DNA of 37,450 nucleotides, from the NCBI RefSeq assembly GCF_000403395.2, contig NZ_KE159677.1:35145-72594 (forward strand), given 5' to 3'. The position numbers and the translations under genes were made by a program. The stretch comes from Anaerotruncus sp. G3(2012). GTDB lineage: Bacteria; Bacillota; Clostridia; Oscillospirales; Ruminococcaceae. This document shows positions 1 to 37,450 of this stretch, piece by piece; positions within the stretch are counted from its first letter, which is position 1; each line of letters begins with the position of its first letter. The notes beneath the pieces were generated by a model. The model was not told where the DNA came from. It was given only the letters and a program-made list of their open reading frames with translations, and searched no databases.

Positions 1-19
1 CCCGAAGAAGGGCGCTTGC

Positions 20-57
20 GCCCCGGAAGTTTGGGCTGGAACCCAAACTTCCGGGGC
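20..57. repeat. Perfect inverted repeat (16-bp arms)
   Basis: Two perfectly complementary 16-base arms at 20-35 and 42-57 enclose the 6-base loop CTGGAA. No long T-run follows on either strand, so it is not a textbook terminator. It sits directly beside the dispersed 77-base repeat at 64-140 and is probably part of the same compound intergenic element. Confidence 0.8.
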
Positions 58-63
58 CTCACT

Positions 64-140
64 GCCCCTCGACCCCGCCACCTTTGAAAAGGTGGACGAA
101 ACTTTTGGATAAAGAATAGGTAAAAAGCGCCCTTTGCCCC
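64..140. repeat. Dispersed intergenic repeat, left copy
   Basis: These 77 bases recur almost unchanged at 37356-37432, in the same orientation. The few differences include AATA versus AGCA and GCCC versus GCAC. The core contains a short hairpin, CCACCTTTTCAAAGGTGG when read on the minus strand. Diverged versions of the core are at about 25752-25795 and, in reverse orientation, at about 32497-32560. It lies outside genes in every copy, which fits a dispersed intergenic element rather than coding DNA. Confidence 0.8.
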
Positions 141-151
141 AAGCAAAGGGC
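122..151 (-). terminator. Rho-independent terminator after the YitT-family gene
   Basis: On the minus strand GCCCTTTGC (151-143) and GCAAAGGGC (137-129) form a 9-bp stem with a 5-base loop, followed by GCTTTTTA. It lies about 40 bases after the stop codon at 190. The sequence belongs to a dispersed repeat, so the repeat appears to supply the terminator. Confidence 0.7.
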
Positions 152-189
152 CTGCTCAGACGGTGGCGAATGGTTGTAAATTCGGGCTC

Positions 190-1044
190 TTACAGCTGTT
201 TCCACCCTTTCCCAAGCACCTCAGTCGTATCCGAAACGATGATAAACGCGGTCGGGTCGGCCTCGCTGACCACCCGCCGCAGCTGGAGAAGCTGCTGTTT
301 TTTCACGACCGTCATCAGCACATTTTTGCGCGAACGGGTATACATCCCGCGGCCGCTGATCTCGGTCACACCGCGGGGCGAGCTTTTGAGCAGCGCGTCC
401 GCGACCTCCTCCGGCTTCTCGGTAATGATATGGACCATCTTGGCGTAGTCCAGGCCGGTGATAATCAGGTCGCTCACCTTGGAGGAAAGATAGATCACGA
501 TCAGCGCGCGCAGGACGTTTTCGGGATTGCCGAGCACCAGACTGCCGATCAGGACGATTGCACCGTCGAGCACTGCGAGCAGGTTTGCCAGCGAGATGCC
601 CGGAAACAGCGGCATCAATACCCGCGCAAGCAGCTCTGTGCCGCCCGAGGAGACGTTGTACCGGCAGAACAGCCCGATCCCGATTCCCTGCGCAATGCCG
701 CCGTAGATCGAGGCCATCAGAGGGTCATCGGTAATCACCGGCAGGCCATTCATCCCGTCGAGGAACAGTCCCAGCACCGCGATGGTCAGAAAACACCGCA
801 GGATAAAGGTCAGCCCCTGCGAGCGCAGGCCAAGCAGGAGGATCGGCAGGTTGAACGCAATGCTGATGATACCGACCCCCACCGCCCCGCCGCACAGAAT
901 GTTGACCAGTGTGGAAAGGCCTGTGACGCCGCCGGTGACAACATTGTTCGGGATCAAAAACAGGTTGAAGGCCAGGGCGTAGGAAAAACACCCCACCACC
1001 ATGAAGAGATAACGCTTAACTTCGGTTTGAACCGTCTGGTTCAT
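190..1044 (-). CDS. YitT family membrane protein (YitT_membrane + DUF2179)
   Basis: The 284-residue protein has the YitT layout. An N-terminal membrane domain has about five to six hydrophobic helices, beginning with LFMVVGCFSYALAFNLFLIP and followed by the glycine-rich NNVVTGGVTGLSTL segment. A soluble C-terminal DUF2179 domain of about 80 residues follows (from about residue 200: LDYAKMVHIITEKPEEVADAL). Length is normal for the family. Its transport or signalling role is unknown; these proteins are common in multiple copies in Firmicutes. The ATG start has a good site, AAGGAG, 7 bases upstream. It follows lrgB on the same strand after a gap of about 180 bases, so co-transcription is possible but not certain. 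The end of a dispersed element abuts the TAA stop codon. Confidence 0.9.
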   Translation of the reverse strand: MNQTVQTEVKRYLFMVVGCFSYALAFNLFLIPNNVVTGGVTGLSTLVNILCGGAVGVGIISIAFNLPILLLGLRSQGLTFILRCFLTIAVLGLFLDGMNGLPVITDDPLMASIYGGIAQGIGIGLFCRYNVSSGGTELLARVLMPLFPGISLANLLAVLDGAIVLIGSLVLGNPENVLRALIVIYLSSKVSDLIITGLDYAKMVHIITEKPEEVADALLKSSPRGVTEISGRGMYTRSRKNVLMTVVKKQQLLQLRRVVSEADPTAFIIVSDTTEVLGKGWKQL

Positions 1045-1227
1045 GGGAACGCTCCTTTCAAGACAGGCTGTAAGTACCTAAAAAACTCCGTCCCGGCGCA
1101 AAAACCGGTTGGCCTACACGCCGCTTTGGCGGCAGAGCGGGGGACAGCACCCCGGTGCCATATGCGCGCAGCGGCAGCGCTCCCGCAAAGCAGTCTTCCG
1201 GGGCGGGGCACCGCTCCACTGAACGGG

Positions 1228-1908
1228 TCAGAACAGCAGGGTAATCAGGACGGTCATCAAGCCCGCAACCCCGATCGCGATTCCACTCATCGCGCCCTGA
1301 AGCTCGCCCAGCTCGATCGCCTTGCTGGTGCCGACCGCATGGCTGCATGTCCCGATTGCGACCCCCTGCGCCACCGGATTTTTGACCCGGAACAGCCGGA
1401 TCATAAGCGGGGCAAACACTGCCCCGGACACCCCTGTAATCAGCACTGCCAGGATGGTGACCGACCCGATGCCACCCCGCCCTGCCGAAATTTCGAGGGC
1501 GATCGCGGTGGTAACCGACTTGGGCAGGAGCGAGGAGAGGATCACCTCATCAAGGCGGAACAAACGGCAGAGCAGCGCAACACTTGCCAACGAGGTAGCC
1601 GCTCCCGCAAAACTCCCCACCACGATCGGCAGGAAATACTTGCCCAGCACCTTTCTCTGGTGGTAGATCGAGAGGGCGAGAGCTGCGGTCGCAGGGCCGA
1701 CCAGCATATTGATGATTTCGCCGCCAATGTTAAACTGTTCGAGCGGGATGCGGAAGGCCAGCAGAACCACCGAACAAAGCAGGATCGCGATAAGCAGCGG
1801 GTTTGCGACCGGGGTGCGCAGCCACTGGTTGACCCGTGTACCGACCCAGAAGGTCACCACACACAGCACGATCCCGAACAGCGGGCTGGATACAAGCTGA
1901 TTAACCAT
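1228..1908 (-). CDS. lrgB: LrgB/CidB family membrane protein
   Basis: The 226-residue polytopic membrane protein is of the LrgB/CidB family (Pfam LrgB). Diagnostic stretches are LLPKSVTTAIALEIS near the middle, the glycine-rich GGIGSVTILAVLITG helix and the C-terminal GTCSHAVGTSKAIELGE motif. Length is normal. The family works with LrgA/CidA-type partners and is linked in other Firmicutes to murein hydrolase activity, programmed lysis and uptake or export of pyruvate-like carboxylates. The start at 1908 is chosen because AGGAG lies 7 bases upstream; an in-frame upstream GTG/ATG-type extension to 1932 lacks a site. It overlaps the end of lrgA by 8 bases, which implies translational coupling. 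Confidence 0.93.
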   Translation of the reverse strand: MVNQLVSSPLFGIVLCVVTFWVGTRVNQWLRTPVANPLLIAILLCSVVLLAFRIPLEQFNIGGEIINMLVGPATAALALSIYHQRKVLGKYFLPIVVGSFAGAATSLASVALLCRLFRLDEVILSSLLPKSVTTAIALEISAGRGGIGSVTILAVLITGVSGAVFAPLMIRLFRVKNPVAQGVAIGTCSHAVGTSKAIELGELQGAMSGIAIGVAGLMTVLITLLF

Positions 1909-2269
1909 CCTGACGCTCCTTTCTGTCGGCAAGCCGCATCAGCAGGGAAACGACCGTCGCGGTCACACCAAAGGTCAGCAGGGTGCTTACCAGACAGATT
2001 ATTAGAATCTGGATACCGCTGTCCCGCAGAATGTCGAGGCTCTCAATGATGCCCACCGCAGCCGGCAGAAAGAGGATCGCCATATTTTTGGTCAAGAATC
2101 CGGCGATCTCGTCGATCTGCCCAGGCTTTACCACCCTGCAAAGCAGGAGTGCAAACAGCAGGAGCATCGCCGAAACGCTTGCTGGGAAAGGGAATGGCAG
2201 GATTGCGGAAATACCGACCCCACCGAGGCAGACGCCAAACAGGACGCCGATTTGTGTGATGATTTTCAT
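1901..2269 (-). CDS. lrgA: LrgA/CidA family holin-like protein
   Basis: This 122-residue protein has four predicted membrane helices and the LrgA/CidA pattern: an N-terminal helix, FPFPASVSAMLLLFALLLC, then a loop with VKPGQIDEIAGFLTKNMAILFLP and a C-terminal helix. Length is typical. LrgA/CidA proteins are holin-like partners of LrgB/CidB. In this window it is the first gene of an lrgAB unit with overlapping reading frames. An AAGG sequence lies about 12 bases before the ATG, farther than usual, so the start is only moderately certain. No LytTR-type regulator, which often controls lrgAB, is encoded in the window. Confidence 0.9.
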   Translation of the reverse strand: MKIITQIGVLFGVCLGGVGISAILPFPFPASVSAMLLLFALLLCRVVKPGQIDEIAGFLTKNMAILFLPAAVGIIESLDILRDSGIQILIICLVSTLLTFGVTATVVSLLMRLADRKERQDG

Positions 2270-2408
2270 AGTGTTGTCTGACCTTCTTCTTTATAGATTC
2301 ATGCGTGAAAAAACAGTCCTTTAACGCGGCTGTATGCCTTTGGGAAGGGGTTTTTCACCTGTAAAACGCGCTCGCGAGGACGCCGTTGCCGCCACGCCTG
2401 CACTGCCT

Positions 2409-5400
2409 TTAACTATGGAGCTTCAGGCGGCTTCCCGTCCGGCCTTTGACCACCTCCACCGACGCTTCGATACTCTCCCGCAATGCCTCAACATGGGAGA
2501 TAATCCCGACCAGCCGCCGGGAGCCGCGCACCGACGCGAGCACATCGAGCGCATCCGCAATCGACCTGGGGTCGAGCGAGCCGAACCCCTCGTCGATGAA
2601 CATGGCGTCCATCCGGATGCCGCCCGACTGCGCCTGCACCACCGCCGAAAGCCCGAGCGCAAGCGCGAGCGAAACGAGGAACTTCTCCCCGCCCGAAAGG
2701 CTGGACACCCCCCGGCGCCCGCCCGCATGTGCGTCGAATACCTCGAGATCCAGCCCAGCCTTGCGGGAGCGCCCCAACCCTTCCGCGGTGCGGAACAGCT
2801 GGTACCGCCCGCCATGCACATTTTTGAGCAGCCGGTTGGCTTCGGCGGTGATCGACGAGAGCATCACCCCGAGCAGATACCGCCGCAGGCTGACCCCGTT
2901 GTCCCCGCGCAGCAGTTTGCCGAACGCGGTCAGCCGGTCGCACTCGGCCCGCCGGGCATCGAGTGCCTGCTGCCGGGCACGGCAGTCCCGTTCGAGCTGC
3001 TTCAGCCGCTCGCACATTTCCCGGAGCGCGCCCCACCGGGCGTCCAACTCGGCCTTTTGCTTCTCGAGCGCAGCAATCTCCTGTCCCGACCTGGCCAGAT
3101 CCGGGAGGCTCCGGCCCGCAAGCTGTCCATCCAGCACATCCATCTGCCGGGAAGCCGCCTCCAGTCGGGCGCGGTTTTCCACGACCTCCTGTTCCCATGC
3201 CGAGACCGTTTCGGGCGGCAGAACTGCCGCAGCGACCTCCTCCGAGGTCCGGAATCCGGCGCAATCGAGCGCTTGCCGCATCCCCTCCTGCGCCTGCGCA
3301 TATGCCGCGCGGCACCGCTCCAGCTCTGCCATGGTGTGTTCTGCCGCTGTCCGGGCTGCCCCTTCTGCAAGCCGGGCAGCGCTTTCGTCCGCCCGCGCCC
3401 GTTTCAAACCCGCCTCATAAGCGGCGCACCGCTCCCTGACCGCTTTCAGGGCGGCCTCCAATGCGGCATAGTCGGGTAGTTCCGGATCCAGTTGGACAGC
3501 AAGCGCTTCGTACCGCGCGTGCGCCTTCTGACGCCCGCATACCGTCTGCTCGAGTGCAGACGCCTCCTGCACTGCCAGGTCCTGTGCCTGCTCGAGCGCG
3601 GATACCGCCTGTTCCAGCTCCGCCGCGACCTCTGCCGCGTGTGCATCCTGCTCCTGTGCCTCCCGCACCGACCGCCTGACCGCTTCAAGCTGTCCGGCGA
3701 GCTGCGCGGGGATTGGCCCACATTCCGCCCGCAGCGATTCCGCCAGTTCCCGGGCTGCCTGCATCCCGGCTTCTGCCTTTGTCAGTTCGGCCTCATGAAG
3801 ATCATATGCCCGCTCCGCCTGTGTGACCGCACGATCCGCCGCAGCGATCCGGGCATCGCTGACCGCATCCCCCGCCGCAGTCGCCAGGGATGGATGGTGG
3901 GTCCCGCCGCAGACCGGACATGGCATTCCTTCCGAGAGGGACGCCGCCAGCGCCGCCGCCGCATTTTGCAGGTACCGGCGCCCCAACTCTTCCCGCCTGC
4001 CTCTTGCCTCCTCGCGCGCCGCCTGTTTGGCTGCGCGTCCGGCCAACAGCGCCGCATACTGTACCTGGCAGGCTTCCGCTTTTGCAGCCGCCTGTCCGAA
4101 CCGTTCCTGCGCCTGTGCAATCCGTTCGAGCTGTGCCAGCTCCTCCCGCAGGGCGGGCAGACGGGCGCTGTACCCTTCGAAAATACGTATCCGCTCGGCT
4201 TCCAACCTTTCTTTCCGGCTCCTGCATGCTTCCAGATGTGCGCGTGCACCGTCCGCGGATCTGACCGCGCGTGCCCAGAGGGCGTCCGACTGATCCTTCG
4301 TGTGCGCCGCTTCCCCAAGCAGACGGTAACTCTCCCGCAGGGTTTCCAGGCGCGCAAGACGCGCCTGATCCGCCGCATGGAACGGCTCCTCCCGCTCACA
4401 GGCTTCGAGTGCACCGGCTGCCGTCAGCAGCGCCTGCCGTGTTTTCGCAAGCTGCTTTTCCGCCTGCTGTACAGCAGCCTGACGGCGTTCCAGTTCGGCT
4501 GCTGCTGCCGCTGCATGCGCGCAGGCCCCTTCCGCCTGTACCGCACGCCGCGCCGCGCTGATCCGCTCCTGTTTTTCCCGCATCAGGGGAGCGCGGTTCT
4601 CCAGACGCTCCCGCTCCCCCTGTACAGTGCGCCGCTCTTCAAACAGGCCAAAAATACGGGTTTCCTCCTCGAACACCCGCCGTTTCAGATCGAGGGTATC
4701 GGATGCCGCCTGCCGCCGGGCGGCCTGTCCCGCGAGCTGTTCACAGGTCTGCTTCAGTTTGTCCGACAGCGTGTCCGCATCCGCACAGCCCTGCCCGTCG
4801 AGCAAGGCCTGAACCGCCGCCTTTTCCTGATCCAGCCTCTGACGCAGCCCGTTTGCCCACATACAGACCTGTTCTGCGATCCGCTGCCACCGCTCCGCAT
4901 GGAACAGGCTGACCAGCACCGCCTCTTTCTCCTCACTCTTGGCGACCAGCAGCCGCTCAAACTGCCCCTGCGGCAGGATCATCACCTGACAGAACTGTTC
5001 GCAGTTCAGGCCGATCAGTTCACGGGCCTTCTCTTCGACATCCCGCTGGCGCGGATTTTCAAAGAAGGTGGTGAAGGTACCGTTTGGGCTGAGGAAAAAT
5101 GCATCCTGCGCGGGCAGGTATTCATAGGCGCCGGTCCGTTTTTTGCGCACCCGGAGCCACCGGGCGAACCGGTACCGCCTGCCCCGCACATCGAACTCAA
5201 AAGTCACCCGCGTCGGGGCATCGGGCGGCATCAGCAGGCTGCGCAGGTCGGCGAAATCGCCCCGGGTCCCGCCGCTGCTCCGCCCGTAGAGCGCATAGGT
5301 CATCGCATCGAGCAGGACAGTCTTTCCTGCACCAGTTTCCCCGCGGATCAGCACCAGGCCGGTTGCGAAGAAGCGGGTAAAGTCGATCTCCTGCCGCTCG

Positions 5401-5444
5401 ACATACGGCCCAAAGCCTTCCAGTTCCAACCGCACCGGGATCAT
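2409..5444 (-). CDS. sbcC: SbcC, exonuclease subunit (SMC-like ATPase)
   Basis: This 1011-residue SMC-type ATPase is the SbcC subunit of the SbcCD (Mre11-Rad50-like) nuclease. It opens and trims DNA hairpins and protein-blocked ends. Visible parts in order: Walker A, RGETGAGKT, near residue 35; a long coiled coil rich in A, E, R and Q; the zinc hook CPVC followed by GGTHHP near the middle; a second coiled coil; the ABC signature SSLSGGEK; and Walker B with catalytic Asp-Glu in MDAMFIDEGFGSLD near residue 950. Length is typical. The ATG overlaps the sbcD stop codon in an ATGA arrangement, and AGGAGG lies 7 bases upstream inside sbcD, so the two subunits are translationally coupled. The opposite strand carries long open frames that are only shadows of this GC-rich gene. 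Confidence 0.95.
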   Translation of the reverse strand: MIPVRLELEGFGPYVERQEIDFTRFFATGLVLIRGETGAGKTVLLDAMTYALYGRSSGGTRGDFADLRSLLMPPDAPTRVTFEFDVRGRRYRFARWLRVRKKRTGAYEYLPAQDAFFLSPNGTFTTFFENPRQRDVEEKARELIGLNCEQFCQVMILPQGQFERLLVAKSEEKEAVLVSLFHAERWQRIAEQVCMWANGLRQRLDQEKAAVQALLDGQGCADADTLSDKLKQTCEQLAGQAARRQAASDTLDLKRRVFEEETRIFGLFEERRTVQGERERLENRAPLMREKQERISAARRAVQAEGACAHAAAAAAELERRQAAVQQAEKQLAKTRQALLTAAGALEACEREEPFHAADQARLARLETLRESYRLLGEAAHTKDQSDALWARAVRSADGARAHLEACRSRKERLEAERIRIFEGYSARLPALREELAQLERIAQAQERFGQAAAKAEACQVQYAALLAGRAAKQAAREEARGRREELGRRYLQNAAAALAASLSEGMPCPVCGGTHHPSLATAAGDAVSDARIAAADRAVTQAERAYDLHEAELTKAEAGMQAARELAESLRAECGPIPAQLAGQLEAVRRSVREAQEQDAHAAEVAAELEQAVSALEQAQDLAVQEASALEQTVCGRQKAHARYEALAVQLDPELPDYAALEAALKAVRERCAAYEAGLKRARADESAARLAEGAARTAAEHTMAELERCRAAYAQAQEGMRQALDCAGFRTSEEVAAAVLPPETVSAWEQEVVENRARLEAASRQMDVLDGQLAGRSLPDLARSGQEIAALEKQKAELDARWGALREMCERLKQLERDCRARQQALDARRAECDRLTAFGKLLRGDNGVSLRRYLLGVMLSSITAEANRLLKNVHGGRYQLFRTAEGLGRSRKAGLDLEVFDAHAGGRRGVSSLSGGEKFLVSLALALGLSAVVQAQSGGIRMDAMFIDEGFGSLDPRSIADALDVLASVRGSRRLVGIISHVEALRESIEASVEVVKGRTGSRLKLHS

Positions 5445-6565
5445 TGCACCGCCTCCTTATCCGCCTGTTCGGCCGCCTCCCGGAACCACCCGAGCTGTTC
5501 CTCTGTGAGCGGTTCCCCGCCAACCTCCACGCAGAAATGCTGCAAAAGCTCCTCCGGGCCAAGCTCCGAAAGCTGTTCGACCGTCAAACTGTCGGCTCCC
5601 GTATCGGGCTGCGGGCTGACCCCGGTCAACAGGAGCAGATTGGGGTACCGTTCCCGGAAATATTCAAGCGTCTCCAGGCCGGCGGGTGCGTCGGTCAGTT
5701 CGATCTTGAGATAATCCTCCCGGTGCGGGTCAAACCCGCACGCAAATTGCAGTGACGCAAGCTCCCCCTTGCAAACCCGCAGCATCCGGCTGGTATGCAC
5801 CGGAAGTTCCCGCCGGACGAGGGTTTCGGTCTCCAACAGGGTGAAGGATTTGCCCTGCCCCGCTTCGGAAAAGGAGTAGCACCAAGGAGAGCCGCTGTAC
5901 CGCAGGCTGCCGCCCGGTTCCTGTGCGCGGTGCAGATGCCCGAGCGCAACATAATCGAACCCATCAAACGCCTCGCACGCGATCTGGCTGCTCCCGCCGA
6001 CCAGCGCGGTGCGGTCGCTTTCCGAGAGCTGGGAACCGGCAGCGAAGCAGTGCGCCACCAGGATCTGCCGCCGTCCGGGAACAAACCGCTCCCGCATCTG
6101 CCGGACGACCACGGCCATCGCATCGGAATAGCTGCGGACCGTCTCCTCCGGGAAGAGCTGCCGCACCTGCTCAATGTTGAAATAAGGCAGCAAAAAAAAT
6201 GCCGCATCCCCCAGCACCACCGGCTCAAACGCCTGCTCCAACCGTCCAGCGATATGCAGTCCTGCATCCTGCAGGAGCGCACTGCACGCCGAAAGCCTCG
6301 CAGCACCGTCGTGGTTGCCCGGGATCAGCAGTACCGGGAGGCTGCAGTCCCGGCAGAGGGCGGTCATGGCATCGTTGTACAGGTCGATCGCATCGGGACG
6401 GGCTACCGCATGGTCAAAGATATCCCCCGCGATCACCACCGCATCCACCTGCTCGGCACGCACCGATTCCAGCAGACAGGCAACCATCTCCCGCTGGTCC
6501 TCCAACAGGGACACACCATGCAGAGAGATGCCCAGATGCCAGTCTGAAGTATGCAGAATCTTCAT
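5441..6565 (-). CDS. sbcD: SbcD, exonuclease subunit (metallophosphoesterase)
   Basis: The 374-residue Mre11-like nuclease subunit begins with the invariant MKILHTSDWHLG. Further phosphoesterase motifs follow in order: VIAGDIFD (about residue 50), IPGNHDG (about 85), VAHCF (about 170) and ALGHLHRAQ (about 208). The Asp, His and Asn residues in these motifs bind the two metal ions of the active site. The C-terminal 100 residues are the SbcD capping domain. The ATG at 6565 gives the family-standard N-terminus, but its nearest AAGGA is 14 bases away. A GTG at 6577 (four extra residues) has a better-spaced site and cannot be excluded. The stop overlaps the sbcC start. Confidence 0.95.
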   Translation of the reverse strand: MKILHTSDWHLGISLHGVSLLEDQREMVACLLESVRAEQVDAVVIAGDIFDHAVARPDAIDLYNDAMTALCRDCSLPVLLIPGNHDGAARLSACSALLQDAGLHIAGRLEQAFEPVVLGDAAFFLLPYFNIEQVRQLFPEETVRSYSDAMAVVVRQMRERFVPGRRQILVAHCFAAGSQLSESDRTALVGGSSQIACEAFDGFDYVALGHLHRAQEPGGSLRYSGSPWCYSFSEAGQGKSFTLLETETLVRRELPVHTSRMLRVCKGELASLQFACGFDPHREDYLKIELTDAPAGLETLEYFRERYPNLLLLTGVSPQPDTGADSLTVEQLSELGPEELLQHFCVEVGGEPLTEEQLGWFREAAEQADKEAVQ

Positions 6566-6665
6566 TTTTACCGTCACTTTCCTTGCCTTAACCAGGGCAG
6601 CGCAGCCCCCGACGCAAAGGGCCGGAGCCAGGGTGGGCAGCTCGTTCGGTTTCAGGCAAATGTTC

Positions 6666-6832
6666 AGAACCTGTATTCATAATCAGAGGGTGCCGGATGG
6701 GCAAGGAATTTTGCTGCCCTGCGAGGCGAAAAAACGCAGACAATCCTTTGTGTATTGCAAGATTTTCCAACGCGGCAGGCCGGCAAAAGACCCGCTCAGA
6801 CCGGTGTCAAATGGTTGTGAATACGGGTTTCT
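6666..6832. mobile_element. MITE-like element, copy 1, with terminal inverted repeats
   Basis: This 167-base non-coding segment is bounded by inverted ends: AGAACCTGTATTCATAATCA on the left, and on the right the complement of AGAAACCCGTATTCACAACC. Its inner 100 bases, including the CGGCAGGCCGGCAAAAG core at about 6772-6788, reappear in reverse orientation at 27901-28027 inside the V-ATPase operon. The right end recurs at about 148-190 by the YitT-family stop codon. It encodes no protein. The pattern is that of a small non-autonomous transposable element or a dispersed structured repeat; no transposase is visible in the window. It lies between a candidate sbcD promoter and sbcD. Confidence 0.65.
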
Positions 6833-6905
6833 TACATACAAAGCAAATCCCGAAAGCACCCGGATCGAAAAATCGGACGCACCATGGTTCTTTTCAGGTA
6901 TCTCG

Positions 6906-6914
6906 ATTATAACA
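6906..6914 (-). promoter_or_regulatory. Candidate extended -10 promoter toward sbcD
   Basis: Read on the minus strand, TGTTATAAT is a perfect extended -10 (TGnTATAAT). No good -35 hexamer stands 17 bases upstream. It points at sbcD-sbcC, with the 167-base inverted-repeat element lying between promoter and gene, so that element would be part of the leader RNA. Confidence 0.4.
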
Positions 6915-6943
6915 GATTGTAGCCGGTGAAAAAAGAGGGCTGA

Positions 6944-7414
6944 TTAAAAATCTTCCGGCAGCTCCCACTCCGGGGAGGGTTCCTCTTCCTTTTCGGGCGC
7001 AGGGTCCCCAAAGCAGTCCCGACGGAGCAGGAAAACGACCAGACAGGCTGCATCCAACCCGAAAAAGAGCACCGCAGGACCGAACCGGAGCTGCTCAAAC
7101 GGGATTCCGGCGATCCGCAGGAATCCGATCAGCAGCCCCATCCCACCGAGCAGCCCGCCGCTGACCGCCAACCCAATAACGAGCACCGCGACCGCCGCCC
7201 TGAATGCGAACCGGCCTAGGGTCCAGAGGGTGGTGAGACTGGCCGAAAGGAGCAGCAGGACCATCCCTGCCGGGACCCGCAGGCCGGGCACCCGCAGGCC
7301 CGCCGAAATACAGGCCGCAATCCCGGCGCACAGGGCCACCCCGTATCCCGCCAGAAAAAGCCGGTCCAGGATTTTGAGCCGCGCGTACCGCTGTTTGATC
7401 CGCCCCATCTTCAT
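6944..7414 (-). CDS. Small multi-pass membrane protein coupled to the UvrD-like helicase
   Basis: This 156-residue protein is not recognised. It has a basic start (MKMGRIKQRYARLKI), about four hydrophobic helices (for example LFLAGYGVALCAGIAACISAGL and VAVLVIGLAVSGGLLGGMGLLIGF), and an acidic tail rich in E, P and D (DPAPEKEEEPSPEW). The start at 7414 is favoured: its ATG overlaps the helicase stop codon as ATGA, and GAAGGAG lies 5 bases upstream. The tight coupling implies co-expression with the helicase, but nothing in the sequence tells of a joint function. Confidence 0.7.
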   Translation of the reverse strand: MKMGRIKQRYARLKILDRLFLAGYGVALCAGIAACISAGLRVPGLRVPAGMVLLLLSASLTTLWTLGRFAFRAAVAVLVIGLAVSGGLLGGMGLLIGFLRIAGIPFEQLRFGPAVLFFGLDAACLVVFLLRRDCFGDPAPEKEEEPSPEWELPEDF

Positions 7415-9501
7415 TGCTCCTTCAGGAAAAGGTTCCCTTTTTTGATGCATGCCTGCACCGAAAAACGCTTGGTCACCACCCCGTCGAACCAGGAGATCAT
7501 ACCGCCATCCATGCGGATCACCCTCCCGGGCCCGAACACCTCGTGCAGCACCACCGTCCCGACCTCAAGCTCCTCCGGCCGGGTGACCGGATAATAGCCC
7601 TGTATCTCCTGGCGCACTGTCTCCAGCGCCGGATTCCCGGCTCTATCTGGCTGCGGTTTTGGTTTGGGATCAGCGGTCAGCAGGCGCACAAACCGAGATG
7701 GACGGCAGGTGCGGTTCCCCTCCTCAAACCCCAGCAGGCAGAGTTCCCGCCGGGCACGAGTCGCCGCCACATAGCAGAGCCGCACCTCTTCCTCGTAGGC
7801 AGTCCGGTCCTCCTTCTGTTCCAGCCGCTCGACTGCCGCTTTAGAAGGGAACTGCCCGTCAATGAGGTCGACCAGCAGGACGCGGTCATATTCCAGCCCC
7901 TTGCTTGAATGGATGGTGGAGAGGGTCACCGCCTCCCCTGACCCTGGGGTTTCCCGCACGATCCCCTGCAATTCCTCCAGCCGGTTGAGCAGCTCCTCCA
8001 CCGTTTTTTGACGGGCAGCGATGCTCTTGAGCAGGGTCAGCCGCTGGAACGCGGTGTCCGACTCAAAATAGGAGCGGGTGGTCAGTTCCCCGAGCAGGTT
8101 GAGCGCGGTAACCGGCGGAAGCCCCCGGAGGCGTTCGAGCTGGCTGCGCAGAGAGGCCGTTTTTCCCGGCTCCGCAGCCGGGCACCGTTTGAGGGTTTCA
8201 AACACATCCGCGCCTTGTGGATGGGTACGGGAGACAAAATCCAGCACCGAGCGGTTAAAGTAGGCGCAGGTCTTGTTGTAGATCTGCGCGAAGCTGTCGA
8301 AGTCGGTGGGGTCCACTGCGAGCTTTAAAAACGCGGTCATATCCCGGACATGTACAGTCTGGAAAAAGGCTTCCCGGGTGTCCTTCAGGCAGAATTTGAT
8401 CCCTGCGGCCGAAAGCGCGTCCACCAGCGGGATCGCACTTTCGTTGTACCGGTAGAGGACTGCGGCACTGCCTGTCCCGCCTGCCAGCCATTCGGTCAGC
8501 TTGGGGTACTGCTCGGACGGCAGCCTGACCGGCTCCACCCGCACCGGGACGCCGGATTCCTCCCCGGCGGTCATCTGCTTGTCGATCCGGGCGGTGTTCT
8601 GCCGGATCAGGCGGTTGGCCGCTTTGACGATCTCGCCGGTCGAGCGGTAGTTCCGCTCCATCTTGAGCACAAGCGCACCAGGATGGTCCTCCTCGAACCG
8701 CAGCAGGGCATCCGGGAACGCGCCCCGGAACCCATAGATGCTCTGGTCCTCGTCTCCCACCAGAAAGAGGTTCCCGCTCTTCTGGGCGAGCTGCTGAATA
8801 ATCCTGTGCTGCACCAGAGAAGTGTCCTGTGCCTCGTCCACGTTGATATGGCTGTAAACCGCGTGGTACTGCGCCAGAAACGACGGGTTCTTCCGGAACA
8901 TGTCATAGGTGAACACCAGCATGTCGTCATAGTCCATCAGATGGTTTTCCTTTTTATAGGATTCATAGGCATGATAGAGGCGCGGGAAATCGCATCCCTC
9001 GACCTCAATCCCTTCGATCTGCCGATCATCCGCCAACCGGTTTTTACAAAACCCGATCCGGTTGACCAGATCATCAAGCCGGTCCCGCTCGAGGAACCGC
9101 GCTCCCTCCAGCTCACAGTAGAGCCGCCGCACTGTATCTGACGGGTCAGGAAGCATCCGGGGAAGCGGGCGGTGGTATTGGGTCGAGATATGTTTGACCA
9201 CCCCATAGCAGAAACTGTGAATGGTCGAAAACCTCGGCGCGCCTTCCGCCCCGAAATACCGGGCATACCGCTCCTGCATATCCGCTGCCGACCGCCGTGA
9301 AAAGGTGATGGTCAAAATCTTGTGGGGCTTGATCCCATGGTTTTGCAGCATGTTTGCCAGCCGCGCGATCAGCACAGTGGTTTTGCCGCTGCCCGGCACC
9401 GCCAGCAGCAGGACCGCTCCATCCACCGTCTCTGCCGCCCGCTGTTGCTGGGGGTTCAGCTCAATCCCGTATTCCGTTTTCAGCCGCTCGATAAACTCCA
9501 T
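7411..9501 (-). CDS. UvrD/PcrA-like superfamily 1 DNA helicase
   Basis: The 696-residue 3'-5' DNA helicase carries the full set of SF1A motifs: Q-motif LNPQQQRAAE; Walker A VPGSGKTT (about residue 38); motif Ia; motif II VDEAQDTS (about 225); motif III GDEDQSIYGFRGA; motif IV MERNYRS; motif V STIHSSKGLEYDRVLLVDL; and motif VI VAATRARREL. The C-terminal 60 residues (GTVVLHEVFGPGRVIRM) look like the PcrA/UvrD C-terminal tudor-like domain that contacts RNA polymerase. At about 700 residues it is slightly shorter than PcrA, so it may be an accessory UvrD-like paralogue. The ATG at 9501 is preceded by GGAGGTG at good distance; an in-frame GTG nine bases upstream lies inside that site and is rejected. 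Confidence 0.93.
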   Translation of the reverse strand: MEFIERLKTEYGIELNPQQQRAAETVDGAVLLLAVPGSGKTTVLIARLANMLQNHGIKPHKILTITFSRRSAADMQERYARYFGAEGAPRFSTIHSFCYGVVKHISTQYHRPLPRMLPDPSDTVRRLYCELEGARFLERDRLDDLVNRIGFCKNRLADDRQIEGIEVEGCDFPRLYHAYESYKKENHLMDYDDMLVFTYDMFRKNPSFLAQYHAVYSHINVDEAQDTSLVQHRIIQQLAQKSGNLFLVGDEDQSIYGFRGAFPDALLRFEEDHPGALVLKMERNYRSTGEIVKAANRLIRQNTARIDKQMTAGEESGVPVRVEPVRLPSEQYPKLTEWLAGGTGSAAVLYRYNESAIPLVDALSAAGIKFCLKDTREAFFQTVHVRDMTAFLKLAVDPTDFDSFAQIYNKTCAYFNRSVLDFVSRTHPQGADVFETLKRCPAAEPGKTASLRSQLERLRGLPPVTALNLLGELTTRSYFESDTAFQRLTLLKSIAARQKTVEELLNRLEELQGIVRETPGSGEAVTLSTIHSSKGLEYDRVLLVDLIDGQFPSKAAVERLEQKEDRTAYEEEVRLCYVAATRARRELCLLGFEEGNRTCRPSRFVRLLTADPKPKPQPDRAGNPALETVRQEIQGYYPVTRPEELEVGTVVLHEVFGPGRVIRMDGGMISWFDGVVTKRFSVQACIKKGNLFLKEQ

Positions 9502-9523
9502 TGCGCGCACCTCCGCTCCCTTT

Positions 9524-9532
9524 ATCTTAGCA
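9524..9532 (-). promoter_or_regulatory. Candidate extended -10 promoter of the helicase gene
   Basis: The minus strand reads TGCTAAGAT, an extended -10 (TGn plus TAAGAT), about 20 bases before the start codon at 9501. A T-rich tract precedes it but there is no good -35. The remaining 230 bases up to the terminator at 9767 show nothing I recognise. Confidence 0.4.
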
Positions 9533-9766
9533 CAAATCCCTCAAAAACAAAAGTATGTTCTTTTTTGAGGAGGCAGAGTTGTAAATACTGTCTAAATAAA
9601 TGGTCATCATTTAAGAAAATATGCATAAATAGATGCCAGGAATGAGACTGGTATGCAAGATTTTACCCGATTTTTTCATGTCCGCCGGACTGCCATGCGC
9701 AGGCTCGCAGGCCAGCATAAAAATGCAAGCGTGGATTCCCCGCTCCGGCAGCCATTCCCCTGCCAG

Positions 9767-9797
9767 CAAAAAAGCCCGCTGTCCAAGGACAGCGGGC
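9767..9797 (-). terminator. Rho-independent terminator of the cstA-type gene
   Basis: The minus strand forms an 11-bp perfect stem, GCCCGCTGTCC and GGACAGCGGGC, with a 2-base loop region, followed by six T residues. It lies 16 bases after the stop codon at 9813. Confidence 0.93.
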
Positions 9798-9812
9798 GGA
9801 TGGGGGAGCCGG

Positions 9813-11258
9813 TTACGCCGGGGCCGCACCGACTTTTTTGCTGAATACGGTGGTTTTGAGGAAGATAGCGAGAAAGACTGCCGCAATCAACGCACCGATT
9901 CCATAGGCAAGCGGGAGCATACCCGCCTTCATCAGGCCAAGGCACTCGGGCGCGGCAAGGAAATAGGTTGCGCTCACCGCCGACATAAAGGTTGCGGGGA
10001 TCGCACAGATCAGGTAGTTCTTTTTCTCGGTCCAGAGGTAAACCGAAGCCGCCCAGAGCGCCATCATTGCGAGGGTCTGGTTCGACCAGGAGAAATACCG
10101 CCATACGATCGTGTAATCGACAAAGCCGCCGACGATCGCGCCAAATGCCAGAACCGGTACGGTCAACCCAAGCCGTTTTTTCACATCACCCTGATCGAGC
10201 TTGATCCAGTCGGCGATGGTCAGACGTGCGCTGCGGAATGCGGTATCCCCGGAAGAAATCGGGCAGGCAATAACGCCGATCATTGCGAGCACGCCACCGA
10301 CCGGCCCGAGGATGGTCATGCAGATCTGATAGACCGCGCCATTCGGCCCGATGTTCGGATCGGTGAGAACCGCCGCAAGGCCGCCGGTCGTCTCGTAGAA
10401 GCAGACACCCGCAGACGCCCACACCATCGCGATGATCCCTTCGGCGACCATTGCGCCGTAGAAGGTCTGACGGCCAGTACGCTCGCTCTTGAGGCAGCGC
10501 GCCATCAGCGGGGACTGTGTGGCATGGAAGCCGGAGATTGCGCCGCAGGCAACCGTGATAAACATGAACGGCCAGATGGGGGTCCCGCTCGGATGCTGGT
10601 TGTTCATGTTGCTCCAGACCTCAGGAAGCGGATATCCTTTGATGATGAGGCCCGCGCCAACGCCAACCGCCATGATAATCAGGCAGACGCCGAAGAAGGG
10701 ATAGACCTTTCCGATGAGCTTGTCGATCGGGAGCAGGGTTGCCAGGAAGTAGTAAAGCAGAATGACGATCAGCCAGAAATTTTTGTTAAGGGTCGAGGGC
10801 GTCAGCATCGCAAGCAGCGAGGACGGGCCGACCGCAAAAACAGTTCCGACCATCAGCAGCAGGAATGTCGAAAAGACGCGCATAACCTGCTTCATGCCGG
10901 TACCCAGATACCGGCCTACGATCTCCGAGATCGAGCCGCCCGAATTCCGCATCGAGAGCATACCGGTCATATAATCGTGGACACCGCCTGCCAGAATGGT
11001 CCCCAAAACGATCCAGAAATAGACGACCGGTCCCCACAGCGCCCCCTGGAGCGCCCCGGTGATCGGGCCCAATCCGGCGATATTCAAAAGCTGGATCAGA
11101 AAAATCTTTTTGTTGTCCATGGGAACATAGTCCACGCCATCCTCCAAAGCAATCGCGGGGGTTGGCCGGTCATCCGGCGCAAAGACCTTATCAACAAACT
11201 TGCCGTAGGTCATGTAGCCGACGATGAGCAGGACAACACAGATCAAAAATGTAATCAT
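9813..11258 (-). CDS. cstA: CstA family transporter (carbon starvation protein A)
   Basis: The 481-residue polytopic membrane protein of the CstA family has more than ten hydrophobic helices. Family landmarks include VGYMTYGKFVDKVF at the start, ITGALQGALWGPVVYFWIVLG, HDYMTGMLSMRNSGGSISEI, GFHATQSPLMARCL and PISSGDTAFRSARL. Characterised relatives (CstA, BtsT) take up peptides or pyruvate, so substrate here is either of these by inference. It is the short form usual in Clostridia, lacking the C-terminal extension of the roughly 700-residue E. coli protein. The ATG at 11258 is chosen because AGGAGG lies about 9 bases upstream and the first helix begins there; an upstream in-frame extension to 11384 would contain the promoter and is rejected. 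It is a single-gene unit with its own promoter and terminator. Confidence 0.92.
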   Translation of the reverse strand: MITFLICVVLLIVGYMTYGKFVDKVFAPDDRPTPAIALEDGVDYVPMDNKKIFLIQLLNIAGLGPITGALQGALWGPVVYFWIVLGTILAGGVHDYMTGMLSMRNSGGSISEIVGRYLGTGMKQVMRVFSTFLLLMVGTVFAVGPSSLLAMLTPSTLNKNFWLIVILLYYFLATLLPIDKLIGKVYPFFGVCLIIMAVGVGAGLIIKGYPLPEVWSNMNNQHPSGTPIWPFMFITVACGAISGFHATQSPLMARCLKSERTGRQTFYGAMVAEGIIAMVWASAGVCFYETTGGLAAVLTDPNIGPNGAVYQICMTILGPVGGVLAMIGVIACPISSGDTAFRSARLTIADWIKLDQGDVKKRLGLTVPVLAFGAIVGGFVDYTIVWRYFSWSNQTLAMMALWAASVYLWTEKKNYLICAIPATFMSAVSATYFLAAPECLGLMKAGMLPLAYGIGALIAAVFLAIFLKTTVFSKKVGAAPA

Positions 11259-11281
11259 ACCAGAACGCCTCCTCTTACTCT

Positions 11282-11296
11282 TGGGGGAATCCCCCA
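11282..11296. promoter_or_regulatory. Perfect palindrome in the cstA leader
   Basis: TGGGGGAATCCCCCA (odd centre; arms TGGGGGA and TCCCCCA) lies between the predicted transcription start (about 11304) and the ribosome binding site. It could be an operator or a short leader hairpin close to the binding site. No matching regulator is known from the sequence. Confidence 0.45.
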
Positions 11297-11310
11297 CTTT
11301 TATTAAAATT

Positions 11311-11339
11311 ATATTAACAAAATATGACGAAAAATGCAA
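11311..11339 (-). promoter_or_regulatory. Sigma-A promoter of the cstA-type gene
   Basis: Read on the minus strand, TTGCAT (11339-11334) and TAATAT (11316-11311) are separated by exactly 17 bases in AT-rich DNA. The predicted start of transcription is near 11304, about 46 bases before the ATG. Confidence 0.75.
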
Positions 11340-11387
11340 GTCTTTTCCGAAAAATTGGACATAAATTTTTTCTATATTATGCATCTA

Positions 11388-11421
11388 AAATAAAAACCAT
11401 CGGACATCCCGCCCGATGGTT
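11388..11421 (-). terminator. Rho-independent terminator of rpoN
   Basis: The minus strand forms a 9-bp stem, AACCATCGG and CCGATGGTT, with a 9-base loop, and then continues TTTATTTT. It begins about 10 bases after the rpoN stop codon at 11432. Confidence 0.85.
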
Positions 11422-11431
11422 GTTGGATTTT

Positions 11432-12778
11432 TTACTTTCGGTCCCCGGACCGTGGAATTCCCAGCCCCTCCCGGTATTTGGTGACCGTCCGGCGGGAAAT
11501 CGACATCCCCTCCTCGGAAAGCTGATCCGCTATTTTCTGGTCACTGAGCGGTTTCTGGGAGTCCTCCTGCTCGATAATCTGCCGTATTCTCGCCTTGACC
11601 TCGTGGGAACTCGCGCCTTCTCCGCCGTCCCCCTCTATCCCCTTTACAAAGAAATACCGCAAAGGATAAACCCCGTGTGCACATTGGAGATACTTGTCCC
11701 GCACCGCGCGGCTGACTGTCGATTCATGCATCCCGACCATCTCTGCGATCTCCCGCATCCGCAGGATATTGAGATACTGCGGCCCGTAGCGGAAAAAACG
11801 CTCCTGCCGCTTTACGATCGCCTTGGAAACCTCCAGCAGCGTCTTGTTCCGGTTTTCGATGCATTTGATCACCCAGTTGATCTGGCTGACCTTGTTGTTG
11901 ATATAGGAGGAAACCTCCGGGTCATCGGTCTCCCTGGCCATCTTCAGATAGCTGGGGCTGAGACGGATTTCGGGGTACCCGAACTCGCAGAGCATGACAT
12001 TATACCGGTCCCCAAAGTTGGTAACCACCACATCCGGCGTGATATAGGCAGGAGGCGTGTGCCGCCCATAAAGTGCGCCGGGCTTGGGGTTGAGCTTGCG
12101 GATGCGGCGCACCGCCTGCTCCGCTTCCTCCTCCGGGACGCCGAGCTGCCGGGCAAGCCCCGGATAGTTCTTTTTCGCGATCTCCTGCAAAAATTCCTGC
12201 GCAATCTGCCGGGCCAGCCTGTCCTCGGGGTCGAGCTGCAACAGCAGGCATTCGGTCAGGTCTCGCGCCCCCACCCCCGACGGGTCGAGGTTCTGCACCA
12301 GGGAAAGCCCCTTTTCCGACTGCTCCGCAGAAAGGTTTCCCTCCTGTGCAATCTCCTCCAGATCGGCTGTCAGATAACCGTTCTCATCCACAAATCCCAC
12401 CACGAACCGCGCGGACGCCGCGACTGCCGGCTCTGCCCGGGCCATCCCGATCTGGGTGAGCAGATGGTCGGCGAGGCTTCGGTCGGTAGGGGCTGCGACC
12501 GTTTTTTCGATGGGGGAATCCGCTTCCTCCTCATCGTAATAACCGACATTCTCTTTTTCCCGCACTGTCTGGCTCTCGAGCCATTCGAGCTTCCGCAGCG
12601 CGAGATCCTTTTTCTTTTCGGGCGCACGAGGCGGTTCCAGTTCGGCCACCGGGTTTTCCAGCATGACCTCCTTGAGATACTCGCTAAGCTGTGCGCTGTC
12701 CATCTGCAAGATACGCACCGATTGTTCCATCTGCGGCGCCAGCACCTGATTTTGCGTTATTTTCAGGCCAAGTTCCAT
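11432..12778 (-). CDS. rpoN: RNA polymerase sigma-54 factor RpoN
   Basis: This 448-residue protein is sigma-54. The N-terminal region I is glutamine- and leucine-rich (LKITQNQVLAPQMEQSVRILQMDSAQL) and contacts activator ATPases. An acidic region II follows. The core-binding region and the HTH (MREIAEMVGMHESTVSRAVRDKYLQ, about residue 330) lead to the C-terminal RpoN box RRTVTKYREGLGIP, which recognises the -24 element. Length is normal. AGGTGG precedes the ATG. Sigma-54 needs enhancer-binding activators; none is encoded in this window, and I saw no convincing TGGCAC-N5-TTGC promoter here. It stands alone as a unit with its own sigma-A promoter and terminator. Confidence 0.96.
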   Translation of the reverse strand: MELGLKITQNQVLAPQMEQSVRILQMDSAQLSEYLKEVMLENPVAELEPPRAPEKKKDLALRKLEWLESQTVREKENVGYYDEEEADSPIEKTVAAPTDRSLADHLLTQIGMARAEPAVAASARFVVGFVDENGYLTADLEEIAQEGNLSAEQSEKGLSLVQNLDPSGVGARDLTECLLLQLDPEDRLARQIAQEFLQEIAKKNYPGLARQLGVPEEEAEQAVRRIRKLNPKPGALYGRHTPPAYITPDVVVTNFGDRYNVMLCEFGYPEIRLSPSYLKMARETDDPEVSSYINNKVSQINWVIKCIENRNKTLLEVSKAIVKRQERFFRYGPQYLNILRMREIAEMVGMHESTVSRAVRDKYLQCAHGVYPLRYFFVKGIEGDGGEGASSHEVKARIRQIIEQEDSQKPLSDQKIADQLSEEGMSISRRTVTKYREGLGIPRSGDRK

Positions 12779-12898
12779 ACCGCCACCTCCCGTTCGTTTC
12801 CGCTTCTATCACCAGCCGGCCAAACCGGCCTATCCTGTTTCAATCTTCCTGACTCCCTCCCTTTGGAAGGTTCCGGAAAACGGTCTCCTGATGATTTG

Positions 12899-12927
12899 AT
12901 TATAGCAGAATTCCGGGCAGAAGACAA
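12899..12927 (-). promoter_or_regulatory. Sigma-A promoter of rpoN
   Basis: On the minus strand TTGTCT (12927-12922) and a perfect TATAAT (12904-12899) are separated by 17 bases. Transcription would begin near 12892, leaving a leader of about 114 bases. The rest of the 297-base gap to 13076 shows no gene and no clear terminator. Confidence 0.8.
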
Positions 12928-13075
12928 GCACGACCTGTCCATATTCGACAAAATCTCCCAAACGCAGGATTCTATTCTGTAATCCCCGCATCTGACCTGA
13001 AAAGGAGCTGCCCCGCTAAGGCTGTTTCCCGCGGAAAAATCGGACGAATCTTGAATCCAGAAGAGGCTCCCCGCA

Positions 13076-13954
13076 TCAGTTTTCTCCTGCTGCCTGCGGA
13101 ACCGGGCTGGCCGTGGGACGCTCCCATCCGATGCGGGAAAGAAACTTTTGTGCATCCAGCATTCCGGTTTTATAAAGGGCATTGAGCCTGAGAGGGTCCC
13201 GCTCGAACCGCCCAACCTGTACCGGACGCCCGGGTGCGATGACCTGCGCAATCCCTCTGCGCTCCAGCCCGCGCAGAAAATCGAGTGTCTCGTTGTAGAT
13301 TTCATGCCGCCGGTCGAGTGCTTCGATCATTTTAGGGGCATCCCGAAACACCCGGCGGTAGGCCACCCGCAGCTTCTCGGGCTGCTTCTGGTAGGAGCGG
13401 TCCCGGGTCAATACGACAACCAGCCGGTCGCATCCATCCTCCAGCGCCTTTTTCACCGGAATCGGATCAGAGGTACCGCCATCAAGATACCGCCGCCCGT
13501 TGATCTCTACCGCAGGTGAAAAGACCGGTATGGCCGAAGAAGCCCGCAGAACAACGCTTGTGCCGTTCATGGCCTCCTTGCCGAAATAGGCGGGTTTCCC
13601 GGTCTCCACATCGGTAACGCCCGCGACAAATGCAATCGGGGATGCGAGGAATGCCGCATAATCAAACGGGTCAAGCCGGTTGGGGATTTCCTCGAACAGG
13701 AAATCCATCCCGAACATTGAGCCGGTTTTCCTCAGGCTTTCCAGCCCCAGATACCGTTTATCATCGAGATAGCCGAGGTTGATCCGCTTACTGCGTCCGC
13801 GTTGTCCCGACACATACGAAACCCCGCCGCACGCACCCGCCGACACCCCGATCACATAGTCGGAATAAAACCCGTTATCCATCAGGCAGTCGAGCACGCC
13901 GTTGGTATAAATGCCGCGCATCCCGCCCCCTTCGAGCACCAGCCCGGTTTTCAT
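13076..13954 (-). CDS. Patatin-like phospholipase
   Basis: The 292-residue patatin-family acyl hydrolase has three hallmark motifs: the oxyanion loop LEGGGMRGIY at residues 7-16, the nucleophile elbow GVSAG (Ser about residue 38), and the catalytic Asp in YLDGGTSDPIP (about residue 165), which form the Ser-Asp dyad. It lacks a signal peptide, so it should act on lipids in the cytoplasm or at the inner membrane face. It resembles the bacterial YjjU/RssA-type patatins, whose physiological substrate is mostly unknown. The ATG overlaps the stop of the upstream acetyltransferase in an ATGA arrangement, so the two are made together. Confidence 0.92.
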   Translation of the reverse strand: MKTGLVLEGGGMRGIYTNGVLDCLMDNGFYSDYVIGVSAGACGGVSYVSGQRGRSKRINLGYLDDKRYLGLESLRKTGSMFGMDFLFEEIPNRLDPFDYAAFLASPIAFVAGVTDVETGKPAYFGKEAMNGTSVVLRASSAIPVFSPAVEINGRRYLDGGTSDPIPVKKALEDGCDRLVVVLTRDRSYQKQPEKLRVAYRRVFRDAPKMIEALDRRHEIYNETLDFLRGLERRGIAQVIAPGRPVQVGRFERDPLRLNALYKTGMLDAQKFLSRIGWERPTASPVPQAAGEN

Positions 13955-14430
13955 TCAAACATTCCCCCTGTTTTTAAATCCTTCCCGCCCTTCTCAAGCC
14001 GCAGATAGATCATATCTGTACACGGGACACCGTCTTCGAAGATTGGTTGGGGATAGTTTTCCACAAAAAAATTTTTCAGCACATGGCTCCGCCGGAACCC
14101 ACACCGTTCATAAAACCGGAGCACCCACAGGCTGGAGTTGCCGGTGCCGACCCAGACAACCCCCTCCGGCACCCGCGCGACCGCCGCTTCCACCAATGCG
14201 CGGCCAACTCCGGCTTTCTGAAATGCGGGCAAAACCGCAAGGTTTTTCAGCTCCCAACCATTTTCTGCGGGGACCATGACCACCTCACCGGCGATCTGTC
14301 CATCCACCCGCGCGACCAGCTGGAACCCCTGTGCCAGATAGCGGTTTACCATCCCCTCGTCTGGATCCGCCAGCAGGAGCAGTTCCCGGTGTACCCAGCG
14401 ATCACCAGTCTCCTCATAAATTTCGATCAG
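13951..14430 (-). CDS. GNAT family N-acetyltransferase (probable CUG start)
   Basis: This is a GNAT fold acetyltransferase of about 159 residues. The acetyl-CoA binding motif A is visible as NLAVLPAFQKAGVGRALVEAA, followed by WVGTGNSSLWVLRFYERCGFRR, the usual beta-5 and alpha-4 end. The substrate is unknown. The start is unusual. The only in-frame ATG, at 14472, lies 5 bases past the -10 of a good sigma-A promoter, so it would be at or before the transcription start. A strong site, AAGGAGG (14444-14438), stands 7 bases before an in-frame CTG at 14430. I infer CTG initiation. The gene ends in ATGA overlap with the patatin gene. Confidence 0.8.
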   Translation of the reverse strand: MIEIYEETGDRWVHRELLLLADPDEGMVNRYLAQGFQLVARVDGQIAGEVVMVPAENGWELKNLAVLPAFQKAGVGRALVEAAVARVPEGVVWVGTGNSSLWVLRFYERCGFRRSHVLKNFFVENYPQPIFEDGVPCTDMIYLRLEKGGKDLKTGGMFE

Positions 14431-14476
14431 GGTTACCCCTCCTTGTAAAAAAGCACTCCTCCCAGCAAACATTTTT

Positions 14477-14506
14477 ATCTTACCACGCTGGCAGCATTGC
14501 GGTCAA
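14477..14506 (-). promoter_or_regulatory. Sigma-A promoter of the acetyltransferase-patatin unit
   Basis: On the minus strand TTGACC (14506-14501) and TAAGAT (14482-14477) are 18 bases apart. The predicted start of transcription is near 14470, which decides against the ATG at 14472 as the translation start of the next gene. Confidence 0.65.
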
Positions 14507-14584
14507 CGCCCCGCCGGCAGAAAATACTATTAAAACTGTCGATTTTGCATTCAGCCTGTGTAAACCCGATCAAACAGCAGCTGC

Positions 14585-14615
14585 AAAAAATGCCCCCAGC
14601 AGGGAGCTGAGGGCA
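14585..14615 (-). terminator. Rho-independent terminator of the XRE regulator gene
   Basis: The minus strand forms a 10-bp stem with one mismatch (TGCCCTCAGC and GCTGGGGGCA), a 5-base loop and a run of six T. It begins 5 bases after the stop codon at 14620. Confidence 0.88.
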
Positions 14616-14619
14616 TATA

Positions 14620-14970
14620 TCAGCCGATGCCGAGCGTTTTTTTATACTCTCCAAGCGAGCTGATAAACGCCCGCACCGCAACCAGTTCGGATTCATCCAT
14701 CTGCTCAATATCGGCAATGATCCTGCGCTGGATGGGGGCGAGGTCCTTTTCTTCGGCGTGGACCTTCCGAGGTTCGGCCCCATCCAAAATCCATTCAGCG
14801 CGATAGCCGTACTTTTCCTCAATGAGTGACGCGGTAGACCGCGAGACCCCGCTTTCATCCCGCAGCAGCTTAGAAATGTAGCTTTCGGTCACATGGATGC
14901 TTTGGGCGAACTCCTTTTGTTTCAGGCCGTTTTCCTGAATGATCCGTCTGATCCGGTCGGACAGATTCAT
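14620..14970 (-). CDS. XRE-family transcriptional regulator
   Basis: The 116-residue protein begins with an HTH_3/XRE domain: LSDRIRRIIQENGLKQKEFAQ, then HVTESYISKLLRDESGVSRST as turn and recognition helix. The following segment, YGYRAEWILDGAEP, is typical of phage repressor-like regulators. The last 45 residues form a short helical C-terminal part without a peptidase domain. GAGGTG precedes the ATG. It is transcribed away from the exported duplicated-domain protein. Two TGTAGTTA sites lie in the shared promoter region, one inside its own promoter, so I infer autoregulation plus control of the neighbour. Confidence 0.88.
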   Translation of the reverse strand: MNLSDRIRRIIQENGLKQKEFAQSIHVTESYISKLLRDESGVSRSTASLIEEKYGYRAEWILDGAEPRKVHAEEKDLAPIQRRIIADIEQMDESELVAVRAFISSLGEYKKTLGIG

Positions 14971-14991
14971 GGTATCACCTCTTTCCTGTCC

Positions 14992-15020
14992 AGCATAACA
15001 AAATAAATGTAGTTAGTCAA
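14992..15020 (-). promoter_or_regulatory. Sigma-A promoter of the XRE regulator gene
   Basis: On the minus strand TTGACT (15020-15015) and TATGCT (14997-14992) are 17 bases apart. The spacer contains TAACTACA, the complement of one copy of the TGTAGTTA repeat. Confidence 0.78.
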
Positions 15021-15070
15021 GAAATCCAGGATTGACAATATCTTCAATTAATGCTATGATTATGTAGTTA
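15008..15070. promoter_or_regulatory. Paired TGTAGTTA operator candidates
   Basis: TGTAGTTA occurs at 15008-15015 and again at 15063-15070, 55 bases apart in the same orientation. The first lies between the -35 and -10 of the leftward promoter. The second lies just after the -10 of the rightward promoter. A protein binding both could control both genes. The assignment to the adjacent XRE protein is inference. Confidence 0.55.
15032..15060 (+). promoter_or_regulatory. Sigma-A promoter of the duplicated-domain exported protein
   Basis: A perfect TTGACA (15032-15037) and TATGAT (15055-15060) are separated by 17 bases. The start of transcription is expected near 15067, giving a leader of about 175 bases. 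That leader contains the perfect palindrome CTGGATATCCAG at about 15094-15105. Confidence 0.85.
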
Positions 15071-15241
15071 ATTTATATGATTCTAGTGTAACTGGATATC
15101 CAGCGGGTTCCAAAGCACTATATACCGCGCCCTGTTACCTTCACACCGCCGTTTTTAACTATAAAAATATGGCTCCCCACCCCACTTCCGGGCGGGACGG
15201 AGACTTCAGAAAAATCATATTTAGAGGAGGATGTTTCCATC

Positions 15242-16081
15242 ATGAAAAGAGCACTATCCTTGTTGCTCGTGATTGCATTGGTCTTGGCATGCGGAGCAGG
15301 GGCAATCCTCGTGACAGCGGACGGGGGCATAAGGGACAGCGACAGTGGCAGAGGCGGCGGAGGCAGAGGCGGTAGAGGCGGATCAGGCGGGGGCTCTATC
15401 TACAACGGCGTGGTTGTTGAGAACGCCTCATTCTGGAAGCCTGTCGTTTCTAAGATTCGCAAAGCAGCGCCGGGAGAAACCGTCCGCGTCAGCGCTGTCA
15501 CTTACAAGGAGATGCCTGAAATGGTGATGGCAGCTCTGCGCGCTTTCCCGAATGTTTCACTTGAGATCCGTATCAGCGGCGGACGAAAGATCATCATTCC
15601 GGCAGGCGGGGCGCTTGAACGCAAAGGCCTGCAAAACAGCTACTCGTTCTCCTCCCTTCTGGAGCACTACGGTACAGCGGCGTCAGCAGCGGTGACGGAC
15701 GCCCCCGCCCCGGTTCAGCCGGCGAAATCCTCCGCCAGCCCGAGCGGCAGGGGCAACGGTGATACCTCGAGTTGGAGCTATGCCCGCAACGGCGTGCTTG
15801 TCCCCAATGCCTCGTTCTGGAATCCCGTCGTTTCTAAGATTCGTAAAGCGGAGCCGGGTGAAACCATCTCCATCAGCGCCACCACTTACAAGGAGATGCC
15901 TGAAATGGTGATGGCGGCTCTGCGCGCCTTCCCGGACGTTTCACTCGAGATCCGCATCAGCGGCGGACGAAAGGTCATCATTCCGGCAGGTGGAGCGCTT
16001 GAACGCAAAGGCCTGCAAAACAGCTACTCGTTCTCCTCTCTTCTGGAACACTATGGCGCAGCGGCACCGGCTTCCGACTGA
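15242..16081 (+). CDS. Exported protein with two nearly identical domains
   Basis: This 279-residue protein is not recognised. It has a signal peptide (MKRALSLLLVIALVLACGAGA; the Cys might be lipidated, although Leu at -2 is unusual), a Gly/Arg/Ser-rich linker (about residues 35-53), then two copies of a roughly 90-residue domain. Domain 1 is encoded at about 15404-15673 and domain 2 at about 15788-16057. Each runs from N-G-V-x-V-x-N-A-S-F-W to S-F-S-S-L-L-E-H-Y-G and contains TYKEMPEMVMAALRAFP and IRISGGRK. The copies remain very similar even in DNA, so the duplication is recent or maintained by gene conversion. A Pro/Ala/Ser-rich linker joins them. GAGGAGG lies 11 bases before the ATG. A strong promoter and a divergent XRE gene suggest switched expression. 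Confidence 0.85.
   Translation: MKRALSLLLVIALVLACGAGAILVTADGGIRDSDSGRGGGGRGGRGGSGGGSIYNGVVVENASFWKPVVSKIRKAAPGETVRVSAVTYKEMPEMVMAALRAFPNVSLEIRISGGRKIIIPAGGALERKGLQNSYSFSSLLEHYGTAASAAVTDAPAPVQPAKSSASPSGRGNGDTSSWSYARNGVLVPNASFWNPVVSKIRKAEPGETISISATTYKEMPEMVMAALRAFPDVSLEIRISGGRKVIIPAGGALERKGLQNSYSFSSLLEHYGAAAPASD
15404..16057 (+). repeat. 384-base-period intragenic duplication
   Basis: Two units of about 270 bases, at 15404-15673 and 15788-16057, have offset exactly 384 bases (128 codons). Long stretches are base-identical, for example around TACAAGGAGATGCCTGAAAT. They encode the two domains of the exported protein. Confidence 0.9.
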
Positions 16082-16228
16082 CTCCCGGGTCTACTCCACC
16101 GGGAAAGTCAACCCCGTAATCGGTGCATTTTAAATCAAAAGAATCCCGGCGAAAATGCTCATGTGCGGTAAAGTAACACTCAAGAATTTGATAGACGGCA
16201 GCCACTATTTCCGAAACACAGACTAATA

Positions 16229-16264
16229 CGAAAAGCTGATGTAGAGATTTTACTATATCAGCTT
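16229..16264. terminator. Inverted repeat after the exported protein gene
   Basis: AAAAGCTGAT (from about 16229) and ATCAGCTTTT (about 16255-16264) can form a 10-bp stem around a 16-base loop, ending in TTTT then GTCATTC. It may be a weak terminator on the plus strand. It also marks the point where base composition drops toward the AT-rich operon. The stretch 16082-16228 shows no gene. Confidence 0.45.
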
Positions 16265-16286
16265 TTGTCATTCTTAGTATTTTGTA

Positions 16287-16371
16287 AAAGTGATGTATTT
16301 GTATCTTTTCTATTGACAGCCAGCTTGCAAAGTGATATATTTATCTTGTTAAGCGACAAATATATCACTTT
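16287..16371. promoter_or_regulatory. Three operator-like AAAGTGAT repeats around the promoter
   Basis: AAAGTGATATATTT at 16329-16342 and its perfect complement AAATATATCACTTT at 16358-16371 form a 14-bp inverted repeat. The left arm covers the -10 box and the right arm touches the ribosome binding site. A third, imperfect copy, AAAGTGATGTATTT, is at 16287-16300, 42 bases upstream of the left arm. This looks like an operator array for the XRE protein of the operon. The same inverted repeat could also fold in RNA and mask the start. Confidence 0.65.
16313..16341 (+). promoter_or_regulatory. Sigma-A promoter of the membrane protein-XRE operon
   Basis: Perfect TTGACA (16313-16318), a 17-base spacer and TATATT (16336-16341). 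The -10 box lies within the inverted repeat. Confidence 0.85.
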
Positions 16372-16384
16372 GGAGGAAACCATT

Positions 16385-17050
16385 ATGAAGAAAAGAACGA
16401 AACTCACAATTTGCCTAGGCGTGATATGCGCTCTGCTTGTAGCAATATCTTCATGGTACACGATGGCATATAACAATTCAAGATTTATTGCGCCTATGGA
16501 TTTATCTGAATATGTTTTCAGAGCACAAGACCTGCCTATGATTATTTCCGGCGTATTTTTTGCCTTGTATGTTGTGTATCTTGTTGTACTGCTTTTGAGA
16601 TATATCATGACAAACAGGCGTAGGGAATTAACCTTGCAATCCACCAGAATTATAAATCCCAAACTGGGATTTTTAGGTTTATTAGGATTTGCCGGATTTT
16701 TAGGATTTTGGACTTATAGCGTTGACAAAACAATATTTCCATTTGTATTTTTCCTGTTTTTTGGCTTTTTCGGATTTTTCTATGAGGGAAAAATGTCAAA
16801 TACTTTTATAGATGAACGATACAAAGAAAACAAAATGAAAGCGCAAAGCGTAGCGAACAAAACTTCTCTGTCCATTATTTTTCTTGCAATACTCATTCTG
16901 GGACAGGGAAAGCTCATGGATAGCCTTGAATATACCCTAATTGCTTTTGTTATTGTCGTAGCTCTTTCCTTAGCACTTGAAATATTCCTTAGCGAATATC
17001 TGCTATACCATTATGACAACGATGAACAGTTTGATGAAAGCGAGGAATGA
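16385..17050 (+). CDS. Multi-pass membrane protein with DUF3796-like region
   Basis: The 221-residue membrane protein has two N-terminal helices (about residues 7-25 and 52-72), then a Gly/Phe/Leu-rich stretch, LGFLGLLGFAGFLGFW, and FFLFFGFFGFFYEGK, which resembles DUF3796 proteins. Two more helices follow, and the tail is acidic (DNDEQFDESEE). Genes of this kind regularly sit with a small XRE gene in Firmicutes; the function is unknown. ATG at 16385 is preceded by GGAGG at 16372. The DNA is much richer in A and T than most of the window, which suggests transfer. The stop overlaps the next start (ATGA). Confidence 0.75.
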   Translation: MKKRTKLTICLGVICALLVAISSWYTMAYNNSRFIAPMDLSEYVFRAQDLPMIISGVFFALYVVYLVVLLLRYIMTNRRRELTLQSTRIINPKLGFLGLLGFAGFLGFWTYSVDKTIFPFVFFLFFGFFGFFYEGKMSNTFIDERYKENKMKAQSVANKTSLSIIFLAILILGQGKLMDSLEYTLIAFVIVVALSLALEIFLSEYLLYHYDNDEQFDESEE

Positions 17051-17253
17051 GTGTGCCGGATTTTGAATGTAGATTAAAAAAATATAGGCTATTAAAGGAT
17101 TTGACGCAAGAGCAGTTAGCGGCACAAGTGGGTGTGCGGCGAGAAACAATTATGCGGCTGGAAAAGGCACAATACAATCCCTCACTTAAATTGGCGATTG
17201 ATATTTCAAGAGTTGTTGAAGCACCGATTGAAGAAATATTTGTTTTCAAGTGA
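17047..17253 (+). CDS. Small XRE-family regulator (YozG-like)
   Basis: The 68-residue protein is a single HTH_3 domain: RLKKYRLLKDLTQEQLAAQVGVRRETIMRLEKAQYNPSLKLAIDISRVVEAPIEEIF. This compact form, with no effector domain, is typical of YozG-like regulators encoded with a membrane protein. The ATG overlaps the membrane protein stop. The operator-like repeats at 16287-16371 are its likely targets, making the operon self-regulated. Confidence 0.9.
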   Translation: MSVPDFECRLKKYRLLKDLTQEQLAAQVGVRRETIMRLEKAQYNPSLKLAIDISRVVEAPIEEIFVFK

Positions 17254-17269
17254 TTTGTGTGGAATCAGA

Positions 17270-17824
17270 CGAAGGAAATCGCTAAGAATAAAAGACCGCT
17301 TACAGCGAGGTAAAGCCGCCATAAGCACCCCGAAAAATGACAGAGTACAACGCATGGTAGACATAACCGCCAAGAAAGCCAAGGGCAAGGGGAAAGGCTA
17401 CGAGAAATGGGCGACCTTGCACAACTTGAAGCAAATGGCGGTGACCATAAGCATTTATGAGGAATCCGGCTTTTCTTCCCCGGAAGAACTAGAAGCCGCC
17501 CTTACCGCCGCCAGTGCAGAGTTGTCAAACGTCCATGCGGAACTGAAAGCTGTGGAAAGCACCTTGCGGGAGAAAAAGGACTTACAGAAACAGCTATTGG
17601 CGTACATCAAGACCAAACCCGCCCGTGACGGGCTGAAAGCACAGAAAACAGAGAAAGCCCGCAAGAACTACCGGGAGCAGCGTAAAATTGAGTTTATCAT
17701 AGCCGAAGCTGCCACCCGGTTTTTAAATCGCTGGGATTCTTTTTTTACAGGGGAAGGGGACTTTTTCTTCTGCAAAAAGCCCCCTTCCAAAAATCTCAAA
17801 CAGACCTTTCCTATCAGGTCGTAA
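17270..17824 (+). pseudogene. C-terminal remnant of a mobilisation relaxase
   Basis: The open frame here has no plausible start of its own. From about 17276 it encodes LRIKDRLQRGKA, NDRVQRMVDITAKKAKGKGKGYEKWATLHNLKQMA and a coiled coil (ELEAALTAASAELSNVHAELKA). This matches the C-terminal region of relaxase/mobilisation nucleases from conjugative elements of Firmicutes, where DRVxRMVDI and GYExWAxxxNLKQMA recur. The N-terminal catalytic half with the His cluster is missing. Similarity fades by about 17735, where a GC-rich hairpin element (about 17750-17802) begins. With the AT-rich operon in front, this looks like debris of an integrated mobile element. Confidence 0.72.
17751..17800. repeat. 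Imperfect hairpin element
   Basis: GGAAGGGGACTTTTT and AAAAAGCCCCCTTCC form a roughly 15-bp imperfect stem. The CTTTTT-TCTTnTGCAAAAAG kernel resembles the hairpin that opens the dispersed element at about 25554. It separates the relaxase remnant from the stop codon of the gene on the minus strand. Confidence 0.5.
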
Positions 17825-18641
17825 TCGACAGCTTCCGGGGGGCCGGAGGCTCCGCTTTCGGCAGCGCTGCACCCACATCTGCCGTGACTGCCTTGCCGGG
17901 CTGAACATCGGCTTTGGCAGGCTTCCCTTCCGGATTCCCAGTCTCAGCCCGCTCCGGCTGTTCCACCTCCCGAAACGCGGCGGAAAGCTCGTCTGCGAGC
18001 GCATCGGACGCCTGCCTCGAGCGGTCGAACGGGTCTTCCCGCTCCTGCTCCGGCTGCTCAGTATCGTTCACCTTGGCCTTCTTTTTCTCCTTTTCTTCCC
18101 GGAGTTCCTCCTCGCGCGGCAGATCCTGATACGCCTTGCTCTGAATGAACCGGTTATGCTCCACCCGGATCCCCATCACCCGCCGAAGGATCTTTTCGAG
18201 CTGTGCTTTTTTCTCCCCTTTCGACAGATTGGGGTTGCTGCTGATCGTCTTTGCCTGGCTCAGGAACTGGTTCATCTTATTGGTATTTAGCCGCTCGACC
18301 TCATCCTTGGTCTTGCAGTTTTTCAGCGCATGCTTATACGCTTCCCGCTCCCGCTTGATCTCCATCGCTTCCTCGTAGAGCTTGGGATTATGGACCTTCA
18401 GGTACTCCAGCTCCTCCTTGGTCAGCTCCCCGCCCGCTTTCAGCTTACCGTCAATCGCTGCCAGAATGTTGCTTTTGTTGGTACTCTCAAGCTGGTCTTG
18501 CAGATGCTTTTCGAGCTGTGCCCGCTGCGGGTCCTCTTCGTCCTCCTTTGGCTTGGTGGGGTCCGCTTTCCGCTGCTGCCATTTGATCCCCAGCTTCATC
18601 AGTTTCAGCGAATTATAGATCGACCCACTGATCTGCATCAT
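17814..18641 (-). CDS. Uncharacterised highly charged protein
   Basis: This 275-residue protein is not recognised. It begins with MMQISGSIYNSLKLMKLGIKWQQ. The long Lys/Glu-rich helical middle includes LTKEELEYLKVHNPKLYEEAMEIKREREAYKHALKNCKTKDEVERL and QFLSQAKTISSNPNLSKGEKKAQLEKILRRVMGIRVEHNRF. The last 90 residues are disordered, acidic and Pro/Ala-rich. There is no signal peptide or membrane helix. The start at 18641 has GGAGGG 6 bases upstream. It is the third gene of a three-gene unit with the two proteins upstream. Confidence 0.75.
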   Translation of the reverse strand: MMQISGSIYNSLKLMKLGIKWQQRKADPTKPKEDEEDPQRAQLEKHLQDQLESTNKSNILAAIDGKLKAGGELTKEELEYLKVHNPKLYEEAMEIKREREAYKHALKNCKTKDEVERLNTNKMNQFLSQAKTISSNPNLSKGEKKAQLEKILRRVMGIRVEHNRFIQSKAYQDLPREEELREEKEKKKAKVNDTEQPEQEREDPFDRSRQASDALADELSAAFREVEQPERAETGNPEGKPAKADVQPGKAVTADVGAALPKAEPPAPRKLSITT

Positions 18642-18731
18642 CAAAATCCCTCCTCTTTCCTGTTCGGACACGCCGGAAAACGCTCGTGTGTCTCCGACCC
18701 CGTTGTTTTCACAAGTGCTTTGATGCTATCG

Positions 18732-19430
18732 TTATGCCTGCAAATCCAGATTCGCGCCCGCCCGGTTCCCGTTCTTCCCTTTGGCAGACCGGATAAGCGC
18801 GCGAAAATCTGTGTCGTTCAGATAAATCATTCCATCCCCGGAAGCAGCGATTTTTTTACGGATGCGCTCTTCCACCGGATCCCTTTTTCCGGCTTTCTTT
18901 TGTTCCAGTGCCTTTTGCAGTTCCGCCTTGTTTTTCGCGGTCTTTTCCCTGGTTTTTTCGATCAGCCTTTCGGTCGCTTTCCGCCTTTCTTCCCGAAGCT
19001 TCGGACTCAACTTATCCTCCTTTTTGACATAAGCATAGGAGTAATATTTCCCGTTTTCATCTATATAGCTATGCCGGTATACCAGCTTCCGTCCGGTAGC
19101 CTTATAAAAGCTGTCCATCATTTTTGTCATGAACTCTACGCCTTTTATCAGCTCCTTGGTTTCTTTTTCCTGCTCCGGATCGTTCCGCATTTTATTCAGA
19201 ATTCCGGGGTTGATCGTCAGGGTCTTGCCGGTTTTGGCAGATGCGAAGGTATTTCCAACCCGCAGCTCCACGCTCGGGACGAGCTTTTCCAGTTCACGGA
19301 CATAGTCCGCGGTTGTTTCCGGTCTGCTTCCGGCTTTTTCCACCGCCTGTTCCGCATCCTTTTTCCTGGCCATGCCCGCCGCATTCCGCGCCGCATATCC
19401 ATTGTAACTGTTCATAACCCGCACTGCCAT
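18732..19430 (-). CDS. Uncharacterised protein, possible DUF6033-like family
   Basis: The 232-residue protein starts MAVRVMNSYNGYAARNAAG and continues through a globular part with LEKLVPSVELRVGNTF and TLTINPGILNKMRNDPEQ, then FMTKMMDSFYKATGRKLVYRHSYIDENGKYYSYAYVKKE. The C-terminal half is Lys/Arg/Glu-rich and ends in GMIYLNDTDFRALI. It lines up loosely with the next protein upstream: both have an I-x-P-x-x-L-x-x-M-x-x-(D/Q)-P-E motif followed by a helix. This pattern reminds me of DUF6033/DUF3879-type proteins of Clostridia, but I cannot confirm the family. No signal peptide. AGGAGGGAGG precedes the ATG. Confidence 0.75.
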   Translation of the reverse strand: MAVRVMNSYNGYAARNAAGMARKKDAEQAVEKAGSRPETTADYVRELEKLVPSVELRVGNTFASAKTGKTLTINPGILNKMRNDPEQEKETKELIKGVEFMTKMMDSFYKATGRKLVYRHSYIDENGKYYSYAYVKKEDKLSPKLREERRKATERLIEKTREKTAKNKAELQKALEQKKAGKRDPVEERIRKKIAASGDGMIYLNDTDFRALIRSAKGKNGNRAGANLDLQA

Positions 19431-19441
19431 GACCTCCCTCC

Positions 19442-20140
19442 TTAATAACGGCTGCCATATTGCAAGGTCAACCAGCTGTCGATCTGGCTGGTTTCTGGAA
19501 TCCAGACGACTTTGGTATCCGCTCCCCCTTCACGTTGGCGCAGACAGGATGCCACCAGTTCCCGCTGTGCCAGCCAATCCCGTTCGGCCTCCTGTTCCAG
19601 CCATAACCGCTCCCGGGATTTCCGCTGCGCAGCCTGTTTTTCCCGCTTGGCTTTATTGATCGCATTGACCTGCGCCACACGTTCGGGGGAGTCCCCGCCG
19701 CCGCAGATACAGGTTACCGTCCCATCCGCATGGATCACAACGCCACATGGTTCATAGGTCAGCCCCTGTGCAGCAAACTGCGCCTTTAATGCCGGGGTTG
19801 CGCGGAAGAAGTCGTCAATCCTGCGCTCATAATAGGCGGCCTTTTCCGGCTGGATGGCCATCTGCTCCAGCATATTCGGCGCAATCACAACATCATTGCC
19901 GCCCATCTGCCTGCCCAAACGTTCAAGGCTCTCCTGATCTTTCGGGACGTCCTGGATCGTCACCTTCCCATACTTCTTTTCCAGATGCGCCCGATAGGCC
20001 GCGACCCGGTCGTTGTTTTGGTACAGCGCAGCGACCGTATCCAGAAAGCCCGCGCCCGAAACACTCAGATTTTGCGCGCCCTTATGGGCCTGACGTACCC
20101 GAAAAGGCACAACATCCCGATTTTCCACCGATGAAACCAT
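19442..20140 (-). CDS. Uncharacterised protein, paralogue-like to its neighbour
   Basis: The 232-residue protein is of unknown function. It includes FLDTVAALYQNNDRVAAYRAHLEKKYGKVTIQDVPKDQESL and NDVVIAPNMLEQMAIQPEKAAYYERRIDDFF, then YEPCGVVIHADGTVTCICGGG. The second half is a basic Gln/Arg-rich helix (KREKQAAQRKSRERLWLEQEAERDWLAQRE). The I-A-P-N-M-L-E-Q-M motif corresponds to I-N-P-G-I-L-N-K-M in the next gene, so the two are probably distant paralogues. It is the first gene of the unit. GGGAGG stands 8 bases before the ATG, and a sigma-28-like promoter lies immediately upstream. Confidence 0.75.
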   Translation of the reverse strand: MVSSVENRDVVPFRVRQAHKGAQNLSVSGAGFLDTVAALYQNNDRVAAYRAHLEKKYGKVTIQDVPKDQESLERLGRQMGGNDVVIAPNMLEQMAIQPEKAAYYERRIDDFFRATPALKAQFAAQGLTYEPCGVVIHADGTVTCICGGGDSPERVAQVNAINKAKREKQAAQRKSRERLWLEQEAERDWLAQRELVASCLRQREGGADTKVVWIPETSQIDSWLTLQYGSRY

Positions 20141-20164
20141 CCTGCCGACCTCCCTTTACTTTAA

Positions 20165-20191
20165 TTGTCGGCAGAAATTTCCGCAACTGAA
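20165..20191 (-). promoter_or_regulatory. Possible sigma-28 (SigD/FliA-type) promoter of the DUF cluster
   Basis: On the minus strand TTCAGTTG (20191-20184) and GCCGACAA (20172-20165) are separated by 11 bases. This compares with the consensus TAAAGTTT-N11-GCCGATAA: 5 of 8 and 7 of 8 matches. Transcription would start near 20158, giving a short leader with the ribosome site. A sigma-A reading (TTGCGG, 17 bases, TAAAGT) would start inside the ribosome site and is less likely. Confidence 0.4.
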
Positions 20192-20267
20192 CCTTTCGGC
20201 AGGATTTTTCCAACATACAACGCACACATACGGTCGGGCCCAGCATCCTCCAGCTTTGTGGCAAACA

Positions 20268-20295
20268 GAAGCGGGACGCTTTTCGGCGTCCCGCT
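20268..20295 (-). terminator. Terminator of the V-ATPase operon
   Basis: AGCGGGACGC (20270-20279) and GCGTCCCGCT (20286-20295) form a perfect 10-bp stem with a 6-base loop just after the last gene. The minus strand continues TTCTGTTTG, a broken T-run. Confidence 0.75.
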
Positions 20296-20304
20296 CCGGG
20301 TGAT

Positions 20305-20925
20305 TTATTTTTTCATCTTGAGGGTTTTGATCACCTTGAGCCGGCTGAACTCCTCGCGGTCCTTCTCCTCGAGCGCATCGGTGATGAACTTCGCGGTCTC
20401 CTGATAACGGGGGATCACGATATTTTCGAGCGCATTGGCGCGCCGCTGGGTTTTGCGGATCGCGTTAGCCAGCCGGTAGACGCTGTTTTCTACCTCGGCG
20501 AGCAGCGCGGTGACCTGCTTGACCTTCTGGAAACAGACATAAGCGTGGTCAAACCGGGAATTGGTGCGGTCGAAGCCGTAGCAGATTTCGATCTGCTGCT
20601 CGGCGATCTTCACATTCGGAATCTCGACCCCCATGACGCTCCGGTAAGAAATCCGCACGCTGTCATCCACCGGGACCGCCTCCGCAAGCTCCTGCACCAT
20701 GCCCAGCGTGATGTTCGCCTCCTGAAGCGCCTCGTACGCCTCCTGATAGGTCGAGCTGATCTGCCCGCGGAGCTGTTTGGCCCGGTCGATCAGGAGCATC
20801 ATCTCACGGATCAGGATGTTGCGCTTGCGGTCGAGCAGGTCGAACCCGAGCGTCGAGAGCGACAGCGATTTCTGTACCGCCATCAGGCTCCCCTTGGTCG
20901 GTGTGATATTCAGCGGGTTTGCCAT
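20305..20925 (-). CDS. atpD: V-type ATP synthase subunit D
   Basis: The 206-residue subunit D forms the central rotor shaft of the V1 sector. It begins NPLNITPTKGSLMAVQKSLSLSTLGFDLLDRKRNILIREMM, the family signature, and ends with the paired C-terminal helix RRANALENIVIPRYQETAKFITDALEEKDREEFSRLKVIK. Length is normal. It is the last gene of the nine-gene operon, 22 bases after subunit B, with a GAGGAGG-type site. The terminator follows within 40 bases. Confidence 0.95.
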   Translation of the reverse strand: MANPLNITPTKGSLMAVQKSLSLSTLGFDLLDRKRNILIREMMLLIDRAKQLRGQISSTYQEAYEALQEANITLGMVQELAEAVPVDDSVRISYRSVMGVEIPNVKIAEQQIEICYGFDRTNSRFDHAYVCFQKVKQVTALLAEVENSVYRLANAIRKTQRRANALENIVIPRYQETAKFITDALEEKDREEFSRLKVIKTLKMKK

Positions 20926-20947
20926 CCTCCGGCCTCCTCTCCCGCGG

Positions 20948-22342
20948 TCATGCGAACTTCTCCGCAGCCTGTTCGGGCTTGTAGAACTGGTCGAGCACCT
21001 TGTCGTTCACCCGGTCAAGCTCCTCCCGGGGCAGCAGCGAGAGCAGCTGCCATCCGAGGTCGAGCGTCTTTTCGACCGGCCGGTCCTCCTGTGCGCCCTG
21101 GTTGACGAAATGCTCCTCGAATTTGCGTCCGAAGAACATATATTTTTTATCGGTATCCGAAAGCTCCTCCTCACCGATGACCGACGCGAGCGCCCGCGCA
21201 TCCTGCACCCGCGCATAGGATGCAAACAGCTGGTTGGAGCAGTCGGAATGGTCGGCGCGGGTGTATCCCTCACCAATGCCATCCTTCATCAGACGGGAAA
21301 GAGAGGGCAGTACCGAGATCGGCGGATAAACACCCGTCTGGTCGAGCTGGCGGTCGAGGACGATCTGCCCCTCGGTGATATAGCCGGTCAGGTCGGGGAC
21401 CGGGTGGGTGATATCGTCGTTGGGCATGGTCAGGATCGGCACCTGCGTGACCGAGCCGGGACACCCCTCCACGATCCCGGCCCGCTCATAGAGCGACGCG
21501 AGGTCGGAATAGAGGTAGCCGGGAAACCCCTTGCGCCCGGGAATCTCCCCCTTGGAGGAGGAGAACTCACGCAGCGCCTCGCAGTAGGAGGTAATGTCGG
21601 TCATGATGACCAGCACATGCATCCCCCGTTCGAAGGCGAGGTATTCCGCAACCGTCAGCGCACAGCGGGGGGTGAGGATACGTTCGATGATCGGGTCGTT
21701 CGAGAGGTTGAGGAACATGACCACCTTCTCCATGACCCCCGCCTCTTCAAACGAGCGTTTGAAATAGTCGGCAATGTCGTTCTTGACCCCCATTGCAGCA
21801 AAGACGATCACAAAGCTGTCCGCATCCGCGCCCGAAAGCCGGGCCTGCTGCACGATCTGTACCGCCAGCTTGTTGTGGCCCATGCCCGAGCCGGAAAAGA
21901 TCGGCAGCTTCTGCCCGCGGATCAGGGTGGCAAGCGCGTCGATCGACGAGATGCCGGTGTTGATATAGTTGCGCGGGTATTCGCGGGAAACCGGGTTGAG
22001 CGGTTTGCCGTTGATGTCCGCGCTCTTCTCGCAAAAGACCTCCCCCAGCCCGTCGATCGGGCGGCCCGCGCCGTTGAACGTCCGGCCGAGCAGCTCGGGG
22101 GAAAGGGGCATCTCCATCGGATGCCCGAGCAGGGTAGTGCGGGTGTTGTCGAGCGACATGCCCCGCGTCCCCTCAAAAACCTGAATCACCGCGCGCCCGC
22201 CGTCGATCTGGACGATCCGCCCGAACCGGTTCTCCCCATTGTCCATCCTGAGCGAAACCATCTCCTCAAAGGCGGCGTTCGGTACCCCTTCCAGCGCAAT
22301 CAGAGGCCCGTTGATCTCGCTGAGTCCTGTAAATTGAAGCAT
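20948..22342 (-). CDS. atpB: V-type ATP synthase subunit B
   Basis: This 464-residue subunit B is the non-catalytic partner of A in the V1 hexamer. It lacks a canonical P-loop ([16 protein letters not shown] in the corresponding place, about residue 150), as expected. Other conserved stretches are [62 protein letters not shown] and [36 protein letters not shown]. It sits 20 bases after subunit A. AGGAGG lies 11 bases before the ATG. Confidence 0.96.
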
Positions 22343-22362
22343 CTGAAATCCAGCCTCCTCTC

Positions 22363-24129
22363 TTAAAGCTGCCGGACAAGCTGTTCCAGCTTGCTGTCGA
22401 TCTCTTTGTAGTAGTTGTCAAACAGGTCGAGCCGGTCGTTGGGCACGTCGTATTTGATCTTGACGATCGAATCGAGCAGCCCGGTTTCGAGAATCTCCGA
22501 AATCGGCAGGTTCTGGGCGATTACCGCGCTGCACCTGTCGTAGAAATAAAGCGCGACCTGCATCATCTTGAGCTGCTTGGGCAGGGGGACATAGGTATCG
22601 TCCCGATGGTAGGCGTTCTGCTGGAGCAGCCCGACCCGGATCAACCGGGCGGTCTCGATGACCAGCTTCTGGTCATCGGGGAGTACATCCGAGCCGATCA
22701 GCTTGACAATCTCCATCAGCTTGTTCTCTTCGAGCAGCAGGTTGGCGATCCGCTGCCGGCAGGCCATGAAGTCGGGCGAGATGTTTTTGGCGTACCAGGG
22801 CGCGAGATCGTCCAGATACTCGCTGTAGCTGGTGTTCCAGTTGATCGCCGGATAGTGGCGCGCATAGGCGAGGCTCTTATCGAGCGCCCAGAAGCAGCGG
22901 ACAAACCGCTTGGTGTTCTGGGTGACCGGCTCGGAGAAGTCCGCGCCCTGCGGGGAGACCGCCCCGATGATCGTCACCGAGCCTTCGGTGCCGTTCAGGT
23001 TCTCCATGTAGCCCGCGCGCTCGTAGAACTGGGAGATGCGGGAGGGCAGGTAGGCCGGGAACCCCTCTTCGGCGGGCATCTCCTCCAAACGGCCGGAGAT
23101 TTCCCGCAGCGCCTCGGCCCAGCGGGAAGTCGAATCCGCCATGACCGCGACATGGTAGCCCATATCCCGGTAATACTCGGCGAGGGTGATGCCGGTATAG
23201 ATCGAGGCTTCGCGCGCCGCGACCGGCATATTGGAGGTGTTGGCGATCAAAACAGTGCGGGCGGTCAGCGGCTTGCCCGACTTGGGGTCGATCAGCTCGC
23301 CGAACTCCTTGAGCACCTGGGTCATCTCGTTGCCGCGCTCGCCGCAGCCGATATAGACGATGATATCCGCATCGCTCCATTTGGCGAGCTGGTGTTGGGT
23401 CATCGTTTTGCCGGTGCCGAACCCGCCCGGCACTGCGGCGGTGCCGCCCTTGGCAACCGGGAAGAGGGTGTCGATCACCCGCTGGCCGGTAATCAGCGGG
23501 CGTTCGATCGGGCGGCGCTCAGCCACCGGGCGCGGTACCCGGATCGGCCATTTGTGGGCAAGGCAGAGTTCATGCCGGACGCCCTGCCCGTCCTCGACAA
23601 CGACCAGCGGGTCAAAGACCCGGTATGCCCCGTCCGGAACCACCGAAACGACTGTCCCGGTCAGGCCGGGCGGACAGAGGGCGCGGTTCTCGATGATTGC
23701 GGTTTCCTGGCAGGCGGCGTAGACGTCCCCACCCTTGATCTGGTCGCCCTCCCGGACCCGGATGGTGGTTTCCCACTGTTTTTCAATATCGAGGGCCGGG
23801 ATGTCGCTGCCCTCGGGGATGAATGCGCCCGACTGTTTTGCAATCACGTCGAGCGGGCGTTCGATCCCGTCAAAGATGTTGGAAAGGATGCCCGGGCCGA
23901 GGGTAGCGCAGAGCGGCCCGCCGGTGCCGGAGACCGGCTCGCCCGGATGCAGCCCGGTGGTAACCTCATAGACCTGGATGGTGGTCCGGCTGGACGAGAT
24001 ATTGATGACCTCACCGATCAGGCGCTTTTCCCCGACGTAGACCATCTCCATCATCTGGAAGCCGGTCGCACCCTCCACGGTGATGACCGGGCCGTTAATC
24101 GAATAGACAACTGGTTGCAAACCGTTCAC
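22363..24129 (-). CDS. atpA: V-type ATP synthase catalytic subunit A
   Basis: This 588-residue catalytic subunit has the P-loop GGFGTGKT (about residue 232), the V-type non-homologous insert near residues 120-190, the Walker B region [39 protein letters not shown], and the closing [17 protein letters not shown]. Together A and B form the ATP-hydrolysing or ATP-making hexamer. The start is GTG at 24129, 6 bases after the subunit E stop, and the ribosome site is weak (AAAGCGGG). Translation probably depends on coupling to E. Confidence 0.96.
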
Positions 24130-24135
24130 CCCGCT

Positions 24136-24741
24136 TTATTCTAAATGGAAGTTGGAATGGCTGAAAAACCAGTCCTTCTGTTCAGCCAGCGCGGAGTCGA
24201 GGGTCAGGTCCACCTCGATCCCGCGGGCCCTGCTGCGCAGCAGAACCCCGCCAAGCTGGATCTGCTCCGACCCATCGACTGTGCATTCCCTGCCGAAGGC
24301 CGACTTGACCTGTCCGGCAAGCGGGAGGTCTTCAGGGCGCAGCAGCAGTTCGGCGTCCGGCAGATCGTCCGGGCAGTCTGCGGCGAGCTTCTGCGTCTGC
24401 CGTTCGAGGTAGGCGGGATAGTCCGGCCCTTTGGAAAAGACCGCGAGTTCGGCCCGGGCGCGGGCGATGATCTCCGCGAGATACTGCTCCCGCTGCTGGT
24501 AGAGCTGCTTTTTCAGGTCGCGCGCATTCCGGGAAATCTCCTTGACATTCTCGGTCTGCATCTGGTGGATCTGGTCCTGTATCTGCTGGTAAAGGCCGTT
24601 CAAAAGCCGGTTTTCCTCTTTGTCCAGCTCGGCCTTCTTCATCCGTTCGGTCACCTGCTCAGCCTCCTGCCGCTCGGCGGCGGCCTTCGCAAGGATCGCT
24701 TCCTCAAATAATTCGAGTTTGTGGGTTACTGTATTTGGCAT
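24136..24741 (-). CDS. atpE: V-type ATP synthase subunit E
   Basis: The 201-residue peripheral stalk subunit has an N-terminal coiled coil (EEAILAKAAAERQEAEQVTERMKKAELDKEENRLLNGLY) and a compact C-terminal domain ending in GGVLLRSRARGIEVDLTLDSALAEQKD, the usual end of E subunits. It ties the A/B head to subunit I together with the G-like protein. GAGGTG lies 7 bases before the ATG. It is placed between F and A. Confidence 0.88.
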   Translation of the reverse strand: MPNTVTHKLELFEEAILAKAAAERQEAEQVTERMKKAELDKEENRLLNGLYQQIQDQIHQMQTENVKEISRNARDLKKQLYQQREQYLAEIIARARAELAVFSKGPDYPAYLERQTQKLAADCPDDLPDAELLLRPEDLPLAGQVKSAFGRECTVDGSEQIQLGGVLLRSRARGIEVDLTLDSALAEQKDWFFSHSNFHLE

Positions 24742-24769
24742 GTCGTTTCACCTCGTATGCATTCCCGCG

Positions 24770-25078
24770 TCATAGCTGGACGCCGATCGCTTCGCCCACA
24801 TACCGCTCGATCATCTGGGAGACGTCCCCTTTTCCATGCCGGTCGGGGACTTCGACGATCAGCGGGCGTTTCTGGCTGAGCTTATAGCGGTAGATTGTTT
24901 CGGGGCAGGCATTGACCAGCTTTTCGGTCATCAGGACAATCCCGATCTGCGGGTCCGCCGCCAGCCGTTTGATTGCCTCGGAGACCTCTTCGGCCGTGTG
25001 AAGGACCTCCCCTTCGATCCCCGCCAGACGCATCCCCATTGCGGTATCGACATTGTCGCTCAATGCGTAGAATTTCAT
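24770..25078 (-). CDS. atpF: V-type ATP synthase subunit F
   Basis: The 102-residue subunit has the Rossmann-like fold of subunit F: MKFYALSDNVDTAMGMRLAGIEG at the start and IGIVLMTEKLVNACPETIYRYK in the middle, with a C-terminal helix that contacts D on the rotor. Length is typical. It is 11 bases after the K gene stop. GAGGAAAA precedes the ATG. Confidence 0.93.
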   Translation of the reverse strand: MKFYALSDNVDTAMGMRLAGIEGEVLHTAEEVSEAIKRLAADPQIGIVLMTEKLVNACPETIYRYKLSQKRPLIVEVPDRHGKGDVSQMIERYVGEAIGVQL

Positions 25079-25089
25079 CGCCGTTTTCC

Positions 25090-25521
25090 TCAGAGCTTGT
25101 TGATGATGAGGATCGAGATCAGCAGCCCATAGAGCGCGACGCCCTCACCAAGCACAACGAAGATCATCGCCTTACCGAATGCTTTGGGGTCCTCGGAAAA
25201 CGCGCCGATTGCGGCAGGGGCGGTGGAAGCGATCGCGATGCCCGCGCCCAGGCAGGAAAGCCCGGTTGCGAGGGCGGCAGCGATAAAGCCCATGCCCGAA
25301 CCAGATGCAGCTGCCGCGGCCTCCGCTGCGGCAGGAGCGGCCTCCGCAGAGACGCCGGAAGAGAGCGCGACCAGCAGCAGGGCGGCAACCATAAAGACGC
25401 CGAGGTTGGCGAATACCCGCTTTTTCACACCGGTATGGACCGTCTGTGTTCTGCGCATCGGCAGAAGCAGCAGAGCGGCAAACAGGACAGCCATCGTCGG
25501 AACAACAAACAACATCATCAT
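25090..25521 (-). CDS. atpK: V-type ATP synthase subunit K (membrane ring)
   Basis: This 143-residue proteolipid has four hydrophobic segments. The C-terminal two form the ion-binding hairpin: GFIAAALATGLSCLGAGIAIASTAPAAIGAF and AMIFVVLGEGVALYGLLISILII, with the essential Glu in GEG. The N-terminal two segments and an Ala/Glu-rich linker have no such acid, so there is one binding Glu per four helices. Whether H+ or Na+ moves is not clear from these residues. The start at 25521 (first of three ATGs) has GGAGGG 7 bases upstream; a longer frame to 25605 runs into the repeat element. Confidence 0.9.
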   Translation of the reverse strand: MMMLFVVPTMAVLFAALLLLPMRRTQTVHTGVKKRVFANLGVFMVAALLLVALSSGVSAEAAPAAAEAAAAASGSGMGFIAAALATGLSCLGAGIAIASTAPAAIGAFSEDPKAFGKAMIFVVLGEGVALYGLLISILIINKL

Positions 25522-25553
25522 AGAAAATCCCTCCAAATTCATTATATCTGGAA

Positions 25554-25795
25554 AGGTGCTTTTTTCTTGCAAAAAGCACCCTCCTGCCGCTTCGCGGCAA
25601 TTCACCCGAAAAAGGCGCTTCTCAGGCGGGCGCCCAGCGCCCAGGAAGGCGTTCCGCGCTCATCTCGCGCCAAGAGCCCGCCTTCGGCGGGTTGCGCTCG
25701 AAACGCTTCGCTGCGGCTCGCAGTGCGGAGCGCGGCCAAAGGCTCTGCCTTTGGAATCCGCCGCCTTTGAAAAGGCGGGCGAAACTTTTGAGTCT
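25554..25795. repeat. Composite hairpin element inside the V-ATPase operon
   Basis: The gap between I and K (25522-25803) is filled by a chain of hairpins: GGTGCTTTTT/AAAAAGCACC, GCCGC-TTC-GCGGC, GCCCGCC-TTC-GGCGGG and CCAAAGG/CCTTTGG. It ends in CCGCCTTTGAAAAGGCGGGCGAAACTTTT. That end is a diverged copy of the 77-base repeat at 64-140 and 37356-37432. It is non-coding, REP-like in look, and must be transcribed with the operon. Confidence 0.7.
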
Positions 25796-25803
25796 TGCGG
25801 GGG

Positions 25804-27792
25804 TTACGCTTCCTCGGCGGTAGTGACATGGATCGGTACAAACGGCCTGCCGTCCCCGTCGAAATACCGGCTGAACATCTCATAGAACTCGAGGCGCAGC
25901 ACCTGGATGCCGACGATCAGCCCTTCCATGCCGATGACGAACAGGTTCCCGACAACAAGAACAAACGGACTGACCGAATGGGACACCATCTCCGAGAGGG
26001 TGAACACCACTGCCATCATCCCCGCGTGGCTCAGAACAAACCCGCCCACCCGCAGGAAAGACATGGTGTTTGAGAAAAAGCTCAGAACCACCTCGAACAG
26101 TTCAAAGAAGCCGATCAGCACATAGCCGGTGTAGCCGCCCTCCGGGCGGGCTTCCTCCGCGCTTTTGCCCTGGCTGAGTCCACCGAGCGGCTCCTTAAAG
26201 AGGATCAGCATCAGCGGCAGGATGATCCACAGCGTGATATAGGCTTCCGTGAAATAGTTTTTCCCGGTGAGGAACAGGACCGCCGCACCGAACAGGATCG
26301 ACCCATAGAACAGGAATCCCGCTATGCCGTTGGCGGAGAAAAATGCGCGTTCCCAGTCCTTCCTGCGCACGCTGATATAAATATCGAGCAGGATTGACGA
26401 GCAGATCAGCACCACACCGAGCGCAACCGCCGAAAGCAGCACCAGGTTGGTATTCTCGGGGGCCATGACCTCGATCGGCTTGCCCGGAAGCCCGAACACC
26501 TTCTGGTAGAACGGGTCGAGCAGATGTTCAAACCCGAACACCGAGCCATAGAAGGTCCCGAAGATGCAGGAAAAAATCCCGATGCGGTTGATAACCCGGG
26601 CGATGTTCAGCCGTTTTTTCCACCAGAGCAGCCATCCGCCCAGCACGAGCAGCAGCCCCTGCCCGAGATCCCCGAACATGATGCCGAACAGCAGGCAGTA
26701 GGTGAAGGCGACAAATGGGGTCGGGTCGAAGTCCCCATAGGCCGGCAAGCCGTACATCTCGACGAACATCTCAAACGGCTTGGAAAACCAGCCGTTTTTC
26801 AGCCTGGTCGGCGGGACCAGACGTTTGTCCGCATCGTGCGGCTTCAGCTCAACGGTTACCCCGTCGAGCGGTTCAAACACAGCGGCGAATGCCTGCGCAT
26901 CCTCCTCCTGCACAAACCCGGTGATGTAAAACAGATCGAAAAAGTTTCGCTTGAGCACCGCGACATATTTGCGCAGGTTGAAGGAATCCGAGAGGAATTT
27001 GAGCCGGGTATAGAGCCGGAAATACTCCTCCTTGTTTTGGGCAATCAGCTGCCTGCACTGCTCGTTGACCCGTTCCCGCTCGGCGCGGTTTTTCTCCAGC
27101 TCCGCCTTGATCCGCGCGATCTCATCCTCGGGGGTCCCATGGATGAACTCGGGCACCCGCACCCGCTCGAAATAGAGGGAGGAGAACAGGTTGTCGATCT
27201 CGGGGGCGTCGTCGGTCAGACAGAAATAGACGCTCCAGTTGTAGTCCTCCTCGGTATCGAACGATTTGTAGATAAACGGGCGGGTCTTATAAAGCGCGAG
27301 TTTGGCTTCGCTGTCGACCGGCATCCGCCCAAACCGGACCTTGGTATACCGGCAGTTGAAAATCTTGTCAAAGTGGACGTCCAGCGAGACCAGGTGCGAG
27401 ATATGCACCAGCGCGCCTTCATCCTGTTCGATCTCCCGCTGGAGTGTGTTGTGGCGTTCCCGCAGCGCGTCCAGTTCCTCCTTGAACCGGGTGTAAAACT
27501 GTTTGTAATCGTCAGCACTGGTCTGGATAACCTTTTCCAGGTCCTCCTTCTGCACATACTGCGGCATGTATTCCGGGTGAATCCCGGCGGTCACACCGAG
27601 ATCGACCACATGGCTGAGCATTTCGGCATAGGGGTTCTCGTCCGAAAGCGGCTTGAACCCGGCGACCTCCCCCGCAGTATGGATCGATGGTTCGGGGTGG
27701 AATGCCCCGTTTTCGATCACCCGCAGAAGCACGTCGTCCAAATGCTTCATGTCGCCCATAATGCTTACCAGCGAAAGCTTGGCAATAGACAT
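25804..27792 (-). CDS. atpI: V-type ATP synthase subunit I
   Basis: The 662-residue stator subunit has a soluble N-terminal half with coiled coils (DALRERHNTLQREIEQDEGAL; ARIKAELEKNRAERERVNEQ), then, after FDPTPFVAFTYCLLFGIMFGDLGQGLLLVLGG (about residue 370), seven or so membrane helices carrying the ion half-channels. The C-terminal SNTMSFLRVGGFVLSHAGMMAVVF is highly conserved. The start MSIAKLSLVSIMG at 27792 is chosen; AAAGGACG lies upstream. A longer frame to 28191 would run through the inserted element and into subunit C and is rejected. Confidence 0.95.
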   Translation of the reverse strand: MSIAKLSLVSIMGDMKHLDDVLLRVIENGAFHPEPSIHTAGEVAGFKPLSDENPYAEMLSHVVDLGVTAGIHPEYMPQYVQKEDLEKVIQTSADDYKQFYTRFKEELDALRERHNTLQREIEQDEGALVHISHLVSLDVHFDKIFNCRYTKVRFGRMPVDSEAKLALYKTRPFIYKSFDTEEDYNWSVYFCLTDDAPEIDNLFSSLYFERVRVPEFIHGTPEDEIARIKAELEKNRAERERVNEQCRQLIAQNKEEYFRLYTRLKFLSDSFNLRKYVAVLKRNFFDLFYITGFVQEEDAQAFAAVFEPLDGVTVELKPHDADKRLVPPTRLKNGWFSKPFEMFVEMYGLPAYGDFDPTPFVAFTYCLLFGIMFGDLGQGLLLVLGGWLLWWKKRLNIARVINRIGIFSCIFGTFYGSVFGFEHLLDPFYQKVFGLPGKPIEVMAPENTNLVLLSAVALGVVLICSSILLDIYISVRRKDWERAFFSANGIAGFLFYGSILFGAAVLFLTGKNYFTEAYITLWIILPLMLILFKEPLGGLSQGKSAEEARPEGGYTGYVLIGFFELFEVVLSFFSNTMSFLRVGGFVLSHAGMMAVVFTLSEMVSHSVSPFVLVVGNLFVIGMEGLIVGIQVLRLEFYEMFSRYFDGDGRPFVPIHVTTAEEA

Positions 27793-27900
27793 GGCGATTC
27801 GTCCTTTCTTCCGCGCGGGCCGGACCGTTCCGGCCCCACGCTTGGTAGGGCTTGCTTGAAACGGAAAAAGACGAAGATTCCGTTTTTCCAGACAGCCCTT

Positions 27901-28027
27901 AGAACCCGTATTCACAAGTGTTTGACGCCGCCCGAACAGGCCTTTTGCCGGCCTGCCGCGCTGCAAAACCCTGCAATACACAAAATATTGCCTGCATGGT
28001 TTCGCCTTACTGTGGATGCAGGTTCCT
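27901..28027. mobile_element. MITE-like element, copy 2, inside the V-ATPase operon
   Basis: About 127 bases with ends AGAACCCGTATTCACAAGTG and, on the right, the complement of AGGAACCTGCATCCACAG. Read in reverse complement, its interior matches 6734-6832 (GTGTATTGCA, GCGGCAGGCCGGCAAAAG, GTGAATACGGGTT). The right end overlaps the TAG stop codon of subunit C (28026-28028). It fills most of the 233-base gap between C and I. Confidence 0.65.
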
Positions 28028-29060
28028 AGTGGCAGAGCAGGCTGCCGATCCGTTCGGGGGGAAGCTGGTAACGGACCCCCTCGATCACCCGGATGATGTT
28101 TTCCGCCTCGATCTGGCGCAGCAGGATAAAGGCCAGAAACACCACCTGCGGGTCGGTCGAGAAGTGCAGCTTGTGCCGGATCAGCCCGCACCGGATCGCT
28201 TCGGTCCCGCTCTCGATGTAGTTCATCTCAGGCGAAAGCGCCCGTTTATAGGGGGAGATGCTGCACAGCATCTTCATAAACGTCTGCGCATCGCGGGCTT
28301 CCACCAGCCGGTCGAGCTGCTTTTCCCCGATCCGGCAGCGGACCGGCAGCAGCATCTTCCGGATCCGTTCGGGAGGCGCCTGGAAGGTCGTTTTGAGCCG
28401 GAAGATGGTGTTGAGGTTGCTCGTCTCCGCCCGCAGGCTGATCAGCTCCTGCACCTGCCTGCGGCTTTCCCCATGCAGTTTCGCGCAGTAGCCAAGCAGG
28501 GTGGTGTAATAATAGGTGCGCAGCGCGACCTCCACTGCGGTATAATCCACCCTGCCGTCCCGGACATCTGCCTGTGCACACTGCCGCAATACCGTCCCAT
28601 AGGGGGTATTCGCGACTGTCTCAAGGAGCTGGGAGAAATCCCGCACCTGTGCGAGCGCGAACAGGTCAAACGACGCATAAGCGCTCATAAACGCGGGAAT
28701 CTCCGCAACCATCGTCCCGGGATGCCCGGAGATCAGATCCCGCATACAGGTGAGGATCAGGTTGATCTCCATGTCCATCACCACATAAAAACCCATGTGG
28801 TGATGGGGGCCAAGGAACCGCACCAGCCGGATATACTGGTGAAACAGGTCCTTGTGAAGCAGATTTTCGAGCTGCCCGCGGTGGATGGCGCTGTCCTGCA
28901 CCCCCGAAAGCGCGGCGGCATAGCTGGTTTTTTCCCGCAGATAGGCGGAAATCTCCTGCACGCTCTGCCGGCGGATCAGGTCGTCGTACTGTGTGCGGGT
29001 GAGCATCTGCCCATACATCGCCCGCACCTTTGCCAGGGCTGCATTCGCGGATCTGTTCAT
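28026..29060 (-). CDS. atpC: V-type ATP synthase subunit C
   Basis: The 344-residue subunit C (C/AC39, Pfam vATP-synt_AC39) forms the socket between the central shaft and the membrane ring. It begins NRSANAALAKVRAMYGQMLTRTQYDDLIRRQSVQEISAYLRE and shows the repeated three-helix pattern LRTYYYTTLLGYCAKLHGESRRQVQELISLRAETSNLNTIFRLK. Length is normal even though a repeat element overlaps the stop codon. It lies 4 bases after the upstream coiled-coil gene. Confidence 0.9.
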   Translation of the reverse strand: MNRSANAALAKVRAMYGQMLTRTQYDDLIRRQSVQEISAYLREKTSYAAALSGVQDSAIHRGQLENLLHKDLFHQYIRLVRFLGPHHHMGFYVVMDMEINLILTCMRDLISGHPGTMVAEIPAFMSAYASFDLFALAQVRDFSQLLETVANTPYGTVLRQCAQADVRDGRVDYTAVEVALRTYYYTTLLGYCAKLHGESRRQVQELISLRAETSNLNTIFRLKTTFQAPPERIRKMLLPVRCRIGEKQLDRLVEARDAQTFMKMLCSISPYKRALSPEMNYIESGTEAIRCGLIRHKLHFSTDPQVVFLAFILLRQIEAENIIRVIEGVRYQLPPERIGSLLCH

Positions 29061-29064
29061 CGCC

Positions 29065-29385
29065 TCACCCGCCTATACAGCGGGAGACGATCTCCCGGAT
29101 CCACCGTTCCCCGTTCTCCTGATAGGTCTGCCGGAGATGTTCCATCTGGAGGTCGTACCTGCGCCGGGCTTCCACAAACTGCTCTTCCTTTTCGGCCTGT
29201 GCCTCCCGGCGGCAGTCTTCCATATGCCGCGCGAGATGGTCCCGGTAAAGGTTGGCCATCTCCTGTTTGTAGTCCCCCATGCGGCTCATGACTTCCCGGC
29301 GCTGATCCAGTGCTTCCCGCACAAGCTGCTGTCCCTTTTCGTCATACTCGATCAGGCGCCTGATTACCTCTTCCAAAAAGCTCAC
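29065..29385 (-). CDS. Small coiled-coil protein, V-ATPase subunit G-like
   Basis: The 106-residue protein is almost wholly helical and charged (EEVIRRLIEYDEKGQQLVREALDQRREVMSRM; RREAQAEKEEQFVEARRRYDLQMEHL). This form and its place as first gene of the operon match the peripheral stalk subunit G/H that pairs with E. The identification rests on position and coiled-coil character, not on a clear motif. The start is uncertain: GTG at 29385 lies directly against AAAGG, whereas an in-frame TTG at 29376 has a better spacing of about 9 bases. Confidence 0.78.
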   Translation of the reverse strand: MSFLEEVIRRLIEYDEKGQQLVREALDQRREVMSRMGDYKQEMANLYRDHLARHMEDCRREAQAEKEEQFVEARRRYDLQMEHLRQTYQENGERWIREIVSRCIGG

Positions 29386-29486
29386 CCTTTCTTTTCTTCA
29401 TGTCTGGCAATCGCAAAAATATGGCTTCCGTTTTGTCCCTCTATTATTTTCCATCCAGTGAAAAACAAACTTTTGGAAACGTCCCT

Positions 29487-29515
29487 AGTTTAGCCTGATT
29501 ACGGAAATTTTTCAA
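29487..29515 (-). promoter_or_regulatory. Sigma-A promoter of the V-ATPase operon
   Basis: On the minus strand TTGAAA (29515-29510) and TAAACT (29492-29487) are 17 bases apart. Transcription should begin near 29480, about 95 bases before the first gene. Confidence 0.75.
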
Positions 29516-29698
29516 GTTAAATTTTAAACGAAATTCTTTTTTCAAAGTTTCTCTGTGCTAATTGTATATTTTTTTATCTAAAAGCGACCTGACTTGTTGA
29601 ATTTGCACATACCCCTCCGGCACAAAACCCCATCTTAAAAACAGATGATAGGGTGAATCCTTCCCCCTATTCCTCGGGCTTCCATCCGGGCCAAAACC

Positions 29699-29727
29699 TT
29701 GACGGGCCTTCCAGCTTTTGCTATACT
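29699..29727 (+). promoter_or_regulatory. Sigma-A promoter of the DIP1984-like gene
   Basis: TTGACG (29699-29704), a 17-base spacer and TATACT (29722-29727). The start of transcription lies near 29734, about 20 bases before the ATG at 29754. Confidence 0.85.
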
Positions 29728-29753
29728 GAAAAAAACGGATGGAGGACTTTGCC

Positions 29754-30206
29754 ATGAAACTTGCGGAAGCATTGCAGCTTCGTACCGGCCTGCAAAAACG
29801 GATCAGCCAGCTTTCCAGCCGTCTGTGCAACAACGCAACCGTCCAAGAAGGGGAAAAGCCCGCCGAGGACCCGGCCGCCCTGATGGAGGAATATGAGGAC
29901 TGCGTCGCCCAGCTGGAAGGATTGATTGCCCGGATCAACCGCACCAACAGCGAAACCCGGACCGAATCCGGCACGCTGACCGAGCTGCTGGCCCGCCGGG
30001 ACTGTCTGAAGCTGCGGCTGCAAACCTATCATGATTTCCTGGCCTCCGCCAGCAGTCTGACCCGCCGGGCCACCCGTTCGGAGATCCGGATTCTAAGCAC
30101 CATACCGGTGCCCGAGTACCAGAAAAAGGCGGATGTGCTTTCCCGCCGGCTGCGGGAGGTGGACAACGCCATCCAGTCCGCCAACTGGTCCACCGAGCTT
30201 TTGTAA
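29754..30206 (+). CDS. DIP1984-like family protein
   Basis: The 150-residue soluble helical protein starts MKLAEALQLRTGLQKRISQLSSRLCNNATVQEGEKPAEDP and has YEDCVAQLEGLIARINRTNSETRTESGTLTELLARRDCLKLRL, the signature of DIP1984/septicolysin-like small proteins. Its biochemical role is unknown. Length matches the family. GGAGG stands about 8 bases before the ATG at 29754, right behind a strong promoter, so it is a single-gene unit. It is one of the few plus-strand genes here. Confidence 0.88.
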   Translation: MKLAEALQLRTGLQKRISQLSSRLCNNATVQEGEKPAEDPAALMEEYEDCVAQLEGLIARINRTNSETRTESGTLTELLARRDCLKLRLQTYHDFLASASSLTRRATRSEIRILSTIPVPEYQKKADVLSRRLREVDNAIQSANWSTELL

Positions 30207-30250
30207 AAACCCCTTCCATTCTTTCGGATGCATTATCGTTCAAAAGAACG

Positions 30251-30288
30251 GAAAGAGGGGCCTTTCCACAGGGAAAAAGCCCCTCTTC
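30251..30288. terminator. Bidirectional hairpin between convergent genes
   Basis: AAGAGGGGC (30253-30261) and GCCCCTCTT (30279-30287) pair over 9 bases, extended inward by CTTTCC with GGGAAA. On the minus strand it is followed by TTTCCGTTCTTTTG, a loose T-rich tail. It separates the DIP1984-like gene from the convergent gene ending at 30310 and may stop transcription both ways. Confidence 0.6.
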
Positions 30289-30309
30289 ATGATCGGTATA
30301 AAACAACTG

Positions 30310-30801
30310 TCAGTTGATTTCACGCACCAAGAGACCCTGTTCGGCACCCGTTTGCGGGCACCTTTTCGACCGATGATACTCTGTCAATAAAACCAGATTC
30401 TCAAATTTTTCCGGCTCCTGATAGCGTTTTCTTCCGCTCTCTTCCCGAATTACCATCACTTCTCGCCCCAATGATTCAGGAACTGCGCGATAAACCGTAT
30501 ACGACCGGGATACTCCTTCCTCATCGGCCACCGTGATCCGAAGGATCGCCCCACCGCCCCGCTTTATAATCTGCCCATCCCGATCCCGCAGATCGGACCC
30601 ATCCGAAAGCAGGCAGCAAAGCTGCTCGATTTCATCCGGACAGTTGAGCCGCTTCTCTGCGAGCACCTCTCCTTTTGATGTTTCGTATAAGAGCGTCGCT
30701 GATTGTCCTGCGTAAATCTTTACACAGGATAACCCTATCAGCAATAGTGCTATCATGATTCCCGCGAAAAATTGCAGAAAATTTCGTTTTATATTCCCCA
30801 T
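30310..30801 (-). CDS. Membrane-anchored or exported protein paired with the peptidase
   Basis: The 163-residue protein is not recognised. It has one N-terminal hydrophobic helix (residues 9-28, FAGIMIALLLIGLSCVKIYAG) as anchor or signal, then about 130 residues with a beta-rich look (SATLLYETSKGEVLAEKRL; GGAILRITVADEEGVSRSYTVYR; GREVMVIREESG). The ATG at 30801 lies 5 bases after the peptidase stop codon and has no good ribosome site, so it is probably translated by coupling. Being made from the same message as an exported cysteine peptidase, it might be its inhibitor, chaperone or substrate, but nothing proves this. Confidence 0.65.
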   Translation of the reverse strand: MGNIKRNFLQFFAGIMIALLLIGLSCVKIYAGQSATLLYETSKGEVLAEKRLNCPDEIEQLCCLLSDGSDLRDRDGQIIKRGGGAILRITVADEEGVSRSYTVYRAVPESLGREVMVIREESGRKRYQEPEKFENLVLLTEYHRSKRCPQTGAEQGLLVREIN

Positions 30802-30806
30802 GATTT

Positions 30807-31901
30807 TCAAGTTGTTATCGTTGAATACCAGTTGTATACAATGCTTCCATATGTGTATTGGAAATTCAGTGCAGAGGAGGGACTTCCTTTTTTGTAGAGC
30901 CATTTATATGTTCCACTATTAGAATCGCTTACTCTAATGCCGTACTCCCCTGCAAGAGAATCGGAAGAAAAGCCGCAAAGCACTGTGTAATGCGCAAAAT
31001 TTGTAGATTGCCAATTAATAATACCAGGTTTCTGGTTATTCATGTATGTTTTAACTTGATTAGGTGTTAGTTTTCCTTTTTTGCTTCCTGTTATATCATA
31101 ACACTTGCTTAAAGCGTTTACAACATCTGAATCATACGCTCCCTCATTATAACCTATTCCCATTTTATCAGCAATCTGCAAAGGAGTATATTTGTTGCTT
31201 TTTGTCAAAAATTTCCCTGTTAACATCACTGAAACGGCCCAGCATTCCCCATAAGACTGCTTATAGGTTCCTACATTTACCTCTATTACCTGAGCCCCTC
31301 TTGACTGCAACGGAATGTCTAATGAATATCGTTCTTTCGCTGAGTAATAGTCCGTTGGATTCATATCTTGCCCCATCTTTTTATCACTATAACCATTCTC
31401 TAAATGCTCTATTGAAGAGCTTGCAAAGCTGTACTCCTCAATTATCTGTACATCTTCATCTGTTTTAAAATAAAGACTATCATTAGTGACTATAATGCAA
31501 AAATCTTCTTGTCCATTATTTAAGTATTTGTTTATATTCGATGCCCAGTCCTGACTAAAAGAATACGTTGGGCTTGCCTTATCTCCGTGGACGCCCAATA
31601 CGCCTATAACTACATTATTTAAATACACAGGATAATAACTGACTTGACTAAATTCTGAAATGTTAAAATCTGTATACTCATAAACAGGTATTTGGCCTCC
31701 AAGCTGTAACTGATCTCCACTAATCAAGGGAGTCTCTTTTTCCGTTACCATCCAACTTGATAGTAAGTTTTGTATACAAGATAATTGCTCCTCAGAAAAA
31801 ATTTCATGAATATTGTCTGATTTCCCGGATGCAAATGCCACCACTGATAGACTCATCAATACTGCTATCGACACAACAAAGCTTATAATTTTTTTTAACA
31901 T
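30807..31901 (-). CDS. Exported papain-like cysteine peptidase
   Basis: The 364-residue protein has a signal peptide (MLKKIISFVVSIAVLMSLSVVAFASG), a propeptide-like region of about 180 residues, and a C-terminal papain-like domain. The nucleophile appears in YGECWAVSVMLTGKFL (Cys about residue 219), the His in NFAHYTVLCGF (about residue 307), and the third residue probably in VSDSNSGTYKWLY. The spacing resembles C39-like/staphopain-like peptidases. Substrate unknown; it should act outside the cell. GGAGAT precedes the ATG. The gene is distinctly AT-rich against its neighbours, a sign of transfer. It heads a two-gene unit with its own strong promoter. Confidence 0.8.
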   Translation of the reverse strand: MLKKIISFVVSIAVLMSLSVVAFASGKSDNIHEIFSEEQLSCIQNLLSSWMVTEKETPLISGDQLQLGGQIPVYEYTDFNISEFSQVSYYPVYLNNVVIGVLGVHGDKASPTYSFSQDWASNINKYLNNGQEDFCIIVTNDSLYFKTDEDVQIIEEYSFASSSIEHLENGYSDKKMGQDMNPTDYYSAKERYSLDIPLQSRGAQVIEVNVGTYKQSYGECWAVSVMLTGKFLTKSNKYTPLQIADKMGIGYNEGAYDSDVVNALSKCYDITGSKKGKLTPNQVKTYMNNQKPGIINWQSTNFAHYTVLCGFSSDSLAGEYGIRVSDSNSGTYKWLYKKGSPSSALNFQYTYGSIVYNWYSTITT

Positions 31902-31995
31902 TTTTATATCTCCTCTCTGTCAAAGCCTTTTCTGAATTTTTAGTTTACCTTGGATTTGTTATAGTTATGATCTCCTTTCTTCATTAATAAAATAA

Positions 31996-32024
31996 TTATA
32001 ACACATTTAATATTTTTTGTAAAT
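31996..32024 (-). promoter_or_regulatory. Sigma-A promoter of the peptidase operon
   Basis: On the minus strand TTTACA (32024-32019), a 17-base spacer and a perfect TATAAT (32001-31996) with an extended TGT in front. The leader is about 90 bases with no obvious small reading frame. Confidence 0.87.
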
Positions 32025-32049
32025 ACATTATTAATATTTATTATATGAG

Positions 32050-32077
32050 TTAAAATTCTTATGATATTTAAGATACT
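32050..32077 (+). promoter_or_regulatory. Candidate promoter of the structured RNA
   Basis: TTAAAA (32050-32055), a 16-base spacer and GATACT (32072-32077). Each box matches its consensus at 4 of 6. Transcription would begin near 32084, four bases before the first predicted hairpin. Confidence 0.35.
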
Positions 32078-32083
32078 GATATA

Positions 32084-32432
32084 CGATGCTGTTCAGCCCG
32101 GATGGACAGCTGGCGGATTCAGCAAAATGTTCTGCAGGGGGGCGTTGCCCACGGACTGCAAACGATAAGCCTGTTGGTAGCCGCAGACAGGGCGAATGCG
32201 ACCGCTTCCGGCCGTGGAAAGAGCCGGACATGGTTCTGTGAGGGACCGAGCATATGGACGCGCAGAAGGGCCTGCGTGCGGGGTTCGATTCCCCGGTTGA
32301 TTGTTATGCCCAGCATTGTAACACGCGCATTGTTACCACTGACACTGCACAACCACGCATTGACTGTTGCGGCGAGGGAGGGTACGGGGATTCTTAAAAC
32401 AGGCAGGAACGGCCGGATGAGGCCGTTTTTTT
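32084..32432 (+). ncRNA. Candidate structured non-coding RNA, about 350 nt
   Basis: A GC-rich block in AT-rich surroundings, with no credible reading frame on either strand, ends in a strong terminator. It can form at least seven successive hairpins: 32088-32094/32104-32110, 32133-32137/32156-32160 with inner GGGC-GCCC, 32170-32174/32187-32191, TCCGGC/GCCGGA (32207-32228), GGTTC/GGACC (32232-32247), CGCAG/CTGCG (32261-32276) and GTAAC/GTTAC (32318-32336). A further arm, CGGGG-TTCGATT-CCCCG (32279-32295), copies a tRNA T-arm exactly, but no acceptor stem is present. The extent is inferred from a weak promoter and the terminator. It does not match tmRNA, RNase P, SRP or 6S RNA as I know them. 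The raiA motif and other large bacterial RNAs are worth testing. Start is uncertain. Confidence 0.6.
32408..32432 (+). terminator. Rho-independent terminator of the candidate RNA
   Basis: AACGGCC and GGCCGTT form a 7-bp stem with a 6-base loop (32415-32420), followed by an unbroken run of T to 32432. No protein-coding gene on the plus strand precedes it within more than 2 kb, so the transcript it ends must be an RNA beginning nearby. Confidence 0.9.
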
Positions 32433-32444
32433 ACCTCTCTTTGC

Positions 32445-32473
32445 TTGCTTTTTTGCTCTGCTGTTGGTATACT
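32445..32473 (+). promoter_or_regulatory. Sigma-A promoter of the exported lectin-like protein
   Basis: TTGCTT (32445-32450), a 17-base spacer and TATACT (32468-32473). The 135-base leader carries a diverged, reversed copy of the dispersed repeat (about 32497-32560: AGCCTTTTCAGAGGCT, GCGGGGTCAAGGGGC). Confidence 0.65.
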
Positions 32474-32613
32474 GGAACCGGAGCCTTCACTTTCGTGAAC
32501 AAAGCGTTTTGCCAGCCTTTTCAGAGGCTGCGGGGTCAAGGGGCAGAACCCCCGCCGCTGTGCGTACGCAGCGGAACCCCATCGCACACAAACGGCCAAG
32601 GGAGGAACGACTT

Positions 32614-33573
32614 ATGAAAAAGACTGCCCGCATTTTGGGGCTTGCGCTCGCGCTGACAGCCGCGCTTTCGGCGCCGGTTTCCGCGGCGACCCTGCTCACC
32701 GGAGACGGGTTCTCCAACCGCGCGAACGCCGATTACTGGCAGACCGACCGCTATGAGCCGGAGGGGTTCGACTATGCAAACGGCAAGCTCTACCTGAGCG
32801 TCGGGCGGGAGGGAGCCGCCTCCAACCGGCCTGCCGATATGCAGGGGAACTATTACGCCTTACAGGGCCGCAGGATGGCTGTCAACAAGACACCGGGAGC
32901 GGTCTGGACCGCAGCCGCCAAGATCAAGATCGACGAGTCATGGGTCGAGGGCAACCCCGGACGCCGCCGCGCGGAGTTCCGGGTGGATGTGTACGGCGGC
33001 AACTCCGACGTGATGCCCGGGATGGCGGTCGTGACCAACGGGTCCGGCTCTCTGGCGGTTCAGTACGCCAATCCCGCAATCAAGTCCGGATGGTCAACCA
33101 CAAGCCGGTATTACGATACCAAAGACCAGGAGTATCTCTCGCTTGAGCTCGAGGAAGGCTGGCACACCCTGCTGGTTAAGGCAAACGACGGGTTGGTCTA
33201 CTACTATCTGGACAACCTCCAGATCGCATCGGTGGAGTTCTCCGAGAGCGCGCTGACCCCTGCCTGGCTTGCGCTCAACGCGCAGAACTACGGCGCCGAC
33301 TACGAGGTCTGTTTTGACAGCTGTTACCTCTACAACGGCGGATACAGCGTCTACAAGGCTTCGCAGGAGTCCCGGGAGCGCGCCGAAGATCGCAAAGCCG
33401 AACGCTACCAGCAGAAACGCGACAACTGGCGGGAGCGGCATACCGTCTATAAATTTGACGGAAGCGACAGGGAATATACCCGCGAAGAGGCAAAGCAGGC
33501 TGGCCTGGATCCGGACCATGCTGTCTCCAGCCGGCTCGACCGGGAGATGCCGGACAGCTATTGGAACTATTGA
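32614..33573 (+). CDS. Exported protein with predicted lectin/LamG-like fold
   Basis: The 319-residue protein has a clear signal peptide, MKKTARILGLALALTAALSAPVSA, cut after A-S-A-type residues. The body, about residues 30-235, is rich in Trp, Tyr and Gly with alternating strands: WTAAAKIKIDESWVE, RAEFRVDVYGGNSD, GWHTLLVKANDGLVYYYLDNLQIASVEF, YEVCFDSCYLYNGGY. It resembles concanavalin-like beta-sandwich domains, an inference from pattern only. The last 80 residues are a charged helix (ESRERAEDRKAERYQQKRDNWRERH) and a disordered tail. It has no visible anchor or sortase signal. GGAGG lies 8 bases before the ATG. It is a single-gene unit. Confidence 0.78.
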   Translation: MKKTARILGLALALTAALSAPVSAATLLTGDGFSNRANADYWQTDRYEPEGFDYANGKLYLSVGREGAASNRPADMQGNYYALQGRRMAVNKTPGAVWTAAAKIKIDESWVEGNPGRRRAEFRVDVYGGNSDVMPGMAVVTNGSGSLAVQYANPAIKSGWSTTSRYYDTKDQEYLSLELEEGWHTLLVKANDGLVYYYLDNLQIASVEFSESALTPAWLALNAQNYGADYEVCFDSCYLYNGGYSVYKASQESRERAEDRKAERYQQKRDNWRERHTVYKFDGSDREYTREEAKQAGLDPDHAVSSRLDREMPDSYWNY

Positions 33574-33822
33574 CAATCGGAAAGGAATCTTTGCGTTATG
33601 AAAAAACAGAAAAAATATGCTGCATCGGTAATAGCAGAAAGCCGGGAGGTTTGCTGTTAGAATCGAAGTACTCGTATTTCAGCGTTTTGACGATATCGTC
33701 AAACGGCTTCAGTGCCACCCCGCATTGAAAGCCGCGGGCATAAGCCCGCCGGTGTATGGAGTGCACCTTTGGCTATCAACCTCCCGGAAGGATGTGAAAA
33801 AACATACTTTTCGGAGGAGCTT
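33574..33822 (+). other. Leader region of the RNHCP gene with palindrome and hairpin
   Basis: This 249-base gap holds three things. A possible 20-codon reading frame (33598-33660, starting MKKQKKYAAS) has a mediocre ribosome site. A perfect 18-base palindrome, TTTGACGATATCGTCAAA, is at 33686-33703 and looks like an operator for a dimeric protein. A stable hairpin, GCGGGC-ATAA-GCCCGC, is at 33734-33749. I see no convincing promoter. Confidence 0.5.
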
Positions 33823-34263
33823 ATGAATCGCGAACAGAAACGAATCCAAAAACAAAAGGGATATTATAAAACGCACGCGTGTCACGACAGCTTTACCTGT
33901 AAAGTCTGCGGACGTCCGGTCGTTGCGGCAGGCGCAGGGAGCGACCACCGCAACCACTGCCCCAACTGCCTATCCAGCCTGCATGTGGACGAACTGCCCG
34001 GAGACCGCGCATCCGAATGCGGCGGCATCATGGAGCCGATCGGTGTGTGGGTGCGCAAGGGCGGCGAATGGGCAATCATCCACAGGTGCCGCCGCTGCGG
34101 GAAGCTCAGTTCCAACCGCGCTGCCGCGGACGACAACCCGATGAAGCTGATGTCCATTGCCATGAAACCGCTGGCCGAACCGCCGTTCCCGCTGGAACGG
34201 ATCAGCGAATTGACCGCGCTCATGGGCGGAGCAGGCTCGTTAGAGCCAGATTCGCATTTTTAA
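33823..34263 (+). CDS. RNHCP domain protein
   Basis: The 146-residue protein is of the RNHCP family, named for the motif seen here as HRNHCPNC (about residue 46). Four pairs of cysteines, CKVC, CPNC, the C in SECGGIMEPIGVWVRKGGEWAIIHRC and CRRCGK, form zinc-ribbon-like sites, so it probably binds zinc and perhaps nucleic acid; the role is unknown. Length is slightly above the minimal family. GGAGG stands 5 bases before the ATG at 33823; an in-frame ATG upstream at 33712 overlaps the leader hairpin and is rejected. It ends right at a bidirectional terminator. Confidence 0.88.
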   Translation: MNREQKRIQKQKGYYKTHACHDSFTCKVCGRPVVAAGAGSDHRNHCPNCLSSLHVDELPGDRASECGGIMEPIGVWVRKGGEWAIIHRCRRCGKLSSNRAAADDNPMKLMSIAMKPLAEPPFPLERISELTALMGGAGSLEPDSHF

Positions 34264-34305
34264 AAAATCAACAGGCGTCCGGCCATTTATGCCGGACGCC
34301 TGTTG
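34262..34305 (-). terminator. Bidirectional terminator between RNHCP and ilvD genes
   Basis: A perfect 15-bp stem, CAACAGGCGTCCGGC and GCCGGACGCCTGTTG, has a 7-base loop. On the minus strand it is followed by ATTTTTTA, so it ends the ilvD message; its placement right after the RNHCP stop codon suggests it also serves that gene. Confidence 0.9.
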
Positions 34306-34375
34306 TCATATCTATACGATATGGGAAGGGGGAACGATATGATCAGAGAAACCTATGCCGGCTGTACCCTTTGCC

Positions 34376-36082
34376 TTATCCAAGGGAGGCTGTATCCAGA
34401 ATCGCCCCGGTATCAGCCGAGCTGACCAATGCGGCATATTTCGCCAGCGCAGGGAGACGGGGTTTCCGCAGCGGCTGCCAGCCCTCTTTGCGCCGCTCCA
34501 GCTCTTCTGCGGGGACATGCAGTTCGAGTGTGCGGGCATGGATGTCAATCTCGATCTCGTCACCATCCTGCACAAAGGCGATCGGGCCGCCTGCCGCCGC
34601 TTCGGGAGAAATATGCCCGATGCAGGGGCCATGCGTCGCCCCCGAGAACCGCCCGTCGGTCACAAGCGCAACGTCTTCATCCATGCCGCGCCCCATAATG
34701 AGCGCGGTAGTGGAAAGCATCTCACGCATCCCGGGGCCTCCCTTGGGGCCTTCGTACCGGATCACAATGACGGTGCCCTTTCTGATCGTCCCGGCGCTGA
34801 CAGCGGCATCCGCCTCTTCCATTGAGTCGAACACCCGGGCCTTACCGGTAAAATGCGCCATCGATTCCCGTACGCCCGACTGTTTTACCACCGCACCGCG
34901 CGGTGCAAGGCTGCCGTAAAGCACAGCAATGCCGCCTTCCGGCTTCTGTGGGGCTTCGAGCGTCTTGAGCACGTCATCGGGATTGGCGGTATATCCATCC
35001 AGCAGTTCGCCCAGCGTTTTTCCGGCCACTGTCATCACCTCGCGGTGCAAGCGAGGTTCCACCGTCTTGAGCACTGCGGGGATACCGCCGCTCGCGTCGA
35101 GCGATACAATCGGGTATTTCCCCGAAGGCTGGAGGTTGCAGACGAACGGCACTTCCCGGCTGATCCGGTCGAAATCCGAGAGATTCAGTTCCACGCCTGC
35201 CTCATGGGCAAGCGCCATCAGATGGAGCACCAGATTGGTCGAAGATCCAGTCGCCATTGCGCCGGCAACACCGTTGAGCAGGGCCTCGCGGGTCAGGATT
35301 TTGCGCGGGGTGATCCCCTCCCGCAGCAGCTGCATAACCGCGCGTCCGCTCGCCTTGGCGATCCGTTTGCGCTTATTCGAGACCGCCGGTGCGGTGCCTG
35401 CGCCGGGCAGCGCCATGCCGAGCACCTCGCTGAGCATACACATCGAATTGGCGGTGCCCAGATGCGCACAGCTCCCGACGGTTGGAAGGGTCGCTTTTTC
35501 TGCCTCTTTCATATAGTCCGGGGTGATGATGCCCGCTTCCACCCGGCCAGGGAACTCCCTCAGCTCGCTCGAGCAGAAAAGCGGGTTGCCGCCCACATTG
35601 CCGGGCAGCATCGGCCCTCCGGGGACGACGGCCGCCGGGATATCCAGCCGGGCTGCAGCCATCAGCATCCCGGGGATGATCTTGTCGCAGCCGGGCAGCA
35701 GGACCATCGCGTCAAAGTGATGGGCTTCGACCACCATCTCGATCGAATCAGCGATCAGGTCGCGGCTTGCGAGCGGATAACGCATCCCCTTGTGGCCCTG
35801 GCAGAGGCCGTCACAGATCGCGATGGTCTCGCTGCGGCGGGGGACTCCGCCCGCTTCAATGACCCCCTGGCAGACATAGTCCGCCAGCTCGCGCAGATGG
35901 GCATGACCGGGGACCATCTCGCTGAAGGAGCCGATAACCGCTACAAACGGCTTTTTCAGGTCCTCCTCGTCCATGCCGGTGGCATAGAGCAGGGCGCGCT
36001 GCCCGCTGCGGGCCAGCCCGTTGGTCAATGTGCTGCTGCGGTAGCTGGGGTCTTTCAGTTCAAACTCTTTTTCGTAATTCAT
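34376..36082 (-). CDS. ilvD: Dihydroxy-acid dehydratase
   Basis: The 568-residue enzyme converts 2,3-dihydroxy-isovalerate and related acids to 2-keto acids in valine, leucine and isoleucine synthesis. IlvD/Edd features are clear: VIGSFSEMVPGHAHLRELAD, CDGLCQGHKGMRYPLASRDLIADSIE, LPGCDKIIPGMLMAAARL, VGSCAHLGTANSMCMLSEVLGMALPG, and near the end VALVTDGRFSGATHGPCIGHISPEAA. The cysteines in these segments bind the iron-sulfur cluster. The start MNYEKEF at 36082 has AGGAG about 9 bases upstream. It stands apart from other ilv genes, and 127 bases after a GldA-like gene on the same strand. Confidence 0.95.
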   Translation of the reverse strand: MNYEKEFELKDPSYRSSTLTNGLARSGQRALLYATGMDEEDLKKPFVAVIGSFSEMVPGHAHLRELADYVCQGVIEAGGVPRRSETIAICDGLCQGHKGMRYPLASRDLIADSIEMVVEAHHFDAMVLLPGCDKIIPGMLMAAARLDIPAAVVPGGPMLPGNVGGNPLFCSSELREFPGRVEAGIITPDYMKEAEKATLPTVGSCAHLGTANSMCMLSEVLGMALPGAGTAPAVSNKRKRIAKASGRAVMQLLREGITPRKILTREALLNGVAGAMATGSSTNLVLHLMALAHEAGVELNLSDFDRISREVPFVCNLQPSGKYPIVSLDASGGIPAVLKTVEPRLHREVMTVAGKTLGELLDGYTANPDDVLKTLEAPQKPEGGIAVLYGSLAPRGAVVKQSGVRESMAHFTGKARVFDSMEEADAAVSAGTIRKGTVIVIRYEGPKGGPGMREMLSTTALIMGRGMDEDVALVTDGRFSGATHGPCIGHISPEAAAGGPIAFVQDGDEIEIDIHARTLELHVPAEELERRKEGWQPLRKPRLPALAKYAALVSSADTGAILDTASLG

Positions 36083-36208
36083 GGTTGAACGCTCCTTTTT
36101 GATCTTGTAGAGAGTATCAAAACGGCTGCGCTCCCGCATTTCGCGTTTGCCATACCGATTTTTACAATCGAAGTGGCTGCCTGGAAACGATACTGTATGG
36201 AAAAAGGG

Positions 36209-37297
36209 TCAGCACATCTGCCGGACTGCCTCGTGCAGCAGTGCCAGGCTTTCCTCCCCCGGGGCGACATAGGGGGAGTCAATGAGGTAGTCCTCGAGTA
36301 TCCTGAGGTTCTGCCCGGTCGCGGGGACGCCAAGCTCCTGAAGGGTCAGAGGCATATCCATGCCGCGCATGAACTCCTTGAGGGCGTCGCGCTCGGCGCC
36401 GAGCTGGTTGTAATGGAGCTGGGCAAACAGCCCGACCGCTACGATCTCACCATGCAGCGCACCAGCAGCCTCGTTGGTGAAGTGGGTGCGCACCCCGTCA
36501 TACATCGAATGGGCAATCGCACTTTGACTGAAGCTGTGGGTGATATTGGCGATCACACCGGTGAGCGCGACAGCGATAAACGCTACGTCCTCCAGCGCCT
36601 TGGTGACCTTATGCCGGCGGTTATCCTCGATCGCCTGCGGGCCGTACTGCTCAAGTACTTCATAGGTATACTGCGCCATCCGAAAAGCGCTGAACAGGTT
36701 GATCTGGTTTTCGTCGAGCGTCATGACCGGCTTGCCGTTCTGAATCTCGATCCGCTTGGCCATCGCGTCGAGGATGCCGGCAGCGGTGTAGCGGATGGGG
36801 CAGTTGGCGATGACCTCCATGTCCATCAGAACCGCATCCAGCTCGTGGCTGTAGCGCCAGCAGTCTTTTTTCGCACCGGCGGGAGTATACATGACGCTCA
36901 TGCAGGTGAACGGCGCACAGGTCGAGATGCTGGTGGGGATGTTCACCGTACCCAGGCCGGCATACTCAGCGACCGCCTTGGAAAAGTCCATAATCCGGCC
37001 TCCACCCACGCCGACCACCTCGTCACAGCCCGCGTCTTTGCATTTTTTGGCATACTCCTCTGCGGCTTCATAGCTGCACTGGCCGGAATAAAACACGAGC
37101 ACATAGTCCAGCCCCGCCTGCTGAAAGCCGGGGAGAAGGCGGTCTTTCACAGCCTCCCATGCGCGGACGCCCGCAACGATAAACGCTTTTTTACCGAATT
37201 TGGAGATTTCTTCTCCGCAGATCTCCAGAATCCCGGTGCCCTGGCGATAGCGTCCAGCGCCGAATTTGATTGCGGTATCCAATACGATCTTTTCCAT
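36209..37297 (-). CDS. GldA-like iron-containing polyol/alcohol dehydrogenase
   Basis: The 362-residue NAD-dependent enzyme is of the glycerol dehydrogenase branch of the group III metal-dependent dehydrogenases. The nucleotide site is EVVGVGGGRIMDFSKAVA (about residue 93), then VNIPTSISTCAPFT (about 118). Metal ligands typical of GldA would be Asp in DAMAKRIE (about 177), His in NITHSFSQSAIAH (about 255) and His in GALHGEIVAVGLF (about 285). The substrate could be glycerol, another polyol or a keto/aldehyde compound. AAGGAAG precedes the ATG. It is upstream of ilvD on the same strand and might be co-transcribed. Confidence 0.9.
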   Translation of the reverse strand: MEKIVLDTAIKFGAGRYRQGTGILEICGEEISKFGKKAFIVAGVRAWEAVKDRLLPGFQQAGLDYVLVFYSGQCSYEAAEEYAKKCKDAGCDEVVGVGGGRIMDFSKAVAEYAGLGTVNIPTSISTCAPFTCMSVMYTPAGAKKDCWRYSHELDAVLMDMEVIANCPIRYTAAGILDAMAKRIEIQNGKPVMTLDENQINLFSAFRMAQYTYEVLEQYGPQAIEDNRRHKVTKALEDVAFIAVALTGVIANITHSFSQSAIAHSMYDGVRTHFTNEAAGALHGEIVAVGLFAQLHYNQLGAERDALKEFMRGMDMPLTLQELGVPATGQNLRILEDYLIDSPYVAPGEESLALLHEAVRQMC

Positions 37298-37355
37298 GTG
37301 AAAAATCTTCCTTTCGCGTTTTGTCCCACCGCGTACGCGCGGCAGCGAGGGCTCC

Positions 37356-37432
37356 GCCCCTCGACCCCGCCACCTTTGAAAAGGTGGACGAAACTTTTGG
37401 ATAAAGAGCAGGTAAAAAGCGCACTTTGCCCC
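37356..37432. repeat. Dispersed intergenic repeat, right copy
   Basis: A near-identical direct copy of 64-140, here in the region upstream of the GldA-like gene. The copies diverge after CTTTGCCCC, so this one lacks the perfect terminator stem present in the left copy. Confidence 0.8.
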
Positions 37433-37450
37433 ATCGGGGTGGGGCCTGCG

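What the first reader, a model, noticed from the sequence alone, without database searches (positions are those of the whole stretch)
32084..32432. Candidate large structured RNA with a T-arm mimic and its own terminator
A GC-rich 350-base block lies between AT-rich DNA and the next gene. It has a run of at least seven hairpins and ends in an excellent terminator, yet encodes no protein and has no plus-strand gene before it. One hairpin, CGGGG-TTCGATT-CCCCG, is a perfect tRNA-like T-arm without the rest of a tRNA. This is what a conserved stand-alone RNA looks like. I cannot assign it to tmRNA, RNase P, SRP or 6S. It might be a known class such as raiA, or a new one.
Basis: partly seen in the sequence, partly recalled or inferred. 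Interest (0 to 1): 0.78.

Follow-up and report, generated by a model that had tools for sequence, protein, structure and literature searches.

The report
New tRNA-like RNA paired with DIP1984
The window holds a copy of a so far uncatalogued structured RNA that many bacteria and some phages carry next to the gene for one small protein of unknown job, which suggests that the two work together, perhaps on damaged RNA.

Summary
Window 32170-32390 (+) is one copy of a conserved structured RNA that no Rfam 15 family matches.

In relatives it lies 3' of a DIP1984-family gene (PF20935/NF038048), median gap 11 nt: 79 of 80 genome loci, 7 of 7 fetched plasmid/phage records, 5 of 5 viral contigs. In 247 same-family genomes: 29 have both, 4 protein only, 2 weak RNA only, 212 neither. 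In the window two minus-strand ORFs separate it from DIP1984 (29739-30206), so it needs its own promoter.

Covariation over 99 copies gives a long closing stem around three hairpins, the third a T-arm in 72, and a pseudoknot from the second loop to GCCC.

An A. baumannii plasmid has RtcB, unknown gene, DIP1984, RNA, RtcA; two viral contigs have the pair among tRNA genes. Best reading: a DIP1984-RNA particle acting on damaged or tRNA-like RNA, as Ro60 and Y RNA do. Binding, expression and function are untested; a key 2016 paper could not be read.

The parts
32170..32390 (+). conserved structured RNA (DIP1984-associated RNA)
   Evidence: covariance model R1, 139.7 bits, E 7.1e-50 (this copy is one of the 28 seed rows); the pairs of the final structure are all standard pairs in this copy
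32180..32199 (+). 5' strand of the long closing stem P1 (32180-32184, 32188-32190, 32193, 32195-32199)
   Evidence: 14 of 14 pairs with double changes over 99 copies; four of the 14 were added from the column-pair scan
32357..32373 (+). 3' strand of closing stem P1
32208..32227 (+). hairpin HP1 (stem 32208-32211 with 32224-32227)
   Evidence: 4 of 4 pairs with double changes, 87.4% of cells paired
32260..32277 (+). hairpin HP2 (stem 32260-32264 with 32273-32277); its loop holds GGGC
   Evidence: 5 of 5 pairs with double changes, 93.8% of cells paired
32268..32311 (+). pseudoknot: HP2 loop GGGC 32268-32271 with GCCC 32308-32311
   Evidence: 95.5% of cells paired, 29 double-change cells against 4.3 +- 1.9, 0 of 500 shuffles; pairs not in model R1
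32279..32295 (+). T-arm mimic, loop TTCGATT
   Evidence: T-arm found by pattern in 72 of 99 distinct copies, 0.5% of shuffled copies
32374..32390 (+). conserved G-rich tail GAGGGAGGGTACGGGGA, role unknown
   Evidence: present by pattern in 90 of 99 copies
32408..32432 (+). intrinsic terminator hairpin and T run
   Evidence: sequence; the automatic scan did not list it
29739..30206 (+). DIP1984 family gene, the RNA's genomic partner
   Evidence: PF20935 E 7.5e-53, NF038048 E 2.6e-56; AlphaFold2 model pLDDT 91.8 matches 3KDQ, TM 0.91
30310..31901 (-). two overlapping minus-strand ORFs, mostly AT-rich, that separate DIP1984 from its RNA here
   Evidence: one is a weak Peptidase_C70 match (E 3e-4)

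Best explanation
32170-32390 encodes a trans-acting structured RNA that is the dedicated partner of the DIP1984 protein. SHOWN: the RNA is conserved across bacteria, lies just 3' of DIP1984, co-occurs with it, and folds (by covariation) into a closing stem around HP1, HP2 and, in 72 of 99 copies, a T-arm, with an HP2-loop pseudoknot. INFERRED: it is transcribed with DIP1984 (or, as here, from its own promoter) and is bound by DIP1984 as a small RNP. The T-arm and cloverleaf-like plan let it contact or compete for tRNA-handling enzymes or tRNA-cutting nucleases, so that the RNP acts in sensing, protecting or repairing damaged tRNA or other RNA, a role proposed for Ro60/Y RNA in other RtcB operons.
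For: RNA 3' of DIP1984, same strand, in 79 of 80 genome-contig loci, median gap 11 nt from the end of the DIP1984 match to the RNA model start; 7 of 7 fetched records from Alpha- and Gammaproteobacteria, Cyanobacteriota, Actinomycetota and an Enterococcus phage contig (three hits weak, E 1e-4 to 4e-4); 5 of 5 viral contigs. Co-occurrence 29/4/2/212, Fisher p 3.7e-31, not corrected for kinship. 94.7% of cells paired against 67.0 +- 0.5 shuffled, slid controls 38-42%. Pseudoknot, not in the model: double-change cells, percentage paired and covariation score reached by 0 of 500 shuffles. Trans: window copy 1.96 kb from DIP1984 behind opposite-strand ORFs; G109 copy 460 nt away; G030 has two tandem copies. 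Tandem DIP1984 genes in G257 and G343 each have their own RNA (L164 and L165 by eye only). Context: RtcB-unknown-DIP1984-RNA-RtcA in A. baumannii; RtcB about 20 bp from DIP1984 in G201; 13 and 11 tRNA genes beside the pair in two viral contigs.
Against: No expression or binding data. RtcB is adjacent in only 2 of 138 sequences searched; the window's genome has no RtcB match; RtcB is in 12 of 33 DIP1984 genomes against 50 of 214 others (lists compared by hand). No recurrent gene neighbour besides DIP1984 among the neighbours scanned. 27 of 99 copies lack the T-arm, so tRNA mimicry is not essential. For the pseudoknot two measures are not exceptional: pairs with double changes (183 of 500 shuffles reach it) and further pair types (16 of 500). 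The only confident PDB match of the DIP1984 model is the family's own unknown-function structure.
Confidence: 0.55

Rival explanations
1. A cis-acting 3' UTR element: DIP1984 binds the 3' end of its own mRNA and controls its stability or translation; there is no free RNA.
For: In most loci the RNA starts within a few tens of bases of the DIP1984 end, median 11 nt.
Against: In the window it is 1.96 kb from DIP1984 with two opposite-strand ORFs between, yet every pair of the structure is a standard pair; other displaced copies are in L036, L075 and L199; tandem copies in G030, L199 and L201. A terminator follows the RNA in the window; a strict perfect-stem search found one in 12 of 79 loci, so this last point is weak.
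Confidence: 0.2
2. A type III-like toxin-antitoxin pair in which the pseudoknotted RNA holds a toxic DIP1984 in check.
For: Small protein plus structured RNA, scattered distribution, plasmids and phages, no fixed neighbours seen.
Against: DIP1984's only confident PDB match is its own family (3KDQ); the RNA lies 3' of the gene and is a single unit in most loci, unlike type III antitoxins (features recalled); no PADLOC match.
Confidence: 0.12
3. The RNA is bound by DIP1984 but unrelated to tRNA or repair, for instance a regulatory sRNA sponge.
For: RtcB absent from the window's genome and from most neighbourhoods; T-arm lost in 27 of 99 copies.
Against: Separate repair or tRNA contexts in Acinetobacter, G201 and two viral contigs.
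Confidence: 0.2
4. A decayed tRNA, tmRNA or gene remnant, or a chance hairpin cluster.
For: MFE z-score is only -0.64.
Against: Strong covariation and co-occurrence; ARAGORN and Rfam find no tRNA or tmRNA.
Confidence: 0.01

Closest known systems
Bacterial Ro60 (Rsr) with Y RNA / YrlA
   Same: Small RNA with a tRNA-like part next to the gene of an RNA-binding partner, found in rtcBA repair operons (PMC7790460, passages read); here DIP1984 and this RNA occupy a similar place in one A. baumannii operon
   Different: Partner is DIP1984, not TROVE; no Rfam family matches; TROVE absent from 6 of 6 genomes tested
'Novel tRNA-like molecule' of Burroughs and Aravind 2016 (gkw722)
   Same: As recalled from its abstract: a tRNA-like ncRNA and, separately, DIP1984-like proteins in RNA repair systems
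   Different: As recalled, that RNA is tied to SPFH/Band-7 modules; the paper is not held, so identity cannot be excluded
tRNA
   Same: Closing stem around three hairpins, third one a T-arm in 72 of 99 copies
   Different: A stretch of about 60 nt with one half of a pseudoknot between T-arm and closing stem; ARAGORN negative in the window
raiA / ModT RNA
   Same: Large structured RNA of Bacillota and other phyla (PMC11706538, start of abstract seen in the listing)
   Different: No raiA hit in the Rfam scans; sits next to DIP1984

Membership tests
   0 hits in the window; in 16 homologous loci only tRNA genes away from the RNA; at E<=0.5 nothing at the RNA in 20 loci. That these families are in the library is recalled
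tRNA / tmRNA | complete cloverleaf with anticodon, or tmRNA with tag | tested here: not met
   ARAGORN none in window; tRNA-Sec model 15.2 bits against gathering 47
Ro60-Y RNA system | TROVE-domain partner protein | tested here: not met
   partner is DIP1984; no TROVE in 6 of 6 genomes
Ro60-Y RNA system | place in an rtcB operon | tested here: inconclusive
   met in 2 of 138 sequences
HDV-like ribozyme | nested double pseudoknot (recalled), which here would need the GGT x ACC helix | tested here: not met
   that helix shows 87.3% paired against 87.1 in shuffles; self-cleavage itself not testable
Type III toxin-antitoxin | toxic endonuclease protein with upstream repeat RNA (recalled) | tested here: not met
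   RNA is downstream; no match of the model to a toxin of known structure at E<=0.001; toxicity itself not testable here
RNA repair (rtc) system component | consistent linkage to RtcB/RtcA | tested here: inconclusive
   present in A. baumannii and G201, absent in most
Burroughs-Aravind tRNA-like RNA | published sequence/structure | not testable with these tools
   paper not held

The most novel reading that the evidence does not exclude
An undescribed class of ribonucleoprotein, found in at least four bacterial phyla, on plasmids and in viral contigs: DIP1984 plus its own pseudoknotted, tRNA-like RNA, serving as a sensor, decoy or scaffold in tRNA damage and repair, parallel to but unrelated to Ro60/Y RNA.
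Probability: 0.45. Interest if true: 0.9.

Novelty: new variant of a known kind. Interest (0 to 1): 0.8.

Why it matters
It would give a protein family of unknown function (DUF6847, structure 3KDQ released 2009) a partner and a testable job, add a widespread RNA class to the catalogue, and show that RNA repair systems can carry a second kind of protein-RNA partner besides Ro60/Y RNA. It also bears on A. baumannii plasmid genes named 'septicolysin' and treated as toxin genes: at least one appears to be DIP1984.

Tried and rejected
HDV-like double pseudoknot: suggested by GGT x ACC, rejected when the larger alignment showed no covariation beyond shuffles. First pseudoknot proposal GGGCG x YGCCC (RNAalifold), replaced by HP2 loop x GCCC: in A4 the first is no better than shuffles, the second far better. 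tRNA-integration (att) remnant idea: dropped when the conserved RNA emerged. MFE stability as evidence: z -0.64, no support. RtcB as obligate partner: not supported. Recurrent neighbour genes: none seen; scanned were 46 of 74 upstream and 41 of 74 downstream neighbours (the same-strand ones less three from near-identical loci), minus-strand neighbours were not scanned, and the output shows only the first 25 of 50 and of 38 families. First MAFFT alignment A1 of 28 copies was poor and gave only one 5-pair helix, the one later rejected. The 751-base Rfam scan listed only chance-level hits.

Selection told: 41 candidate copies were tried, 11 dropped because a motif script did not find head or tail, 30 aligned, 28 of these 30 used for A3 (L076, a duplicate of L053, and L094, start not found, left out). 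This favours copies with the tail. The whole-structure counts include the two helices that were later rejected. A4 holds R1 matches at E<=1e-4 from 100 chosen sources, seed rows included (99 distinct of 100), and is fitted to the modelled stems but not to the pseudoknot. The pseudoknot columns were chosen after seeing A3; four closing-stem pairs were added from the scan, so one search is not independent of it. In one search one measure, pairs with double changes, was reached by 3 of 500 shuffles. In one search, 45 of 45 sources have a match, but L154 and L155 match over 40 bases and L156 over 112, weakly. L164 and L165 were read by eye only. In one search the structure given as a constraint folds to -79.3 against -79.5 kcal/mol for the free fold, but the program left at least one given pair open, so I do not use it as evidence.

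Full report
WHAT WAS CHECKED. The T-arm (32279-32295) and terminator (32408-32432) are there and the G+C step is real. ARAGORN finds no tRNA or tmRNA in the window and Rfam 15 nothing at gathering score in the whole window; a permissive scan of 751 bases gives five hits with E 2.5 to 5.9, all far below their thresholds. Folding alone does not support a special RNA: 26 of 100 shuffles fold at least as well.

THE LEAD. A DNA search of 197 same-family genomes gave 4 genomes with a match, one of them the window's own. In G094 the match lay directly behind a gene whose protein resembles that of the window ORF 29739-30206. That ORF is DIP1984 family (PF20935 E 7.5e-53; NF038048 E 2.6e-56). DIP1984 occurs in 33 of 247 same-family genomes, in 31 over the curated cut-off. 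Printing the DNA behind it in 30 loci showed a shared RNA-like block in most.

CONSERVATION. A covariance model R1 (191 positions) was built from 28 curated copies. R1 finds the RNA downstream on the same strand in 79 of the 80 genome loci, the exception being L145, whose contig stretch ends 278 nt after the gene; the median gap after the DIP1984 match is 11 nt, the largest 451. In 247 same-family genomes R1 rings in 31; with the DIP1984 tally this makes 29 both, 4 DIP1984 only (G080 at a contig end, G103, G109, G132 with a weak DIP1984 match), 2 RNA only (G231 and G241, weak partial hits) and 212 neither, Fisher p 3.7e-31 without correction for kinship. In a search of held loci the RNA is also found in G109, 460 nt beyond its DIP1984. 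G098 has only a fragment of DIP1984, with the RNA beside it.

TAXONOMIC REACH. DIP1984 is on 370 of 72,556 plasmid records and 5 of 50,697 phage records. I fetched 7 of these 375: Paracoccus versutus, Picosynechococcus, Mycobacterium branderi, Streptomyces, A. baumannii, A. schindleri and an Enterococcus phage contig. All 7 have an R1 hit just downstream, E 9e-34 to 4e-4, the two Acinetobacter and the Enterococcus hits being weak. Reading the weak ones by eye, the closing stem and a changed but matching loop-to-downstream pairing can be drawn (for example TGAGC with GCTCA in A. baumannii). Five viral contigs with DIP1984 all have R1 hits downstream, two of them two copies each. MAG labels such as Paludibacteraceae may be mis-binned and are not counted as phyla; the four phyla meant are Pseudomonadota, Cyanobacteriota, Actinomycetota and Bacillota.

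STRUCTURE. In 99 distinct copies (A4) I scored all pairs of well-filled columns by mutual information and kept pairable ones: the 24 strongest listed all lie in one long closing stem, HP1, HP2, the T-arm or a pairing of the HP2 loop with GCCC after the T-arm. The full structure, which takes four closing-stem pairs from that scan, has 94.7% of cells paired against 67.0 +- 0.5 in shuffles, 850 double-change cells against 237 +- 18, and 38-42% paired when slid. A4 was fitted to most of the stems, so those counts lean to them; the pseudoknot was not in the model and reaches 29 double-change cells against 4.3 +- 1.9. On the MAFFT alignment A3, made before any model, the outer and inner parts of the closing stem have double changes in 10 of 10 pairs, with 93.6% and 100% of cells paired, HP2 in 5 of 5, HP1 in 3 of 4 and the T-arm in 4 of 5. 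In the window copy the pairs of the structure are all standard. A T-arm (loop TTC or TCC, then R-A-N-Y, stem of at least 4) is in 72 of 99 copies against 0.5% of shuffled ones; a G-rich tail is in 90 of 99.

SURROUNDINGS AND FUNCTION. Neighbours are not conserved: the most frequent Pfam families among the 46 upstream and 41 downstream same-strand genes scanned have 3 and 4 members. The informative exceptions: an A. baumannii plasmid with rtcR (divergent), RNase Z, RtcB, an unknown gene, DIP1984, a 259-nt gap holding the RNA, then rtcA; G201, an unnamed relative in the window's family, with RtcB about 20 bp upstream of DIP1984; and two viral contigs where 13 and 11 tRNA genes lie within the 6.5 kb around the pair. 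RtcB lies beside DIP1984 in only these 2 of 138 sequences searched, and the window's genome has no RtcB match, at 96% completeness. PMC7790460 (passages read) describes rtcBA operons with Ro60 and tRNA-like Y RNA and suggests that the tRNA-like part could compete with an anticodon nuclease; PMC7824862 (passages read) describes TROVE with a tRNA-like partner as an RNP platform for RNA repair. PMC7652931 (passages read) reports rtcB and the gene after it as the most induced genes of A. baumannii under tigecycline. From these I infer a DIP1984-RNA particle in RNA damage, at moderate confidence.

THE WINDOW'S OWN COPY. Here DIP1984 ends at 30206 and the RNA starts at 32170; two minus-strand ORFs, mostly AT-rich, lie between. 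The RNA cannot simply be the 3' UTR of DIP1984; a promoter of its own is inferred. The scan offers only weak plus-strand candidates, such as TTGTAA-16-TATTAT at 32017-32044, 9 of 12, and about one such site is expected by chance.

NOVELTY. No Rfam 15 family matches. Full-text searches for DIP1984 (1 paper), for DUF6847/septicolysin/DIP1984 family (25 papers, 20 listed) and for RNA repair or large structured RNA with tRNA-like or noncoding RNA listed no description of such an RNA, judged from listings and the passages named. The library lacks the 2016 Burroughs and Aravind survey, whose abstract, as I recall it, names a novel tRNA-like RNA and, separately, DIP1984-like proteins. That is the main doubt about priority.

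Noticed in passing
L190 4007-4465; paper PMC3358182: The 'septicolysin' gene of A. baumannii plasmids, described as a pore-forming toxin gene, appears to be DIP1984: a primer printed in the paper (passages read) can be read as KLAEAL, the conserved DIP1984 start (my reading); the family has a solved helical structure of unknown function.
   Followed up: partly
window 30310-31901: Two overlapping minus-strand ORFs, mostly AT-rich, one a weak Peptidase_C70 match, lie between DIP1984 and its RNA; a strong promoter-like site (11 of 12) faces them at 32023-31995.
   Followed up: partly
window 33712-34263: RNHCP-domain protein (E 1.6e-39) close to the RNA.
   Followed up: no
L149/L165 and L150/L164: Two genomes carry two tandem DIP1984 genes, each followed by its own RNA (L164 and L165 by eye).
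   Followed up: partly
L048 1077-1486 (-), L201 3536-4013, L199 3995-4987: Two copies of the RNA behind one DIP1984 gene.
   Followed up: no
window 32374-32390: G-rich tail GAGGGNGGGNNNGGGGA, found by pattern in 90 of 99 copies but not seen in the two Acinetobacter plasmid copies; no pairing partner found.
   Followed up: partly
L198 and L202: In two viral contigs 13 and 11 tRNA genes lie within the 6.5 kb around DIP1984 and its RNA.
   Followed up: partly
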